A stretch of 64,000 nucleotides of DNA, from NCBI RefSeq assembly GCF_016093275.1, contig NZ_JAEDAK010000017.1, positions 1-64,000 of the forward strand, given 5' to 3'. Source of the stretch: Inhella proteolytica. GTDB lineage: Bacteria; Pseudomonadota; Gammaproteobacteria; Burkholderiales; Burkholderiaceae_C. The notes beneath the pieces were generated by a model. The model was given only the letters and a program-made list of their open reading frames with translations, was not told the origin of the DNA and searched no databases. The position numbers were made by a program, and so were the translations under genes. Shown piece by piece: positions 1-64,000 of the stretch. Numbering within the stretch: position 1 is the first letter of the stretch; each line of letters begins with the position of its first letter.

Positions 1-183
1 CGGGCCCAGGCGCAGGCCCTGCAGCTGGGGCCGCGCGGGCTGGGCCGCGGGGGCGTCCGGCGCCACGCCGCTGGCCGCCGTGCGCCAGGCGGGCGGCGGC
101 AAGGTCGGGTCCGGCAGCGCCGCGCAGGGCAGAGCCAGCGGCAGCAGACCGGCGGCGATGCAGGCGGCAATGCAGCGCTTCAT
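1..183 (-). CDS. mshK: MshK-like pilus biogenesis protein (partial, C-terminus outside window)
   Basis: The first 61 codons of a gene running off the left edge. The start ATG (183-181) overlaps the stop of the PilO-like gene as ATGA. The product begins with a hydrophobic signal segment (about residues 4-22), followed by a Pro-rich stretch containing DPTLPPP. That motif and the position after a PilO-like gene fit MshK, a small periplasmic protein encoded just before the MshL secretin in mannose-sensitive haemagglutinin (MSHA) pilus operons. The name rests mainly on gene order; PilP would be the alternative in a classic pilMNOP cluster. Confidence 0.6.
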   Translation of the reverse strand, partial: MKRCIAACIAAGLLPLALPCAALPDPTLPPPAWRTAASGVAPDAPAAQPARPQLQGLRLGP

Positions 184-836
184 AGCGTCAGCCAGGCCGC
201 TTGCGGGCTCAGTGTCTCGACCTGCAGGGTCATTTCGATGTCCGGGTGCTCGCGCACCGTGAAGGAGAGCTGGCGCACGCGCAGCCGGGCCTCGCTTTGC
301 ACCAGATCGCGCAGGTACTGGTGCAGAGCGCCATAGGAGCCGCTGACGACGAGTTCGATGGCGTGGCGGTAAAGGCGCGGGCCGGCCGCAGGGGCCGCGG
401 CCGACGCCGGCGCGGCGGCGGCATCCGGCAGCGCCGTCAGGGCCCGCAGCTTCAGGCCACCTTGCTGGCGCTGCACCAGTTCCTCCAGCAGCGCCAGCAT
501 GCGCGCCCCTTCCAGCGCGCCGGGGCGGCCCTCCAGGCCCTGCAACTCGGTGCGCAGGCGCGCCAGTTCGTCCTCGCGTTGCTTGTGCTGCAGCTCGGCC
601 TGATCGCGCGCCAGCTGCTGCGCCGTGCGCAGCTCGGCCAGCGCCCTCTCGGTCTGCTCGGCCTGCTGGCGGGCCTGCGCCAGCTGCCGCTGCGCCGGCG
701 CCAGCCAGAGCCGGTCGCCCAGCCAGAGCACGAAGGCCAGGCCGGCGACCGCCAGCAACCAGCGCTCGCGCGGCACCCGGGCATCAAAGGCCTTGTTGGC
801 CTGTTGCCAGCGCTGCAGCAAGGGGCTGTTCTTCAT
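180..836 (-). CDS. mshJ: MSHA biogenesis protein MshJ (PilO-like)
   Basis: 218 aa. A short cytoplasmic start with W..A..FDARVPRERWLL resembles the N-terminus of MshJ/PilO proteins. One membrane segment follows (about residues 27-47), then a long Gln/Ala/Leu-rich coiled coil (about 48-110) and a periplasmic ferredoxin-like region with SYGALHQYLRDL. PilO-type proteins pair with PilN-type proteins in the inner-membrane alignment complex that links the pilus motor to the secretin. The start overlaps the PilN-like stop and the stop overlaps mshK, so all are translationally coupled. Confidence 0.75.
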   Translation of the reverse strand: MKNSPLLQRWQQANKAFDARVPRERWLLAVAGLAFVLWLGDRLWLAPAQRQLAQARQQAEQTERALAELRTAQQLARDQAELQHKQREDELARLRTELQGLEGRPGALEGARMLALLEELVQRQQGGLKLRALTALPDAAAAPASAAAPAAGPRLYRHAIELVVSGSYGALHQYLRDLVQSEARLRVRQLSFTVREHPDIEMTLQVETLSPQAAWLTL

Positions 837-1414
837 CGGGCCCTCCCGCTGGCGCTCGTGCTGCTGCTGCGCAGCTGGAACTTCTGCACCCCGCCGGCTT
901 CCGGCTCACCCAGGCTGAGCTGGGCAAAGCGCTGGCCCTTGAAGGCCGGCTGCTGCTCCAGGCGGCGCAGGTAGGCGGGCAGCTGGCGGCCGTCCAGCAG
1001 GCGCCCCTCCAGCTCCAGGCGCGGTTCGGCCGCGGCCCAGTGCGCGGCGGTCAGCCACACCTCGGGGCCGGCGGCGCGTGCCAGGGCTTCCAGCAGCTCG
1101 GGGGCGGCCTCGCTCGGCGGCAGGCTTTGCAGCTGCACCTCGAACAAGCGCGCCTGCGCCAGACGCTGGCGCAGCGCGTCCAGTTCCTGCTGCTGCGCGG
1201 CGGCGGCCTGGGCCGGTGCCTGCTGGCCGAGCTGGCGGATCTGCAGCTCGGCGGCGGCATTGCGCTCCAGCTGCGCGCGGGTGCGCTGCGCCATCCATTG
1301 GCTCGCGCCCCAGAGCAGCGCCAGCAGCAGGCTCATGGCCAGCGCCAGGCGCGGCAGGTTCAGCCAACGCCGCTCGGGGCGCAGACTGGCATCAAAGAGG
1401 TTCAGGTGCTGCAT
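833..1414 (-). CDS. PilN-domain pilus assembly protein of the MSHA operon
   Basis: 193 aa. It begins with MQHLNLFDASLRP, the short N-terminal motif by which PilN proteins bind the actin-like PilM/MshI partner. One membrane helix (about residues 24-42), a Gln/Ala-rich coiled coil and a small periplasmic domain follow. It lies 9 bp downstream of mshI and overlaps mshJ by 4 bp, the usual order for MSHA operons in Burkholderiales. Such genes are often called mshI2 or simply PilN-domain protein. It acts in the inner membrane as the MshJ partner. Confidence 0.75.
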   Translation of the reverse strand: MQHLNLFDASLRPERRWLNLPRLALAMSLLLALLWGASQWMAQRTRAQLERNAAAELQIRQLGQQAPAQAAAAQQQELDALRQRLAQARLFEVQLQSLPPSEAAPELLEALARAAGPEVWLTAAHWAAAEPRLELEGRLLDGRQLPAYLRRLEQQPAFKGQRFAQLSLGEPEAGGVQKFQLRSSSTSASGRAR

Positions 1415-1423
1415 GCGGCCCCC

Positions 1424-2356
1424 TTACTCGCGCAAGGCCGCGCCAAGGGCCAGCAGCCAGCGGGCGGCCTCGGCGCCCTGCAGGTCGGGCGCAGCGCTCA
1501 GGTCCAACACGGCCTGCACATCCAGGGCCTCGACCTGCACCGTCACCAGCCGCCCCAGATGCCCCACCAGGCCGGCCATGCCCGGCCCCGGCGCCACCAG
1601 CACGCGCGCCAGGCTGAGGTGGCTGAACATGCGGTCGAAGTTGTCGAGCGTGCGCTGCACCTCGAGCGCGGCGCGGTCCAGCGCGGCGTCGCGGCGCGCA
1701 TCGTCTTCATGGGCCAGGGCCTCGGCCGCGAGCTCGATCTGGCGAAACATCAGCAGCTCACCCCCCTGGGTGATGACCAGGCTGCCCTGGCCGCTGCCGA
1801 AGCTCAGCAGCGCCTGGGCGCGGTTCTCGGGCTCGAGGCGGGCGCTGAGGTTGCGCAGCGCCGTCTCGGGAATGTCGATCGCCTCCAGGCCCAGGCGCTG
1901 GGCGTCGGCCTGCGCGGCCAACTCGCGCAAGCGGTGCTTGGGCGCCAGCACGGCCAGCAGCTGGGTCTGGCGGCGCTGGTGCTGGTCGCTGGGCAGGATC
2001 AACAGGTCCAGGGCGGCGTCCTCCGCGGAGAAATCGAGCTGGCCCTTGAGCTGCCAGCGCAGCGCGTCCTTCCATTCCTCGCGTGGCACGTCGGGCGGGG
2101 CCTCGGTGGGCACGATCTGGTAGTGGCCGCGCTCCAGCACCCAGACGCGGCGGGCGCGCCCGCCATGGGCCTTGTGCAGGGCGGCCAGGCTGGCGCTGCG
2201 CACCGCCTCCTGCTCGCCCCAGGGCCCCTGCCAATGCCAGGCCAGGCGGGCTGGTCGGCCCGCGGCAGCAGGCAGCAGATGGGCGGCACGCAGGGTGTCA
2301 CCCTGGGGCACCAGGGCCGTCCAACCAGGTTCGGTGCGGGCACGCAGCAAGGGCAA
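1424..2356 (-). CDS. mshI: MSHA biogenesis protein MshI (PilM-like cytoplasmic protein)
   Basis: About 310 aa. The reading frame is open much further upstream, but that part is antisense to pth. No ATG lies near the conserved N-terminus (EPGWTALVPQGD), so I chose the TTG at 2356, which has GGAG 9 bases upstream; the TTG at 2350 is an alternative. The protein shows the PilM/MshI pattern: an N-terminal domain with EEWKDALRWQLK, then an actin-like region with ALLSFGSGQGSLVI. It would form the cytoplasmic ring that recruits the PilN-like protein. It is divergent from pth and heads the msh genes seen here. Confidence 0.75.
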   Translation of the reverse strand: MPLLRARTEPGWTALVPQGDTLRAAHLLPAAAGRPARLAWHWQGPWGEQEAVRSASLAALHKAHGGRARRVWVLERGHYQIVPTEAPPDVPREEWKDALRWQLKGQLDFSAEDAALDLLILPSDQHQRRQTQLLAVLAPKHRLRELAAQADAQRLGLEAIDIPETALRNLSARLEPENRAQALLSFGSGQGSLVITQGGELLMFRQIELAAEALAHEDDARRDAALDRAALEVQRTLDNFDRMFSHLSLARVLVAPGPGMAGLVGHLGRLVTVQVEALDVQAVLDLSAAPDLQGAEAARWLLALGAALRE

Positions 2357-2488
2357 GGGCAGGAACTCCGTCAGGGCGCCGGGCCGCAGCTGCGGCGGCC
2401 GGCGCGCCCTCGCTGAGCCGGGCGAGGGGTTTGTGAGCAACAGTATTTCAGGGCATTCTCTCTGTGCCCCCCCGGGATAATCCCCCGC

Positions 2489-3157
2489 ATGCTGAGATTG
2501 CTGGTGGGCCTGGGCAACCCGGGCGCTGAATACGAGGACACCCGGCACAACGCCGGCTTTGCCTGGATCGATGCGGTGGCCCGCGAGCTCAAGGTCTCGC
2601 TGGTGGCCGAACGGAGCTACTTCGGGCTGGCCGCGCGGGCCCGCACGTCCACGGGGGATGTGTGGCTGCTGGAGCCGATGACCTACATGAACCTGAGCGG
2701 CAAGTCGGTGGCGGCGCTGGCGCGCTTCTTCAAGATCGAGCCGCAGCAGATCCTGGTCGCGCACGACGAGCTCGACCTTCCTCCGGGCGAGCTCAAGCTC
2801 AAGCGCGGCGGCAGCGCGGCCGGGCACAACGGGCTCAAGGACATGGCGGCCCAGCTGGGCTCGAACGACTTCTGGCGCCTGCGCCTAGGCATTGGCCACC
2901 CGGGCCAGCGCGATGCCGTGGCCGGCTATGTGCTGCGCCGGGCGCCGGGGCCGGAGCGCGAGCTGCTGCAGGCCTGCATCGACAAAAGCCTGCCCGCCCT
3001 GCCCCTGCTGCTGGCCGGCCAGTTCGACAGCGCCACCCAGCGCCTGCACGCCAAGCCCCAGCGGCCCAAGCCGCCGCGCCCGCCCCGGAGCCCCAGCCAT
3101 GACCCTGCGTCGCCGTCCCCTGCTCCTGCTGCCCCTGCTGCCCCTGCTGCTGACTAG
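2489..3157 (+). CDS. pth: Peptidyl-tRNA hydrolase
   Basis: 222 aa. Pth cleaves the ester bond of peptidyl-tRNAs that drop off ribosomes. The N-terminus ([20 protein letters not shown]) carries the conserved Asn and the catalytic His of TRHNAG; further family blocks are [34 protein letters not shown] and [11 protein letters not shown]. The usual length is about 190-200 residues. The extra C-terminal tail (roughly residues 190-222) is Pro/Ala-rich and is encoded where the next gene has already begun in another frame. A GATAAT hexamer at 2476-2481 ends 7 bp before the ATG and no ribosome-binding site is visible, so the mRNA may be leaderless. Confidence 0.95.
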
Positions 3158-3548
3158 CCTGTCCGGGCTGGCCCAGACGCGGCGGCAGAGCGGCCCGCCG
3201 ATCTTCCGCTGCGGGCCCGGCGGGCGTGAGCTGCGTGACCGCCCCTGCCCCGCGGAATCGGGGGCATCCGCGCCGCTCTCCTACGATCAACCCAGCCAGA
3301 GCGACCGCGCCGCCGCCCTGCAGCGCCAGGCGGCCGAGGCCCGCGAAGCCGCCCGGCTACAACGCGAGCGCGAGCGCTTCGAAGCCAGCGCGCCCCCGGC
3401 CAGTCAGCCGGCGGGCTCGCAGGGGGTGAACAAGGCCCCGGCCGACACCCGAGGCACCCCGCCCGAACGGCCCGATCGGCCCGCGCGCAACAAACCGCGC
3501 AAAGACGAGAAAACGCGCACGGCGCGCTCGCCTGCCATCAAGCGCTGA
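3099..3548 (+). CDS. Small exported protein, DUF4124-like
   Basis: 149 aa, starting inside the 3' end of pth (59-bp overlap, different frame). A strongly hydrophobic Leu-rich signal peptide (about residues 6-22, ending SGLAQ) is followed by [17 protein letters not shown], a two-cysteine pattern like that of DUF4124 proteins (YRCVDA..GRVTYSDRPC). The rest is a charged, Ala/Arg-rich coiled segment and a Pro/Lys-rich tail, probably disordered. Function is unknown. A later start cannot be excluded, but only this ATG keeps the signal peptide. Confidence 0.65.
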
Positions 3549-3617
3549 AGCGCACCCGGCGCAGCCCGGCCGATGCTTCTGGCATGATCGCTGGCACCTT
3601 GGACCGGTTCCCGCGCC

Positions 3618-5195
3618 ATGTCCTCACACGACGAAGACGATCACGACCTGCTGTTCGCGCCCGAGTCGGTGCTGGTACCTACCGAGCATCCGCTTGACCC
3701 TTGGGTGGTGCTGATCGTCGATGACGAGCCCCAGGTCCACGAAGTGACCGAGCTGGTGATGGCGGACTTCGAGTTCGCCGGCCGTCACCTGCTCTTCCTG
3801 CATGCCTACAGCGCCGCCGAGGCGCGCCAGGTGCTGGCCAGCCGCAGCGATGTCGCGCTGATCCTGCTCGATGTGGTGATGGAAACCGAGCACGCCGGCC
3901 TGGACCTGGCACGCGACATCCGCGAGCAGATGCGCAACCACCGCTCGCGCATCGTGCTGCGCACCGGCCAGCCCGGTCAGGCGCCGGAAGAGCATGTCAT
4001 CAAGAACTACGACATCAATGACTACAAGGAGAAGACCGAGCTGACCAAGCGCAAGCTCAATACGGTCTTCTTCGCGGCGCTGCGTTCCTACCGCGACATC
4101 CTCATCATCGAGCAGAGCAAGATGGCGCTGCGTCGCTCGATCGAGGCCATCCAGCGCATCTACGACTCGCACAACCTCAAGGTCTTCGCCTCGGCCGTGC
4201 TCGATCAGGTCGCCCATCTGCTGGGCTACGAGGCCCAGGGCCTGTGCGCCAACCGCATCGCCGCCTACGCCGCCTCGCACATGGAAGGCCGGCTGCATGT
4301 GCTGGCCGCCACGCCCGAGTACGCCGGCCTGCTCGACGAACAGGGCCTGATGCAGCTGCCGGAGAAGGTCAAGCAGGCGCTGGACCGCGCCGAGCGCGAG
4401 CAGCGCAGCCACTTCGACCCGCACCACTGCGTGGGCTACTACCGCACCAGCGGCGGCAGCGTCAGCCTGCTCTACATGGAGTTCTCCGACCCGGTGGACC
4501 ACGAGGCCCAGGAGCTGCTGGAGATCTTCTGCTCCAACGTGGCCATCACCTACGAGGCCCTGCTGCTGCGCGAAGAGGTGCAGGAGACGCAGCGCGCCAC
4601 CGTCTACATCCTGGGCGAAGCGGTGGAGCGGCGCTCCAACGAGGGCGGCGCCCATGTGCGCCGCATTGCCGAGTTGGCCGCGCTGCTCGGCCAGGCCTGG
4701 GGGCTGGAGCCGATGGAGGTGGAGCACCTGCGCCAGGCCGCGCCGCTGCACGATGTCGGCAAGATCGGCATCCCCGACCACATCCTCAACAAGCCCGCCA
4801 AGCTGGACGCCGATGAGTGGTCGCAGATGCAGCAGCACGCGCGCATCGGCCACGAGTTGCTGGCACAGAGCGACCGGCGCATCCTGCGCATGGGCGCGCA
4901 GATCGCGCTGGAACACCACGAGCGCTGGGATGGCCAGGGCTATCCGCAGGGCCTGTTCGGCGAAACGATCTCGCTGCCGGCGCGCATCGTGGCGCTGGCC
5001 GATGTGCTGGACTCGCTGATGTCCGACCGCGTCTACAAGAAGCGCTGGGACTTCGAGACCGCCATCGACTACATCGAGAGCCAGGCCGGCCTGCACTTCG
5101 ACCCGCGCCTGGTGACCCTGCTGATGAACCGCCTGGACGCCGTGCGCGCGATCTACGAGCGCTTCCCCGACACCAGCATCAGCGCCGAGCTCTGA
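3618..5195 (+). CDS. Response regulator with DUF3369 and HD-GYP domains (c-di-GMP phosphodiesterase)
   Basis: 525 aa. An N-terminal receiver domain (about residues 28-155) has the acidic pair DDE at 35-37 and the phospho-acceptor Asp85 in LLDVVM. The middle (about 170-320) is a GAF-like DUF3369 region. The C-terminal HD-GYP domain has the HD pair at His378-Asp379 (LHDVGKIGIPD), HHERWDGQGYP with GYP at 441-443, and DVLDSLMSDRVYKK. These residues match catalytically active HD-GYP phosphodiesterases that degrade cyclic di-GMP. No cognate histidine kinase is adjacent. The stop forms TGATCA with the converging ferredoxin stop, leaving no bases between the genes. Confidence 0.9.
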   Translation: MSSHDEDDHDLLFAPESVLVPTEHPLDPWVVLIVDDEPQVHEVTELVMADFEFAGRHLLFLHAYSAAEARQVLASRSDVALILLDVVMETEHAGLDLARDIREQMRNHRSRIVLRTGQPGQAPEEHVIKNYDINDYKEKTELTKRKLNTVFFAALRSYRDILIIEQSKMALRRSIEAIQRIYDSHNLKVFASAVLDQVAHLLGYEAQGLCANRIAAYAASHMEGRLHVLAATPEYAGLLDEQGLMQLPEKVKQALDRAEREQRSHFDPHHCVGYYRTSGGSVSLLYMEFSDPVDHEAQELLEIFCSNVAITYEALLLREEVQETQRATVYILGEAVERRSNEGGAHVRRIAELAALLGQAWGLEPMEVEHLRQAAPLHDVGKIGIPDHILNKPAKLDADEWSQMQQHARIGHELLAQSDRRILRMGAQIALEHHERWDGQGYPQGLFGETISLPARIVALADVLDSLMSDRVYKKRWDFETAIDYIESQAGLHFDPRLVTLLMNRLDAVRAIYERFPDTSISAEL

Positions 5196-5933
<738 letters not shown>

Positions 5934-6469
5934 TCAATTGTCCCGGGCGAACAAATGGGCGTGCACGGCACCTGCTTTCAAGTGGCGGTGTAGCCGGTAG
6001 CCCGCTGGAGGCGCGAACTCGCGCGGCGCTTCCAGATAGATCCAGGCCGAGCCACAGGCAGCGTGTAGGGCACGCTCGAACAGGTCCGCCCCGAAGGGCG
6101 GGTCGAGCAGCACCAGGTCCCAGCCCGGGCCGATCTGCGCGAAAGCGTCACCGGCCTGCAGGCGCACGGTGTCCGCCGCGCCTTCTAGCCGGGCGACCAC
6201 CTCGCGCAGGCTGCGCAGCGCGCGAGGGTCCTGCTCCACCAGCGTGACCTGGGCGCCGCGCGAGGCCGCTTCCAGCCCGAGTGCGCCGCTGCCGGCAAAG
6301 GCGTCCAGCACCTTCCAGCCGCCCAGCTCCTGGCCCAGCCAGTTGAAGAGCGTCTCGCGCAGGCGGTCGCCGGTGGGGCGCAGGCCGGGCAGATCGGGCA
6401 CCGGCAGCTTGCTGCGCCGCCAGCGCCCGCCAACGATGCGGACTTCGCCGACAGCGCCGGGCTTCTTGT

Positions 6470-6473
<4 letters not shown>
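5934..6473 (-). CDS. rsmD: 16S rRNA (guanine966-N2)-methyltransferase
   Basis: 179 aa. RsmD methylates N2 of G966 in 16S rRNA during 30S assembly. Conserved blocks are [28 protein letters not shown], the SAM-binding [20 protein letters not shown] and the catalytic LLDPPF (DPPF class for N-methylation of guanine). The start is GTG (6473-6471) and overlaps the hisF stop as GTGA, which indicates coupling to the his genes upstream. Confidence 0.95.
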
Positions 6474-7228
<755 letters not shown>

Positions 7229-7242
7229 GGGATTCGGTAGAG

Positions 7243-7812
7243 CTATCCGGAACGGTGACGGCGCGCGCGCGCGGAACGCCACCAGCGCAGCCAGGCTGCG
7301 GGGCGCCGCCGCGCCAGGGCCTGGCGCAGGCGCTGTTTGAACTCGCGGGCGCTGGCGCGGGCCTGCTGGTAGGCGGCTTGCGCGTGCAACCAGGCGCGGG
7401 CGCGCGCCAGCCAGCCCATCACCCAGCCATAGAAGCGGTCGAACCAGCGCAGGCGGCGCGCGCTGTCGCGTACCAGGTCGAACAGGTAGGCCGCGAGCGC
7501 CGTGCCGCAGAGCTTGGCGGCCACGAAGACCAGCAAGCCCAGGACCTTGTAGCCATGGGCCAGGGCCCAGAGCGCGGCGAGCTTGAAGGGCAGCAGCAGG
7601 GCCGCCGGGGCGGCCAGCAGCAGCAGGCTCGGCCAGGGCGGCAGCTTGCGCAAGCAGGCTTCAAGGCGCTGCAGGTGCAGGGCCAGGCCGAGGCGGCGCA
7701 TGCCGCGTTGCAGGGCATCCCACAGCCATTCCTCGGCCAGCAGCAGCAGGGCCAGCAGCCCGATGAACGGGCGCAGCAGCCAGCGCCAGGGGCCACGCCC
7801 CTGCGAAGCCAT
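7243..7812 (-). CDS. Small membrane protein of unknown function
   Basis: 189 aa. Three or so hydrophobic segments (about residues 11-23, 52-73 and 80-100) are followed by an Arg/Ala-rich, strongly basic C-terminal half (roughly 105-189) that should face the cytoplasm. The ATG overlaps the stop of the Lys-rich gene as TGATG. I do not recognise the family. Co-oriented and tightly spaced with hisF downstream (14 bp), it is probably transcribed with the his genes without an obvious role in histidine synthesis. Confidence 0.65.
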
Positions 7813-8036
7813 CAGCGCAGTCGGCTGGCCCGGTGCAGGGTCTTGTGCTTCTTGGTCGACTTCTTCTTGACGGACTTCTTGGCCTTCTTGGCCCCCTTCT
7901 TCTTCGCAAGGGTCTGGGCGCCGTGCACGCCCGCCTTGGCCTGTGCCGAATGGGCAGCGGCCTGGGCCGGCGCGGGCGCCACGCCCAGGCTCGCCACGGC
8001 GAGAGCAAGGGCGGCAAGCAGGGGTTTCAGCATCAT
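7812..8036 (-). CDS. Small exported lysine-rich protein
   Basis: 74 aa. A clear signal peptide (MMLKPLLAALALAVASLG, probable cleavage after AQA near residue 26) is followed by a short Ala/His-rich stretch and a strongly basic tail dominated by KKKGAKKAKK and KKKSTKKHK. It resembles small periplasmic basic peptides of Burkholderiales that carry no assigned function. Its stop overlaps the start of the following membrane protein gene by one base, so the two may work together. The basic tail could bind an anionic surface such as lipopolysaccharide or nucleic acid; that is inference only. Confidence 0.65.
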   Translation of the reverse strand: MMLKPLLAALALAVASLGVAPAPAQAAAHSAQAKAGVHGAQTLAKKKGAKKAKKSVKKKSTKKHKTLHRASRLR

Positions 8037-8104
8037 GGTGAGTTCCTGGAATGTGGGGCCTGGGGGCCTGCGGGGGTGAAGACTTGCAGCGTGTCGGGTC
8101 GGGT

Positions 8105-8758
8105 TCAGCGCGGCAGGGAAAGCGCGTCCAGCTCGGCCTCGCGCTGGCGGCTGCGCGCGCGGCTGGCTTCGGCTTCCAGTTCGCTGGCGCGGCGGCTGGC
8201 CTGCTGGCGCTCCTCGGGCTTGAGCTTGTCGTCGCCGGCACGGCGGCGCTGTGCCGCGGCATCGTTCAGCAGACGCTGGCGGCGTTGCTCCAGCTCGTGC
8301 ACCTCGCGGCCCAGGCGCCAGCCGGCTTCGAAGCCCAGGCGGCTGATCTCGGGGCAGGTGCGCGGGTCGCTGCCGCCGCCGCGCGCATGCTCGTAGGCAT
8401 TGCGTGGACGGCAGAAGGTTTGCAGCCCGCGCGTGAAGCCCTGATCGTAGGCGGGCTGCAGCGGCGCCAGACACAGCGCGGCCGGGCTGCGGCCGGCGGC
8501 CGCATCGGTCTCGCCGCGCGGGGCGCTGCAGTAGGCGCGCTGGCCCACCGCATGGCCGCTCTCGTAGGCGGCCTGGTCGGCACCGATCTGGTGCTTGCGG
8601 CAGGCCTTGGCACGCTTGCCGAAGCGATCCGCGGTATGGCCGTCGAGGGCGTCGCGCTCGCCCAGCTGGCGCCAGTTGGCCTGCGCGCAGTCGTCGGCAT
8701 CCATGACCGCGCAGCCGGCCAGGCAGAGCAGACTCAGCAGCGCGGTCGTGGCCTTCAT
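8105..8758 (-). CDS. DUF2799 lipoprotein
   Basis: 217 aa. It has a lipoprotein signal peptide with lipobox LAGC (Cys16), then the Cys/Ala/Gly-patterned DUF2799 region with repeated elements such as [17 protein letters not shown] and [13 protein letters not shown]; the C-terminal third is a charged coiled coil. The family is widespread and uncharacterised. The start overlaps the hisA stop as ATGA, so it is translated with the his genes, but nothing in the protein suggests a histidine-pathway role. Confidence 0.75.
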
Positions 8759-9495
8759 GGCGTCAGCGCGTCGGCCTTGGCCTGCGCGTCCTTCAGGTCC
8801 AGGGCGCCGGTGTAGATGGCCTTGCCGCAGATGACGCCGCTGATGCCTTCGTCCTGCACCTTGCACAGGGCCTCGATATCGGCCCAGCCGGCCAGGCCGC
8901 CCGAGGCAACCACCGGGATGCTGAGCTGGCGCGCCAGGCGCACCGTGGCATCGATATTGATGCCGCTGAGCATGCCGTCGCGGCCGATGTCGGTGTAGAT
9001 CACCCCTTCGATGCCGTAGTCCTCGAACTTCTTGGCCAGATCGCCGACCTCATGGCCGCTGAGCTTGCTCCAACCATCGGTGGCCACCTTGCCGTCCTTG
9101 GCGTCCAGGCCCACCCAGATATGGCCGCCAAACGCCGTGCAGGCATCGCGGATGAAGCCGGGGTTCTTGACCGCCGCGGTGCCGATGATGACGGCGCTGA
9201 TGCCGTCGTCGAGGTAGCGCTCGATGGTGTCGAGGTCGCGGATGCCACCGCCCAGCTGCACCGGGATCTCGTCGCCCACCTCGGCCAGGATGGACTTCAC
9301 CGCGGCCTCGTTGACGGGCTTGCCAGCGAACGCGCCATTCAGATCGACCAGGTGCAGGCGGCGCGCGCCGGCGTTCAGCCAGCGCCGCGCCATCGCGGCC
9401 GGGTCCTCACCGAAGGTCGTGGAGGCATTCATGTCGCCCTGTTGGAGGCGGACGCAGTGACCGTCCTTGAGGTCAATCGCGGGGATCAGGAGCAT
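8755..9495 (-). CDS. hisA: ProFAR isomerase (1-(5-phosphoribosyl)-5-[(5-phosphoribosylamino)methylideneamino]imidazole-4-carboxamide isomerase)
   Basis: 246 aa. HisA performs the Amadori rearrangement of ProFAR to PRFAR. The catalytic Asp pair is visible in [15 protein letters not shown] and [12 protein letters not shown]; phosphate-binding loops are QLGGGIRD and VASGGLAG. It lies 4 bp after hisH and before the DUF2799 lipoprotein gene, whose start overlaps the hisA stop. Length and start agree with the family. Confidence 0.95.
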
Positions 9496-9499
9496 GGCT

Positions 9500-10150
9500 T
9501 CAGGGTTGCCAAATGAGGAAGTTGCGGTAGAGACGCAGGCCCAGGTCGGCACTCTTTTCGGGGTGGAACTGGGTGGCAAAAATGGTATCCCGTGCGATCG
9601 CGCAGGCGAAGCGATCGCCGTATTCGGTGGTAGCCGCCACCTGTTCCGGGTGCTTGGGTTGGGCGTGGTAGCTGTGCACGAAGTAGAAGTGGCTGCCGCT
9701 GGGGATGCCTTCCCACACCGGATGGGGGCGCTCGATGTCGACGCGGTTCCAGCCCATCTGCGGCACCTTGTAGCGGCTGCCATCGGGCTGCAGCCGGCCG
9801 CTCAAACGAAAGCGCCGCACCTGACCCTCGAAGAGGCCCAGACCCGGCGTGTCCTGCTCCTCGCTGTGCTGCAGCAGCATCTGCATGCCCACGCAGACAC
9901 CCAGCAGAGGCTTGCCGTTCTTCACCTCGTCCAGCACGGCCTGGCGCGCGCCCGTGGCCTCGAAGTGGGCCATGCAGTCGCGCATCGCGCCCTGCCCCGG
10001 CAGCACGATGCGATCGGCCGCGCGCACCTGGGCGGGATCGTGGCCGACCACCACGTCAACGCCGCTGCCCTGCGCGGCCGCGCGCACGGCCTGCGCCACC
10101 GAGCGCAGATTGCCCATGCCGTAGTCGAGCACCAGAACGGTCTTGCTCAC
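9500..10150 (-). CDS. hisH: Imidazole glycerol phosphate synthase glutamine amidotransferase subunit
   Basis: 216 aa. HisH hydrolyses glutamine and channels ammonia to HisF. The class I glutaminase nucleophile Cys is in [22 protein letters not shown] near the start and the His/Glu end (ATQFHPEKS) complete the triad. The start is GTG at 10150-10148, overlapping the hisB stop as GTGA; earlier in-frame sequence is antisense to hisB and not conserved. Confidence 0.95.
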
Positions 10151-10737
10151 AGCGTGCCTTTGGTGCTGGGGATGGTGCCGGCAGCGCGCGGATCGGGCGT
10201 GATGGCCATGCGCAGCGCGCGCGCAAAAGCCTTGAAGATCGTCTCGCACTGGTGGTGCGCGTTCTGGCCCTTCAGGTTGTCGATGTGCAAGCTCACACCC
10301 GCGTGGTTGACGAAGCCCTGGAAGAACTCGAACACCAGTTGCGTATCGAGCTGGCCGATCATGCCGGCCGTGAAGCGCACGTCCATGTGCAGGCCGGGCC
10401 GGCCGGAGCAGTCGAGCACCACGCGGCTCAGGGCTTCGTCCAGCGGCACGTAGGCATGGCCGTAGCGGGTGATGCCGCGCTTGTCGCCCAGGGCCTGGGC
10501 AAAGGCCTGGCCGAGGGTGATGCCGACGTCCTCCACGGTGTGGTGGCCGTCGATGTGCAGATCGCCCTTGGCGTCGATCGTCAGATCGATCAGGCCATGG
10601 CGGGCGATCTGGTCGAGCATGTGGTCGAAGAAGCCGATGCCGGTGTTCAGCTGGGCCTTGCCCGTGCCGTCGAGATCGAGGGCGACGCGGATCTGGGTTT
10701 CGGCGGTGTCGCGTTGGACGCTGGCTTGGCGGCTCAT
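10147..10737 (-). CDS. hisB: Imidazoleglycerol-phosphate dehydratase
   Basis: 196 aa, the monofunctional form. It dehydrates imidazole-glycerol phosphate to imidazole-acetol phosphate. The duplicated metal-binding histidine motifs are visible as [13 protein letters not shown] and [10 protein letters not shown] in the first half and [10 protein letters not shown] and [11 protein letters not shown] in the second. The ATG overlaps the hisC stop by 4 bp. The start used avoids a long antisense extension into hisC. Confidence 0.95.
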
Positions 10738-11792
10738 GGTTGAAGGGCCTTGATCAAAGCGGAGTTCTCTTCGGGGGTGCCGACGGTCAGGCGCAGGCAG
10801 TTGTGCAGCAGCGGGTGCATGGCGCTGACGTTCTTGACCAGGATGCCGCGCGCCTTGAGCTGGGCGAAGGTGGCCGCGGCATCCGGGAAGCGCGCCAGCA
10901 CCATATTGGCCTGGCTGGGAAACGGTGTCACGCCGGGCAGCGCCTGCAGCGCGGCGAACAGGCGCTCGCGCTCGGCGCGGATGGCGGCCGCCTGCGCGGC
11001 GTACACGGCCTCGTGCTCCAGCGCAAACAGCGCGGCCTCGGCGTTCAGCACGCTCACATTGAAGGGCGGGCGCAGCTTCTCCACCTGCGCCACCAGCTCG
11101 GTGCGGCCCATCAGGTAGCCGATGCGCACGCCGGCCAGGCCGAACTTGCTCATCGTGCGCATCACCATCACATGGGGGTGGCGGCGCAGGCGCTCGAGCG
11201 AGTCGCGCGCGGCAAAGGGCTGGTAGGCCTCGTCCATCACCACCAGGCCGTGGTGCTGCATGGCGGCAATCAGCGCCTCGATCACCTCGTCGTCCCACAA
11301 GGTGCCGGTGGGGTTGTTCGGGTAGGCCAGCCACAGCAAGGCGGGCCGGTGCAGGGCGATGGCGTCGAGCAGGGCGTTGCGGTCGAGCGCGAAGTCCTCG
11401 GCGCGGCAGGGCACGCCCACGAAACGTGGGCCTAGCAGCTGGCAGCTCAGCTGGTACATCACGAAGCTGGGCTGCGGCGCCAGCACCACCGCGCCGGGCC
11501 GGGCGATGGCCTGGGTCAGCAGGCTGATGAGTTCGTCCGAGCCATTGCCCAGCATCAGCGCGCAGCCCTCGGGCAGGCCGGCGTGGCGGGCCAGCGCGGC
11601 GCGCAAGTCGTCCAGGCGCTCGGCCGGGTAGCGGTTCAGGGCCACGGCACTTAGGCGCGCGCCCAGCTCGGCCTGCAGATCCGGCGGCAGGCGGTGGGGG
11701 TTCTCCATCACGTCCAGCTTGATGAAGCCGGTGCTGGGCTGCACGGCGTAGGCGTGCAGGTTCTGGATGTCGGGGCGGATCACGTCAAGCAT
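10734..11792 (-). CDS. hisC: Histidinol-phosphate aminotransferase
   Basis: 352 aa, a class I/II PLP aminotransferase making histidinol phosphate from imidazole-acetol phosphate and glutamate. Visible blocks are [20 protein letters not shown], the cofactor-binding [10 protein letters not shown] and [10 protein letters not shown], the PLP Lys in [14 protein letters not shown], and the C-terminal Arg in [11 protein letters not shown]. The first 8 bp overlap the end of the upstream vapC-like toxin gene, so hisC translation may be coupled to it. Confidence 0.95.
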
Positions 11793-12228
11793 GGAGCGTC
11801 TCCGGCCCGGTCTTGAAAGGATTGACGATGCGCAGGCTGTCGATCTGCTGGTCGTGCTGCAAGTCTTCCGTCAGCAGCAGCTCGCAGCCCTGCTGCTGCG
11901 CGGCGGCCACCATCAGCGCATCCCAGTAGTTCAGCCCCCAGCGGCTTTCCACCGCCCAGGCGGATTCGACCGTGGCATGGTCCACCAGCCAGGGCTGCCA
12001 CAGCTGGTAGCGGCGCACTTCGGCGCGCGCGTCACCAGCGGACAGGGCGGTGGGGAACTTCTTGCGGGCGTTCCAGTAGAACTCGTGCAGCACCTGGGTG
12101 CTGACCCGCCCGCAGCGCAAGCTCCAGCAATGCACCAGCCATTGCCGCGCAGCATCGCGCTTGACCGGATCCTTGTCGTCAAAGGCGTAGAGCAGGACAT
12201 TGGTGTCCACGAAGACCAGCTGCGTCAT
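11785..12228 (-). CDS. PIN-domain toxin (VapC-like)
   Basis: 147 aa. The PIN fold acidic residues are all present: Asp in VFVDTNVLLYAFD, Glu in STQVLHEFYWNA, Asp in LNYWDALMVAAA and the ED pair of LLTEDLQHD. PIN toxins are Mg-dependent endoribonucleases, usually targeting tRNA or rRNA. The start overlaps the antitoxin stop as ATGA, and the stop lies inside the start of hisC. It should be a functional type II toxin-antitoxin pair with the gene upstream. Confidence 0.85.
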   Translation of the reverse strand: MTQLVFVDTNVLLYAFDDKDPVKRDAARQWLVHCWSLRCGRVSTQVLHEFYWNARKKFPTALSAGDARAEVRRYQLWQPWLVDHATVESAWAVESRWGLNYWDALMVAAAQQQGCELLLTEDLQHDQQIDSLRIVNPFKTGPETLHA

Positions 12229-12464
12229 GTGCGCTGAGCCTTGCGGTCGTAAATCTCGTCGCGTGAGAAGTAGCGTCCGGTGGATTCGCCAAAGCTCTTG
12301 AACTCCAGCGCTTCGCGCATGCCGCGCTCATAGGCGTCGTCATGCCGCATCTTCTCGGCCAGCAGCTCCCCCACCAGGCGCGAGACGCTGGTGTTGCGGC
12401 GGGCCGCCTCCATCCGCGCCCAGTCGGCGACGGCGTCTTCCATGGTGATGGTGACGTTGCGCAT
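12225..12464 (-). CDS. Ribbon-helix-helix-type antitoxin (VapB/CopG-like)
   Basis: 79 aa. MRNVTITMEDAVADWARMEAARRNTSVSRLVGE fits a ribbon-helix-helix DNA-binding domain: a beta-strand with alternating residues, then two helices. The C-terminal half would wrap the PIN toxin. I chose the ATG at 12464, with GGAG seven bases upstream, over an in-frame extension because the family begins here. The evenly spaced palindromes immediately upstream (12474-12518) fit an autorepressor operator of this protein. Confidence 0.8.
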   Translation of the reverse strand: MRNVTITMEDAVADWARMEAARRNTSVSRLVGELLAEKMRHDDAYERGMREALEFKSFGESTGRYFSRDEIYDRKAQRT

Positions 12465-12473
12465 GGCTTGCTC

Positions 12474-12518
12474 CACGAAAACAGTGCACCACGAGTTTCG
12501 TGTCACACGAACTTCGTG
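12474..12518 (-). promoter_or_regulatory. Triple palindromic operator of the vapBC pair
   Basis: Two 13-bp palindromes, CACGAGTTTCGTG (12490-12502) and CACGAACTTCGTG (12506-12518), have centres exactly 16 bp apart. A third, degraded copy CACGAAAACAGTG (12474-12486) sits at the same 16-bp interval and runs to the ribosome-binding site of the antitoxin gene. The regular spacing suggests cooperative binding of several antitoxin dimers on one face of the DNA. Confidence 0.7.
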
Positions 12519-12529
12519 TCAAGCCATGC

Positions 12530-13636
12530 TCAGCCGCCGGGCAGAGGGCCGGGCCGGCCGGTCAGGTAGCCCTGGATCAGGTCAAAGCCCATCTGGCGGC
12601 ATACCGCCGCCTCCTGCTCCAGCTCCACGCCCTCGGCCAAGGCCTGGGAGCCGAGTTCATGGACCAGCTTCACCAGATCGGCCACCACCAGCTGCTTGCG
12701 CTCGCTGGCGAGGTGGATGTCGTGCACCAGGCCCATGTCGAACTTGACGAAATGTGGAGGCACGTCGCCCAGCTCGTTCAGGCGCGCCTGGCCGGCGCCG
12801 AAGTCGTCGTAGGCGAAGCGCAGGCCCATGCCGTTCAGGCGCGCCGCCAGCTCGCGCATGCGGTCCACTTCCATCACGGCGTTCTCGTGGATTTCCACCA
12901 CCAGCTGCAGCTGCGGGCAGTCCTGCTGCAGGCGCGCCAGGGATTCGAGAAAGGTCTCCTCGAAGGTTTCCTTGGGGTGGGTGTTGACGAACAGCGGCAT
13001 GTCGCGCGCATGGGGCGCGAGCGAGCGCACGCCGAACTCACGCAGCGCCGCGCTCAGCTCCACCTCGCGGCCCAGCTGCGTGGCCATGTTGAAGAGCCGG
13101 ATCGGCGAGCTGGGCAGCTCCGGGTGGGTACTGCGGCCCAGCAGTTCCCAGGCGAACAGCTGCCCGCCGCGCGCCTGCACGATGGGTTGGATGGCACCCG
13201 AGAGGCCTTTGCCCTGCAGGAACTCGAAGAACTGGCGCTCCTTGGGCACGAAGTGCGCGGGCAGGCTCAGGCCGCTGGGCACGATGACGGTGCGGCCGAT
13301 GTCCTCGTAGGGCGCGGTTTCCTGGAAGTTGCCGCGCCGCAGCAGTCGGAACTCCACGGTGGCGAAGTGCAGCACATCGCCCTCGTTCAGCAGCACCGAG
13401 CCATTGATGCGCTCCCGGTTGACGAAACTGCCGTTGCTGCTGTTCAGGTCGATCAGGCGCAGCTGGCCCGAGACATCGAGCTGGAACTCGGCATGCCGGC
13501 GCGACAGGCCCGAGGACGGCACCACCAGCTCATTGCCCGGATCGCGCCCGATATGGCAGGGGAACTGGCTGAGTTCGTGCCGCACATGGCCGCCGTCAGC
13601 GCCCAACCCTTCAAGGACCCAGAGGTTTTCGCCCAT
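12530..13636 (-). CDS. FHA-EAL protein (phosphothreonine-binding plus c-di-GMP phosphodiesterase-like)
   Basis: 368 aa. An N-terminal forkhead-associated domain (about residues 20-100) has the phosphopeptide-binding signature IGRDPGNELVV, LSRRHAEF and LNSSNGSFVN. A linker leads to an EAL domain (about 130-365). The usual EAL motif reads ELL (AWELLGR), but the metal and c-di-GMP residues are largely kept: VNTHP, VEIHE, DDFGAG, KFDMGLV, AEGVE and QGYL. Catalysis is plausible but not certain. FHA domains read Ser/Thr phosphorylation, so it may couple a kinase signal to cyclic di-GMP. No kinase is next to it. Confidence 0.85.
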   Translation of the reverse strand: MGENLWVLEGLGADGGHVRHELSQFPCHIGRDPGNELVVPSSGLSRRHAEFQLDVSGQLRLIDLNSSNGSFVNRERINGSVLLNEGDVLHFATVEFRLLRRGNFQETAPYEDIGRTVIVPSGLSLPAHFVPKERQFFEFLQGKGLSGAIQPIVQARGGQLFAWELLGRSTHPELPSSPIRLFNMATQLGREVELSAALREFGVRSLAPHARDMPLFVNTHPKETFEETFLESLARLQQDCPQLQLVVEIHENAVMEVDRMRELAARLNGMGLRFAYDDFGAGQARLNELGDVPPHFVKFDMGLVHDIHLASERKQLVVADLVKLVHELGSQALAEGVELEQEAAVCRQMGFDLIQGYLTGRPGPLPGG

Positions 13637-13714
13637 GCCTGTAACAAGTGGTTGCCGGGACCCGCGCAGCGTACCCCGCCCGGCGGCTGCTGTGCAGCCC
13701 GTTCTGGAAGGGGC

Positions 13715-14823
13715 TCAGCCGCTCACCTGGCGCCACCACTTGGAAAAGGAGGCGCAGTAGTGCTCCAGCGCGGGAAAGTGGCGCGGCTCCGGCAGCGCTT
13801 GCACGCCCTCCGGCAACCAGGGGCTGATGTGCGGATGGGCCAGGGTGCGCACGCGCGCCGCACCGGTGAGCACGGCGGCCAGACCCGCGCGGTCCAGCAC
13901 CCAGAGCCGCGGGCTCAATGCCGCCATGCGCGCCTGCACCCAGGCCCAGCGCCGCGAGCCCCAGGGCTGGTGCGCATGGGCCTCCTTCAGGATGAGCCCC
14001 ACCACCGTCGTTCCCGCCGGGGGCTCGCCCAGGGCCCAGGGGTGGGCCAGCCACAAATCCGCCCCCGGCATGGGCGTGGCGGGCGATTCCTCATGCGGCA
14101 AGTTCGCCAGGACGGGCGCGTCCACCCCCCCCCGCCGCGACCCGCCGCCACGCTGCGCGGCTCGCGGGCCAGGGCTTCCAGCGCGTCGCGGTCCAGGTCG
14201 ATGGCGCTGCCCTCGCTGTGCCAGGACGGCGGCGCAAAGCGCGCCACATTCGCGGCGTCGAAGAGGTAAGGCTTGTGGCTGGCGGTGCCGGCCACCCACT
14301 GCCAGCTCAGGTGGTTGCTGCCCAGGTCGCCGTCCAGCAGATGGGCCAGCATCCAATCGGCCCCGGCGCGCCAATGCACCTTGCGCGCATGCACCACATA
14401 GCTGGCCAGCCACAGGCGGGCATGGTTGTGCAGCCAACCGCGCGCGTAGAGCAGGCGCACCGCCTGGTCCACCACGGGCACGCCGGTGGCGCCGCGGCGG
14501 ATGTCCTGCGGCAACTCGGCGGCATAGGCCTCGTCGGGCAGGGGCCCAGGGTGCAGGCTGCGCAGAATGCCCGCGCCCCGGTGCGCCCAGACATGGCGGA
14601 AGTACTCGCGCCAGCCGAATTCATAGACCAGCTTGTGCTGTGGCGGCAGGCGCAGGGCCTCCAGGCACTCGGGCACGCTCAACAGGCCATGCGTGAGGTA
14701 GGGCGACAGGCCGGTCACCGCCCCGTCGAGATGGTTGCGGCTGCGTGCATAGGCCGCGGCATCCACGGCGGCCAGGCGCTGCAGAGCGGCCGCGCGGGTG
14801 GGGGGCCAGGCGGTGTCGATCAT
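13715..14823 (-). pseudogene. Third photolyase/cryptochrome-like gene, frameshifted
   Basis: The gene starts at ATG 14823 (ATGA overlap with the FeS photolyase). It encodes the FAD-binding half of the photolyase family without an N-terminal chromophore domain: LSPYLTHGLLSVPECL, FGWREYFRHVW, VVDQAVRLLYARGWLHNHARLWLA, LDGDLGSNHLSWQWVAGT. The frame breaks at a run of nine G (C on the plus strand, 14125-14133). One extra G would join it to the frame holding LWLAHPWALGEPP, ALEHYCASFSKWW and the stop at 13715, giving about 369 aa. As written it ends at 13987 after a nonsense tail. It may be a recent mutation, a phase-variable tract or a sequencing error in a homopolymer. Confidence 0.75.
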
Positions 14824-16346
14824 GCGGCGCGCAAAGCCTCGGCTTGGGCACGGATGCGCGCACGCTCGTCCTCCGGCACGCGCGCCACGCCGCGCACCTG
14901 CAGGGCCAGGCGCGGGTGATGGGCAAAGCGGGCCTCGTGGCGCAGCAGGAAGTCCCAGTACAAGGTGGTGAAGGGACAGGCCTGCGGCCCGGTGCGCTCG
15001 TCGGGCCGGTAGCGGCAGCCGCTGCACAGCGGGCTCTGGCGGGCGATGTACTTGCCGCTGGCGATGTAGGGCTTGCTGGCCATCAGGCCGCCATCGGCGT
15101 ACTGGCTCATGCCCAGGGTGTTGGGCAGCTCCACCCACTCCACCGCGTCCACGTAGACGCTCAGGTACCAGGTGTGCAACTGCTGCGGCTGCACGCCGTA
15201 GAGCAGCGCGTACAGGCCCGTCACCATCAGGCGCTGGATGTGGTGGGCGTAGCCGTGTTCGAGCGTCTGGGTGATGGCGTCGCGCAGGCAGGCCATGTCG
15301 GTCTCACCCGTCCAGTACCAGGGCGGCAGGTTCGCCGTAGCGTCCAGCGCGTTGGCTTCGGCGTAGGCCGGCATGCGCGTCCAGTAGATGCCGCGCACGT
15401 ACTCGCGCCAGCCCAGGATCTGCCGGATGAAGCCCTCGCCGCTGTTCAGCGGCACGCGGCCGGCGCGCACCGCGGCTTCGGCCGCCGCCACCACCTCGTG
15501 CGGCGTGAGCAGCTTGAGGTTCAGCGCGGCAGAAAGCTGCGCGTGGTACAGCCAGGGCTCGCCGGGCCAGATGGCGTCCTGGTAAGGCCCGAACAGCGGC
15601 AGGCGCTCGGTGATGAAGGCATCCAAGGCCTGCAGCGCCTGCGCGCGGGTCAGCGGCCAGGCAAAGGAATCGAGCCGGCCCGGGTGATCGCCAAAGCGGG
15701 TGCGCACCAGGTCCAGCACCTCGCGGGTGATGGCGTCGGGTGCGAAGCGGGGTGGCTGCGGCAGGTCGAAGCCCGGGCCCGCGGGGCCGAAGGCGGCGCG
15801 GTTGTCGGCATCGAAGTTCCACTGGCCGCCCAGGGGCTCGGTGCCGTCCATCAGCACGCGCTGGCGCTGGCGCTGCTCGCGGTAGAAGTACTCCATGCGC
15901 AGGCCCTTGCGGCCGCGGGCATGGGCGGCGAAGTCGGCCGGCGTGGTGAAGAAATGGCGATCCTCCAGCAGCTGCAGCGGCAGGCCCTGCTGCTGCGCCA
16001 CCTGCTGCAAGGCCTGCAGCACGCGCCAGTCGCCCGGGCGGGTCAGGCGCAGGGCTCTCGGGCGCAGCTGGGCCAGGTCGGCGGCCAGCTGTTCGGACAG
16101 GCTGGCGCGGGTGGCCGGGTCGTCCAGGCGGCGGTAGTGCAGCGGGCGGCCGGCTGCGCGCAGGGCTTCGGCGAAGTGGCGCATGGCGGCCAGGAAGAGC
16201 GCGATGCGCGGCTGGCTGCTCCACACATGCGTGGACTCCTCCGCCACCTCGGCCATCCACACCGCGTCCTGGGCCGGATCGAAGCCGTCGAAGGCCGCGG
16301 CGTCCCGGTCCAGCTGGTCGCCCAGCACGATGACGAGATGTCTCAT
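14820..16346 (-). CDS. FeS-BCP type photolyase/cryptochrome (PhrB/CryB-like)
   Basis: 508 aa, matching the iron-sulfur bacterial cryptochrome/photolyase family, which includes (6-4) photolyases. The N-terminal Rossmann-like domain starts LVIVLGDQLD. The helical FAD domain has LNSGEGFIRQILGWREYVRGIYW, HHIQRLMV, and LGMSQYADGG. Four cysteines for the 4Fe-4S cluster are visible: DMACLRD, the pair in PLCSGCRY, and QACPFTTLYWDFL. It would repair UV photoproducts using light. The start overlaps the DUF2256 stop as ATGA, and its own stop overlaps the third photolyase-like gene. Confidence 0.9.
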   Translation of the reverse strand: MRHLVIVLGDQLDRDAAAFDGFDPAQDAVWMAEVAEESTHVWSSQPRIALFLAAMRHFAEALRAAGRPLHYRRLDDPATRASLSEQLAADLAQLRPRALRLTRPGDWRVLQALQQVAQQQGLPLQLLEDRHFFTTPADFAAHARGRKGLRMEYFYREQRQRQRVLMDGTEPLGGQWNFDADNRAAFGPAGPGFDLPQPPRFAPDAITREVLDLVRTRFGDHPGRLDSFAWPLTRAQALQALDAFITERLPLFGPYQDAIWPGEPWLYHAQLSAALNLKLLTPHEVVAAAEAAVRAGRVPLNSGEGFIRQILGWREYVRGIYWTRMPAYAEANALDATANLPPWYWTGETDMACLRDAITQTLEHGYAHHIQRLMVTGLYALLYGVQPQQLHTWYLSVYVDAVEWVELPNTLGMSQYADGGLMASKPYIASGKYIARQSPLCSGCRYRPDERTGPQACPFTTLYWDFLLRHEARFAHHPRLALQVRGVARVPEDERARIRAQAEALRAA

Positions 16347-16498
16347 GGGCGGCCTGCCTGGGCCGCACGGCGGCAGCGCTCGCTGCAATGCTTCACCTCC
16401 GCCCAGTTCTTGGCCCAGGCCTTGCGCCAGCTCATGGGCTTGCCGCAGGTGCTGCAGGGCTTGGTCGGCAGGGCCTGCTTGTTGCCTTTCCAGTTCAG
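16343..16498 (-). CDS. DUF2256 small zinc-ribbon-like protein
   Basis: About 51 aa. The translation contains LPTKPCSTCGKPMSWRKAW and VKHCSERCRR, the CxxC...CxxxC pattern and Trp/Lys-rich core of DUF2256, a family often found next to or fused with photolyases. There is no ATG, GTG or TTG near the start. The best candidate is CTG at 16498-16496, with AGGAG 7 bases upstream, inside the last codons of phr. The stop overlaps the FeS photolyase ATG as ATGA. Function is unknown; a cofactor- or DNA-related helper role is suggested only by context. Confidence 0.75.
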   Translation of the reverse strand: MNWKGNKQALPTKPCSTCGKPMSWRKAWAKNWAEVKHCSERCRRAAQAGRP

Positions 16499-18063
16499 AA
16501 CAGCTCTCCTTGGGTGGCAGCACGCGCTGCTTTGCGTGGCGCGCGTGGTTTGGGGCTGGGCGGCAAACCGCTCTTGCGCGAGCCATGCCGCTGCTGCACC
16601 GCGTCGGCCTGGGCGCGGGCCTGCGGGCTGCGGCGGGCGGCCCAGAGGCGGTCCTTGGCGTCGCGGATCGCCGCGCGCTCATCCACCAGCGGGGCCGGGT
16701 AGTCAGCGCCGATGCGGCAGCCGGCGCGCTGCTGCACGCTGGCGGGCATGCGCCAGGGCTCGGCCAGCCACTCGGTGGGCACGCCCGCCAGCTCCGGCAC
16801 CCAGCGGCGGATGAAGTGCCCCTCGGGGTCCTGGTCGCGCGCCTGCTTGGTGGGGGAGTAGACGCGCAGCGCGTTGATGCCGGTGCAGCCGCTCTGCATC
16901 TGCAGCTGGCTCCAGTGGATGCCGGCCTCGAAGTCCAGGAACTGGCGCGCCAGGTGCAGGCCCACCGGGCGCCAGTGCAGCCACAAGGGGTAGGCCGCCA
17001 CGCTCACCAGCAGCGCGCGCATGCGGAAGTTGAGCCAGCCGGTGGCGCACAGGCTGCGCATGCAGGCGTCCACCATCGGCCAGCCGGTGCGGCCCGCGCA
17101 CCAGGCGTCGAAGCGCGCCTGGGCCGCAGCGACCCAGGGCGGTGCCTCGGGGTGCGCGTCACCCGGTCTGAGCCCGTCATAGGCAGGCGCGAAGGCGCGG
17201 AACTCGATGGCCGGCTCGTCCTCCAGCTTTTGCATGAAGTGGCAATGCCAGCGCAGGCGGCCGGCAAAGCCGCGCAGGGCGTAGGCCCAGTCGCGCTCGC
17301 CCAAGCCCCGCGCGCCATCGATGCGGCGCTCGGTGGCCTGGTGGGCGCGGCGCAGGCTCAGCGTGCCGAAGGCCAGATGGGGCGAGAGCCGGCTGCAGCC
17401 TCCCTCGGCGCTCAGCGGGCTGCTGAGCGCGCGCCGGTAGTCCTGCCCGCGCGCCTGCAGAAAGCTCTCCAGCGTGGCGCGCGCCGCACGCTCACCGCCA
17501 CGCTGGCCGGCGCGCCGGTCCGGCTCCAGGCCCAAGTTGGCCGGGCTCGGCAGCGGCTCGTCGCACAGCGCGCCGGCGGCGCGCCAGCCCGGCGGCGGCG
17601 CGCACTCGGGCGCATCCATGCGCGCCTGCCAGCGCGCAGCCCAGCCGGCGCGGCTGCGCAGGCGCCGCACCACCCCGTGCTGCGGCGTTTCCAGCCAGGC
17701 CACGCCCTGGGCTCGGCACCAGGCGGCCACGGCGAGGTCGCGCGAGTACGTCCAGCCGGGGCCGGTCTCTTCGTGGCTGAACAAATGGGTGAAGGCCAGT
17801 TCTTGCTGCAACTCCGCCAGACCCTGCACCGCCGGGCGCACGCGCACATGCAGGGGCAGGCCGCGCCGCTGCAGGCGCACGCGCAACTCGGCCAGGCTTT
17901 CCAGCACAAAGCGCAGGTGCTGGGGATCGAACTCCGGGCTGGCCAGCCATTCGGGCTCGATGAGGTACACCGCCGCCGCCCGCTCGCAGGCGGCGGCCTG
18001 CATCAGCGGGGCGTGATCGTGCAGGCGCAGGTCGCGCTTGAGCCAGACCAGGGCGGTTGTCAT
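16495..18063 (-). CDS. Cryptochrome/deoxyribodipyrimidine photo-lyase family protein
   Basis: 522 aa. The antenna-chromophore domain begins with ALVWLKRDLRLHDHAPL. The FAD-binding domain shows SRLSPHLAFGTLSLR, the CHFMQKLEDEP block, GRTGWPMVDACMRSLCATGWLNFRMR and the Trp-rich FLDFEAGIHWSQLQMQSGCTGINALRVYSPTKQ. It would split cyclobutane pyrimidine dimers or act as a blue-light receptor; sequence alone does not decide. It is the first gene of a four-gene photolyase cassette whose members all overlap by 4 bp. A 23-bp palindrome lies 24 bp before its ATG. Confidence 0.9.
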   Translation of the reverse strand: MTTALVWLKRDLRLHDHAPLMQAAACERAAAVYLIEPEWLASPEFDPQHLRFVLESLAELRVRLQRRGLPLHVRVRPAVQGLAELQQELAFTHLFSHEETGPGWTYSRDLAVAAWCRAQGVAWLETPQHGVVRRLRSRAGWAARWQARMDAPECAPPPGWRAAGALCDEPLPSPANLGLEPDRRAGQRGGERAARATLESFLQARGQDYRRALSSPLSAEGGCSRLSPHLAFGTLSLRRAHQATERRIDGARGLGERDWAYALRGFAGRLRWHCHFMQKLEDEPAIEFRAFAPAYDGLRPGDAHPEAPPWVAAAQARFDAWCAGRTGWPMVDACMRSLCATGWLNFRMRALLVSVAAYPLWLHWRPVGLHLARQFLDFEAGIHWSQLQMQSGCTGINALRVYSPTKQARDQDPEGHFIRRWVPELAGVPTEWLAEPWRMPASVQQRAGCRIGADYPAPLVDERAAIRDAKDRLWAARRSPQARAQADAVQQRHGSRKSGLPPSPKPRAPRKAARAATQGELF

Positions 18064-18086
18064 CAGTCGATTCTGCGGGCACTCGC

Positions 18087-18109
18087 CTTGTTTGTCCTAG
18101 ACAAACAAG
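18087..18109. promoter_or_regulatory. Perfect 10-bp inverted repeat upstream of phr (probable operator)
   Basis: The arms CTTGTTTGTC (18087-18096) and GACAAACAAG (18100-18109) are perfect inverted repeats around a CTA centre, 24 bp before the photolyase start codon. No T-run follows on either strand, so it is not an intrinsic terminator. Position and symmetry suit a repressor or activator site, possibly for a light- or stress-responsive regulator. The binding protein is not identified. Confidence 0.5.
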
Positions 18110-18187
18110 AAGACCACCTGCCCTGCCGGGTCTCACTTGCGACTCCACACTTGGAAGAACGCCCCAGACCAAGCCGCCCAACGGGTC

Positions 18188-19138
18188 CTAGGGATTCGCG
18201 CCGGCAGGTTCCGTTTGTGCGGAGGCCTGGGCCGAGACCGGCGTCGGCGCAACCGGCCCGCACTCAGCGCTCAAGGCCCCTGAACCAACCGGCACCGACA
18301 GCAGCTCTCCCTTGAGCGTGCGCAGCAGCGCTCGGCGGCAATCACGCTTCAGCAGTTGGGCGCGCTCGATGCGCTCCCGACCGCCCTCGGGGAAGCGCAG
18401 GGTGCGTTGCGGCACTGTGGGGTCCGCCCAATGGCCGCTCAGTTCCTGCGCCAGGGTCTGCACCGCCTCGGCCAGTAGATTGGCCGCCTGCGCGTGCAGG
18501 GCCTGCCCCTCGTCGTCCAGCCAGGCTTTGCCGACATCGGCTTCCGACAAGGGGCTCGACACAACCCGCATTCCAAGCTGGCGCCTGCGCGTTTCGGTGC
18601 CCCTGCCACGCACCTGCACCGCCGCATCCAGGATCAGCGCGCGCTTGTCCTGCGTCATCGAAAACAGCGGCAGCAGCTCGAGGGTCCAGGCCGTGTCCTC
18701 GGTCGCTTCGCGCAGCGACGCGAACAAGGGATCCGGCATGTCCTTGATGCGGGATCGGGTGCGCTCCATCAGACGCTCGGGCGTGAGCGCGTCCAGCACG
18801 CCGCGGTAGTCATCCAGCACCTTGTCGGCTTGCAGCTGCGCCTTGGCGCGCTGACTGGACTGCACCGACTCATTGATGGCCGCATGGGTCAGGATGGCCA
18901 CCAGGAAGCCTGCCGCGCTCGGCGCCGGATACATCATGGCGCCAGGGCCGGAGCCTTCCGCGTCCCGATTGACCAGGCCCCGAAACGGGATCCGAGGCTC
19001 GAGCTTGTCCGACCACTTCAGCCGCCAGCCCGCTTCCAGGGGCCAGCTCTGCACCGGCTCCGGGGCCGCGTGGGCCAGCCCCAGCAGCAACCAGAGCGAG
19101 AGCAGAAGGGCCCGCTTCATCAGCAGGCCGCGGCTCAT
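18188..19138 (-). CDS. Exported protein of unknown function
   Basis: 316 aa. The start ATG at 19138 overlaps the stop of the upstream lipoprotein gene; MKRALLLSLWLLLGLAHA (start 19120) is the actual signal peptide and an alternative start. The mature part begins EPVQSWPLEAGWRLKWSDKLEPRIPFRG and contains a helical, Gln/Ala-rich middle with CRRALLRTLKGELLSV near the end. I do not recognise the family. It is coupled to the lipoprotein gene, so the two may form an envelope complex. It sits between hisD and the photolyase cassette, part of the block that interrupts the his genes. Confidence 0.6.
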   Translation of the reverse strand: MSRGLLMKRALLLSLWLLLGLAHAAPEPVQSWPLEAGWRLKWSDKLEPRIPFRGLVNRDAEGSGPGAMMYPAPSAAGFLVAILTHAAINESVQSSQRAKAQLQADKVLDDYRGVLDALTPERLMERTRSRIKDMPDPLFASLREATEDTAWTLELLPLFSMTQDKRALILDAAVQVRGRGTETRRRQLGMRVVSSPLSEADVGKAWLDDEGQALHAQAANLLAEAVQTLAQELSGHWADPTVPQRTLRFPEGGRERIERAQLLKRDCRRALLRTLKGELLSVPVGSGALSAECGPVAPTPVSAQASAQTEPAGANP

Positions 19139-19827
19139 TGCGCTTGCAGGGGCTTGAGGACGGCGTCCTTGCCCAGCTCGAGCGCCTGGAAATAGGCATT
19201 CGTCAGCTCGGGAAACTTGGGCGCCTGATCCCAGGTCTCGGCCGCCTTGCGGATCGCGATCGGCTGGTACCACTCGAGCGAGTTGTCCTGCAGATTCACC
19301 ATATAGGCCAGCGCGTTGAAGACGGCCTTCGGCGGCTCGGTCGGCACGTAGGAGGCGTAGTTTCGCCAGATGCCCAAGGCCTGGACCTCGACCACCAGCA
19401 GCTTGTCGACGCCATGCTTGGCGCGCAGGGGACGGAAGTCGCGGCGCGCGAAGTTGGGCTTGTCGGTCTTGAACTCCTCCAGGCCGTCGAACTTGAAGGC
19501 CTCGGCCAGCACCACCGGCTGGCCGCCGCGCTGCGCAATCAGCTGACCCGCCTGGTTCTTCAGCTCCGGCAGGTCTTCGTACGACAGGGTGCTCACATGC
19601 GCGTTCAAGGCACTGTGCGCGAGATTGGCCACGCCCAGACAGAGCAAGCAGCCCGCACCGGGGAAGGCGGTGTCCACCTTGGGCAGTTCGGTCATCGCAA
19701 TGCCGACCTTGCCGGCGCTAGGACCAATCGCCGCGGGCGCAAGCGCCACCGGGTTCTGCACCTGCACGGCACAACCGGTCGTCAATCCAGAAATGGCCAG
19801 AACGGCCACCATCAGCCAACTACGCAT
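19135..19827 (-). CDS. Lipoprotein of unknown function
   Basis: 230 aa. The signal peptide ends in lipobox TTGC (Cys19). The mature protein has a beta-rich look with KVGIAMTELPKVDTAFPGAGCLLCLG, a hydrophobic CLLCLG turn, LVVEVQALGIWRNYASYVPTEPPKAVFNALAYMVNL and a helical C-terminus. The pattern recalls outer-membrane lipoproteins of the CsgG/GNA1162 type, but I cannot assign it. The frame is open 12 codons upstream; the lipoprotein signal fixes this start. It is preceded by 282 bp with no gene, which should hold its promoter. Confidence 0.6.
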   Translation of the reverse strand: MRSWLMVAVLAISGLTTGCAVQVQNPVALAPAAIGPSAGKVGIAMTELPKVDTAFPGAGCLLCLGVANLAHSALNAHVSTLSYEDLPELKNQAGQLIAQRGGQPVVLAEAFKFDGLEEFKTDKPNFARRDFRPLRAKHGVDKLLVVEVQALGIWRNYASYVPTEPPKAVFNALAYMVNLQDNSLEWYQPIAIRKAAETWDQAPKFPELTNAYFQALELGKDAVLKPLQAQ

Positions 19828-20109
19828 CGAAGTCTCCCTGTTTTGGATGCAAACCGGCCCCACGACGGGGCCGGCAAAGGGCGCGGAGTGTCCAACAGGC
19901 GCACACCCTCATCCTGTCGGGGTTTCTCCTGGGAGTCAGCGCGGCAGCACCCTTCGAGAGCGCGCGCGACGCGCCTCTGGAATCCAAAGACTGAACATGT
20001 CGTGGCAGCTGAGTGCCACGCCAGCTCCACACATGTCCGGCGCAAACTGACACCAGGGGATCCGCTGCTGGCGCGCGGACTCCTTGCACGCGCTCATTGG
20101 CGCGCAGAA

Positions 20110-21417
20110 CTACATGGTGAGCCGCAACGTGGCCGAGCGGGCGTGCGCCTGCAGGCCCTCGCCCTGGGCCAGGGTGTCGGCCACCGGGCCCAGCACCTGG
20201 GCGCCCTGCTCGCTGATGTCGATCAGGCTGCTGCGCTTGACGAAGTCGTACACGCCCAGGGGCGACGAGAAACGCGCCGTGCCGCTGGTGGGCAGCACGT
20301 GGTTGGGGCCGGCGCAGTAGTCGCCCAAGCTCTCGCTGGCGAAGGCGCCCAAGAAGATGGCGCCGGCGTGCTTCAGATGCGGCAGCCACTGGCGCGGCTG
20401 GTCGGCGCTGACCTCCAGGTGCTCGGGCGCGATGCGGTTGCTGATGGCGCAGGCTTCGGCCATCGAACGCGTGTGGATCAGGCCGCCGCGGCCTTCCAGG
20501 CTGGCGCGGATCACTGCGGCACGCGGCATCTCGGGTAGCAGGCGTTCCATCGCCGCAGCCACGGCGTCGATGTAGGCCGCGTCCGGGCAGAGCAGGACGG
20601 ATTGCGCCAGCTCGTCGTGCTCGGCCTGGCTGAACAGGTCCATGGCCACCCAGTCCGGGTTCACCGTGCCGTCGGCCAGCACCAGGATTTCGCTCGGGCC
20701 GGCAATCATGTCGATGCCGACCTGGCCGAACACACGGCGCTTGGCAGCGGCCACATAGGCATTGCCGGGGCCGGTGATCTTGTCCACCCGCGGCACGGTG
20801 GCCGTGCCGTAGGCCAGCGCGCCCACGGCCTGGGCGCCGCCGATGGTGAACACCCGGTGCACGCCAGCCAGGTGGGCGGCGGCCAGCACCAGGGCGTTGC
20901 GCTCCCCGCGCGGGGTGGGCACCACCATGATGATCTCGCCCACCCCGGCCACCTGGGCAGGGATGGCGTTCATCAGCACCGAGCTCGGGTAGGCGGCCTT
21001 GCCGCCGGGCACGTAGATGCCCACGCGGTCCAGCGGGGTGACCTGCTGGCCCAGGCGGTTGCCCTCGTCGTCGGTGAACTCGAAGCCCTGGCAGCAGGCC
21101 TGGGCCTGGGCCTGGTGGTAGCGGCGCACGCGCTCGGCCGCCGTTTGCAGGGCCTGGCGCTGGGCGGTGGGCAGGCCATCGAAGGCCGCCTTCAGCTCGG
21201 CAGCGGAAATCTCCAGTTCAGCCACCGAGGCGGCCTGCACGCCGTCGAACTGCGCGGTGCGCGCCAGCACGGCAGCGTCGCCCTGCATGCGCACCTCGGC
21301 CAGGATGCCGGCCACCGCCTGCTCGATGCCGGCGTCGGTGTCCTCGCTCCAATGCAGCAGCTGCTGCAGGCGCGCGTCGAAGTCGGGGGCGGTGGTGGCA
21401 AGGCGGGTGATCTTCAT
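20110..21417 (-). CDS. hisD: Histidinol dehydrogenase
   Basis: 435 aa. HisD oxidises L-histidinol to L-histidine in two NAD-dependent steps using a zinc site. Recognisable blocks are [53 protein letters not shown] and [24 protein letters not shown] precedes the C-terminal zinc ligands. The start overlaps the GNAT gene stop by 4 bp. The downstream his genes are 8.3 kb further along, beyond hisD's own 3' gap. Confidence 0.95.
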
Positions 21418-21947
21418 GGGGTGCGATTCTCCGGGCCGAGACCACGGGCGTAGATCCGTGTCTCGTGCACATCCTCTTCGTAGCGGTACACATCGGCACC
21501 CAGTTCGGCATAGCCCTGGGCAGCGTAGAAAGCGCGCGCCTGCTGGTTGTGCACCCAGGCGTCCAGCCACAGCAGCTCGGCGCCGCGGGCGGCCACGCCG
21601 GCTTCGGCCGCGCGCAGCAGCCGCGCCCCCAGGCCCTGGCCATGGCAGCGGCGCTGCAGGTAGAGGCGCTGCAACTCGGCCGGCCGGCCCGGCGGCAGCA
21701 GCCGGTGGGTGAGACCCAGCTGGCTTTGCGCAAAGCCCAGCAAGCCCTCCCCGCGCGCCAGCACCAGCAGCTCCACCGTGGGCTCCTGCAGCAGGGCCAG
21801 AAAACGCTCGGGGGTGAAGAACTCGGCCACCTCGCGGGCGATCGCCAGGTTCACGCCGTCGGTGGCATAGGTGTCGAAGAACACCTGCGCGCCCAGCGCG
21901 GCCAGCAGGGGCGCATCCACCGCCCGGGCGGGGCGGATGAGGTCCAT
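21414..21947 (-). CDS. GNAT-family N-acetyltransferase
   Basis: 177 aa. The acetyl-CoA-binding motif A appears as [24 protein letters not shown], followed by [22 protein letters not shown], the typical motif B with the catalytic-region Tyr. The substrate is unknown. It is wedged between hisG and hisD with overlaps on both sides (its ATG next to the hisG stop, its stop inside the hisD ATG), so it is cotranslated with histidine synthesis genes. Confidence 0.85.
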
Positions 21948-22605
21948 CAGCGCGCCTGGACGGCCGCCTGCAGGCTGTTCAGCAGCGGCCGGATGCGCTC
22001 GCGCTTTAGCTTGGCCGCCACCGGGTTCAGCACCAGGTGCGAGGAGATCGGCAGGATCTTCTCTACCTCGACCAGGTCATTCGCCTTGAGCGTGCTGCCG
22101 GTGCTCACCAGGTCGACGATGGCATCGGCCAGGCCGGTCAGCGGGGCCAGTTCCATCGAGCCATAGAGCTTGATCAGATCGACGTGCACGCCCTTGTCGG
22201 CGAAGTGCTGGCGGGCCAGCTGCGTGTACTTGGTGGCCACGCGGATGCGCGCGCCCTGGCGCACGGCGGCCTGGTAATCGAAGTCGGCGCGCGTGGCCAC
22301 CGAGAGGCGGCAGCGGGCGATCTGCAGGTCGAGCGGGCGCAGCAGCGCGCCGCCACCATAGGGGCCGGCCTCGTGTTCGAGCAGCACGTCCAGCCCGGCC
22401 ACGCCCACATCGGCGCCGCCATGCTGCACGTACGTCGGCACATCGCTGGCGCGCACCAGCACCACACGCACGTCCGGCAGATTGGTGCGCAGGATCAGCG
22501 CGCGGCTCTTCTCGGGGTCGTCCAGCACTTCGATGCCGGCGGCCTTGAGCAGCGGCAGGGTGTCGTCAAAGATGCGGCCCTTGGACAGGGCGAGTGTCAA
22601 TCCGC

Positions 22606-22609
<4 letters not shown>
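21947..22609 (-). CDS. hisG: ATP phosphoribosyltransferase, short form
   Basis: 220 aa. It condenses ATP with PRPP, the first step of histidine synthesis. Blocks are [48 protein letters not shown] and the PRPP loop [14 protein letters not shown]. It lacks the C-terminal feedback domain of the long form (about 295 aa), so it should need the HisZ regulatory subunit, which is not in this window. The start is GTG at 22609-22607 and overlaps the murA stop as GTGA. Confidence 0.95.
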
Positions 22610-23876
<1,267 letters not shown>

Positions 23877-23877
<1 letters not shown>

Positions 23878-24122
23878 CAGGCGCCTTGCTGGAATTCGGT
23901 CGGGGTCAGGGTCTTCATCGACAGCGCGTGGATCTGCTCCTTCATGCGCTCGCCCAGCGCCGCGTAGACGCGCTGGTGGCGGCGCACGCGCGGCAGGCCC
24001 TCGAACTCGCTTGAGACGATGGTGGCGAAGAAGTGGCGGCCGTCGCCTTCCACCTCCAGATGGATGCAGGGCAGGCCGGCGGCGATGAAGTCGCGCACTT
24101 CTTGGGGGGTCGGATCGGGCAT
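23877..24122 (-). CDS. BolA-family protein (IbaG-like)
   Basis: 81 aa. It shows the class II KH-like BolA fold: a beta-alpha start with [24 protein letters not shown], then [18 protein letters not shown] carrying the conserved His of RHQRVYAAL, and MKTLTPTEF at the end. BolA proteins bind monothiol glutaredoxins and 2Fe-2S clusters. The position immediately before murA is the same as E. coli ibaG (yrbA), which supports the IbaG assignment. Confidence 0.9.
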
Positions 24123-24123
24123 G

Positions 24124-24885
24124 TCAGTGGCGGATCTTGTAGCCGCGCTTGAGGAGTTGGAGCGCCACGGTGGCGACGACGACGAAGCTCGTTCCGACTA
24201 CGCCCAAGCTCAACCAGGGCGAGCCATCGCTGACGCCGAAGAAGCCGTGACGGAAGCCGTCCACCATGAAGAAGAAGGGGTTCAGGTGCGAGACCGCCTT
24301 CCACACCGGCGGCAGCGAATCGACCGAATAGAACACACCGGCCAGGAAGGTCATCGGCATGACGATGAAGTTCTGGAAGGCCGCGAGCTGGTCGAACTTG
24401 TCGGCCCACAGCCCGGCAATCAGGCCCAGGCTACCCATCATGGCCGCGCCCAGCACCCCGAACACCAGGGCCCAGCCCAGGTGCGCGAGCTGGAAGCCCT
24501 GCCAGGGCACGAACCAGGCGGTGGCCAGGGCCACGCCCAGGCCCACGCTCAGGCCGCGCAGCACCGCCGCGCCCACATAAGCCGCGAACCAGGCGCGGGG
24601 CGAGAGCGGGGTGAGCAGCAGGAACACCAGGTTGCCGGTGATCTTGCTCTGGATCAGGCTGGAGCTGCTGTTGGCAAAGCTGTTCTGCAGCACGCTCATC
24701 ATCACCAGGCCGGGCAGCAGGAAGCTGGCGTAGGGCACGCCGTGCACCTTCACATGGTCTTCCAGCACATGGCCAAAGATCATCAGGTAGAGCACGGCGG
24801 TGAGCACGGGCGCGGCAATGGTCTGGAAGGCGACCTTCCAGAAGCGCAGCAGCTCCTTCTTGAAGAGAGTCCAGCCGCCGTTCAT
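24124..24885 (-). CDS. ABC-2 type transporter permease (YadH-like)
   Basis: 253 aa with about six membrane helices. KELLRFWKVAFQTIAAPVL at the start and SYASFLLPG-like, LTPLSPRAWFAAY and FNLIPLTF-like segments (here QNFIVMPMTFLAGVFYSVDSLPP and LNPFFFMVDGFR) are typical of the DrrB/YadH permease family. It forms an exporter with the ATPase encoded just upstream (ATGA overlap). The substrate is unknown; in Burkholderiales this pair regularly precedes bolA-murA-hisG. Confidence 0.9.
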   Translation of the reverse strand: MNGGWTLFKKELLRFWKVAFQTIAAPVLTAVLYLMIFGHVLEDHVKVHGVPYASFLLPGLVMMSVLQNSFANSSSSLIQSKITGNLVFLLLTPLSPRAWFAAYVGAAVLRGLSVGLGVALATAWFVPWQGFQLAHLGWALVFGVLGAAMMGSLGLIAGLWADKFDQLAAFQNFIVMPMTFLAGVFYSVDSLPPVWKAVSHLNPFFFMVDGFRHGFFGVSDGSPWLSLGVVGTSFVVVATVALQLLKRGYKIRH

Positions 24886-25790
24886 GCGTGCTCCGCGTGG
24901 ATGATTTCGAGGAACACATCCTCCAGATCGGCCCGGCCGATCTCAAGGTCTTCCACCGTCACGCCGCCGGCGCGCAGGCGGGCCAGGATCTGCTCGACCT
25001 CCGCGGCGTCATGCGCCTTGATCTGCGCGATGCGGCCGGTGACTCGGGCATCCAGGCCTTCGGGCAGGGCCTGATCGGTCTTGAAGCGCAGCACCTGGTG
25101 GCTGCGGCCCGAGAGCAGGGCGCTGGTGCGGTCCAGCGCCACCAGCTTGCCCCCCTTGAGCATGCCGATGCGCCCGCACAGGGCCTCGGCCTCTTCCAGG
25201 TAATGCGTGGTCAGCAACACCGTGGTGCCTTGCTCGCGGTTCAGGCGGGCGATGAACTGCCACAGGGTCTGGCGCAGCTCCACGTCCACGCCGGCGGTGG
25301 GTTCGTCCAGCACGATGACGGGCGGGCGGTGCACCAAGGCCTGGGCCACCAGCACGCGGCGCTTCATGCCGCCGCTGAGCTGGCGCATATTGGCGTCGGC
25401 CTTGCTGAGCAAACCCAGCTCGTTCAGCAGTTCCTCGATCCAGCGCTCATCGGCGGGGATGCCGAAGTAGCCGCACTGGAAGCGCAGGGTTTCGCGCACC
25501 GAGAAGAAGGGGTCGAACACCAGCTCCTGCGGCACCACGCCCAGGCGGGCGCGGGCGGCGGCGTAGTCATCGACCACGTCGTGGCCCAGCACGCTGACGC
25601 GGCCGGAATCGGCGCGCGAAAGTCCCGCCAGGATGCTGATCAGGCTGGTTTTGCCGGCGCCATTCGGGCCGAGCAGGCCGAAGAACTCCCCGGGGGCGAT
25701 GTCGAAGCTGACATCGCTGAGGGCGGGTTGGGAGGCGCCGCGATAGGTTTTGTGCACCCGCTCGAAGCGGATGGCAGGGGTCGCGGTCAT
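24882..25790 (-). CDS. ABC transporter ATP-binding protein (YadG-like)
   Basis: 302 aa. Walker A is GPNGAGKTSLISIL, the signature motif LSGGMKRRVLVAQAL, Walker B PPVIVLDEPTAGVD and the switch His LLTTHYLEEAE. The C-terminal 80 residues form an extra domain usual for DrrA-type export ATPases. It starts the tight run ATPase-permease-bolA-murA-hisG-GNAT-hisD, so the promoter in the 79-bp gap shared with the divergent TetR gene may drive essential cell-wall and his genes. Confidence 0.92.
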   Translation of the reverse strand: MTATPAIRFERVHKTYRGASQPALSDVSFDIAPGEFFGLLGPNGAGKTSLISILAGLSRADSGRVSVLGHDVVDDYAAARARLGVVPQELVFDPFFSVRETLRFQCGYFGIPADERWIEELLNELGLLSKADANMRQLSGGMKRRVLVAQALVHRPPVIVLDEPTAGVDVELRQTLWQFIARLNREQGTTVLLTTHYLEEAEALCGRIGMLKGGKLVALDRTSALLSGRSHQVLRFKTDQALPEGLDARVTGRIAQIKAHDAAEVEQILARLRAGGVTVEDLEIGRADLEDVFLEIIHAEHA

Positions 25791-25869
25791 GGGAGGTGAT
25801 TCTAGAAACCCCCTGTGGAAAGCCCGAATTACGGGGTTATCGTGCAGCGCTCACGCCCAAGAAGAAGCT

Positions 25870-26526
25870 ATGGCCCCACCCAAGAAGCCCCGTCGCACGG
25901 CCGAGCGCATCCTGGAGGTGACGCTGGACCTGTTCAACCGTTTTGGCGAGCCCAATGTGTCCACCACATTGATCTCGGCCGAGCTGAACATCAGCCCCGG
26001 CAACCTCTACTACCACTACCCGGCCAAGGATGAGCTGATCAACGCGCTGTTCCAGCGCTTCGACACCGAACTGGCCGACCTGCTGCTGGCCGCCGACAAC
26101 GTGCGCAATGTGGAAGACGCCTGGTTCTTCTTCCACACCCTGTACGAGCTGATCTGGAAGCACCGCTTCCTCTACCGCGACCTCAACGACCTGCTCTCCA
26201 AGAACCGCAAGCTGGAAACGCATTTCCAGACCGTGCTGGCGCGCAAGCAGGAAGCCATGCGCGGGGTGCTGGCGGGGCTGAAGATCGGCGGCGCGCTCAA
26301 GATGGACCCGCGCGAGGCCGCCCCGGTGGGCGCCAGCATGGTGGTGCTCTTGAGCTACTGGCTGAGCTACGAGTACGTGAAGGACCCGCGCCACGCGCTG
26401 GAGCCCGAGCGCGCCGGCTCGGCCCTGCTGCGCGGCGCCTTCCATGTGCTCAGCCTGCTGATGCCTTATCTCGAACCCAACTCTCGCGAGCACCTGTTCA
26501 AGCTGGCGGGGAACTACAACGCCTGA
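25870..26526 (+). CDS. TetR/AcrR-family transcriptional regulator
   Basis: 218 aa. The N-terminal helix-turn-helix reads RILEVTLDLFNRFGEPNVSTTLISAELNISPGNLYYHYPAKDELI, the standard TetR pattern. The C-terminal domain is helical and would bind a small ligand. The ATG at 25870 was chosen at the conserved MAPPKKPRRTAERIL start. It is divergent from the ABC-murA-his run and is followed 9 bp later by the TPR gene and then an MFS transporter. It could regulate either direction. Fatty-acid-type regulators have this architecture, but the ligand is unknown. Confidence 0.88.
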   Translation: MAPPKKPRRTAERILEVTLDLFNRFGEPNVSTTLISAELNISPGNLYYHYPAKDELINALFQRFDTELADLLLAADNVRNVEDAWFFFHTLYELIWKHRFLYRDLNDLLSKNRKLETHFQTVLARKQEAMRGVLAGLKIGGALKMDPREAAPVGASMVVLLSYWLSYEYVKDPRHALEPERAGSALLRGAFHVLSLLMPYLEPNSREHLFKLAGNYNA

Positions 26527-26535
26527 GGAGCCGCC

Positions 26536-27312
26536 ATGGCCAAGTGGACCGCCTTCCCCTACGACAACAGCGCCTTCGTCCAGACCCCGGCCAGCTTGAA
26601 GAAAGCCTGGCCCAAGCTGCACAAGGGCGACGCCGAGCCCTGGCCCAAGGACGAAGCCGTGCAGCAGGCCTGGATCCACTTCCATGCGGGCGACTTCAAG
26701 AAGGCCTTTGACGCCGGCCTGAAGGCGGGCGGTTCGGCCGGCATCAACTGCGCCAACAAGGCCCAGGCCATCTACGCCAACTACCTCGAAAAGAACGAGA
26801 AGACCAAGCTGGAGATGTTCCTGGCCGTGGCCCAGCGCGCCGAGGCGCTGCAGGCCGAGGACCCCGCGAACGCCAACGCCTTCTACTGGCAGGCCTATGC
26901 GCTGGGCCGCTATGGCCAGGGCATTAGCGTGGCCGAGGCGCTGGCCGAGGGCCTGGGCGTGACGATCAAGAGCGCGCTGGAAACCACCATCGAACTGGCC
27001 CCCAAGCATGCCGACGCCCACATCGCGCTGGGCACCTTCCACGCCGAGGTGATCGACAAGGTGGGCCGCCTGCTGGCCCGCACCCAGGGGGCGGACGCCG
27101 CCACCGGCCTGAAGATGTTCGAGCAGGCGCTCAAGCTCAACCCCAAGAGCGCCATCGCCATGGTGGAGCGCGCCAACGGCCTGGTGATGATCGAAGGCGA
27201 GAAGCGCATGGCCGAGGCCGAGAAACTCTACGCCGACGCTGCCGCCTGCGAGCCCATCGACGCGATGGACTGCCTGGACATCGAGATGGCACGGGCCGAG
27301 CTTGAGGAATAA
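26536..27312 (+). CDS. TPR-like repeat protein
   Basis: 258 aa, with no signal peptide. It is Ala-rich and helical, with tetratricopeptide-like units: WIHFHAGDFKKAFDAGLKAG, AHIALGTFHAEVIDKVG and LKLNPKSAIAMVERANGL. GDPANANAFYWQAYALGRYGQG-type sequences are common in betaproteobacterial proteins of this kind, whose role is not defined. It likely acts as a cytoplasmic scaffold. A GGAG ribosome-binding site precedes the ATG, and the gene is cotranscribed with the TetR regulator. Confidence 0.7.
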   Translation: MAKWTAFPYDNSAFVQTPASLKKAWPKLHKGDAEPWPKDEAVQQAWIHFHAGDFKKAFDAGLKAGGSAGINCANKAQAIYANYLEKNEKTKLEMFLAVAQRAEALQAEDPANANAFYWQAYALGRYGQGISVAEALAEGLGVTIKSALETTIELAPKHADAHIALGTFHAEVIDKVGRLLARTQGADAATGLKMFEQALKLNPKSAIAMVERANGLVMIEGEKRMAEAEKLYADAAACEPIDAMDCLDIEMARAELEE

Positions 27313-28924
27313 GGCGGCCCGCGCCCCGGCGCCGGCGCTCTCGCTGTTCCACCACCCGCTGGCCTTCTGGCTGGGCTGCGCGCTCATCACCCTGGGCGTG
27401 CTCTCGCATGGGCCGATGTTCCTGATGGGCCAGCACACGCACTGGCGCATGGTGGGCATGCCGATGACCTGGGAGATGTGGGTCGGCATGGCCTTGATCC
27501 CGCTGGGCGTGGCGCTCTCCTGCTACGGCCTGATGCCGCGCCGGCCCGGCAGCCTGCCACTGGCCGGCGGTCTGCAGTTCCATGTGGCCGATGGCGTGGC
27601 GCTGAACCGCGAGCACTGGAAGCTGGTGCTGGTGCTGATCGTGACGCTGGCCATCGACGTCATGAAGCCCGCCACCCTGGGCTTCGTGATGCCGGGCATG
27701 AGCGCCGAGTACGAGATCAGCCGCGCGCGTGCCGGCCTGCTGGCGCTGTTCGCCCTGACCGGCACCACCGTGGGCTCGGTGGTCTGGGGGCGCGTGGCCG
27801 ATCGCTTCGGGCGCCGCGCCGCCATCCTGCTGTCGGCGCTGATGTTCATCGGCACCGCCATCTGCGGCGCCATGCCCAGCTTCGAGTGGAACCTGGCGAT
27901 GTGCTTCCTGATGGGCGCCTCGGCCGGCGGCCTGCTGCCCATCGCCTTCACGCTGATGGCCGAGACCGTGCCCGCGCACCACCGCGGCTGGCTGTTGGTG
28001 CTGCTGGGCGGCGTGGGCACTTCGGCGGGCTATCTGCTGGCGGCCGGTTCGGCGGCCTGGCTGGAGCCGCTGTTCAGCTGGCGCGTGCTGTGGCTGCTGG
28101 GCCTGCCCACCGGGGCGGTGATCATCTTTCTGAACCGCTTCATCCCGGAATCCCCCCGCTTCCTGGCGCAGGCCGGGCTGACCGAGCAGGCCCGCGCGGT
28201 GCTGGCCCGCTTTGCCGGCAGCCGCACCGGCTTGGAGCCCGACGACGCCCGCCACCCGGGCGCGCCGCCGATCGACGATGAGGCACACCCCGTGGCCGGC
28301 GCCCGCGAACTGCTGCGCGGGGCCCATGCCCGCATCAGCTCGGCGCTGCTCGTCTGCGGTACGGGCTGGGGGCTGGTGAACTTCGGCTTCCTGCTCTGGC
28401 TGCCCAGCAATCTGCAGCAACTCGGCGTGGACGCCTCGGCCGCCAATGCCTTGCTGGCCAAGTCCTCGCTGCTGGCCCTGCCGGGCATCGCACTGGTGAT
28501 CTGGCTCTACCACCGCTGGAGCAGCTTCAAGACCCTGGTGCTGTTCATCGCGCTGAGCACGCTGTGCCTGCTGCTCTTTGCCCTGCTGGCGTGGCTGGAC
28601 TTGCGCTCCAGCGCCGCAACCACGGCGGCCACGGCAGCGCTGTTGGTCAGCGTCAGCGGCGTCATCGCGATGCTGATCCCCTATGCGGCCGAGATCTACC
28701 CCGTGCAACTGCGCGGCAGCGGCTCGGGCGTGGTGGCGGCCAGCTCCAAGCTGGGCGGCATCCTGGCCGCGCTGATGGCGCTGACGGGCTTCTTCGACCA
28801 CTTCCTGATCAGCGCGCTGGTGCTGGCCCTGCCCATGGCCGCCTCGGCCTGGCTGCTAGCGCGCAGCGGCGTGGAAACGCGTGGCGCCACGCTGGAGCAG
28901 ATCCAGCAGAAGCTGCAGGGCTGA
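27302..28924 (+). CDS. MFS transporter (sugar/aromatic-acid porter type)
   Basis: 540 aa, TTG start at 27302 overlapping the TPR gene by 11 bp. Two extra N-terminal hydrophobic segments (about residues 18-38 and 60-78) precede a standard 12-helix core. The loop 2-3 motif reads GRVADRFGRRAAIL and the RGxxxG-like PVQLRGSGSGV is in the second half. SAEYEISRARAGLLALFALTGTTVGSVVWG resembles NiaP/SV2-like transporters. The substrate cannot be read from sequence. It is the third gene of the TetR-TPR-MFS set. Confidence 0.85.
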   Translation: MRNKAARAPAPALSLFHHPLAFWLGCALITLGVLSHGPMFLMGQHTHWRMVGMPMTWEMWVGMALIPLGVALSCYGLMPRRPGSLPLAGGLQFHVADGVALNREHWKLVLVLIVTLAIDVMKPATLGFVMPGMSAEYEISRARAGLLALFALTGTTVGSVVWGRVADRFGRRAAILLSALMFIGTAICGAMPSFEWNLAMCFLMGASAGGLLPIAFTLMAETVPAHHRGWLLVLLGGVGTSAGYLLAAGSAAWLEPLFSWRVLWLLGLPTGAVIIFLNRFIPESPRFLAQAGLTEQARAVLARFAGSRTGLEPDDARHPGAPPIDDEAHPVAGARELLRGAHARISSALLVCGTGWGLVNFGFLLWLPSNLQQLGVDASAANALLAKSSLLALPGIALVIWLYHRWSSFKTLVLFIALSTLCLLLFALLAWLDLRSSAATTAATAALLVSVSGVIAMLIPYAAEIYPVQLRGSGSGVVAASSKLGGILAALMALTGFFDHFLISALVLALPMAASAWLLARSGVETRGATLEQIQQKLQG

Positions 28925-28936
28925 GGCCCAGGCGCC

Positions 28937-29911
28937 TCAGGCCTCCTCGTCCTGCTGTTCAGCGCCCGGGTCCTCGCGCAGCCCGGAGCCCTTGCGCCGC
29001 TTGGCCGCGCGCGCCTCGCGCTTGGCCTCGCGCTCCGCATCCAACAGCACGGCGGCCGCGGCCCAGGCGGCGAACTGCTCGGGGGTTTCGAGCGTGATGC
29101 GCCCCAGCACGCCCTGGCGGAATTCGTAGATCAGCACCTCGGCGGCCTTCTGCAGATTGACGCGGCCACCGCTTTGCATGGCACCGCGCTGGCGGCCGAT
29201 CTGGCTCAGCACCTGCTCTTCGTCCCCGGTGTGCAGCAATTCGCCCAGCTTGTAGCGCGCCTCCAGCAGATCCGGGTAATCGCTGCGCAGGGTCTGCAGC
29301 AGGTCCAGGGCCACCACCTCCTCGGTGAAGGCATTGCGGCCCACGGCGCCGCTGGCGGCCAGGTTCTGGCCGGCCTGGGGGATGGCAATGCGCGGCCACA
29401 GCATGCCGGGCGTGTCGAACAAATAGACGTCGTTCTCTAGCACCAGCTTCTGCTCGACCTTGGTGACGCCCGGCTCGTCCGCTGCCTTGACAGCCTTGCG
29501 GCCGAGCATGCGGTTGATCAGCGTGCTCTTGCCCACATTGGGGATGCCGCAGATCAGGATGCGTAGCGGCTTGGCCATGCCGCCGCGGTTCGGCGCCAAG
29601 GCGCGGCATTCCTTGCTCAGGGCCGCCACCGGCGCGCGCATGGCGGTGTCCAGGGGAATGGCGCGCGTGGCGGGCTTGGCGTTGTAGTGCGCCAGCCAGG
29701 CCTCGGTGCGCACCGGATCGGCCAGGTCCTGCTTGTTCAAGAGCTTGAGCGTGGGCTTGTGCCCGGTCATCTCGGCCAGCAGCGGGTTGGCGCTGGAGCC
29801 CGGGCAGCGCGCGTCCAGCAATTCGATGACGACATCGATGCCTTCCTTGACGCGATCCTGAATCGCCTTGCGGGTGGCATGCATATGCCCCGGGAACCAT
29901 TGAATCGACAA
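28937..29911 (-). CDS. Ribosome biogenesis GTPase, RbgA/YlqF family
   Basis: 324 aa. The GTPase motifs are circularly permuted, the hallmark of the family: G4 LLNKQDLAD comes before G1 GIPNVGKSTLIN, and G3 is LFDTPGMLWP. The start MSIQWFPGHMHATRK is conserved; the codon is TTG (29911-29909), with AAGGTGG about 5 bases upstream. YlqF proteins act late in 50S subunit assembly. The last 40 residues are a charged tail rich in Arg, Lys and Glu. It converges with the MFS gene and is divergent from the iron alcohol dehydrogenase. Confidence 0.88.
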   Translation of the reverse strand: MSIQWFPGHMHATRKAIQDRVKEGIDVVIELLDARCPGSSANPLLAEMTGHKPTLKLLNKQDLADPVRTEAWLAHYNAKPATRAIPLDTAMRAPVAALSKECRALAPNRGGMAKPLRILICGIPNVGKSTLINRMLGRKAVKAADEPGVTKVEQKLVLENDVYLFDTPGMLWPRIAIPQAGQNLAASGAVGRNAFTEEVVALDLLQTLRSDYPDLLEARYKLGELLHTGDEEQVLSQIGRQRGAMQSGGRVNLQKAAEVLIYEFRQGVLGRITLETPEQFAAWAAAAVLLDAEREAKREARAAKRRKGSGLREDPGAEQQDEEA

Positions 29912-30047
29912 ACGCGCCACCTTGAAAAACTGCCGCACCACGCGGCCAACGGGGGCATTGTCCTGTTGCGCGCCTGCACAGGGCCCGGGCAGCGTGCGGC
30001 CGGTGCTACAGAATGGGCCGCACCCACGCTTGCCCCTGGAGACCCTG

Positions 30048-31370
30048 GTGATCCTCGATTTCATCCCCGAAGCCACCCGCGCCGCCGGCCTGGGCGCCCT
30101 GATGAAGGGCGCCGGCAAGGTGACGCGCTACATCCCCATCCCCCAACCCACGCTGCTGGTGGGCCCTGGCTCCAGCACCCGGCTGGGCGAGGCCGTGGCC
30201 GGCTTCGGCCACCACAAGCTGCTGGTGGTGACGGACGCCATCCTGGCCAAGATGGGCCTGCTCAAGGGCCTGACCGACGCCCTGACCGCCGGCGGCGCCG
30301 AGTTCGTGGTGTTCGACGAGATCACGCCCGACGCCCCGATCCCCCTGATCGAGCGCGGTATCAAGGCCTTCAAGGACAACGATTGCGACGCCATCGTGGC
30401 CTTCGGCGGCGGCTCCTCGATCGACGCCGCCAAGGCCATGTGCATGGCCATCGCCAACCCCAAGCCGCTGCGCAAGCTGGCGGGTTACTTCAAGGGCCGG
30501 CACAACCCGGTCACGCTGTACGCCGTGCCCACCACCGCCGGCACCGGCTCGGAGGTGACGGTCGCCGCCGTCATTTCCGACCCCGAGCGCAAGGACAAGA
30601 TCGTGGTGGTGGATCCGCGCCTGGTGCCCCGCATGGCGGCGCTGGACCCGCAGCTGATGACCGGCCTGCCGCCGCACATCACCGCCGCGACCGGCATCGA
30701 CGCCCTCACGCACGCCGTTGAGGCCTTTGTGGGGAACTGGGCCACCGAGTACACCGATGGCCTGGCCCTGGCCGCCGTCGGGCTGATCTTCGGCAACCTG
30801 CGCACCGCCTACCGCGACGGCAAAAACCTGGTGGCGCGCGAGAACATGGCCCTGGCCTCCACCTACGCCGGCATGGCCTTCACGCGCGCCAACGTGGGGT
30901 ACGTGCACGCCATCGCGCACCAGTTCGGCGGCCGCTATCACACGCCCCATGGCCTGGCCAACGCCATCATGCTGCCGCTGGTGCTGCGCTTCTCGGCCCC
31001 GGCCATCGTGCCGCGCCTGGCCAAGCTGGCGGTGCGCGCCAAGCTGGGCGAGGCCTACGAACGCGACGACGACCTGGCCGAGCGCTTCCTGGAGGCCATC
31101 GAGCAGTTGAACCGCGACCTGGGCATCCCCACCCAGCTGGCCGCACTGCAGGAAGCCGACATCCCCGACATCGCCCGCGCCGCGCGCCTGGAGGCCGATA
31201 CCGGCTACCCCGTGCCGCGCTACATGACGCAGGAGCAATGCGAGCTGCTGATCCGCCAGGTGCTGCCGCCGGCCGCGGAGGGCGCCGCCAAGCCCGCACG
31301 CAAGAAGGCGGCCGCGCCTGCCAAGAGCGCCCCTGCCAAGAAGGCCGCCCCCCGCAAGAAGACCGCCTGA
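30048..31370 (+). CDS. Iron-containing alcohol dehydrogenase with Lys/Ala-rich tail
   Basis: 440 aa. A type III (iron) NAD(P)-dependent alcohol dehydrogenase: the cofactor motif is FGGGSSIDAAKAM, substrate-side PTTAGTGSEVT, and the metal ligands lie in DALTHAVEAF, HAIAHQFGG and HTPHGLAN. The start is GTG at 30048 with GGAG seven bases upstream. The enzyme core ends near residue 408; the remaining roughly 30 residues are PARKKAAAPAK-type low complexity, unusual for the family. The reductase gene 25 bp downstream carries a similar tail. Reduction of a fatty aldehyde to the alcohol is a reasonable inference from that neighbour. Confidence 0.9.
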   Translation: MILDFIPEATRAAGLGALMKGAGKVTRYIPIPQPTLLVGPGSSTRLGEAVAGFGHHKLLVVTDAILAKMGLLKGLTDALTAGGAEFVVFDEITPDAPIPLIERGIKAFKDNDCDAIVAFGGGSSIDAAKAMCMAIANPKPLRKLAGYFKGRHNPVTLYAVPTTAGTGSEVTVAAVISDPERKDKIVVVDPRLVPRMAALDPQLMTGLPPHITAATGIDALTHAVEAFVGNWATEYTDGLALAAVGLIFGNLRTAYRDGKNLVARENMALASTYAGMAFTRANVGYVHAIAHQFGGRYHTPHGLANAIMLPLVLRFSAPAIVPRLAKLAVRAKLGEAYERDDDLAERFLEAIEQLNRDLGIPTQLAALQEADIPDIARAARLEADTGYPVPRYMTQEQCELLIRQVLPPAAEGAAKPARKKAAAPAKSAPAKKAAPRKKTA

Positions 31371-31395
31371 CCCTCCCCCGCCAAGGACCCGACTC

Positions 31396-33615
31396 ATGAA
31401 GAAAGTCATCACCGTCACCCTGGGCTCTTCCCAGCAGGATTTCTCCTTCAAGACCCGCTTCCTGGGGCAGGACTTCGAGGTCCAGCGCCTGGGCGCCGAC
31501 GACGACCTGACGCAGGCCTGGGAGCTGCTGCGCCGCCACCAGGCCGAGGCCGACGCCGTGGGCCTGGGCGAGATCGGCGACCACTACCAGGTCGGCCTGA
31601 ACTCGGTCGTCAACAAGGAGACCCGGCGCCTCTTGAACGTGGTGACGCGCGTGCCCGCCACCACCGGCGCCACCCTGCGCCGCCTGCTGCAGGTGCGCGC
31701 GGTACGTCATGTGCAGCACGAGCTGGGCAATTACTTCAACAACAACATCGTGTTGTTCCTCTCGGGCATGCGCAATTACGACATGGCCGTGGCCCTGTCC
31801 GAGTACACCAAGAACCTGAACTTTGCCGACGCGCTGTTCCAGACCGGCGCGCCCACCATGCTGCACTCGCTGGAGCAGCTGGAGCTGTTCGCCAAGGGCA
31901 CGCGCTGGGTGCTGCCGGGCAAGCCGCGCGAGATCCTCGAGGCTTCGCTCTCGGGTCTGAAGAAGCGCAAGGTGATGTCCGAGGTCGAGCGCGCCCACCT
32001 CATCGTCGGCACCTTCGCCGAGATCAAGGCGGTGGGCAATGCTGACAACCTGAACGGCAAGACCGTCATCACCTCCGCGGTGGACGACGACCGCCTCAAG
32101 TTCTTCAAGCAGTGCAAGGTCAACCTCGTCATCGACGTCAGCCCCAAGCTGTTCGATCAGGTGGTGGGCATCAACGTCATCGAGGCCATGATCCTGGCCG
32201 CGCTGGGCAAGCCGCCCGAGGCCGTGTCGGACGACGACTTCACCGAAATCCTGGACGAGCTGCAGATCGCCCCGCGCCTGCTGCACCCCACCGGCAAGTT
32301 CCGCAACATCCGCCGCTTCGCCTTCGTGATCCACCCGCTCTCGCAGGAGTTCATCCGCAAAGGCTTCCCCATCCCGAAGGGCACACCGAAGTTCATCATG
32401 AACCAGGTCGAGACCCTGGCCGCGCACATGCCGCCGATGGTCTATTGCAAGATGGAGAACATCGTCTCGCCCACCGGGGCCGAGGCCGAGGGTTGGCTGA
32501 TCAGCGTGGGCGGCACGCCCAAGGAAATGCTGGCGCGCAGCCCCGAGTTCACCTACCGCCGCCTGCTGCAGGCGGCCAAGATGGCCGAGAAGCTGGGCGC
32601 GCAGATCATGGGCCTGGGCGCCTTCACCAAGGTGGTGGGCGACGCCGGCATCACCGTGGCGCGGCGCTCCAGCATCCCCATCACCACCGGCAACAGCTAC
32701 TCCGCCTCCGGCGCGCTCTGGGCCGCGGCCGATGCCATGCGCCGCATGGGCCTGGTCAAGGTCAAGAAGGGCGACAAGCGCGTACCCGCCAAGACCATGG
32801 TGATCGGCGCCTCCGGCTCGATCGGCTCCGTCTCGGCGCGCCTGCTGGCCATGGCCTTCGACGAGGTCGTCATCGCCGGTCGCGACATGAAGAAGCTGGA
32901 GGAGCTGAAGAAGAGCATCCTCAAGGACACGCCCGACGCCAAGGTGGTCTGCTCCACCGATTACGACAGCCTGCTGGGCGAGATGGACATGATCGTCACC
33001 AGCACCTCGGGTGCCGGCAAGAAGATCCTCGATATCACCAAGGTCAAGCCCGGCTGCGTCATCACCGATGTGGCCCGCCCGCTGGACCTGCCGCCCGAGG
33101 AAGTGGCCAAGCGCCCGGACGTGCTGGTGATCGAGAGTGGCGAGATCGAGCTGCCCACCAAGGTGCGCGGCATGAAGAGCATCGGCCTGCCCAACAACGT
33201 GATCTACGCCTGCCTGGCCGAGACCATCGTGCTGGCGCTGGAAGGCCGCTTCGAGGTCTTCACCATCGGCCGCGACACCGAATGGCCCAAGGTCAAGGAG
33301 ATCTACAAGCTGGGCCTGAAGCACGGCATGAAGCTGGCCGCCATCTCGGGCGTGAACGGCGTGTTCACCGACAAGGACATCGCCAAGGTCGTCAAGCTCG
33401 CGCTCGAGGCCCGCAAGACCTGGAAGGCTGGCGGCAGCGTGGAAGACGCCAAGCCGGCCAAGAAGGCGACGCGTGCGAAGGTGGTGGGCAATGGCAGCGC
33501 TGAACCTGCGGCCAAGCCCGCGAAAAAGGCGGCGAAGAAGGCCGCCGCTGCGCCAGCAGCAGCGCCGCGCAAGGCACCGGCCCGCAAGAAGGCTGTGGCG
33601 GCTGCTACCGAGTAA
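31396..33615 (+). CDS. Long acyl-ACP/acyl-CoA reductase-like oxidoreductase (COG5322-like) with N-terminal extension and basic tail
   Basis: 739 aa. From about residue 310 on it resembles cyanobacterial long-chain acyl-ACP reductase: AFVIHPLSQEFIRKGFP, the block GLGAFTKVVGDAGITVARR, TTGNSYSASGAL, a Rossmann loop GASGSIG at 471-477, PGCVITDVARPLDLPPEEV, and YACLAETIVLALEGRFE with Cys606 where the cyanobacterial enzyme has its nucleophilic Cys. That enzyme is about 340 aa. Here a 300-residue N-terminal region (containing RNYDMAVALSEYTKN and KTVITSAVDDDRLKFF) precedes it, and a Lys/Ala tail of about 50 residues follows. Likely role: fatty acyl thioester to aldehyde. The function of the N-terminal region is unknown. 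Confidence 0.75.
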   Translation: MKKVITVTLGSSQQDFSFKTRFLGQDFEVQRLGADDDLTQAWELLRRHQAEADAVGLGEIGDHYQVGLNSVVNKETRRLLNVVTRVPATTGATLRRLLQVRAVRHVQHELGNYFNNNIVLFLSGMRNYDMAVALSEYTKNLNFADALFQTGAPTMLHSLEQLELFAKGTRWVLPGKPREILEASLSGLKKRKVMSEVERAHLIVGTFAEIKAVGNADNLNGKTVITSAVDDDRLKFFKQCKVNLVIDVSPKLFDQVVGINVIEAMILAALGKPPEAVSDDDFTEILDELQIAPRLLHPTGKFRNIRRFAFVIHPLSQEFIRKGFPIPKGTPKFIMNQVETLAAHMPPMVYCKMENIVSPTGAEAEGWLISVGGTPKEMLARSPEFTYRRLLQAAKMAEKLGAQIMGLGAFTKVVGDAGITVARRSSIPITTGNSYSASGALWAAADAMRRMGLVKVKKGDKRVPAKTMVIGASGSIGSVSARLLAMAFDEVVIAGRDMKKLEELKKSILKDTPDAKVVCSTDYDSLLGEMDMIVTSTSGAGKKILDITKVKPGCVITDVARPLDLPPEEVAKRPDVLVIESGEIELPTKVRGMKSIGLPNNVIYACLAETIVLALEGRFEVFTIGRDTEWPKVKEIYKLGLKHGMKLAAISGVNGVFTDKDIAKVVKLALEARKTWKAGGSVEDAKPAKKATRAKVVGNGSAEPAAKPAKKAAKKAAAAPAAAPRKAPARKKAVAAATE

Positions 33616-33636
33616 GCCTCGCCACCTCAGCACCGC

Positions 33637-33659
33637 CCCCCGGCTCGCCCGGGGGTTTT
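33637..33659 (+). terminator. Intrinsic terminator after the reductase gene
   Basis: Stem CCCCCGG (33637-33643) / CCGGGGG (33649-33655) with a 5-base loop, followed by TTTT. It lies 22 bp after the stop of the reductase gene and ends the alcohol dehydrogenase-reductase transcript. Confidence 0.8.
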
Positions 33660-33705
33660 CATTTCTGGAACGCCCCCCGCCAGTCCGAGGATCTCGGTGG
33701 CTCGA

Positions 33706-33797
33706 AGCGAGGGGGTGGGGTGGGTGGCGCAGTGAAGTCAAGGAGGAGCCCGTAGGGCGGGGGACATGAACGGAGCCACCCACCCCGCGCCCTCGCC
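33706..33797 (+). repeat. 92-bp palindromic repeat element, copy 1
   Basis: Terminal arms of 23 bp (33706-33728 and 33775-33797) are inverted with three mismatches, including a perfect 12-bp core GGGGTGGGTGGC/GCCACCCACCCC. The 46-bp middle contains GTGAAGTCAAGG, an inner hairpin GCCC-GTA-GGGC and ACATGAACGGA. A second copy of the same length and orientation is at 41348-41439. It lies in the 378-bp gap before the S9 peptidase gene; the remainder of that gap shows only the terminator and a TAGAAT box at 33941. Confidence 0.8.
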
Positions 33798-33993
33798 GCG
33801 CCAAGCCGCGGCAGGAACGGAGCCTCACGCACGCCAGCTCTGAGCCCAAAGGGTGCCGAGCACGAACAATTGGCGCAAATGTGCCGATTCGCAGGCACCA
33901 ACCATGCCTTTCGGCCCTGCTGCGCGCAGGCCCCGATTCCTAGAATTTCGCCCCACGGCCGCCCAGCTCGGGCATCACGGCCCTCCCCTCCCC

Positions 33994-36636
33994 ATGCGCA
34001 TCCATCACCAAGCAGCCGTCGGGCTGCTGGCAGTCCTTTTGACCGCCGTTTCCCTGCCCTCGCACAGCCAGGCCCCCGTCCAGGCCCCGGCCTTGAGCCT
34101 GGAACAGCTGTTCCGCGCCCAGCCGCTGCGTGGCGAGGCGGCCAAGCAGCCGGCCTTCAGCCGCAGCGGGCGCTACCTGGCCTACCTGTGGAACCCGCAT
34201 GGCGAGCCGGGCAACGACCTGTACGTGCACGACACCCGCAGCGGCAACACCCTGCGCCTGAGCTCCCCCACCCTGATGGCCGCGGTGGAAACGCCCGAAA
34301 ACCTGGAGCGCTTCCACAAGAAGCGCAGCCAGCGCGAACGCGAATGGGCCGAGCGCCAGGCCCGCGAGGAGGCGCAAGCGGCCTACCTGCGCGGCGAGGC
34401 CGTGGACCTGAACCGCTGGGAGCGCGAGGCGATTGACGCGCTGAAGAAGGAACTGCAGGCCAAGAAGGACCGCGAGGACGCCCAGAAGGCCGCCGACAAG
34501 CTCGAAGCCGAGGCCGAAAAGCGCGCCATGGCCGAGCTGGAGGCCAAGCGCAGCGGCAAGCCGCTGCCACCGGCCGCAGCCGCGTCCGCCGCCGCCCCCA
34601 CCCCGCCCAAGCCGCTGGAGAAGGAAGACTGGGAGTGGCGCGACGAGCTGAAGAAAAAGCTCGCCAAGGACAAGCTCAAGCCCACCGACCTCTACCCCGG
34701 CGTGGCCCAGTTCGTGTGGGCGCATGAGAAGGACGAGCTGGTGTTCCAGTACCGCGGCCAGCTGCTGCGTTGGCAGGCCGGCCAAAGCCAGGCCCAGCCC
34801 CTGCTGGCCCTGGGCCGCAACCTGCGCGCCGTGGCCTACAGCCGCGACGACCTGGGCCTGGTGTTCCAGGACGAAACCCGCGTGCTGCGCACCCGCTTCG
34901 CGCAGGGCGGCGTGCAGGTGCTGAACCACGAGCTGGTGCACCCGGACGACGCCGAGCGCAAGTACAAGATCGAGGCCACCACGCTGAGCAAGGACGGCCG
35001 TTGGATGGCCCTGCTGGCCCGCGCCCCGCTGGGCGAGGAAGGCAAGCCGCCGCCCAAGCCCGGCCGCCAGGTGGAGATCATGGGTTACGACCAGCGCTTC
35101 GCCACCGCCAAGAAAGTGGACCGCGAGGTCTCGGACGACAAGCGCATGGTGCCGCCCACGGCGCTCTACATCCGCGCCGTGCCGCAAGGTGCGGGCGCGC
35201 TGCCCAAGCAGCCCGAGCCGGTGTTCACCCACAAGGGCGGCGACGTCTGGTTCGAGATGAGCCCGGTGGCCTGGAGCGAGGACGGCCGCCACTACAGCTT
35301 TGCCACCTGGGAGCGCGAGAAGGAGCTGCTGCGCGTCTACCTGGGCCGCGCCGACGAGCAGGCCAAGCCGGAGGTGGTGATCGAGCGCCGCGGCGACGTG
35401 GGCCATGAAGTGGTGAGCGTGCTGAACCCGCAGTTCACGCCCGACGGCAAGACCCTGGTGACCGTGCTGGACGAAGCCGGCTGGCGCCAGCCCTACGCGC
35501 TGGACCTGGCCAGCAAGCAGTTGCGCCCGCTGCTCAAGGGCGAGTTCGAGGCCCACCAGGTGCTCGGCTTCACGCCCGACAGCAAGGCCCTGTTCGTGCT
35601 GGCCAACAAGGACGACCTGGCGGCCATGAATGTCTACCGCGTGGACATGGCCAGCGGCCAGATGTTGGCCCTGGGCCAGGCGCCCGACTACCACCGCAAC
35701 GCCGCGGTGAGCTTCGATGGCCAGCAGGCCGCCGCCGTGGCCGGCCACTGGGCCGTGCCGCCCGAACTCAAGCTGCTGGGCGCCAAGCCCCGCACGCTCA
35801 CCAGCAGCCACGACCCGGCGCTGACCCCGCTGATGACCACGCTCACCCCCGAGCGCTTCAGCTTCAAGAACCGCCATGGCGACACCCTGCACGCCTACTG
35901 GTTCAAGCCCAAGGGCTGGCAAGCCAGCGACCGCCGCCCGGCCGTCGTCTACGTGTACGGCGGCCCGCTGAACGACCGCCACAGCGTGGAGACCGACAGC
36001 TACCAGCCCACCGCTTACCAGTTCGGCATGTACATGGCCGCCAAGCATGGCTACGTGACGGTGACCCTGGACACGCGCGGCCACTCCAATTACGGCCGCC
36101 GCTTCAGCGGCGCCAACTGGGAGAACCCTGGCGTGCCGCAAACCGAGGACCTGGAAGACCTGCACCGCCACATCGTGCAGAACCTGGGCGTGGACGGCAC
36201 GCGTGTGGGCCTGAACGGCTGGAGCTTCGGCGGCTTCCAGACCCAGCACACCCTGTACACGAAGCCCGATCTGTACGCCGCCGGCATTGCCGGTGCCGGC
36301 CCCACCGAATGGGAGAACTACAACAGCTGGTACAGCGGCCGCACCATCGGCAAGGTGGACCGCAGCAAGCCCAATCTGCGCAAGTACTCGCTGCTGCCGC
36401 TGGCCAAGAACCTGAAGAAGCCCCTGCTGCTGGTGCACGGCATGATGGATCCGAACGTGCTGTACCAGGACACCGTCAACGTCTACCGCGCGCTGCTCGA
36501 ATCGGGCAAGGAACCGCTGGTCGATCTGTTCCTCGACCCCGAGGGCGAGCACGGCATGGGTGGCGCGGTGAAGACCGCCGGCTGGCACCGCAAGTACGAG
36601 GCCTTCTGGCTGCAGCACCTCGGCAAAGCTCAATAA
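33994..36636 (+). CDS. Prolyl oligopeptidase family (S9) serine peptidase with coiled-coil insert
   Basis: 880 aa. A signal peptide (about residues 1-26, ending SHS/SQA) sends it to the periplasm. A beta-propeller domain fills most of the chain and the alpha/beta-hydrolase domain the last 250 residues. The catalytic triad is Ser744 (GWSFGGFQT), Asp819 (HGMMDPNV) and His853 (GEHGMG). Residues about 107-230 are a highly charged Glu/Lys/Arg/Ala helical insert placed within the first propeller blades, ending with a Pro-rich linker; typical S9 enzymes lack it. The start has no clear Shine-Dalgarno; upstream in-frame sequence lacks a signal peptide. Confidence 0.88.
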   Translation: MRIHHQAAVGLLAVLLTAVSLPSHSQAPVQAPALSLEQLFRAQPLRGEAAKQPAFSRSGRYLAYLWNPHGEPGNDLYVHDTRSGNTLRLSSPTLMAAVETPENLERFHKKRSQREREWAERQAREEAQAAYLRGEAVDLNRWEREAIDALKKELQAKKDREDAQKAADKLEAEAEKRAMAELEAKRSGKPLPPAAAASAAAPTPPKPLEKEDWEWRDELKKKLAKDKLKPTDLYPGVAQFVWAHEKDELVFQYRGQLLRWQAGQSQAQPLLALGRNLRAVAYSRDDLGLVFQDETRVLRTRFAQGGVQVLNHELVHPDDAERKYKIEATTLSKDGRWMALLARAPLGEEGKPPPKPGRQVEIMGYDQRFATAKKVDREVSDDKRMVPPTALYIRAVPQGAGALPKQPEPVFTHKGGDVWFEMSPVAWSEDGRHYSFATWEREKELLRVYLGRADEQAKPEVVIERRGDVGHEVVSVLNPQFTPDGKTLVTVLDEAGWRQPYALDLASKQLRPLLKGEFEAHQVLGFTPDSKALFVLANKDDLAAMNVYRVDMASGQMLALGQAPDYHRNAAVSFDGQQAAAVAGHWAVPPELKLLGAKPRTLTSSHDPALTPLMTTLTPERFSFKNRHGDTLHAYWFKPKGWQASDRRPAVVYVYGGPLNDRHSVETDSYQPTAYQFGMYMAAKHGYVTVTLDTRGHSNYGRRFSGANWENPGVPQTEDLEDLHRHIVQNLGVDGTRVGLNGWSFGGFQTQHTLYTKPDLYAAGIAGAGPTEWENYNSWYSGRTIGKVDRSKPNLRKYSLLPLAKNLKKPLLLVHGMMDPNVLYQDTVNVYRALLESGKEPLVDLFLDPEGEHGMGGAVKTAGWHRKYEAFWLQHLGKAQ

Positions 36637-36638
36637 AT

Positions 36639-36670
36639 CACAAGGCCCCGCGAGGGGCCTTGTGGCTTTT
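36639..36670 (+). terminator. Intrinsic terminator between convergent peptidase genes
   Basis: A perfect 11-bp stem CACAAGGCCCC / GGGGCCTTGTG with loop GCGA, followed by GCTTTT on the plus strand. It starts 3 bp after the S9 peptidase stop. The 3' end reaches the last bases of the minus-strand C69 gene, so it may serve both directions, although the minus-side T-run is weak. Confidence 0.8.
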
Positions 36671-38232
36671 CAAACCCAGCGGTTGTTCGTCAGCTGCACC
36701 AGCAGCTCGTGGCGCAGCTCCACCCAGCGCTGCAGCGCGCGCTGCACCGTGCTTTCCGCAAAGGCGGTGGCCTGGGCACTGCGCTTGGCGGCATCGGGTT
36801 CGCGCGCCAGCGCGTCGTCCAGCAGCAGCCACTCGCTTTGCACCGCGGCCTCGAAGGCATCCCGCCGCTGCTGCACCAGGGGCAGCGCGCGCTGCCAGCC
36901 CAGGCGCATCAGGTTGTCCACGAAGTCCACCGCCCAGCGCAGCGAGCCGGTGCTGAAGCGATCGGGGTCGTAGTCGCGCACCGGCTCGGGCATCTGGCGC
37001 GTGGCCAGCGAGAAGGGCAGCCAGGGCGCGGCAATCGGGTTGTCCAGCGCCAGCCAGTACACGCCGGCGGCGTCATCCGCGCGGTCGCTGCGCAGCTGGC
37101 TGATGGCGGCGTAATGGCCGAAATGCCGCGCCACCGGGCGGCGGCGCGTCAGGCGCAGCAGGCGCGTCAGCTCCGGGCCGGGGAAGGGCGTGGCCAGCTC
37201 GCTCTTGCGGCTCTGGCCCTGCGCGTCCTGCACCGTCCATTGCGGCTGGGCCGTCAGGTCGTAGACCGTGCCGGCGAAGGTGTCGCGGTGGAAGGCCATC
37301 AGATCGGCCAGCGCCAGCGGCCGCTCGGGGCGAATGGAGAAGGGGTAGAGGTCGATCGACTCCAGCGCCTGCACGTAGGCATCCAGGGTCTGGTGCGGGT
37401 CGGGCCCGAGCTGGCGCTGCGGCCACTCGCGCAGGCTGGGGGCAAAGCGCTGGTGGAACAGCCAGAGGCGCGAAAGCGCCCATTCGCGAGGCAACGGCGT
37501 GAAGGCGAGCCGCCAGTTCAGGCGCTGGCCGGGCGCCAGCCAGCCGCGCGCCTGCGCGAACGCGATGACGCCGCGGCCGATGCGCACGTCCGGGTCGGCC
37601 GGGTCCAGTTCGGTGAGCACGCTCCAGTTGGCCACCACCAGGGCCTGGTCGCGCCCCACACGGCGCGCCGCCCACAGCGCGCCGGGCTGGCCGCTGTCGC
37701 GGCGCCAGCCCTTGCCCACGCCGAACACCTCCATCACCCAGGCGTCCTGCGGGTCGGCCAGCAGCAGCAGCTCGCCGCCGTCGCCGCAGGAAGGCAGAAA
37801 GCCCTGCTCCTCCATCAGCCGGCCGATCAGCTCCACGGCCTCGAGCGCCTTCGTGCAGCGCTGCAGCGCCAGGGCCATGGCCTGCTCGATGGTCAGGCAG
37901 CCCTCCCCCTCGTCGCGCAGCGCCACCAGCTCGGGGCGCTGGCTGGTGGTGCTTTCAGCCAGGGCCAGCTGGTGCTCGTTCAAATGCGGATAGGCGCTGT
38001 GCAGGTAGGCATGGGTGAGCGCCACCTGGGGGATCTGCCCGAGCACCTCGCCGAAGTCCTCCGGGTCGGGGCGCACCTCCTGAATGCCGGCGTACAAGCG
38101 CGCTTGGCTGCCGGGCTCATGGGTGGCGGCCGGTATGCGGCGCACGCGCGAATCCTGGCCGGTGTCCGAATGGCTGAGCAGGGTGCTGCCGTCGGCGCTG
38201 GCGCCGGGGCCGACGAAGATCACGGTGCACAT
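36670..38232 (-). CDS. C69-family dipeptidase (PepD-like)
   Basis: 520 aa. It is an Ntn-hydrolase: the second residue Cys in MCTVIFVGPGASADGSTLLSHSDTG becomes the N-terminal nucleophile after Met removal. Conserved features of peptidase family U34/C69 include the early ATHEPGSQARLYAGI and the NWSVLTELDPADPD segment. It would hydrolyse dipeptides in the cytoplasm; there is no signal peptide. It is divergent from the M24 peptidase gene across a 46-bp gap with a palindrome, so the two peptidases may be coregulated. Confidence 0.88.
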   Translation of the reverse strand: MCTVIFVGPGASADGSTLLSHSDTGQDSRVRRIPAATHEPGSQARLYAGIQEVRPDPEDFGEVLGQIPQVALTHAYLHSAYPHLNEHQLALAESTTSQRPELVALRDEGEGCLTIEQAMALALQRCTKALEAVELIGRLMEEQGFLPSCGDGGELLLLADPQDAWVMEVFGVGKGWRRDSGQPGALWAARRVGRDQALVVANWSVLTELDPADPDVRIGRGVIAFAQARGWLAPGQRLNWRLAFTPLPREWALSRLWLFHQRFAPSLREWPQRQLGPDPHQTLDAYVQALESIDLYPFSIRPERPLALADLMAFHRDTFAGTVYDLTAQPQWTVQDAQGQSRKSELATPFPGPELTRLLRLTRRRPVARHFGHYAAISQLRSDRADDAAGVYWLALDNPIAAPWLPFSLATRQMPEPVRDYDPDRFSTGSLRWAVDFVDNLMRLGWQRALPLVQQRRDAFEAAVQSEWLLLDDALAREPDAAKRSAQATAFAESTVQRALQRWVELRHELLVQLTNNRWV

Positions 38233-38247
38233 AGAGACCTCGATTGC

Positions 38248-38264
38248 ATAATGGATCCAATTAT
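38248..38264. promoter_or_regulatory. Palindrome between divergent peptidase genes (GntR-type operator candidate)
   Basis: ATAAT-GGATCC-A-ATTAT, a near-perfect 17-bp inverted repeat centred on GGATCC, lies in the 46 bp separating the C69 and M24 genes. AT-rich flanks around a symmetric centre are typical of GntR/FCD repressor sites. One site could control both divergent genes. No GntR gene is visible in the window, so the regulator is unassigned. Confidence 0.4.
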
Positions 38265-38278
38265 CCGGAGATGCTGAG

Positions 38279-39475
38279 ATGACGATCGGAGTGGGGGGCC
38301 TGAGCCCCGAAGCCGCGCTGCAAACACTGCAGCCCATGATGGCCGGTGTGCAAGACATCCAGCCGGCCGAGTACCAGGCGCGCATCGAGAAAGTGCAAGG
38401 CCTGCTGCGCGCACAGGGCCTGGCTGGCCTGCTCTTGGTTGCGGGCACGAACCTGCGCTACTTCACCGGCCTGCGCTGGCGCGCCAGCGAGCGCTTCGTG
38501 GGCGCGCTGCTGCCGGCCGAGGGCCCGTTGCAGTACATCGCCCCGGCCTTCGAGCGCGGCACGGTGGAAGAGCTGCTGATGCTGCCCGGCCCCTTGCACA
38601 CCTGGGAGGAGCACGAGAGCCCCTACGCGCTGATCCGCCGCCTGGTGCCTGGCCCGGTGCTGCTGGCGCTGGACGAGGCGGCGCCCTTCTTTGTCGTCGA
38701 TGGTCTGCAGCATGCCGGCCTGGTGCTGCGCAATGCGCACGACCTGACGGCCGAGTGCCGCATGCACAAATCGCCCGCCGAGCTGGCGCTGATGCAGCGC
38801 GCCTTTGACATGACGCTGGCCGTGCACCGTGCCACCGCCTCGATGCTGCACGCCGGCATCCGCAGCGACGAAGTCGAGGCCTTCATCGACCAGGCGCACC
38901 GGCGCGCGGGCGCGGCCGGCAACAGCTTCGTCATCGTGCTCTTCGGCGTGGCCAGCTCCTTCCCGCACGGCGTCAAGGAGCCCCAGGTCTTGAAGGACGG
39001 CGACATGGTGCTGATCGACACCGGCTGCTATGTGCATGGCTACAGCTCGGACATCACGCGCAGCTATGTGTTCGGCACGCCCGACGCCGAGGCACGGCGC
39101 CTGTGGAACCTGGAGAAAGCCGCGCAGGCCGCCGCCTTTGCCGCCGCCCGGCTGGGCCAGCCGTGCGAAGTGGCCGACGCCGCCGCCCGCCAAGTGCTGG
39201 AAGCCGGCGGCCTGGGGCCGGACTACGCCCTGCCCGGCCTGCCGCATCGCACCGGCCACGGCATCGGCCTGGACATCCACGAGCGCCCTTACCTGGTGCG
39301 CGGCGAACGCACGCCGCTGGCGCCCGGCATGTGCTTCAGCAACGAACCCATGATCGTGGTGCCAGGCCGCTACGGCATCCGGCTGGAAGACCACTTCTAC
39401 ATGACCGAAGCGGGCCCGCGCTGGTTCACGCCGCCGGCGCACGCGGTGGACGACCCGTTCGGGCTGCAGGCTTGA
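38279..39475 (+). CDS. M24 family metallopeptidase (Xaa-Pro dipeptidase-like)
   Basis: 398 aa. It has a creatinase-like N-terminal domain and a pita-bread catalytic domain. The five metal ligands of aminopeptidase P enzymes are visible: Asp in MVLIDTGCYVHG, Asp in SSDITRSYVFG, His in TGHGIGLDIHE, Glu in SNEPMIVV and Glu in IRLEDHFYM. It removes or splits residues next to proline in peptides. The start ATG has GGAG 8 bases upstream; an out-of-frame four-codon ORF (38271-38282) lies between. The stop abuts the converging acyltransferase stop as TGATCA. Confidence 0.92.
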   Translation: MTIGVGGLSPEAALQTLQPMMAGVQDIQPAEYQARIEKVQGLLRAQGLAGLLLVAGTNLRYFTGLRWRASERFVGALLPAEGPLQYIAPAFERGTVEELLMLPGPLHTWEEHESPYALIRRLVPGPVLLALDEAAPFFVVDGLQHAGLVLRNAHDLTAECRMHKSPAELALMQRAFDMTLAVHRATASMLHAGIRSDEVEAFIDQAHRRAGAAGNSFVIVLFGVASSFPHGVKEPQVLKDGDMVLIDTGCYVHGYSSDITRSYVFGTPDAEARRLWNLEKAAQAAAFAAARLGQPCEVADAAARQVLEAGGLGPDYALPGLPHRTGHGIGLDIHERPYLVRGERTPLAPGMCFSNEPMIVVPGRYGIRLEDHFYMTEAGPRWFTPPAHAVDDPFGLQA

Positions 39476-40906
39476 TCAGGCGGCCTCGTCACCCCAGGGC
39501 AGCATCAGCGTCAGCAGGGTCAGCTTCTCGAACTCGGGTTCGAACTGGGCAATGATGGCCTCGGGGTCGGGGCACAGGCCGGCGTCGGTGATCAGGCCGA
39601 ACTGCACCTTGCCCGCGTAGGTCAGGATGCTGACGCCCATGCCGATGTCGCCGCTCTGCGGCACCCAGAACATCACCTTCTCCACCGTGCTGCCGCAGAA
39701 GCTCAGGGCCTTCTGCGGGCCCGGCACATTGGTCATCACCGCCGTGGCCTTCTTGGCGAAGATGTTCAGCATGGCGTGCTGCACCGGCTTGATCAGCAGG
39801 CCCGCCACCGCCAGCAAGCCAAAGGCCATGATGGGCTGGAAGCTGCCCTTGAGTTCCTGCATGCGCTCGCGCACGGCGAACAGGCGCTCCACCGGGTTGG
39901 CGATGCCGATCGGCAGCACCAGCGGCACCAGGCCGAAGCGGTTGCCGAGCTGGTAGGCCTTTTCCAGCGGCCGCAAGTTCACCGGCACCATGGCGCGGAT
40001 CTCCTGGCCCTCGGGATCGTCACCCTTGGCGCGCAGGTAGGCGCCAATGGCACCAGCCACGCAGCTCAAGAGCACATCGTTCACCGAGGCGCCGAGCGCC
40101 TTGCCCACCGCCTTGACCTGGTCCAGCCCCAGGCCATCGGCCCAGGCCACGGTCTTGCTCGGGCCGGGCTTGCCCTTCAGCCGGGTGTGCGAGTCATCCG
40201 GCATCAGCGCAAAGGCTGTCACGTCGCTCACCGCCTGGTAGCCCAGCTTGGCCATGTGCAGGGTGGCGTCCACCGGCGTGTCGGGGGCGATCAGCAGGTC
40301 CATGCCCTTGGCCGCGCCCTTGCCCGCCAGGTGCACGGCGTTCACCGTCATGTCGGTGATGGGGCGCAGCAGGGTGTCGACGATCCAGTCCGCCTCGCTC
40401 TCGGGCTCGGGCTCACGGCGGCGCCGCGGCGGCGGGGCGCCGCCATCGGTGATGGAGAGCATCACGGCGATCAGCGCGATGCCGTCGCCAATGCAGTGGT
40501 GGATGCGCGCCACCAGCGCCGACTGGCCCTCCACGTCCTCGATCAGCTCGAACTTCCACAGCGGGTGCCTCGGGTCCAGCGGCTCGGAGGCCAGCGCGCC
40601 CACATGGGCCTGCAGGGCCTGCGTGGCGGTCTGCCCCGGCTCGCGCTGCAGCACGGCGCGCTGCACATGGCGGCTGATGTCGAAATCCGGGTCCTCGACC
40701 CACTCGGCGCCCAGCACGTCCTCGCGCACAAACTGGCGGAAGCGCCGGTAGGGCAGCAGGCGCTCGATGCAGCGCTGGCGCAGCGCATCGAGCGAGATGC
40801 TGGGCTTCAGGAACCAGACCCCGACGATCATCATCAGGTTCTCGGGCGTGTCCATCCGCAGCCAGGCGGTGTCGACACGGCTCATGCGCTCGGTGCTGAG
40901 GCTCAT
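39476..40906 (-). CDS. Wax ester synthase/diacylglycerol acyltransferase (WS/DGAT)
   Basis: 476 aa. The bifunctional family esterifies acyl-CoA to fatty alcohols (wax esters) or diacylglycerol (triacylglycerol). The catalytic HHxxxDG is IHHCIGDGIAL (His136-His137, Asp141-Gly142); PLWKFELIED (115-), ASVNDVLLSCVAGAI and TNVPGP are the other family motifs. The N-terminus MSLSTERMSRVDTAWLRMDTPENLMMI is canonical. A segment after the active site (about residues 152-170) is Arg/Glu-rich. It is divergent from the acyl-CoA-binding protein gene, which would supply the acyl donor. Confidence 0.93.
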   Translation of the reverse strand: MSLSTERMSRVDTAWLRMDTPENLMMIVGVWFLKPSISLDALRQRCIERLLPYRRFRQFVREDVLGAEWVEDPDFDISRHVQRAVLQREPGQTATQALQAHVGALASEPLDPRHPLWKFELIEDVEGQSALVARIHHCIGDGIALIAVMLSITDGGAPPPRRRREPEPESEADWIVDTLLRPITDMTVNAVHLAGKGAAKGMDLLIAPDTPVDATLHMAKLGYQAVSDVTAFALMPDDSHTRLKGKPGPSKTVAWADGLGLDQVKAVGKALGASVNDVLLSCVAGAIGAYLRAKGDDPEGQEIRAMVPVNLRPLEKAYQLGNRFGLVPLVLPIGIANPVERLFAVRERMQELKGSFQPIMAFGLLAVAGLLIKPVQHAMLNIFAKKATAVMTNVPGPQKALSFCGSTVEKVMFWVPQSGDIGMGVSILTYAGKVQFGLITDAGLCPDPEAIIAQFEPEFEKLTLLTLMLPWGDEAA

Positions 40907-41003
40907 GGAGTGCGGGCTCTAAGGGGGGATTCGCCGGGATTCTGTCGCTAACATGGCCCGCACCCTTCCCTCTTTAGCCGGGCTGTTGACCCAAGGAGAC
41001 ACG

Positions 41004-41255
41004 ATGAGCCTGAAAGCGAAATTCGAAAAAGCCGTGGCCGATTCCAAGAAGCTCTCGGAGCGCCCGGACAACGCCACCCTGCTGCAGCTGTACGCGCTCT
41101 ACAAGCAGGCCACCGAAGGCGACAACGAGACCAAGAAGCCCGGCATGATGGACATGGTGGGCCGCGCCAAGTGGGGCGCCTGGGACGAGCTCAAGGGCAA
41201 GGGCGAAGAAGAGGCGATGCAGGAGTACATCGACCTCATTGAATCCTTGAAGTAG
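41004..41255 (+). CDS. Acyl-CoA-binding protein
   Basis: 83 aa, a four-helix ACBP. The family signature is LLQLYALYKQATEGDN followed by KPGMMDMVGRAKWGAWDELKGK, with the conserved Tyr, Lys and Trp that hold the CoA head group and acyl chain. The start has a strong AAGGAG 5 bases upstream. Bacterial ACBPs are uncommon outside proteobacteria and actinobacteria; here it is adjacent to and divergent from WS/DGAT, pointing to acyl-CoA delivery for storage-lipid synthesis. Confidence 0.95.
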   Translation: MSLKAKFEKAVADSKKLSERPDNATLLQLYALYKQATEGDNETKKPGMMDMVGRAKWGAWDELKGKGEEEAMQEYIDLIESLK

Positions 41256-41275
41256 TCCGTCCAGCTTCCAAGACA

Positions 41276-41296
41276 ACGGCCCTTCGGGGCCGTTTT
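41276..41296 (+). terminator. Intrinsic terminator after the acyl-CoA-binding protein gene
   Basis: Stem ACGGCCC (41276-41282), loop TTCG, stem GGGCCGT (41287-41293), then TTTT. It lies 20 bp after the stop codon. Confidence 0.85.
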
Positions 41297-41347
41297 CATT
41301 GACGCGCCCGCTGTCAGGCTCCTTCTCCGTCACGCCCGGTCGTGTGG

Positions 41348-41439
41348 AGCGCGGGCGTAGGGTGGGCAGCGCAGTGAAGTCAAGGGGGAGCCCGCAGGGC
41401 GGCGGACATGAACGGAGCTGCCCACCCTGCGGCCTCGCT
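41348..41439 (+). repeat. 92-bp palindromic repeat element, copy 2
   Basis: Same length, orientation and layout as the element at 33706-33797. The arms 41348-41370 and 41417-41439 are inverted with three mismatches and a perfect 11-bp core GGGTGGGCAGC/GCTGCCCACCC. Where the core differs from copy 1, both arms change together, so pairing is preserved. The middle again has GTGAAGTCAAGG, the inner hairpin GCCC-GCA-GGGC and ACATGAACGGA. Confidence 0.8.
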
Positions 41440-41481
41440 TCGCTCGGCACTCGCAGGACATGCCATCCGGCATGGCCACGC

Positions 41482-41799
41482 TCACTTCTTTTTCTTGGGC
41501 GCCTTGGCTTTGGCCGCCAGCAGCTTGTCGAGTTCCTTCTCGATCTCGCCCTCGATCGTGCCGCGCAGCGCACCCAGCAGCAGGCCCAGCTTGGCCTTGA
41601 GCTCGAAGGTGTCGGCCGTCACCACCAGCTCGCCCTTGACGCCGCTGCGGGTGAACTCGATGGTGTCGCTGTCGTCGCCTTCGTAGACCGTGCACTCCAT
41701 GCCGAGGCGCGCTTCGGCGTCTTCGGCCCATTGCCAGGCCACTTCGCGGGCGCGCTCCATGCCGAGGTGGTGATCGCGGTGGATGTGGATGGTGGACAT
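41482..41799 (-). CDS. Polyhydroxyalkanoic acid system family protein
   Basis: 105 aa. It matches the short PHA_gran_rgn family (TIGR02610-like): MSTIHIHRDHHLGMERAREVAWQWAEDAEARLGM at the start, then TIEFTRSGVKGELVVTADTFELKAKLGLLLGAL. These proteins are found near polyester and storage-lipid genes, with no proven biochemical role. The C-terminus AAKAKAPKKKK is a short Lys/Ala tail reminiscent of the tails on the nearby alcohol dehydrogenase and reductase. Confidence 0.85.
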   Translation of the reverse strand: MSTIHIHRDHHLGMERAREVAWQWAEDAEARLGMECTVYEGDDSDTIEFTRSGVKGELVVTADTFELKAKLGLLLGALRGTIEGEIEKELDKLLAAKAKAPKKKK

Positions 41800-41804
41800 G
41801 GTGT

Positions 41805-42830
41805 TCAGGGTAGCAAGGCATCGCGCTCGGCGCGGGGAAGGCGGGCCAACCGGGCCACTTCGGCGTGGAAATCCGGCCAGCGCCGCCCCAATCGATCAAA
41901 CAGGGCTTCGAAGGCCGGCACGCGCTGGTGGTAGGTGGCCAGCAGGGCCAGATGCGCATTGTTGGCAGCCTGCGCCCAGGCGCGGTAACCCGAGTAACCC
42001 GGATCCTGCGCGGCCAGGGCGTCGATCTGCTCGCGCAGTTGGGTGAAGCGCTCCGCCTTGGCGCGCGCTCGATCCTGGCGGTCGTCGGCATAGATCGCGC
42101 GCAATTCGTCGCGCGCCTGCACGGCCAGCGCCTGCCAGCGGGCGCGGCGCTGTTCGCGCGCCTCGTCCAGCGCCTGCAGCTGCGCGTCGGGGTGGGCGGC
42201 CCACCAGGCCTGCAGACCCAGGCGCTCCACGGCGGTGGCGTAGGCCTCGTTGAAGCCACTGTCGTCGGCGGCGTAGGCGGCCTGATGCGCCAGCTCGTGG
42301 AAGATCAGGCGCGCCGTCTCGGCCAGGCCGCCGCGCAGGAAGGTGGACAGCAGCGGGTCGCCACCCAGCCAGTTGCTGTAGCCCAGGGTGGAGTAGGCCG
42401 GCACGCCGTAGCTGTAGACATCCCAGCCCTCGGCCTTCAGTTGCGCGGCCAGCGTCTCGGCCTCGGCCTTGTTCGGGTACCCGCGGTAGCCCACGCAGCC
42501 CATCACCGGGAAGCACCAGCGCTTGAGCTCGATGGCGAACACCGGCGCGGCCACCACGTTCCACACCACGGCCGGTTGCGGCAGCTCCACATAGCGGCGG
42601 TAGCTGGCGTTGTCCGGCAGGGCCAGGGCCTGGCTGGCAAAGGCGCGCAGGCGCTGGGCCTGGGCCAGGCGCTCGCGCAGCGCGGCCGGGGTGCTGGTGT
42701 CGGCCAGCCAGTCGTCAATCGGCCGGGCCTGCTTCAGCAGGTCCAGGTGGCTGCCCAAGGCATTCGCGCGGTAACGCCACTCGGCACAGCCTCCCAGCAG
42801 GGGCAGGGCCAGCAGCGCGCGCCGCTTCAT
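41805..42830 (-). CDS. Predicted aminopeptidase (COG4324), lipoprotein
   Basis: 341 aa. The signal peptide carries a lipobox LLGGC (Cys15). The zinc motif HELAHQ is preceded by ARLIFHELAHQAAYAADDSGFNEAYATAVE, giving HExxH plus a downstream Glu, typical of gluzincin-like peptidases. CFPVMGCVGYRGYPNKAEAE and YSTLGYSNWLGGDPLLSTF are family blocks. It probably acts on peptides in the periplasm. The ATG overlaps the molybdopterin oxidoreductase stop as ATGA. Confidence 0.88.
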   Translation of the reverse strand: MKRRALLALPLLGGCAEWRYRANALGSHLDLLKQARPIDDWLADTSTPAALRERLAQAQRLRAFASQALALPDNASYRRYVELPQPAVVWNVVAAPVFAIELKRWCFPVMGCVGYRGYPNKAEAETLAAQLKAEGWDVYSYGVPAYSTLGYSNWLGGDPLLSTFLRGGLAETARLIFHELAHQAAYAADDSGFNEAYATAVERLGLQAWWAAHPDAQLQALDEAREQRRARWQALAVQARDELRAIYADDRQDRARAKAERFTQLREQIDALAAQDPGYSGYRAWAQAANNAHLALLATYHQRVPAFEALFDRLGRRWPDFHAEVARLARLPRAERDALLP

Positions 42831-44866
42831 GCGGGTACGGCTTCGACCTCGACCAGGCAGTCGTAGAAGCTGGCCCCGCCGCCCAGGTCGGTCAGGCCCT
42901 GGTGGGTCAGTTCGTTGACGTTCTTGCCGTCCACGCCGAACTTGCGCCACCACACGCCCAGGCCGTTGACGACGCCAGGGCGGGCGCGGCCGTTCAGGGC
43001 CACGCGCAGGCGCTGCTCGCCACGGGCGTTGAACACGCGGGCCCAGGCGCCGTCGCTCAGGCCGCGTGCGGCGGCGTCACTGGCATGCATCTCCAACACC
43101 GGCTCGCGCTCGATGTCGCGCAAGCTCTGCACGTTCACGAAGCTGCTGTTGAGGAAGTTGCGCGCCGGCGGCGAGATCATGGCCAGCGGGTAGCGCGTGG
43201 CCAGGGCCGGGGCGGTTTCGGCGCTCTCCAAATTGGGCACGAAGTCGGGCAGGCCGATCTCGGGGTGGTCGGCCCAGACCTTGCCATGCGGCGTGGGCCA
43301 GCCGCCCGCGGCGAAGGGCGCCTCGGGCAGCGGCAAGGGCACGAAGCCGTTGGCGCGCAGTTGCTCGAAGTCGATGCCCCTGAGCGCCGAGCGGGCGAGC
43401 GATTCGTCGTCCTCCTGCGCCCAGGCCTCCGCGCCAAAGCCCATGGCGGCAGCCAGTTCGCGAAAGATCTGCGTGTTCGGCTTGGCCTGGCCCAGCGGCG
43501 CGATGGCCGGCTCGTTGATCAGCACATCGGTGTGGCCGTAGCTGGTGTGCACGTCCAGGTGCTCCATCTGCGTGGTGGCCGGCAGCACGTAGTCGGCCAG
43601 GTCGGCCGTGTCGGTCATGAACTGCTCGATCACCACCGTGAACAGGTCCGGCCGCTGCAGGCCGCGCACCACCTGGCCGTTCTCGGGCGCCACCGCCGCC
43701 GGATTGCTGTTGTAGACGACGAGAGCCTCGATGGGTGGATCGGCGCGCAGCAGCGCGTCGCCGATGGCGCTCATGTTCACCAAGCGCGGCGCGCGGTCGC
43801 CCAGCAGGTCCGGGCGCTCCAGGGCGTCGTTGTTCTTGTAGGGCGCGGCGTAGCCGGAGGTGGAAAGCAGCAGGCCGCCGGCCCGGTGCTTCCAGGCGCC
43901 GATCAGGCAGGGCAGCAGCGCAATCAGGCGCACCGCATTGCCGCCACCGCGCACACGCTGCATGCCGTAGTTCAGGCGGATGGCCGCCGGGGCCGTCGTG
44001 CCGTAGTCGCGCGCCAGGTTCTGGATCTGCTCGACCGTCAGGCCGGTGAGCGGCGCCGCCCGCTCGGGCGACCACTGCAACGCACGCTCGCGCAGCTCGG
44101 GCCAGCCGTCCACGCAGCGCTCCAGGTAGTCATGGTCCAGCCAGTCGTGGCGGATCAGCTCATGTATCAGCGCCAGCGCCAGCGCGCCGTCGCTGCCCGG
44201 GCGCAGGGCCAGGTGCTCGTGGCATTTGTCGGCGGTTTCGGTGCGGCGCGGGTCGATGCAGATCAGCTTGGCGCCGTTGCGCTTGGCTTGGTTGGCGTAG
44301 GTCCAGAAATGCAGATTGCTGGCGATGCTGTTGCTGCCCCAGATCAGGATCAGCTTGCTTTCGGCAAAGAAGCGCAGGTGCATGCCCACGCGCGAGCCAT
44401 AGGTCAGGTTCAGCGCGGTGGCGCCGGCGCTGGCGCAGATGGTGCGATCCAGGCGCGCCGCGCCCAGGCGGTTCCAGAGCCGGTCGGCCATCGAGCCGCC
44501 CTGCAGCAGGCCCATGGTGCCGGCGTAGGAGTAAGGCTGGATACGCTGCGGGTCGCGCGCGGCGATGGCGCCCAGGCGCGCGGCGATGTCAGCCAATGCG
44601 GCCTCCCAGCTGACCGGCTCGAAACGCGGCGGCTCCGTCTTGGCACTGACGCGCTTGAGCGGCGAGAGCAAACGCTCGGCATGGTGGGTGCGCTCGGGGT
44701 AGCGGCTGACCTTGGTGCACAGCGCGCCATGGGTGCTGGGGTGGTCCGCCCGGCCCTGCACCTTGATGACCTTGCCGGCCTGCACATGCACCTGCAGCGC
44801 GCAGGTGTCGGGACAATCGTGGGGGCAGGCGCCATTGACCACGCGCACATCGGGACTCGCATTCAT
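42827..44866 (-). CDS. Molybdopterin oxidoreductase family protein
   Basis: 679 aa, DMSO-reductase superfamily. The N-terminus has a 4Fe-4S site at Cys14, Cys18, Cys22 and Cys50 (ACPHDCPDTCAL and HGALCTKV), then Mo-bisMGD-binding regions including YAGTMGLLQGGSMADRLWNRLGA, ILIWGSNSIASNLHFW, CIDPRRTETADKCHEHLALRPGSDGALALALIHELI and a C-terminal barrel. There is no twin-arginine signal, so it is cytoplasmic. Neither the substrate nor electron-transfer subunits are adjacent. It is cotranslated with the COG4324 peptidase gene. Confidence 0.9.
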   Translation of the reverse strand: MNASPDVRVVNGACPHDCPDTCALQVHVQAGKVIKVQGRADHPSTHGALCTKVSRYPERTHHAERLLSPLKRVSAKTEPPRFEPVSWEAALADIAARLGAIAARDPQRIQPYSYAGTMGLLQGGSMADRLWNRLGAARLDRTICASAGATALNLTYGSRVGMHLRFFAESKLILIWGSNSIASNLHFWTYANQAKRNGAKLICIDPRRTETADKCHEHLALRPGSDGALALALIHELIRHDWLDHDYLERCVDGWPELRERALQWSPERAAPLTGLTVEQIQNLARDYGTTAPAAIRLNYGMQRVRGGGNAVRLIALLPCLIGAWKHRAGGLLLSTSGYAAPYKNNDALERPDLLGDRAPRLVNMSAIGDALLRADPPIEALVVYNSNPAAVAPENGQVVRGLQRPDLFTVVIEQFMTDTADLADYVLPATTQMEHLDVHTSYGHTDVLINEPAIAPLGQAKPNTQIFRELAAAMGFGAEAWAQEDDESLARSALRGIDFEQLRANGFVPLPLPEAPFAAGGWPTPHGKVWADHPEIGLPDFVPNLESAETAPALATRYPLAMISPPARNFLNSSFVNVQSLRDIEREPVLEMHASDAAARGLSDGAWARVFNARGEQRLRVALNGRARPGVVNGLGVWWRKFGVDGKNVNELTHQGLTDLGGGASFYDCLVEVEAVPA

Positions 44867-44896
44867 GCGGGCATGATGGCAGAGAAGGTTTTCTCC

Positions 44897-46246
44897 ATGC
44901 CCAAGTCACGTTTTGATCTGATTGTTCTCGGCGCCACCGGCTTTACCGGGCGCCAGCTGGTGCGGGCCTTGCGCCGCCAGGCCGCCGGCCGCGGGCTGAA
45001 GCTCGCCTTGGCCGGGCGCCGCCCCGAGGCCCTGGCCGAACTGGCCGGTGCCGACTTCGCCGCCCTGCCGGCCGACCTGGACCAGCCCGAATCCATCGAA
45101 GCCCTGGCGCGCCGCGGCCGCGTGCTGCTGAACCTGGCCGGGCCGTATGCCGAACGCGGCGAGGCCGTGCTGCTGGCCTGCCTGCAGGCCAACTGCCATC
45201 ACCTGGACCTGAGCGGCGAGACCTTCTGGATGCGCCGCATGGTGCAGCGCCACCACGCGCTGGCGCTGCGCCGCAAGACCCTGGCCGTGCACAGCTGCGG
45301 CTACGAGGCCCTGCCCTTCGACCTCTGCGCCCAGGGCGCGGCCCAGGCCCTGCAAGACCGCGGCGGCGAGCGCCTGGCCGGCCTGAACATCGCCGTGCAC
45401 TTCACCGGTCCGCAGCTGGCTCGCCTGGGCGACGCCATCAGCGGCGGCACCCTGGCTTCGATGCGCATGGTGCTGGCGCACGACCACGGCAACAGCCTGC
45501 AGCGCATGGACTGCCTGCTGCCCGAAGACCTGCCCGAGGGCTGGAACGCGAACGCCGTGGCCCTGGCCAATGCCGCGCCGCTCTCGCCCTGGTGGGACGA
45601 CGCCGCCGGCTCCGTGCTGGCGCCCACCCTGCCCGCGCCCTTCGTCAACCCGCCGCTGCTGCTGCGCTCGGCCGCGCTGGCGCCCGCGCGCTTTGCGCCC
45701 AGCTTCCGCTACCGCGAGGGCCTGGCGATGCGCGACCTGGCCGAGCGCCTGCTCGCCCCCTTCAGCCGCCACGCCCCGGACAGCGACAGCCTGCTGGCGC
45801 GCTGGACCCTGGCCGGCCTGGGCGGCGCCAGCCTGGCGGCGCAGTGGTCGGCCGCAGCGGCCATCGCTGCGCCGCTGGCGGCCTTTGCCTCGGCCACGCA
45901 GTCCGACGCCGCGCGCCAGGCCCTGCAGACCCTGCTGGAGCGCTTCGGCCCCAAGCCCGGCGAAGGCCCTTCGGACGCCGCGCTGGACGCCATGGGCTAC
46001 GAGCTGCATTGGCAGGCTCGCGGCGAGGCCGGCACCGCGCTGAGCGGCAAGCTCAGCGCCCGCGGCCACCCGGGCTACCGCTCCACCCCTGAGATGATGG
46101 CGGCCGTGGGCCTGGCCTTGGCCGAGGGGCGCCTGGGCCGCGGCCGCGCCGGCGTGCTCAGCCCCGGCGCCGCTTTCGGGCCCGAGGCCCTGCCCCTGCT
46201 GCACGACGCAGGACTGACCTGGACGATTGACGATGAAGCTGCTTGA
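44897..46246 (+). CDS. Saccharopine dehydrogenase-like / trans-acting enoyl reductase family protein
   Basis: 449 aa. An N-terminal NAD(P)-binding fold reads DLIVLGATGFTGRQLVRALRR, followed by LALAGRRPEALAEL and LNLAGPYAERGEAVLLACLQANCHHLDLSGE, which is typical of the saccharopine-dehydrogenase-like proteins that include mycobacterial trans-acting enoyl reductases. GYRSTPEMMAAVGLALAEG is a C-terminal block of that family. The substrate is unknown; a lipid intermediate is one possibility. The start has GAAGG 8 bases upstream; an ATG 8 codons earlier is possible. Confidence 0.85.
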   Translation: MPKSRFDLIVLGATGFTGRQLVRALRRQAAGRGLKLALAGRRPEALAELAGADFAALPADLDQPESIEALARRGRVLLNLAGPYAERGEAVLLACLQANCHHLDLSGETFWMRRMVQRHHALALRRKTLAVHSCGYEALPFDLCAQGAAQALQDRGGERLAGLNIAVHFTGPQLARLGDAISGGTLASMRMVLAHDHGNSLQRMDCLLPEDLPEGWNANAVALANAAPLSPWWDDAAGSVLAPTLPAPFVNPPLLLRSAALAPARFAPSFRYREGLAMRDLAERLLAPFSRHAPDSDSLLARWTLAGLGGASLAAQWSAAAAIAAPLAAFASATQSDAARQALQTLLERFGPKPGEGPSDAALDAMGYELHWQARGEAGTALSGKLSARGHPGYRSTPEMMAAVGLALAEGRLGRGRAGVLSPGAAFGPEALPLLHDAGLTWTIDDEAA

Positions 46247-47423
46247 CACCCTGCTCGCCGCCGGCGAAGACCTGACCCGCATCCGCCGCGACATCCACCA
46301 GCACCCCGAACTCTGCTTCCAGGAGCAGCGCACCTCGGACCTGATTGCCCAGCAGCTGGAGGCCTGGGGCATTCCGGTGATCCGCGGCCTCGGCACCACC
46401 GGCGTCGTCGGCGTCGTCAAGGGCGGCGACAGCCCGCGCGCCATCGGCCTGCGGGCCGACATCGACGCCCTGCCGATGACCGAGCACAACCACTTCCCGC
46501 ATGCCAGCGTGCACCCCGGCAAGATGCACGCCTGCGGGCACGACGGCCACACCACCATGCTGCTGGCCGCGGCCAAGCACCTGGCCCAGCACCGCAATTT
46601 CGACGGCACGGTCTACCTGATCTTCCAGCCCGCCGAGGAAGGCGGCGGCGGTGCGCGCGAAATGATCAAGGACGGGCTGTGGCAGCGCTGCCCGATGGAC
46701 GCCGTGTTCGGCATCCACAACTGGCCCGGCATGCCGGCCGGCACCTTCTCGCTGGCCAGCGGCCCGGTGTTCGCCAGCAGCAACGAGTTCAAGATCGTGC
46801 TCAAGGGCAAGGGCGCGCATGGCGCCATGCCCCACCTCGGCCTGGACCCGGTGCCGGCCGCCTGCCAGCTGGTGCAGGCTTTCCAGACCATCATCAACCG
46901 CAACAAGCGGCCGATCGACACCGGTGTCATCTCCGTCACCATGATCCACGCCGGCGAGGCCACCAACGTCATCCCCGAGACGGTGACGCTGGAAGGCACG
47001 GTGCGCACCTTCACCGTGGCGGTGCTGGACCTGATCGAGCGCCGCATGAAGGAGCTGAGCGAGAACCTGGCTGCCGGCTTCGAGCTGCAGTGCGAGTTCC
47101 AGTTCCGCCGCAACTACCCGCCCACGGTGAACCACGCCCGCGAAACCGAGTTCGTGCGCCGCACGCTGGAGGGCATGGGCGCCAAGGTGGAGCGCTTCGA
47201 GCCCACCATGGGCGCCGAGGACTTCAGCTACTACCTGCTGGACAAGCCCGGCTGCTACTTCCTGATCGGCAATGGCGAGGGCCAGCACCGCGAGGGCGGC
47301 CATGGCCTGGGGCCCTGCACCCTGCACAACCCCAGCTACGACTTCAACGACCAGCTGATTCCGGTCGGCGGCTCGATGTGGGTGAATCTGGTCGAGGCCT
47401 GGTTCAAGGAGCAGCAGGCATGA
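46233..47423 (+). CDS. M20 family amidohydrolase (hippurate hydrolase/IAA-amino acid hydrolase-like)
   Basis: 396 aa. IRRDIHQHPELCFQE at the start, the metal site HACGHDGHTTMLL, FQPAEEGGGGAREM and GAEDFSYYL are characteristic of carboxypeptidase Ss1-like amidohydrolases that cleave N-acyl amino acids. The ATG at 46233 lies inside the end of the preceding gene (14-bp overlap); a TTG two codons earlier is also in frame. The stop overlaps the DUF1415 start as ATGA. Confidence 0.93.
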   Translation: MKLLDTLLAAGEDLTRIRRDIHQHPELCFQEQRTSDLIAQQLEAWGIPVIRGLGTTGVVGVVKGGDSPRAIGLRADIDALPMTEHNHFPHASVHPGKMHACGHDGHTTMLLAAAKHLAQHRNFDGTVYLIFQPAEEGGGGAREMIKDGLWQRCPMDAVFGIHNWPGMPAGTFSLASGPVFASSNEFKIVLKGKGAHGAMPHLGLDPVPAACQLVQAFQTIINRNKRPIDTGVISVTMIHAGEATNVIPETVTLEGTVRTFTVAVLDLIERRMKELSENLAAGFELQCEFQFRRNYPPTVNHARETEFVRRTLEGMGAKVERFEPTMGAEDFSYYLLDKPGCYFLIGNGEGQHREGGHGLGPCTLHNPSYDFNDQLIPVGGSMWVNLVEAWFKEQQA

Positions 47424-47962
47424 ACGAGGACCAAGTCATCGCTGAGACGCGTGCCTGGGTGGACAAGGCCGTCATCGGCCTGAACCTCTGCCCCTTTGCC
47501 AAGCAGGTGCAGGTCAAGGGCCAGGTGCGCTATGTGGTGAGCCAGGCCACGAAGGTCGAGGACCTGCTCTACGAACTGGCCAATGAGCTGAACCGTCTGG
47601 TGGATACGCCGCCCGAAGAGACCGACACCACCTTGCTGATCCACCCCCAGGTGCTGACGGACTTCCTGGACTACAACGACTTCCTCGAAGCCGCCGACGC
47701 CCTGGTGGCCGACATCGGCCTGGAAGGCGTGCTGCAGGTCGCCAGCTTCCACCCCCAGTACCAGTTCGAGGGCACCGCGCCCGACGACATCACCAACTAC
47801 AGCAACCGCTCGCCCTACCCCACGCTGCATCTGCTGCGCGAGGACTCGATCGACCGCGCCGTGGCCGCCTTCCCCGAGGCCGAGTCCATCTTCGAGGCGA
47901 ACATGGAGACGCTGGAAAAGCTGGGGATCGAAGGCTGGAAGGCGCTTGGATTGAAGCCCTGA
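47420..47962 (+). CDS. DUF1415 family protein
   Basis: 180 aa. It matches DUF1415 throughout: TRAWVDKAVIGLNLCPFAKQV at the start, TTLLIHPQVLTDFLDYNDFL, and VASFHPQYQFEGTAPDDITNYSNRSPYPTLHLLREDSIDRAV. The conserved Cys of NLCPFAK and the His/Pro/Tyr-rich centre suggest a small enzyme, but no function is known. It is translationally coupled to the amidohydrolase and followed after 1 bp by a 5'-nucleotidase gene. Confidence 0.9.
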   Translation: MNEDQVIAETRAWVDKAVIGLNLCPFAKQVQVKGQVRYVVSQATKVEDLLYELANELNRLVDTPPEETDTTLLIHPQVLTDFLDYNDFLEAADALVADIGLEGVLQVASFHPQYQFEGTAPDDITNYSNRSPYPTLHLLREDSIDRAVAAFPEAESIFEANMETLEKLGIEGWKALGLKP

Positions 47963-47963
47963 G

Positions 47964-48866
47964 ATGCCGGCTTCACTCGACGGTTGCCTGGTCGTCGCGA
48001 TCTCCTCGCGCGCGCTGTTCGATTTCGAGGAGGAGAACCAGCTCTTCGAGGCCCGCGACGACCACGCCTACATGGCCCTGCAGCAGCAGCGCCTGGACGT
48101 ACCCGCCAAGCCGGGCGTGGCCTTCTCGCTGGTGAAGAAGCTGCTGGGCTTCAACGAGGCCGGCGAGGCGCCGCGCGTGGAGGTGGTGGTGCTGAGCCGC
48201 AACGACCCGGTGTCGGGCCTGCGCGTCTACCGCTCGGCCCAGGCCTATGGTCTGCCCATCCAGCGCGGCGTGTTCACGCGCGGGCGCGAGCCCTGGCGCT
48301 TTCTGAAACCCCTGCACGCCCAACTCTTCCTGAGCGCCAACGAGGCCGATGTGCGCGCCGCGCTCGACGCCGGCGTGCCGGCGGCGCGCGTCTACCCGAC
48401 CAGCGCGCGCGCCAGCGACGCCCACCCGGACGAGCTGCGCATCGCCTTCGACGGCGACGCCGTGCTGTTCAGCGACGAAGCCGAGCGCGTGTTCCAGTCC
48501 GAAGGCCTGGACGCATTCCAGCGCCACGAAACCCACCACGCGCTCGAGCCCCTGCCGCCCGGCCCCTTCAAACCCCTGCTGCTGGCCCTGCACGGCCTGC
48601 AGCAGCAGCGCAACCAGGCCGTGCGCGTGCGCACCGCGCTGGTCACCGCACGCAGCGCCCCGGCGCATGAGCGCGCCATCCGCACCTTGATGAGCTGGAA
48701 GATCGAGATCGACGAGGCGATGTTCCTGGGCGGCCTGCCCAAAGGAGAATTCCTGCGCGAGTTCGAGCCCGACTTCTTCTTCGACGACCAGCTGGGCCAC
48801 ATCACCCACGCCAGCCAGCATGTGCCCAGCGGCCATGTGGCCGCCGGCATCTCGAATCAAGGCTGA
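47964..48866 (+). CDS. 5'-nucleotidase (cytosolic NT5C1-like, PF06189)
   Basis: 300 aa. The layout matches bacterial homologues of cytosolic 5'-nucleotidase 1A: LVVAISSRALFDFEEENQLFE, VVVLSRNDPVSGLRVYRSA, FTRGREPWRFLKPLHAQLFLSANEADV, IAFDGDAVLFSDEAE (HAD-type acidic motif) and FLGGLPKGEFLREFEPDFFFDDQ near the end. It would dephosphorylate AMP or other nucleoside monophosphates. It overlaps the end of the converging ankyrin-protein gene by 10 bp. Confidence 0.9.
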   Translation: MPASLDGCLVVAISSRALFDFEEENQLFEARDDHAYMALQQQRLDVPAKPGVAFSLVKKLLGFNEAGEAPRVEVVVLSRNDPVSGLRVYRSAQAYGLPIQRGVFTRGREPWRFLKPLHAQLFLSANEADVRAALDAGVPAARVYPTSARASDAHPDELRIAFDGDAVLFSDEAERVFQSEGLDAFQRHETHHALEPLPPGPFKPLLLALHGLQQQRNQAVRVRTALVTARSAPAHERAIRTLMSWKIEIDEAMFLGGLPKGEFLREFEPDFFFDDQLGHITHASQHVPSGHVAAGISNQG

Positions 48867-49858
48867 GGGGCGGAAGCCACCGCCGCGCGCAGGCTGACGG
48901 CCAAGGCCTTGTGGCCTGCGCGCTCCGCCAGCGCGGCGGCGTCCAAGCCCTCACGGTCGCGCAGCCTGGGGTTCGCGCCCTGGCGCAGCAGCGCCTCCAC
49001 CGCGTCGACATGGCCCAGCAGCGCGGCCCGCATCAGGGCCGTGCGGCCCTGGGCGTCGGGCCGGTCCAGCGGCTGGCTCGCCAAGCCGGCAGCCAGGCCC
49101 AGGTCGCCGCGCGCGGCTGGCGGCGGGGCCGGCATCGTGCTGGCGATGCTCGGCGCCTGGCGGTCTCGGGCCTCGGCCTTCTTGGCCATGGGTTCGGCCA
49201 GCGCCACCCGCTCCGCCACCTGGTCGGCCGCGGGTCCGGCCTGCGCCGCGGGTGCGGCCGGTGCGGGGGGCGCCATCACGGCAGGCGGTGCCGCGGCCAC
49301 GACCACCGGGCGTTCCTCGACCACCGGGGCCGGTACAGCGGCCACGACGGGCGGCTTGGCCGGGAACGCCTCGGGCTGCGCCTCGGCCGAGCGGGCGGGC
49401 GGGGTGGGGCCGGCCGCCGGCTCCGCCCCGCTGCGCACCGCGTCAGCGCGTTCCGCCGGCGCGGCTGACGGCAGGGGTTCGACATTCGCCTGGGCGATCT
49501 CCACGGCCGAGGCCGGCTCGGGTCGGTTGGCCGGCGCCTTCTGCTCGGCGAGGCGCCAGTCGGCCGCCGGCGCGCCCGCGCGCCAGGGCGCCAGGACCCA
49601 GAGCACGCCGATCAGTAGCCCCGCCCCCAGCGCCAGAGGCAGCAGCGAGCGGCCGTGCCCCCGCGGCGCCGGGTGCGGCCCGGCGGCCTGCAACACCGGC
49701 TCGGCCTGGGCCTGCGGCGCCGGCAGGGCCGCCAGCAGCCGCGCTCGGCGCGCCGCACGCGCGGCCTCGGGTTCGGCCTGCACCTGTTCGCGGTAGGCCT
49801 GGCCCCATTCGTCCAGGCCTTCCAACTCGGGGGGCAGCTCGCGGCGCGGATCAGACAT
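48857..49858 (-). CDS. Membrane protein with C-terminal ankyrin repeats, probable sigma-factor partner
   Basis: 333 aa. A cytoplasmic N-terminal part of about 70 residues (ELEGLDEWGQAYREQVQAEPEAARAARR) is followed by one membrane helix (about 71-90), a long Pro/Ala/Val-rich periplasmic linker (about 95-260) and two ankyrin-like repeats (AQGRTALMRAALLGHVDAVEALLRQGANPRLRDREGLDAAALA). The start lies 8 bp inside the sigma-factor gene. Membrane topology and position are those of an anti-sigma factor, but no zinc-binding anti-sigma domain is visible, so that role is inferred. Confidence 0.7.
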   Translation of the reverse strand: MSDPRRELPPELEGLDEWGQAYREQVQAEPEAARAARRARLLAALPAPQAQAEPVLQAAGPHPAPRGHGRSLLPLALGAGLLIGVLWVLAPWRAGAPAADWRLAEQKAPANRPEPASAVEIAQANVEPLPSAAPAERADAVRSGAEPAAGPTPPARSAEAQPEAFPAKPPVVAAVPAPVVEERPVVVAAAPPAVMAPPAPAAPAAQAGPAADQVAERVALAEPMAKKAEARDRQAPSIASTMPAPPPAARGDLGLAAGLASQPLDRPDAQGRTALMRAALLGHVDAVEALLRQGANPRLRDREGLDAAALAERAGHKALAVSLRAAVASAPQP

Positions 49859-50420
49859 CGGCCGTCCTCCAGGCCTGCAGGCGCTGGCGCAGCGCATCGC
49901 GGGCGTAGCGCAGCCGGGTCTTGGCGGTTTCCAGCGGCACCTTCGTCAGCGCCGCAATCTCCTGCAGGCTGAGCTCGTCAAAGCTGAACAGCACGAAGGC
50001 CTCGCGCTGGGCGATCGGCAGGGCCTCAACGGCCTCGACCACCGCCTCGGCCATGCGCCCAGCCTCCACCCGCTCGGGCGGCTGCAGGCGCGGCGCATCG
50101 GGCAGGGCTTCGGCGCTCTCCAGCAGTTCCCAGCCGGCGCGGCCCTGCTGGCGTTGCCAGTCGAGCACGCGGTTGCGGGCGATGGTGAACAGCCAGGTCA
50201 CGAAGCGGGCCTTGGACTCGTCGTACTGCGCGGCCGCCCGCGCCACCGCCAGCCAGACCTCCTGGTGCAGGTCTTCGGCGGTGGCGGCGTCGGCAGGGTG
50301 CAGCAGGCGGCGCAGGTAGTCGAAGCTCTTGCGGTCATGGCGGTCGTAGAGCCGCGCGAAGGCCTGGGCGTCGCCGGCACTGTGACGGCGTAGCAGTTCG
50401 GCATCGCTGGGCTCCTCCAT
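49851..50420 (-). CDS. ECF-type RNA polymerase sigma factor
   Basis: 189 aa. Region 2 contains AFARLYDRHDRKSFDYLRRLL, DLHQEVWLAVARAA and FVTWLFTIARNRVLDWQR; region 4 contains LPIAQREAFVLFSFDELSLQEIAALTKVPLETAKTRLRYARDALR, the -35-binding helix-turn-helix. The gene overlaps that of the ankyrin membrane protein by 8 bp, implying a coupled sigma/regulator pair that senses an envelope signal. An exported protein gene sits directly upstream. Confidence 0.92.
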   Translation of the reverse strand: MEEPSDAELLRRHSAGDAQAFARLYDRHDRKSFDYLRRLLHPADAATAEDLHQEVWLAVARAAAQYDESKARFVTWLFTIARNRVLDWQRQQGRAGWELLESAEALPDAPRLQPPERVEAGRMAEAVVEAVEALPIAQREAFVLFSFDELSLQEIAALTKVPLETAKTRLRYARDALRQRLQAWRTADV

Positions 50421-50432
50421 CGCGGCAGTGTG

Positions 50433-51248
50433 TCACCAGCCGCGTGCGGGCGGGTCGGGCACATAGCCGGGGCTGGCCGGGAAGGCGTTCGGCGTCCACT
50501 GCGCCACCGGCGGGCGCGGCAGCACGCCTTGGGCGACGAGGTTGGCGCGGCTGTCGTACCAGAGCTGCTGCACCCAGGCGGGCTGGGCGCTGCGGCGCTC
50601 GAAGTCGGTGCGGCTGACGGGCGACCACTCGCGCTGGCCATGCGCCGTGCCCAGGCGCTCGCGGCGCTCGGCGCGGGCATCGCCTGACTTGCCGGCGGCC
50701 TGGCTGGCGAGTTGGTCGCGCGCTGCCGCTTCCGCCGCGGGCGCCGCGTTGACCTGCGGTGCAGGCAGCGGCGGCGGTTCGGGCAAGGCTTCCTGGAACA
50801 CCGCCACGCCGATCACGCCCACATGGTCGGGCCGGCCGGTGCGCGCGGCATAGCTGTCGCGCAGGGCGGCGAACTCGAAGGCCGCCACCTGGCTGTCGCT
50901 CTTGCGCCAGCCGGCGATGTCGGCCACCTGACCGGGGTCCAGCACATAGCCGGTCTGGTGCCAGGCCGCGGTTTCGCCGCTGACCACATTGACGCCATCG
51001 ACCGAGAGCACCACCAGCAAGCGTTCGCCCCCGCGGTTGTGCAGGCGGATGGCGTAGCGCGAACCGGGCTCGCCGGCGCTGTAGCCGCGCCCGCGGTGCC
51101 AATGGCGCGGCAGGGCCTGGCCGCTGGCGCGGTCGATCAGCTGCCAGTCCAGCGGCGCCGGCGGCGGGCTGATGGCCTGGGCACAGCCCGAACTCAGGCT
51201 GCCGAGCAGGGCGGCGGCCAGCAAAAAGGTGCGGCGGGTGCGGGTCAT
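50433..51248 (-). CDS. Exported protein of unknown function next to the sigma factor
   Basis: 271 aa. A signal peptide with twin arginines (RTRRTFLLAAALLGS) ends at SSGC (Cys22), so it could be a lipoprotein or Tat substrate. The mature part contains RHWHRGRGYSAGEPGSRYAIRLHNRGGERLLVVLSVDGVNVVSGE, a beta-sandwich-looking domain, and a Pro/Ala-rich C-terminal half ending YVPDPPARGW. I do not know the family. It lies 12 bp before the sigma-factor gene on the same strand and is likely cotranscribed, perhaps as a regulon member or signal sensor. Confidence 0.7.
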   Translation of the reverse strand: MTRTRRTFLLAAALLGSLSSGCAQAISPPPAPLDWQLIDRASGQALPRHWHRGRGYSAGEPGSRYAIRLHNRGGERLLVVLSVDGVNVVSGETAAWHQTGYVLDPGQVADIAGWRKSDSQVAAFEFAALRDSYAARTGRPDHVGVIGVAVFQEALPEPPPLPAPQVNAAPAAEAAARDQLASQAAGKSGDARAERRERLGTAHGQREWSPVSRTDFERRSAQPAWVQQLWYDSRANLVAQGVLPRPPVAQWTPNAFPASPGYVPDPPARGW

Positions 51249-51332
51249 GAGGCTCTCCTGGTCAGGGGTTCTGGCCCGCCGGGCTGGCAGACCTTGAACC
51301 CTTGTACGCAGCAGCGCCCCGAACGGGGTGAA

Positions 51333-51581
51333 TCAGCGTGAGGCGGGCGCGCTGGCCGGCCGCGCCGGGATGATGCGCACATCGATCGGCTGCGGGCCGG
51401 AGGCCTTCGCCGCCGGCGCCGAGGCCGCCGGCATGGGCTTGAGGCGAAACACCAGGGGCGTGGCGGCGTCCCAGGGGCGCAGGATCAGCAGGATCAAGCC
51501 CACCAGCAGCGGCAGCGCCCACCAGCCATGGCGCAGCGCGCTGCGCGGATGCTTGGCGGTGAAGCGGGCTTCAGGCCGCAT
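51333..51581 (-). CDS. Small single-pass membrane protein
   Basis: 82 aa. A basic N-terminus ([18 protein letters not shown]) precedes one membrane helix (about residues 20-37) and a periplasmic Ala/Pro-rich tail with [16 protein letters not shown]-like sequence. The ATG lies 11 bp inside the 3' end of tyrS, so translation is coupled to it. No family is recognised; the stop is followed by an 84-bp gap before the exported-protein gene. Confidence 0.6.
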
Positions 51582-52800
51582 GCAGGCTCACCCGCGCGAA
51601 CTGGCGCTTGCCGACCTGCAGCACATAGGTGCCCGGCTCCAGCTTGAGGCCCTTGTCGCTGATGACCACGCCGTCCACGCGCACACCACCCTGCTCGACC
51701 TTGCGCAGGCCCTCGCCATTCGAAGGCACCAGGCCGGCGGACTTCAGCAGCGCGCCGATACCCATGGGGGCGCCGTGCACGGTCACTTCGGGGATTTCAT
51801 CGGGAATGCCGCCACGAGCGCGGCGCTCGAAGTCTTCCTGCGCGGCCTCGGCCGCCGCCGCGCCGTGGAAGCGCGTGGTGATCTCGCGCGCCAGCGCCAC
51901 CTTGGCGTCCTTGGGGTTGCGGCCGGCTTCCACCTCGGCCTTGAGCTTGGCAATGGCGGCCAGGGACTCAAAGCTCAAAAGCTCGTACCAGCGCCACATC
52001 AGCTCGTCCGAGATCGACAGCACCTTGGCATACATGGTGTTGGCCGGCTCGGTGATGCCGATGTAGTTGTTCTTGCTCTTCGACATCTTCTCGACGCCGT
52101 CCAGGCCCTCGAGCAGGGGCATGGTCAGGATGCACTGCGGCTCCTGGCCGTATTCCTGCTGCAGCTGGCGCCCCATCAGCAGGTTGAACTTCTGATCGGT
52201 GCCACCCAGCTCCAGATCGCTCTTCAGCGCCACCGAGTCATAGCCCTGCATCAGCGGGTAGAGGAACTCGTGCAGCGAGATCGGCGTCTGCGCCGCATAG
52301 CGCTTGGTGAAATCGTCGCGCTCCAGCATGCGCGCCACCGTGGTCTTGGCCGAGAGCTGGATCAGGCCCATGCTGCCCAGGGCGATCGACCATTCGGAGT
52401 TGTAACGAATCTCGGTCTTGCTCGGGTCCAGCACCAGGCTGGCCTGCTTGTAATAGGTCTCGGCATTGGCCTTGATCTGCTCGGGCGTCAACGGCGGGCG
52501 GGTGCTGTTGCGGCCGCTGGGGTCACCGATCAGGCTGGTGAAGTCGCCGATCAGGAAGATCACCTGATGGCCCAGGTCCTGCAGCTGGCGCATCTTGTTC
52601 AGCACCACGGTGTGGCCGATGTGGATGTCCGGTGCCGTCGGGTCCAGGCCCAGCTTGATGCGCAGCGGCTGGCCGGTGGCGGCCGAACGGGCCAGCTTCT
52701 TGAGCCAGGCATCCTCGGGCAAGAGTTCCTGCGCGCCACGCAGGCTGATGGCCATGGCCTCGCGCACGGCGTCGGTGATCGGGTGTTCGGTGGGGCTCAT
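51571..52800 (-). CDS. tyrS: Tyrosyl-tRNA synthetase
   Basis: 409 aa, class I synthetase charging tRNA-Tyr. The HIGH-type motif is [11 protein letters not shown], the KMSKS loop is EKMSKSKNN, and [28 protein letters not shown] and [11 protein letters not shown] surround the tyrosine site. The C-terminal 70 residues are the S4-like RNA-binding domain ([19 protein letters not shown]). A perfect 8-bp inverted repeat lies 13 bp before its ATG. Confidence 0.97.
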
Positions 52801-53128
52801 GGGTGGCCTAAGTCAAGGGTTTACCCTTGAAACTGGATCTGTAACGGGAGATTGCCCGGAGTTTCCCGGCTGCCACGGCAGCACCCCGCCGATAGAATCG
52901 CGCCTTCGTTCCGGCCCCGCCGGCCCGTCTGCCCAGCAGCGGCGCCAACGGCGAAAGGCCGGAATTCTAGGTGACCGCCCCCGGCGCGCTCCCGGCTTGC
53001 ACGGCCGGTCGAGCACGCGACCCGAGGCCAAGCCCCCGACCGCCGTTGGCCCGGGAGGCCGACCCCTGCAACCCCTGGTGGCTGCGCTGCCCACAAGGCG
53101 ACCGCGCCCCACACCTCGTGGTTCTGGC
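52801..53128. other. Intergenic region between divergent tyrS and M23 peptidase genes
   Basis: 328 bp without a convincing gene. It holds the tyrS palindrome at 52813-52830 and a TAGAAT box at 52893-52898 pointing toward the peptidase gene with no good -35. The remainder is GC-rich (52960-53120) and would make a leader of over 200 nt if that box is the promoter. An open frame runs through it on the plus strand but has no conserved sequence. Confidence 0.5.
52813..52830. promoter_or_regulatory. 18-bp palindrome upstream of tyrS
   Basis: TCAAGGGT (52813-52820), TT, ACCCTTGA (52823-52830): perfect inverted repeat ending 13 bp from the tyrS start codon and also within the divergent promoter region. 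It could be a protein operator or a small hairpin in the tyrS mRNA leader; no T-run follows, so it is not a terminator. Confidence 0.45.
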
Positions 53129-54505
53129 ATGAATTGGATGACCCGGCTGGCGCCCCTGCTCCAGCCCTTGGAAAACTTTGCCGCCCGCTACCCGCGGGCG
53201 CTCACCGGCAGCGTGCTGGCCCTGCTGGGCGGCTTTGCGGTGACGGCCTTCGGTATCGCCCCCTTGGTGCCGAATCCGAACGAGCTGCCGAAGAACGCCG
53301 TCGTCGAGGCGCTGCCCGCACTGGCGCTGGAAGACCAGCTCAATGCCCTGGCCGCCCACAGCCAGGCGCTGCGCCGCTTCGAAACCACCCGCAGCGGCGA
53401 CACCGTCGACAGCCTGCTCGGCCGCCTGGGCGCCTTCGACCCCGAGTTCGCCGCCTTCCTGCGCCAGGACGGCACCGCGCGCCAGCTGCTGAGCGGCCGC
53501 GCCGGCAAGCGCGTGGAGCTGAGCGCCGACGCCGAGGGCAAGGTCCAGCAGCTGATTGCGCGCTATCCCAATGGCACCAGCGAAGTGGCCGGCACGCACT
53601 TCAACCGCCTGATCGTCGACCGCAGCGAATCCGGCGTGCTCAGCGCCCGCGTCGAACTGGGCCGGCTGGAGCCGCAGGTGCGCCTGGCCAGCGGCAGCAT
53701 CCAGAGCTCGCTGTTCGCCGCCACCGATGAAGTTGGCCTGCCCGACAGCGCGGCCTCGCAGATGGCCGACATGTTTGCCGGCGAGATCGACTTCCACCGC
53801 GACCTGCGCAAGGGCGACCGCTTCACCCTGGTGTTCGAAAGCCTGACCGCCGATGGTGAGCCCGTGCCCTGGGGTCAGGGCCGCGTGCTGGCGGCCGAGT
53901 TCGTCAATGCCGGCCGCACCCATCAGGCGGTGTGGTTCCAGGACACCCAGACCGGCAAGGCCAGCTTCTACGACTTCGCCGGCCAGAACAAGCGCCGCGC
54001 CTTCCTGGCCAGCCCGCTCGAGTTCTCGCGCGTCACCAGCGGCTTCGCGATGCGCTTCCACCCGGTGCTGCAAACCTGGCGCCGCCACCTCGGCGTGGAC
54101 TACGGCGCCCCCACCGGCACCCCGGTGCGCAGCGTCGGGGATGGCGTGGTCGAGTTCGCCGGCTGGCAGAACGGCTTCGGCAACGTGGTGCACCTGCGCC
54201 ATGGCGGCGAGCGCAGCACGGTCTACGCCCATCTGAGCAAGATCGACGTGCGCAAGGGCCAGAAGGTCGAGCAGGGCCAGCGCCTCGGCGCGGTGGGCGC
54301 CACCGGCTGGGCCACCGGCCCGCATTTGCACTTCGAGTTCCGCGTCAAAGGCGCGCACCAGGACCCGCGCGCCATCGCCAAGGCCAGCGAGACCGTGCTG
54401 CTGCCCGCGCATGCCCGCGCCGCGTTCCAGGAGCAGGTGGCCAGCGCCAAGACCCAGCTGACCGTGGCCGCCACCCTGGGCCCCGGCGTCACCGGCGCGG
54501 ATTGA
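53129..54505 (+). CDS. M23 family metallopeptidase (murein endopeptidase)
   Basis: 458 aa. One N-terminal membrane segment (about residues 29-50) anchors or exports it. The middle region with RSGDTVDSLLGRLGAFD and FHRDLRKGDRFTLVFE is the OapA/LysM-like module of MepM-type enzymes. The C-terminal LytM/M23 domain has the zinc ligands in RRHLGVDYGAPTGTPV and HLHFEFRVKG, with GNVVHLRHG and TVYAHLSKI between. It should cut peptidoglycan cross-links. It is coupled to anmK, which recycles anhydro-muramic acid, an apt pairing. Confidence 0.92.
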   Translation: MNWMTRLAPLLQPLENFAARYPRALTGSVLALLGGFAVTAFGIAPLVPNPNELPKNAVVEALPALALEDQLNALAAHSQALRRFETTRSGDTVDSLLGRLGAFDPEFAAFLRQDGTARQLLSGRAGKRVELSADAEGKVQQLIARYPNGTSEVAGTHFNRLIVDRSESGVLSARVELGRLEPQVRLASGSIQSSLFAATDEVGLPDSAASQMADMFAGEIDFHRDLRKGDRFTLVFESLTADGEPVPWGQGRVLAAEFVNAGRTHQAVWFQDTQTGKASFYDFAGQNKRRAFLASPLEFSRVTSGFAMRFHPVLQTWRRHLGVDYGAPTGTPVRSVGDGVVEFAGWQNGFGNVVHLRHGGERSTVYAHLSKIDVRKGQKVEQGQRLGAVGATGWATGPHLHFEFRVKGAHQDPRAIAKASETVLLPAHARAAFQEQVASAKTQLTVAATLGPGVTGAD

Positions 54506-55587
54506 GCGATCGGCTCTACGCCGGACTGATGTCCGGCACCTCGCTGGACGGCATCGATGCCGTGCTGATGGACGCCGAGTTGCGCGTTCTGGCCCACTCG
54601 TTTGGCCCCCTGCCGTCCGCGCTGCGCGCCGAGTTGCTGGCACTGAACCAGCCCGGCGACAACGAACTGGAGCGCGCCGCGCTTGCCGCGAACGCGCTGG
54701 CCGACGCCTACGCCGAGCGCCTGGCCGAGGCGCTTGCCCTGGCCCAGGTGCCGGCCGGGCGCGTACGCGCCGTCGGCGCCCACGGCCAGACCGTGCGCCA
54801 CCGCCCCGAACGCGGCTACACCCTGCAACTGCTCAATGGCGCCCGCCTGGCCGAACGCAGCGGCATCGACGTGGTATGCGATCTGCGCAGCCGTGACGTC
54901 GCCGCCGGCGGCCAAGGCGCTCCGCTGGTGCCTGCCTTCCATCGTGAGGTGTTCAGCCGCCCCGGCGTGGACGTGGCGGTGCTGAACCTGGGCGGCATGG
55001 GCAATCTCAGTCTGCTGGGCGCCGATGGCCAGACCCGCGGCTTCGATACCGGCCCGGCCAATGTGCTGCTGGACGCCTGGCATCACCGTCACCGCGGCGG
55101 CGCCTATGACGCCGATGGCGCTTGGGCCGCCTCGGGCCAAGTGCATGCAGAACTGCTGGCACGCCTGTGCGCGGAACCCTATTTCGCGCTGCCTCCCCCG
55201 CGTTCCACCGGTCGCGACCTGTTCGACCTCGACTGGCTGGAGCGCCAAGGGCTGCAGGGCATCGCCCCCGTCGATGTGCAAGCCAGCCTGGCCGAGCTCA
55301 CGGCCTGGAGCGTGGCCGAGGCCCTGCAACAGCAGGCGCCGCAGACGCAGGAGCTGATCGTGTGTGGCGGTGGCGCCTTCAACAGCGACCTGCTGCGCCG
55401 CCTGCAGGCTCGCCTGCCCGCCTTTCAGATCATCAGCAGCGCAACACGCGGACTGCCGCCAATGCAGGTCGAGGCCGCCGCCTTCGCCTGGCTGGCCAAG
55501 GCTTTCGTCGAGCGCCAGCCCGGCAATCTGCCCGCCGTCACCGGGGCGACGGGGTCACGGGTGTTGGGCGCGCTCTATCCCGCCTGA
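54502..55587 (+). CDS. anmK: Anhydro-N-acetylmuramic acid kinase
   Basis: 361 aa. AnmK opens the 1,6-anhydro ring of anhydroMurNAc and phosphorylates it, feeding recovered cell-wall sugar back to metabolism. LYAGLMSGTSLDGIDAVL, GAHGQTVRHRPERGYTLQL, CDLRSRDVAAGGQGAPLVPAFH, VLNLGGMGNLSLL and GFDTGPANVLLDAW are characteristic. The start is TTG at 54502, overlapping the M23 peptidase stop as TTGA. Confidence 0.95.
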   Translation: MSDRLYAGLMSGTSLDGIDAVLMDAELRVLAHSFGPLPSALRAELLALNQPGDNELERAALAANALADAYAERLAEALALAQVPAGRVRAVGAHGQTVRHRPERGYTLQLLNGARLAERSGIDVVCDLRSRDVAAGGQGAPLVPAFHREVFSRPGVDVAVLNLGGMGNLSLLGADGQTRGFDTGPANVLLDAWHHRHRGGAYDADGAWAASGQVHAELLARLCAEPYFALPPPRSTGRDLFDLDWLERQGLQGIAPVDVQASLAELTAWSVAEALQQQAPQTQELIVCGGGAFNSDLLRRLQARLPAFQIISSATRGLPPMQVEAAAFAWLAKAFVERQPGNLPAVTGATGSRVLGALYPA

Positions 55588-55607
55588 GAGGAGCGTCGTC
55601 GCAGGCG

Positions 55608-55640
55608 GCAAAACAAACAAGCCGCCCAAAGGCGGCTTGT
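55608..55640 (-). terminator. Intrinsic terminator for erpA (minus strand)
   Basis: Stem ACAAGCCGCC / GGCGGCTTGT (55617-55640) with a 4-base loop. On the minus strand it is followed by TTGTTTTG, so it serves the erpA transcript; on the plus strand it also lies 30 bp after anmK and could act for both. Confidence 0.8.
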
Positions 55641-55658
55641 CAACGAAGGCCAGGAACT

Positions 55659-56018
55659 TCAGGCCGAAAAGCTCGACCCGCAGCCGCAGGTCGTCGTGGC
55701 ATTCGGGTTCTTGATGACGAACTGCGCGCCGCTCAGATCGTCCTTGTAGTCGATCTCAGCACCCATCAGGTACTGCAGGCTCATGGCGTCGATCAGCAAG
55801 GTGACGCCGTTCTTGCTCATCTGCGTGTCGTCGTCATTGGCCACCTCGTCGAAGGTGAAGCCGTACTGGAAGCCCGAGCAGCCGCCGCCCTGCACGAAGA
55901 CGCGCAGCTTCAGCTCCGGGTTGCCCTCTTCGGCCACCAGCTCGGCCACCTTGGCGGCGGCGCTGTCGGTGAAGACCAGCGGGGCGGGAATGTCGAGGGT
56001 TTCGGCAACGGCGTTCAT
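55659..56018 (-). CDS. erpA: Iron-sulfur cluster insertion protein ErpA
   Basis: 119 aa, A-type Fe-S carrier. The three conserved cysteines are in [11 protein letters not shown] and [10 protein letters not shown]. The N-terminal [27 protein letters not shown] is typical of ErpA in Burkholderiales. It delivers clusters to target proteins such as isoprenoid-synthesis enzymes. The frame is open upstream, but the conserved start is at 56018. It lies after the rpsI terminator, so it has its own promoter. Confidence 0.95.
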
Positions 56019-56057
56019 GGCAGGGAGTCCTAGCAGTAAGGCGGCAATTATCCAGGG

Positions 56058-56090
56058 CAAACAAAAAGGCCGCAGCAAGCTGCGGCCTTT
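56058..56090 (-). terminator. Intrinsic terminator after rpsI (minus strand)
   Basis: A perfect 11-bp stem AAAGGCCGCAG / CTGCGGCCTTT (56065-56090) with a 4-base loop, followed on the minus strand by TTTTTGTTTG. It ends the rplM-rpsI transcript 35 bp after rpsI. A second hairpin, GGGCAGCC-AAT-GGCTGCCC (56097-56115), lies between. Confidence 0.85.
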
Positions 56091-56124
56091 CTTGATGGGC
56101 AGCCAATGGCTGCCCGTCGGTGCA

Positions 56125-56517
56125 TCAGCGCTTGCTGAACTGCTTCCGGCGACGGGCGCCGTGCAGACCGACCTTCTTACGCTCGACCTCGCGGGCGTCG
56201 CGGGTCACGAAGCCGGCCTTGCTCAGCTCGGGCTTCAGGGCCGCGTCGTAGTCGATCAGCGCGCGGGTCACGCCCAGACGGACGGCGCCGGCCTGGCCGG
56301 ATTCGCCACCACCGTGGACATTGACCTTGACGTCGAAGGCCTCGCCATTGTTCGTCAGCACCAGAGCCTGGCGCGCGATCATGATGGAGGTCTGACGGCC
56401 AAAGTACTGCTCGATGGGACGACCGTTGACGACGATCTTGCCAGTGCCCTTCTTGATGAAGACACGAGCCACCGAGGACTTGCGACGGCCGGTGCCGTAG
56501 TTCCAATTGCCGATCAT
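56125..56517 (-). CDS. rpsI: 30S ribosomal protein S9
   Basis: 130 aa, full length. [27 protein letters not shown] at the start and [24 protein letters not shown] at the end, with the C-terminal Lys-Arg that reaches the P-site tRNA. It lies 2 bp after rplM, the universal pairing. Confidence 0.98.
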
Positions 56518-56519
56518 GC

Positions 56520-56948
56520 TCAGATCTCCAGGACTTTGGGCTGCTGAGCGGCGTGCGGGTGCTCACCACCGGCGTAGACCTTCAGCTTCTTGACCATCGC
56601 GTAGCCCAGCGGGCCCTTGGGCAGCATGCCCTTGACGGCCTTCTCAAGGGCGCGACCGGGGTGCTTGGCCTGCATGTCCTTGAACTTGGTGGCATAGATG
56701 CCACCGGGGAAGCCGCTGTGACGGTAATAGATCTTGTCTTCCGACTTGGTGCCGGTGACGCGGATCTTGTCGGCGTTCAGAACGATGATGAAGTCACCGG
56801 TATCCACGTGAGGCGTGTAAATGGCCTTGTGCTTGCCGCGCAGTCGGAGTGCCACTTCGCTGGCAACACGTCCGAGCACCTTGTCGGTGGCGTCAATCAC
56901 AAACCACTCGTGCGTCACTTCGGCCGGCTTGGCGCTGAAGGTCTTCAT
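56520..56948 (-). CDS. rplM: 50S ribosomal protein L13
   Basis: 142 aa. [58 protein letters not shown], and [30 protein letters not shown] are diagnostic. L13 is an early 50S assembly protein. The frame is open 47 codons upstream but the conserved start is here. It is divergent from a GNAT gene with a 206-bp gap. Confidence 0.98.
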
Positions 56949-57154
56949 GAATGTCTTTCGATCAGGCTTGATGAAAATCCGCCGCTCGGCGCCGCTTATA
57001 GAGGTGAACCCCGGCGGCCTCTCGTGACGAACCCCGCGCCCAAAGCCCACTGGACGCGGAAAAGCCGGCGAGTCTACCAGGGTTGGCACGGATCGGGCAA
57101 GGACGGCGCTGCCGGCACGCTGCGGGAGGCCTCGCTCCCCATAATCAGAGCGCC

Positions 57155-57850
57155 ATGACCGCGCCCGCCACCCCCTTGCGCAGCGCCCTGGCCGCCCTGG
57201 GTGGCGGCTGGGTGCCGATCCGCTCGCTGGCGCGCCGGCATCGCCGCCGCATCCTGGCCCATCTGCTGGCGCTGGCGCCGGCCGACCGCTACCTGCGCTT
57301 CGGCTATGCCGCCGGGGACAGCCAGATCGAACGCTACGCGCTGAGCCTGGAGTTCACGCGCGATGAGGTACTGGGCATCTTCAACCGCCGGCTGGAGATC
57401 GTGGCCATGGCGCATCTGGCCTTCAGCCAGGACGGGCCGGAGGCCGACACGGCCGAGTTCGGTGTCTCGGTGCTGCAGCGTTACCGCGGCCGCGGGCTGG
57501 GCAGCCGGCTGTTCCAGCTCGCCTGCCTGCACGCGCGCAACCGCAACATGCGCTTCTTGCTGATCCATGCCCTGAGCGAGAACCAGGCCATGCTGCGCAT
57601 CGCCGAGAAGGCCGGCGCCTGGGCCGAGGAGGTGGCGGACGGCAGTGTCAGCGCGCGCCTGCACCTGCCGGCCGACAACTGGGCCAGCCACGCCGAGCAG
57701 GCGCTGGAGCAGGGCCTGGGCGAGCTGGATTTCCGCCTCAAAGTGCAGGCCAAGCAGGTGCAGGAGTTCGTGGATTCCGTCCAGACCGAGGTGCGCGAGC
57801 TGCTGGGGGATGATCGCGCCCCCGCGCCGCCACCCGACCCCAGCCCTTGA
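57155..57850 (+). CDS. GNAT-family acetyltransferase
   Basis: 231 aa. The acetyl-CoA site is [34 protein letters not shown], followed by [41 protein letters not shown] is the preceding strand pair. The C-terminal 40 residues are a helix and acidic/Pro-rich tail. A CATAAT box 9 bp before the ATG and no strong ribosome-binding site suggest a very short leader. It is coupled to srkA by TTGA overlap. Confidence 0.85.
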
Positions 57851-58902
57851 ACCTCGATTACGCCGAACTCGACCCCAGCCGCGTGCTGGACGCGCTGGAT
57901 GCCGTGGGCCTGCGCGGCGATGGCCGCCTGCTGCAGCTGAACTCCTATGAGAACCGCGTCTTCCTGGTGCATTTGGAGGAAGGCGGCGCCGTGGTGGCCA
58001 AGTTCTACCGGCCGGGACGCTGGAGCAACGAGCAGCTGCTGGAGGAGCACCGCTTTGCGCTGGACCTGCAGGCCGCCGAGGTGCCACTGGCCGCCCCCCT
58101 GCCCCTGCAGGCCGCCGGCGCCGAACTGCTGGGCGAACCGCCCACGCTGGCCTGCTGGCACAACCTGCGCTTTGCGGCCGCACCGCGCCTGGGGGGTCGC
58201 GCACCGGAGTTGGAAGACCCCGAGGTGCTGGAGGTGCTGGGGCGCTTCATTGCGCGCATCCACCGCGTCGGGCGCGCCGGCACCTTCGATCACCGCCCGC
58301 GCTGGGCCGGCCGCGCCCCCGGGGATTTGGCCCGCGACGCCGTGCTGGCCAGCGGCCTGCTGCCGTTGGAGCTGGAAGCGCGCTGGAGCGACATGGTGGA
58401 ACGCTGCCTGCAGGCCGTTCAGCAGGCCTTCGACAGCCTGGCCGACCTGCGCCTGCAGCGCATCCATGGCGATTGCCACCCGGGCAATCTGCTCTGGTCG
58501 CCCGGTAGCGGGGCCCATTTCGTCGACCTGGACGACGCCGTCAGCGGCCCGGCGGTGCAGGACCTGTGGATGCTGCTCAGCGGCGAACCCGAGCAAGCGA
58601 GCCGCCAGCTCGGCAGCCTGCTGGCGGGCTACCAGCAGGTGCTGGAATTCGACCGTCGCGAGCTGCGCCTGATCGAGCCGCTGCGCACCCTGCGCATGGT
58701 CCACCACAGCGGCTGGATCGCGAAACGCTGGGACGACCCTGCCTTCCCGATCGCCTTCCCCTGGTTCGGCACACCAAATTACTGGCTGGACCAGGTGGCC
58801 AAGCTGGCCGAGCAGCTGGAGGCCATGGACGACGCGCCGCCCAGCCCGCCGCCGAAGGACGACGATGACTTCGTCGACTTCGACGGCGATGGCTTTGCCT
58901 GA
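57847..58902 (+). CDS. srkA: Serine/threonine protein kinase SrkA (YihE/RdoA family)
   Basis: 351 aa. It has the APH-like kinase fold of stress response kinase A: LLQLNSYENRVFLV at the start, VVAKFYRPGRWSNEQLLEEH with the ATP Lys, the catalytic loop IHGDCHPGNLLW, the metal-binding HFVDLDDAVSGPAVQDLWML and GTPNYWLDQ near the end. SrkA counteracts toxin-like and oxidative killing in E. coli. The start is TTG at 57847. A Asp-rich C-terminal tail (DDDDFVDFDGDGF) is present. The stop lies in the 14-bp palindrome TGCCTGATCAGGCA. Confidence 0.92.
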   Translation: MNLDYAELDPSRVLDALDAVGLRGDGRLLQLNSYENRVFLVHLEEGGAVVAKFYRPGRWSNEQLLEEHRFALDLQAAEVPLAAPLPLQAAGAELLGEPPTLACWHNLRFAAAPRLGGRAPELEDPEVLEVLGRFIARIHRVGRAGTFDHRPRWAGRAPGDLARDAVLASGLLPLELEARWSDMVERCLQAVQQAFDSLADLRLQRIHGDCHPGNLLWSPGSGAHFVDLDDAVSGPAVQDLWMLLSGEPEQASRQLGSLLAGYQQVLEFDRRELRLIEPLRTLRMVHHSGWIAKRWDDPAFPIAFPWFGTPNYWLDQVAKLAEQLEAMDDAPPSPPPKDDDDFVDFDGDGFA

Positions 58903-58913
58903 TCAGGCAGACA

Positions 58914-60800
58914 TCAGGCGGACAAGAGCAGCGCGTTGACGCGCTTCACGTAGGCGGCCGGGTCCTCCAGCTGCCCGCCCTCGGCCAGCAAGGCCTGGTC
59001 AAACAGCACTTGGGCCAACTCGTCGAACTTCGGGTGGCCGTCGAGCGCCTTCACCAGCGCATGTTCGGCATTCACCTCCAGCGTGGGCTTGGCCTCCGGC
59101 GCAGCCTGGCCGGCCTGCTTGAGCAGGCGCGCCAGGTGCGCCGACATGTCGCCCTCTTCCACCACGATGCAGGCCGGCGAATCGACCAGGCGGGTGGTGA
59201 CGCGCACGTCCTTGGCGCGGTCCTTCAGCGCGTCCTTGAGCTTTTCCAGCACCGGCTTGAAGGCCTCGGCCGCCTCTTCGGCCGCCTTCTTCTCGGCCTC
59301 GTCCTGCAGCTTGCCCAAGTCCACCGCACCCTTGGCCACGGACTGCAGGGGCTTGCCCTCGAACTCATGCAGGTGGCTGAGCATCCACTCGTCCACGCGG
59401 TCGGTCATCAGCAGCACCTCGATGCCCTTCTTGCGGAAGATTTCGAGCTGCGGGCTGCTCTGGGCGGCGGCCAGGCTGTCGGCGGTGATGTAGTAGATGT
59501 GTTCCTGGCCTTCCTTCATGCGGCCGACGTAGTCCGTCAGGCTGACGTTCTCGCTGGCGTGGGTGGAGGCAAAGCGCAGCAGCTTGGCCAGGCGCTCCTG
59601 GTTCTGGAAGTCCTCGCCCATACCCTCCTTCAGCACGGCGCCAAACTCCTTCCAGAAGGCGGCGTACTTGTCCTTGTCGGCCTGATCGTCGCTGTCGGCC
59701 AGGGCCTCCAGCATGGAGAGCACCTTTTTGGTCGAGCCCTCACGAATGGCGCGCACATCGCGGCTTTCCTGCAGCAGCTCGCGGCTCACGTTGAGCGGCA
59801 GGTCGGCCGAGTCGATCACGCCACGCACGAAGCGCAGGTAGGCGGGCATCAGCTCCTGGGCGTCGTCCATGATGAAGACGCGCTTGACGTAGAGCTTCAC
59901 GCCCGGCTTCTTGTCGCGGTTCCACAGGTCGAACGGCGCCTTGACCGGGATGTAGAGCAGCTGGGTGTATTCGCTGCGGCCCTCGACGCGGTTGTGCGTG
60001 TAGGCCAGCGGTGCCTGGCTGTCGTGGCTCAGGGTCTTGTAGAACTCCTCGTACTGCTCCTGCGTGACTTCGCTCTTCGGGCGCGCCCACAGGGCCGAGG
60101 CCTTGTTGATGGTCTCCCACTCGTCGGTCGTCACGTAGGCGCTCTTCTCAGCGTCCCAGACTTCCTTGCGCAGCAGGATCGGCAGGCTGATGTGGTCGCT
60201 GTACTTGCCGACGATGGCGCGCAGCTTCCAGGGCTGCAGGAACTCGTCCTCGCCCTCGCGCAGATGCAGGATGACGTCGGTGCCGCGCTCGGCCTTGTCG
60301 ATCGGCTCAACCTCGAACTCGCCCGTGCCTTCGCTGATCCAGCGCACGCCCTGCCCGGCGGACAAGCCGGCGCGGCGGCTCTCGACCGTGATGCGATCGG
60401 CCACGATGTAGCCCGAGTAGAAGCCGACGCCGAACTGGCCGATCAGGTTGGCGTCGCCCTTTTTGCTCTCGTCCAGATTGGCCAGGAAGTCGCGCGTGCC
60501 GCTCTTGGCGATGGTGCCCAGGTGCGCCACCGCTTCGTCGGCGCTCATGCCAATGCCGTTGTCGCGGATGGTCAGGGTGCGCTTTTCCTTGTCCACCAGC
60601 AGGCGGATCTCCAGATTGGGCGCGTCTTCGAACAGCTCGTTCTTGTCCAGGGCCTCGAAGCGCAGCTTGTCGCAGGCGTCGCTGGCGTTGGACACCAGCT
60701 CGCGCAGAAAGATTTCCTTGTTCGAGTACAGGCTGTGCGTGACCAGATGCAGGATCTGCTTGACTTCGGCCTGGAAGGCGTGGGTGTGCTTGGTGCTCAT
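58914..60800 (-). CDS. htpG: Molecular chaperone HtpG (Hsp90)
   Basis: 628 aa, full length. The N-terminal GHKL ATPase motifs are [26 protein letters not shown], and [16 protein letters not shown]. The middle domain has [11 protein letters not shown] and [14 protein letters not shown], and the C-terminal dimerisation domain ends the chain. HtpG helps fold client proteins under stress. The start [17 protein letters not shown] is conserved. A sigma-32-like promoter lies 39-65 bp upstream. Confidence 0.98.
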
Positions 60801-60814
60801 GGTGTTTGTGGCGT

Positions 60815-60857
60815 GAAAAACAAACCGGCGGCAGCCCAACTGAGGGCATGCCGCCGG
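60815..60857 (-). terminator. Intrinsic terminator after aroG (minus strand)
   Basis: A two-tier hairpin, CCGGCGGCA (60825-60833) with TGCCGCCGG (60849-60857) outside and GCCC/GGGC inside, followed on the minus strand by TTTGTTTTTC. It lies 27 bp after the aroG stop, and overlaps the putative htpG promoter. Confidence 0.8.
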
Positions 60858-60865
60858 GTTTCAAG
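60839..60865 (-). promoter_or_regulatory. Putative sigma-32 heat-shock promoter of htpG
   Basis: On the minus strand CTTGAAA (60865-60859) exactly matches the heat-shock -35 element; 12 bases later CCCTCAGT (60846-60839) partly matches the CCCCATnT -10. A transcript would begin about 32 bases before the htpG ATG. The gene identity supports the call. Confidence 0.55.
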
Positions 60866-60883
60866 AGCAGGGATTCTGATCGA

Positions 60884-61990
60884 TCAGGCGCCGCGCACCG
60901 CCGCGTCCAGGCCGGCCAGCAGCTCCAGGGTCTGGGCCCAGTCGATGCAGGCGTCGGTGATGCTCTGGCCGTAGAGCAGCTTGGCCGGGTCGTCCTTGCC
61001 GGGACTGAACTTCTGCGCCCCGCCGTTCAGGTGGCTCTCCACCATCACGCCGAAGATCTGGCGGCGGCCGGCGCGCCACTGGCGGGCCAGTTCCTCAGCC
61101 ACCAGCAGTTGGCGCTCGTGCTGCTTGCTGCTGTTGGCGTGGCTGCAGTCCACCATCAGGCGGTTGGGCAGCTTGGCGGCGGTGAGCTCGGCGCAGGCGG
61201 CGTCGATGCTGGCCTCGTCGTAGTTCGGCGCCTTGCCGCCGCGCAGGATGACGTGGCAATCCTTGTTGCCCTTGGTCTGCACGATGGCGACTTGGCCGTT
61301 CTTGTGCACCGACAGGAAGTGGTGCGGGCGTGCCGCGGCCTGGATGGCATCGGTGGCGATCTTGATGTTGCCGTCGGTGCCGTTCTTGAAGCCGATCGGG
61401 GCGGAAAGGCCGGAGCTCAGTTCTCGGTGCACCTGGCTCTCGGTGGTGCGCGCGCCAATCGCGCCCCAGGCGATCAGGTCGCCGATGTACTGGGGCGAGA
61501 TCACGTCGAGGAACTCGCTGCCGGCCGGCACACCCAGGCGATTGATTTCCAGCAGCAGCTGGCGGGCGATGCGCAGGCCTTCGTCGATGCGGTAGCTCTC
61601 GTCCAGGTAGGGGTCGTTGATCAGGCCTTTCCAGCCCACCGTGGTGCGCGGCTTCTCGAAATAGACCCGCATGACGATTTCCAGCGTGTCCTTGTACTGC
61701 TCGCGCACGCCCTTGAGGCGGCGGGCGTAGTCCAGGGCCGCGGCCGGGTCGTGGATCGAGCAGGGCCCCACCACCACCAGCAGGCGCCCGTCCTTGCCGG
61801 CCAGGATGTTGCGGATGGCCTGGCGGGTGTTCAGCACCAGCTTTTCCATCGGCGTGCCGGCGATCGGGAAGAAGCGGATCAGGTGCTCGGGCGGCGGCAG
61901 CGGCGTGATGTCGGCAATGCGCTCGTCATCGGTGCGGCTGGTGCGGTCTTCCTGGCTGTACACGCGCTCGGGCAGGGCTTTGGCGTTCAT
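60884..61990 (-). CDS. aroG: 3-deoxy-7-phosphoheptulonate synthase (DAHP synthase, class I)
   Basis: 368 aa. It condenses PEP and erythrose 4-phosphate, the first step of the shikimate pathway. LLVVVGPCSIHDPAAALDYARRL, MRVYFEKPRTTVGWKGLINDP, GARTTESQVHRELSSGLS, GFKNGTDGN and DCSHANSSKQHERQ are class I AroFGH motifs. The N-terminal 30 residues would carry the feedback site. Upstream lies an attenuator with an aromatic-rich leader peptide, so transcription should fall when aromatic tRNAs are charged. Confidence 0.96.
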   Translation of the reverse strand: MNAKALPERVYSQEDRTSRTDDERIADITPLPPPEHLIRFFPIAGTPMEKLVLNTRQAIRNILAGKDGRLLVVVGPCSIHDPAAALDYARRLKGVREQYKDTLEIVMRVYFEKPRTTVGWKGLINDPYLDESYRIDEGLRIARQLLLEINRLGVPAGSEFLDVISPQYIGDLIAWGAIGARTTESQVHRELSSGLSAPIGFKNGTDGNIKIATDAIQAAARPHHFLSVHKNGQVAIVQTKGNKDCHVILRGGKAPNYDEASIDAACAELTAAKLPNRLMVDCSHANSSKQHERQLLVAEELARQWRAGRRQIFGVMVESHLNGGAQKFSPGKDDPAKLLYGQSITDACIDWAQTLELLAGLDAAVRGA

Positions 61991-62010
61991 GGTCCGGTTC
62001 CGTTAGGGCA

Positions 62011-62044
62011 TAAAAAAACCGCCGGGCTTTGGGGCCCGGCGGTT
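62011..62044 (-). terminator. Attenuator terminator in the aroG leader
   Basis: On the minus strand an 11-bp stem AACCGCCGGGC / GCCCGGCGGTT encloses a 6-base loop and runs straight into a T tract of seven. It sits between the leader peptide stop and the aroG start (20 bp away), so it can only cut off aroG, not end an upstream gene cleanly. The 5' arm can alternatively pair with 62084-62092. Confidence 0.8.
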
Positions 62045-62071
62045 CTTGGGGAGTCTGGGTTGCGCGTGCGC

Positions 62072-62137
62072 TCAGATCTCTCCACCGCCGGGGCGGGGAT
62101 AGAACCAAAAGCTAAAAAAGGCGGCGACGCGGAACAT
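62072..62137 (-). CDS. aroG leader peptide (aromatic-rich attenuation peptide)
   Basis: A 21-codon ORF 147 bp before aroG. Residues 7-13 read FFSFWFY: four Phe, one Trp and one Tyr in seven codons, which would make translation sensitive to charged aromatic tRNAs. Codons 16-18 (CCC GGC GGT) form the antiterminator strand. The ATG is 13 bp after the tldD stop; there is no clear ribosome-binding site, but a promoter-like sequence ends just 7 bp upstream, so the mRNA may start at the ATG. Confidence 0.75.
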   Translation of the reverse strand: MFRVAAFFSFWFYPRPGGGEI

Positions 62138-62144
62138 GGCGACG

Positions 62145-62174
62145 AATGTATCAGGCGGTCCCGCCCACCGTCAG
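62145..62174 (-). promoter_or_regulatory. Candidate promoter of the aroG leader
   Basis: On the minus strand CTGACG (62174-62169), an 18-bp spacer ending in TG plus one base, and TACATT (62150-62145) resemble an extended -10 promoter overlapping the tldD stop. Initiation 7-8 bases later would fall at or next to the leader-peptide ATG. Confidence 0.45.
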
Positions 62175-63608
62175 CCCTTCGATGCGAAGGGTGGGTTGCC
62201 CGACACCGACGGGCACCGACTGCCCCTCCTTGCCGCACACGCCCACGCCCGAGTCGAGCGCCATGTCGTTGCCGATCATGGACACGCGCGTCAGCGCCTC
62301 GGGGCCGTTGCCGATCAGGGTGGCGCCCTTGACGGGGTATTGGATCTTGCCCTTCTCGACCCAGTAGGCCTCGGAGGCCGAGAACACGAACTTGCCGCTG
62401 GTGATGTCGACCTGGCCGCCGCCGAAATTGGTGGCGTAGAGGCCGCGGTCGATGCTGGCGATGATCTCGGCGGGGTCGCGGTCGCCGCCCAGCATGTAGG
62501 TGTTGGTCATGCGCGGCATCGGCACATGGGCGTAGCTCTCGCGGCGGCCGTTGCCGGTCTGCGGCACCTTCATCAGGCGGGCGTTGAGCGCGTCCTGGAT
62601 GTAGCCGACCAGGATGCCGTCTTCGATCAGCACGTTGCGCTGCGGGGCATGGCCCTCGTCGTCGATGTTCAGGCTGCCGCGGCGGTCCGGCAGGGTGCCG
62701 TCGTCCAGCACGGTCACGCCCTTGGCGGCCACGCGTTGGCCGATGCGGCCGGCGAAGGTGCTGGAGCCCTTGCGATTGAAGTCGCCTTCCAAGCCGTGGC
62801 CCACGGCCTCGTGCAGCAGCACGCCGGGCCAGCCCGGGCCCAGCACCACGGTCATCTCGCCGGCCGGGGCAGGGCGGGATTCCAGATTGGTCAGCGCGCC
62901 GTGCACGGCCTGCTCCACATAGCCGGCCAGCATCTCGTCAGTGAAGTAGGCCAGGCCAAAGCGCCCGCCGCCGCCACCGCTGCCCACCTCGCGCCGGCCA
63001 TTGCGCTCGGCGATCACGGTGATCGAGAGCCGCACCAGCGGGCGCACATCGGCCGCCAGCAGGCCATCGGCGCGGGCAATCAGCACCATTTCATGCTCGG
63101 CCGCCAGGCCGGCCATGACCTGCACCACCGCCGGGTCCTTGGCGCGCGCCATGCGCTCGATGCGTTCCAGCAGCGCCACCTTGGCGGCGCTGTCCAGGCT
63201 GGCGATGGGGTCGGCCGCGCCGTAGAGCTGCATGCCCTGGGCGCGGCGCGGGTTGACCTTGACGCGGCGGCTCTGGCCGGCTGCGGCGATGCTGCGCACG
63301 GTCAGGGCGCAATCGGCCAGCGCGGCTTCGCTGAGGGAGTCGGAGTAGGCAAAGGCGGTCTTTTCGCCCACCACGGCCCGCACGCCGACGCCCTGGTCGA
63401 TCGAGAAGCTGCCGCTCTTGACGATGCCCTCCTCCAGGCTCCAGCCCTCGGCGCGGGTGGTCTGGAAGTAAAGATCGGCGTCGTCCACGCGGTGTGCGGT
63501 GATGAGCTTGAGCGCGCGGCTCAGCGCGGCCTCGTCCAGGCCGAAGGGGGTGAGCAGGCTGGCCTGGGCGCTGGCCAATGCGCTCAGCATCGAGTCGGGG
63601 GCATTCAT
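62151..63608 (-). CDS. tldD: Metalloprotease TldD
   Basis: 485 aa. TldD with TldE/PmbA forms a zinc protease that processes peptides such as microcins and helps degrade CcdA-type antitoxins. The metal motif is LLHEAVGHGLEGD (HExxxH), and ALNARLMKVPQTGNGRRESYAHVPMPRMTNTYM, GGGQVDITSGKFVF and GNGPEALTRVSMIGNDMAL are family blocks. pmbA is not nearby. The start MNAPDSMLSAL is at 63608; upstream in-frame codons belong to the promoter region. Confidence 0.95.
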   Translation of the reverse strand: MNAPDSMLSALASAQASLLTPFGLDEAALSRALKLITAHRVDDADLYFQTTRAEGWSLEEGIVKSGSFSIDQGVGVRAVVGEKTAFAYSDSLSEAALADCALTVRSIAAAGQSRRVKVNPRRAQGMQLYGAADPIASLDSAAKVALLERIERMARAKDPAVVQVMAGLAAEHEMVLIARADGLLAADVRPLVRLSITVIAERNGRREVGSGGGGGRFGLAYFTDEMLAGYVEQAVHGALTNLESRPAPAGEMTVVLGPGWPGVLLHEAVGHGLEGDFNRKGSSTFAGRIGQRVAAKGVTVLDDGTLPDRRGSLNIDDEGHAPQRNVLIEDGILVGYIQDALNARLMKVPQTGNGRRESYAHVPMPRMTNTYMLGGDRDPAEIIASIDRGLYATNFGGGQVDITSGKFVFSASEAYWVEKGKIQYPVKGATLIGNGPEALTRVSMIGNDMALDSGVGVCGKEGQSVPVGVGQPTLRIEGLTVGGTA

Positions 63609-63736
63609 GCCCCAATTGTGGGGGGCTTCACAAAACTTCATGCCGGTTTACGGTTGCTCTGTCGCCGCCACGAAGCGGCGCACCGTTGCTGCCCCAACCC
63701 GGCCATTCTCGCGCCGGCAACCCCAGGAGAACCTGC

Positions 63737-64000
63737 ATGAAGACGATTTGCACCGCCCTACTGTTCAGCCTTGCCGTGCTGGGCGCCCAGGCCCAGACCC
63801 ACACCCCCAAGGTGGACGAGCGCCAGGCGAACCAGGAAAAGCGCATCGACCAAGGCGTGGCCAGCGGCGAGCTGACGAAGCGCGAGGCGCGCAAGCTGGA
63901 GCGTGAGCAGGCGGCCGTGGACCGCATGGAAGACAAGGCCAAAGCCGACGGCAAGGTGACGCGCCGCGAACGCGCCAAGCTCGATGCCGCGCAAGACGCC
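63737..64000 (+). CDS. Exported repeat protein of unknown function (partial, C-terminus outside window)
   Basis: The first 88 codons. A signal peptide (about residues 1-20, ending AQA) is followed by a charged repetitive region: KRIDQGVASGELTKREARKLE then DKAKADGKVTRRERAKLDAAQ, two related units with the pattern (D/S)GxLTxRExxKL. Such repeats resemble degenerate EF-hand-like or helical hairpin units in uncharacterised betaproteobacterial secreted proteins. An AGGAGA ribosome-binding site precedes the ATG. Confidence 0.75.
   Translation, partial: MKTICTALLFSLAVLGAQAQTHTPKVDERQANQEKRIDQGVASGELTKREARKLEREQAAVDRMEDKAKADGKVTRRERAKLDAAQDA

Follow-up and report, generated by a model that had tools for sequence, protein, structure and literature searches.

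The DAHP synthase gene aroG of Inhella proteolytica very probably lies under the control of a ribosome-mediated transcription attenuator that answers to how much charged tRNA-Phe, tRNA-Tyr and tRNA-Trp is available. This reading is drawn from a 64,000-nucleotide stretch of contig NZ_JAEDAK010000017.1 (hereafter the window), and from comparative analysis, which shows at the level of sequence and predicted folding the parts of the attenuator, their conservation, their place before aroG and the mutual exclusion of its two structures. The same predicted arrangement is widespread among relatives in the order Burkholderiales, so that the attenuator predicts the mode of control of the first step of aromatic synthesis in many bacteria of a large order, a step that in E. 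coli falls to protein repressors. The features are collected in Table 1.

Table 1. Features of the predicted aroG attenuator and its flanking genes in the window
Feature	Position	Strand	Basis
Putative sigma-70-type promoter	62145..62174	-	Sequence; comparison of 72 leaders
Predicted transcription start, at most about 2 nt from the A of the leader AUG	62137	-	Suggested by -10 spacing
Leader peptide ORF, 21 codons, product MFRVAAFFSFWFYPRPGGGEI	62072..62137	-	Sequence; relatives
Putative control codons Phe7 Phe8 Ser9 Phe10 Trp11 Phe12 Tyr13	62099..62119	-	Sequence; 72 leaders
Predicted protector hairpin 1:2	62077..62103	-	Fold z in window and 72 leaders
Predicted antiterminator 2:3	62035..62092	-	Duplex energy, folding; inner helix co-adapted
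Predicted intrinsic terminator 3:4	62012..62047	-	Folding; terminator in 72/72 leaders
aroG, type I DAHP synthase, 368 aa, predicted regulated gene	60884..61990	-	TIGR00034, E 3e-157
tldD, upstream neighbour, same strand	62151..63641	-	NF008006

The leader ORF sits on the minus strand between tldD and the DAHP synthase gene, its AUG 13 nt downstream of the tldD stop codon. Counting ORFs of 10-40 aa on either strand, with ATG, GTG or TTG starts and nested starts taken separately, the window contains 1210, and only this one has at least five Phe, Trp or Tyr within eight residues. The gene name aroG is that of the preliminary description of this DNA; the product of 61990-60884 scores 521.7 bits against the AroG-specific NCBIfam model, under its cut-off of 568, and 498.8 bits against the AroH model, over its cut-off of 463, and these profile scores leave the isozyme type and the inhibiting amino acid unsettled. 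An Rfam search of the whole window returned no family match at the gathering score, Phe_leader and Trp_leader included. A second type I DAHP synthase in the genome (L002, G000:C33:99800-100843; 59% identical) shows neither an aromatic leader nor a terminator-linked short ORF upstream, and in the flanks examined of a pheA-like gene and of two chorismate-binding genes no such leader with a nearby T-tract terminator was found. In the same genome, a short ORF with WPW (L137, ~684-789) stands before a chorismate-binding (TrpE-like) gene, with the first five-T tract about 75 nt past its stop and probably within the gene; it is possibly a Trp leader of another type.

The mutual exclusion arises from a repeated segment. 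CCCGGCGGT occurs twice on the minus strand, once inside the leader ORF (62092-62084) and once in the terminator (62026-62018), and both copies are able to pair with ACCGCCGGG at 62043-62035. The terminator, separated from the aroG start by 21 nt, is made up of a 5' arm (62047-62034), a 3' arm (62027-62014) and a tract of seven T (U7 in the RNA; 62018-62012), and its hairpin in the window reaches -26.4 kcal/mol. The competitor duplex has an energy of -20.8 kcal/mol; among 200 dinucleotide-shuffled versions of the region the mean was -12.7, and one did as well. When the RNA is cut after the terminator 5' arm, the antiterminator forms as a single long hairpin of -29.8 kcal/mol in which CCCGGCGGU (62092-62084) pairs with ACCGCCGGG over 9 bp, continued inward by GG/CC pairs and a GAG..CUC helix. 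The preliminary description had placed a 21-residue aromatic ORF, a terminator and a 9-bp competitor pairing here, and all three are found at its positions; the folding of the minus-strand RNA that it had proposed as a check gives -55.6 kcal/mol for the entire leader (z -2.87), which was equalled by 1 of 200 shuffles.

The leader recurs in related bacteria. Among the best 80 of 594 relatives, an aromatic leader ORF (at least four Phe, Trp or Tyr in nine residues) stands before aroG in 71 of the 80 named loci, many of the 71 with peptides of the form FYFxYFWFS, and these 71 together with the window (L003-L082 plus the window) make up the comparison set of 72 leaders. No such leader was found in nine of the 80 loci: four of Polynucleobacter, two of Cupriavidus, L078, L080 and L061, the last having just 49 nt of upstream DNA, too short to judge. 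In the four Polynucleobacter loci (L028, L035, L041 and L045) aroG lies close behind tldD and the leader ORF was not found; two Polynucleobacter MAGs (L047 and L051) do carry it, and the leader has apparently been lost in part of this genus. L080 is titled a Planctomycetota MAG, its aroG is 67% identical, and its taxonomic label may stem from misbinning.

The 72 leaders were selected by their ORF alone, the terminator not being a criterion, and a T-tract hairpin is present in all 72 of them (-14.1 to -26.6 kcal/mol), with the U-tract always 115-136 nt past the AUG. Measured against shuffles, the competitor duplex ranks in the best 5% in 42 leaders and falls outside that range in the remaining 30. 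Folding of the RNA from strand 2 to strand 3 only gives a probability of 2:3 pairing above 0.5 in 70/72, and in the full transcript the terminator prevails (mean 0.98 over the 72). The two structures were described beforehand as excluding each other, and they do so in these predictions, the antiterminator forming when the upstream RNA is left out and the terminator winning when the transcript is complete. Folded alone, most leaders give, as judged by eye, one long antiterminator hairpin whose inner helix is built around a conserved GAGAG, often with a GCGT/ACGC stem; across the 72 leaders this inner region is more stable than its shuffles, with a mean z of -1.32. RNAalifold on a MAFFT alignment recovered the core stem only. 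With the ORF, the competitor segment and the terminator all recurring before aroG, the comparison supports an attenuator of the pheA/trp type, as had been suggested, and the leader ORF and the pairing segments are kept among relatives.

A protector hairpin is predicted between UCU..UCCCCGC (62103-62093) and GCGG.GGA..AGA (62088-62077), and would complete the classical set of 1:2, 2:3 and 3:4 structures; its support is real but modest, with a z of -2.2 in the window, a mean z of -1.03 (SE 0.10, n=72) and a core that is paired in 47/72. In ribosome-free RNA running through strand 3 the probability of 2:3 pairing has a mean of 0.35 (n=72) and is 0.999 in the window itself, so that the window's own protector may be weak. 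We also considered a strand 1 at the start of the ORF (for example GCCGCC at 62123-62118 with GGCGGU), which pairs more weakly than shuffles (mean -11.3 vs -13.2 kcal/mol, 0/72 in the best 5%, the window ranking 30/100); the hairpin just past the aromatic codons is therefore preferred. The protector hairpin and the AUG-adjacent promoter discussed below are parts beyond those of the preliminary description.

To follow the leader through the order we built a covariance model, R1, from alignment A1, which holds 65 of the 72 leaders (the window and named loci). Searched against 300 genomes of the order, R1 matches 91 at E <= 0.01, of which 70 match at full length (E <= 3.1e-5). A broader model, R2, was built from alignment A2, comprising 77 of 111 leaders, and matches 147/300 genomes, many as terminator-only fragments, with full matches in 78/300 (E <= 1.4e-6); since 37 of these 78 genomes, along with the window, supplied R2 seeds, the genome count is taken from R1. 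Of 40 distant model matches that were fetched, 39 stand before a DAHP synthase gene, and the fortieth, the weakest (E 0.005), has no such gene behind it. The leaders of 37/39 are clearly aromatic, and the two with poor ORFs (L115 and L117) were excluded from A2; because the distant matches were picked by the model, their terminators are not independent evidence. Class-wide, 6/274 genomes match at E <= 0.001: three belong to the family of the window, one match is partial, and the other two, L133 and L134, come from a single family outside the order and have the match before a DAHP synthase gene; of these two, L133 has an aromatic leader ORF that passes the scan. In L068, recorded as Solimonas, a leader precedes an aroG that is 75% identical. 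The occurrences in L068, L133 and L134 may reflect horizontal transfer, contamination or greater age.

Co-adaptation of the two halves of the inner antiterminator helix is shown by exchanging them between loci. When the halves were permuted among loci, 0/2000 permutations paired as well as the real combination at each of four lengths. Swapping halves with the nearest relative, as judged by the aroG protein, cost pairing energy in 42 of the 72 leaders and gained it in 13; with the three nearest relatives the swap was a cost in 63 and a gain in 7 of 72, the mean cost being 1.17 kcal/mol where ten shuffled controls gave -0.29 to 0.39, although nearest-relative pairs overlap and sign tests on them are only a guide. 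Similar swaps of the strand-2/strand-3 core between near loci did not lower pairing (1998/5000 swaps as good), because the core is near-invariant, and in the near set the core helix is without co-variation support. The base beside the core co-varies in all three strands as C-G-C or T-A-T (98/111 leaders used, 13 skipped), with Fisher p of 9e-7 for the antiterminator and 7e-20 for the terminator; the next base outward has no excess pairing. Strand 3 has changed only about five times on the tree, and this strong-looking single-base co-variation is therefore not counted as proof. Independent pairs give 3 same, 0 opposite and 2 no change for the terminator, and on average 1.5 same, 0.4 opposite and 2.0 no change for the antiterminator, too few in both cases for significance.

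The composition of the leader peptides points to the amino acids that would be sensed. Within the first 18 residues, Phe is present in 72/72 leaders, Tyr in 69/72 and Trp in 61/72 (307 Phe, 115 Tyr and 63 Trp residues in total), and among the 39 distant leaders Phe is present in 39, Tyr in 37 and Trp in 14; from these counts Phe and Tyr appear to be constant and Trp lineage-dependent. Given the footprint of a ribosome, a distance of 15-18 nt is approximately the last stall position that leaves strand 2 free. In 49 of the 59 leaders measured for it, the spacing from the first nucleotide of the Trp codon to GGCGG falls within this range of 15-18 nt, in keeping with the earlier proposal that a ribosome stalled on the aromatic codons frees the antiterminator. 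Phe codons in the 72 leaders are 194 TTT vs 113 TTC, the opposite of the preference in the aroG genes behind them (129 TTT vs 481 TTC); the bias may arise because a U-rich control region stays unpaired, or because codon choice matters in decoding.

We propose that transcription begins at or beside the leader AUG and that ribosomes load on the leaderless 5' end. With aromatic aminoacyl-tRNA scarce, the ribosome would stall at codons 7-12 and cover strand 1, leaving strand 2 (GGCGGUGGAGAG) open for pairing with strand 3 (CUCC..ACCGCCGGG); formation of 2:3 would then block the terminator, and aroG would be transcribed. With aromatics plentiful, the ribosome would continue to the stop codon and so sit on strand 2, or would depart and allow 1:2 to form, and strand 3 would pair with strand 4, stopping transcription before aroG.

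The start of the transcript is suggested by the position of the promoter. In the window, a -35-like CTGACG (62174-62169) and an 18-nt spacer precede an extended -10 element, TGATACATT (62153-62145), which overlaps the tldD stop codon and leaves a gap of 7 nt to the leader AUG, giving the layout TGATACATT-CGTCGCC-ATG. The usual sigma-70 spacing puts the start at or beside the A of this AUG. A TGTGCTACATT-like extended -10 ends 6-8 nt upstream of the AUG in 68/72 leaders, the motif TANNNT lies 5-9 nt upstream in 67/72 vs 0-3/72 at seven control offsets, and SD-like 4-mers are found in only 2/72; this spacing and the rarity of SD-like sites make it probable that the leader mRNA is leaderless and starts at or beside the AUG. 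It is unlikely that the attenuator is real yet transcribed from farther upstream, by a separate start or by readthrough from tldD, with the AUG-near site not the main promoter. Such a longer transcript would fit the position of tldD on the same strand and so close before the AUG, and the start proposed here is a prediction from spacing; at least four matches to the -35 are seen in just 15/70 leaders (21%) vs about 11% of control sites, and in distant loci TANNNT occupies the promoter position in 13/39 vs 1-6/39 at control offsets, so that this promoter placement, firm among near relatives, is uncertain in more distant ones. The fixed distance of the extended -10 from the AUG argues against a longer transcript, as does the near-absence of SD-like sites, which would be expected for a translated ORF with a 5' UTR, and leaderless mRNAs are reported, in the available parts of two studies, for Burkholderia cenocepacia and Cupriavidus metallidurans (PMC4603805, PMC7563307).

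Two further readings would dispense with attenuation or demote it. It is barely credible that the hairpin is a mere tldD terminator, with aroG served by its own promoter and the ORF and competitor pairing incidental: tldD does end just upstream on the same strand, where terminators are common, but the aromatic ORF recurs before aroG in most of the best 80 of 594 relatives, the U-tract keeps its distance from the AUG in all 72 leaders, nearly all the fetched distant matches precede a DAHP synthase gene, and the four Polynucleobacter loci in which the leader ORF was not found show on visual inspection no T-tract hairpin in the tldD-aroG interval. That the leader exerts its main effect in trans, as an sRNA or peptide in the manner of rnTrpL/peTrpL of Sinorhizobium meliloti, is also quite improbable. 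At about 125 nt, the terminated leaderless transcript would be a product of the same type as rnTrpL as described in the available text of PMC7298713; against a peptide role, the C-terminal part shifts frame among relatives while the core nucleotides stay constant (among 111 leaders, GGCGG is in frame 0 in 53, frame 2 in 45, frame 1 in 1 and absent in 12), so that RNA rather than peptide seems to be held there. Action in trans and attenuation are in any case compatible.

Attenuation of aroG remains the reading that we prefer, and it raises two questions: the mixed Phe, Tyr and Trp codons ask which tRNA is actually read, and the apparent absence of a 5' UTR asks how attenuation proceeds when the ribosome loads on the first bases to leave RNA polymerase. 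More tentatively, and with some doubt, a single ancestral leaderless attenuator reading Phe, Tyr and Trp tRNAs at once may govern entry into the shikimate pathway across Burkholderiales, in place of the TyrR and TrpR repressors of E. coli. On that reading, translation from a 5'-terminal AUG would make aroG sensitive to how well the cell initiates on leaderless mRNA, and not to amino acids alone. R1 offers a searchable model for a family that Rfam does not recognise in the window.

Our literature search found no report of a Burkholderiales aroG attenuator, an earlier prediction being possible in older surveys (Lopatovskaya 2010, Vitreschak 2004); the available parts of Naville and Gautheret 2010, PMC4833913, PMC1262725 and PMC8632094 give none. 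The Burkholderiales family, with its mixed codons and, in one part of it, a probably leaderless leader, appears to be unreported in the literature searched, and we claim no priority for it.

The E. coli pheL-pheA and trpL-trp attenuators follow the logic proposed here, of leader ORF, protector, antiterminator and terminator; their leaders have SD sequences, unlike nearly all of the 72 leaders compared here, and their targets are terminal-branch genes, whereas here the target would be the pathway's first enzyme. Both attenuators are named in the available text of a review, which has aroF and aroH regulated by TyrR and TrpR (PMC11802643). The uORFC-13-1 motif before aroF of Acholeplasma, a predicted Phe-containing uORF with a terminator (PMC8632094), likewise pairs a uORF and a terminator upstream of a DAHP synthase gene; as far as the available part of that source describes it, the motif differs in being confined to Acholeplasma and environmental sequences, in having an RBS and in belonging to a far lineage.

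The closest parallels each share one half of the arrangement. In the aroR-aroF attenuator of Corynebacterium glutamicum, a Phe-Tyr-Phe leader precedes a DAHP synthase gene, as an aromatic-codon leader does in the window, and ribosome stalling raises transcription under Phe limitation, with no effect of Tyr (Neshat et al. 2014, via the available text of the review PMC11802643). Attenuation of a DAHP synthase by a mixed aromatic peptide had been called notable for the window; the mixture of Phe, Trp and Tyr codons stands, and the novelty is weakened because the C. glutamicum system has already been reported. That system is actinobacterial and uses Phe-Tyr-Phe only, while the Burkholderiales leaders often add Trp, a comparison made by description only. 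The trpL (rnTrpL) attenuator transcript of S. meliloti starts at the ATG of the leader ORF (PMC7298713, as available in part) and so shares with the window a leaderless attenuator transcript, predicted in our case; it differs in its Trp codons, its trpE(G) target and its alphaproteobacterial host. To the extent that these partly available sources describe them, attenuation of a DAHP synthase gene and leaderless attenuation each have precedent, and the attenuator proposed for aroG is of a kind already known.
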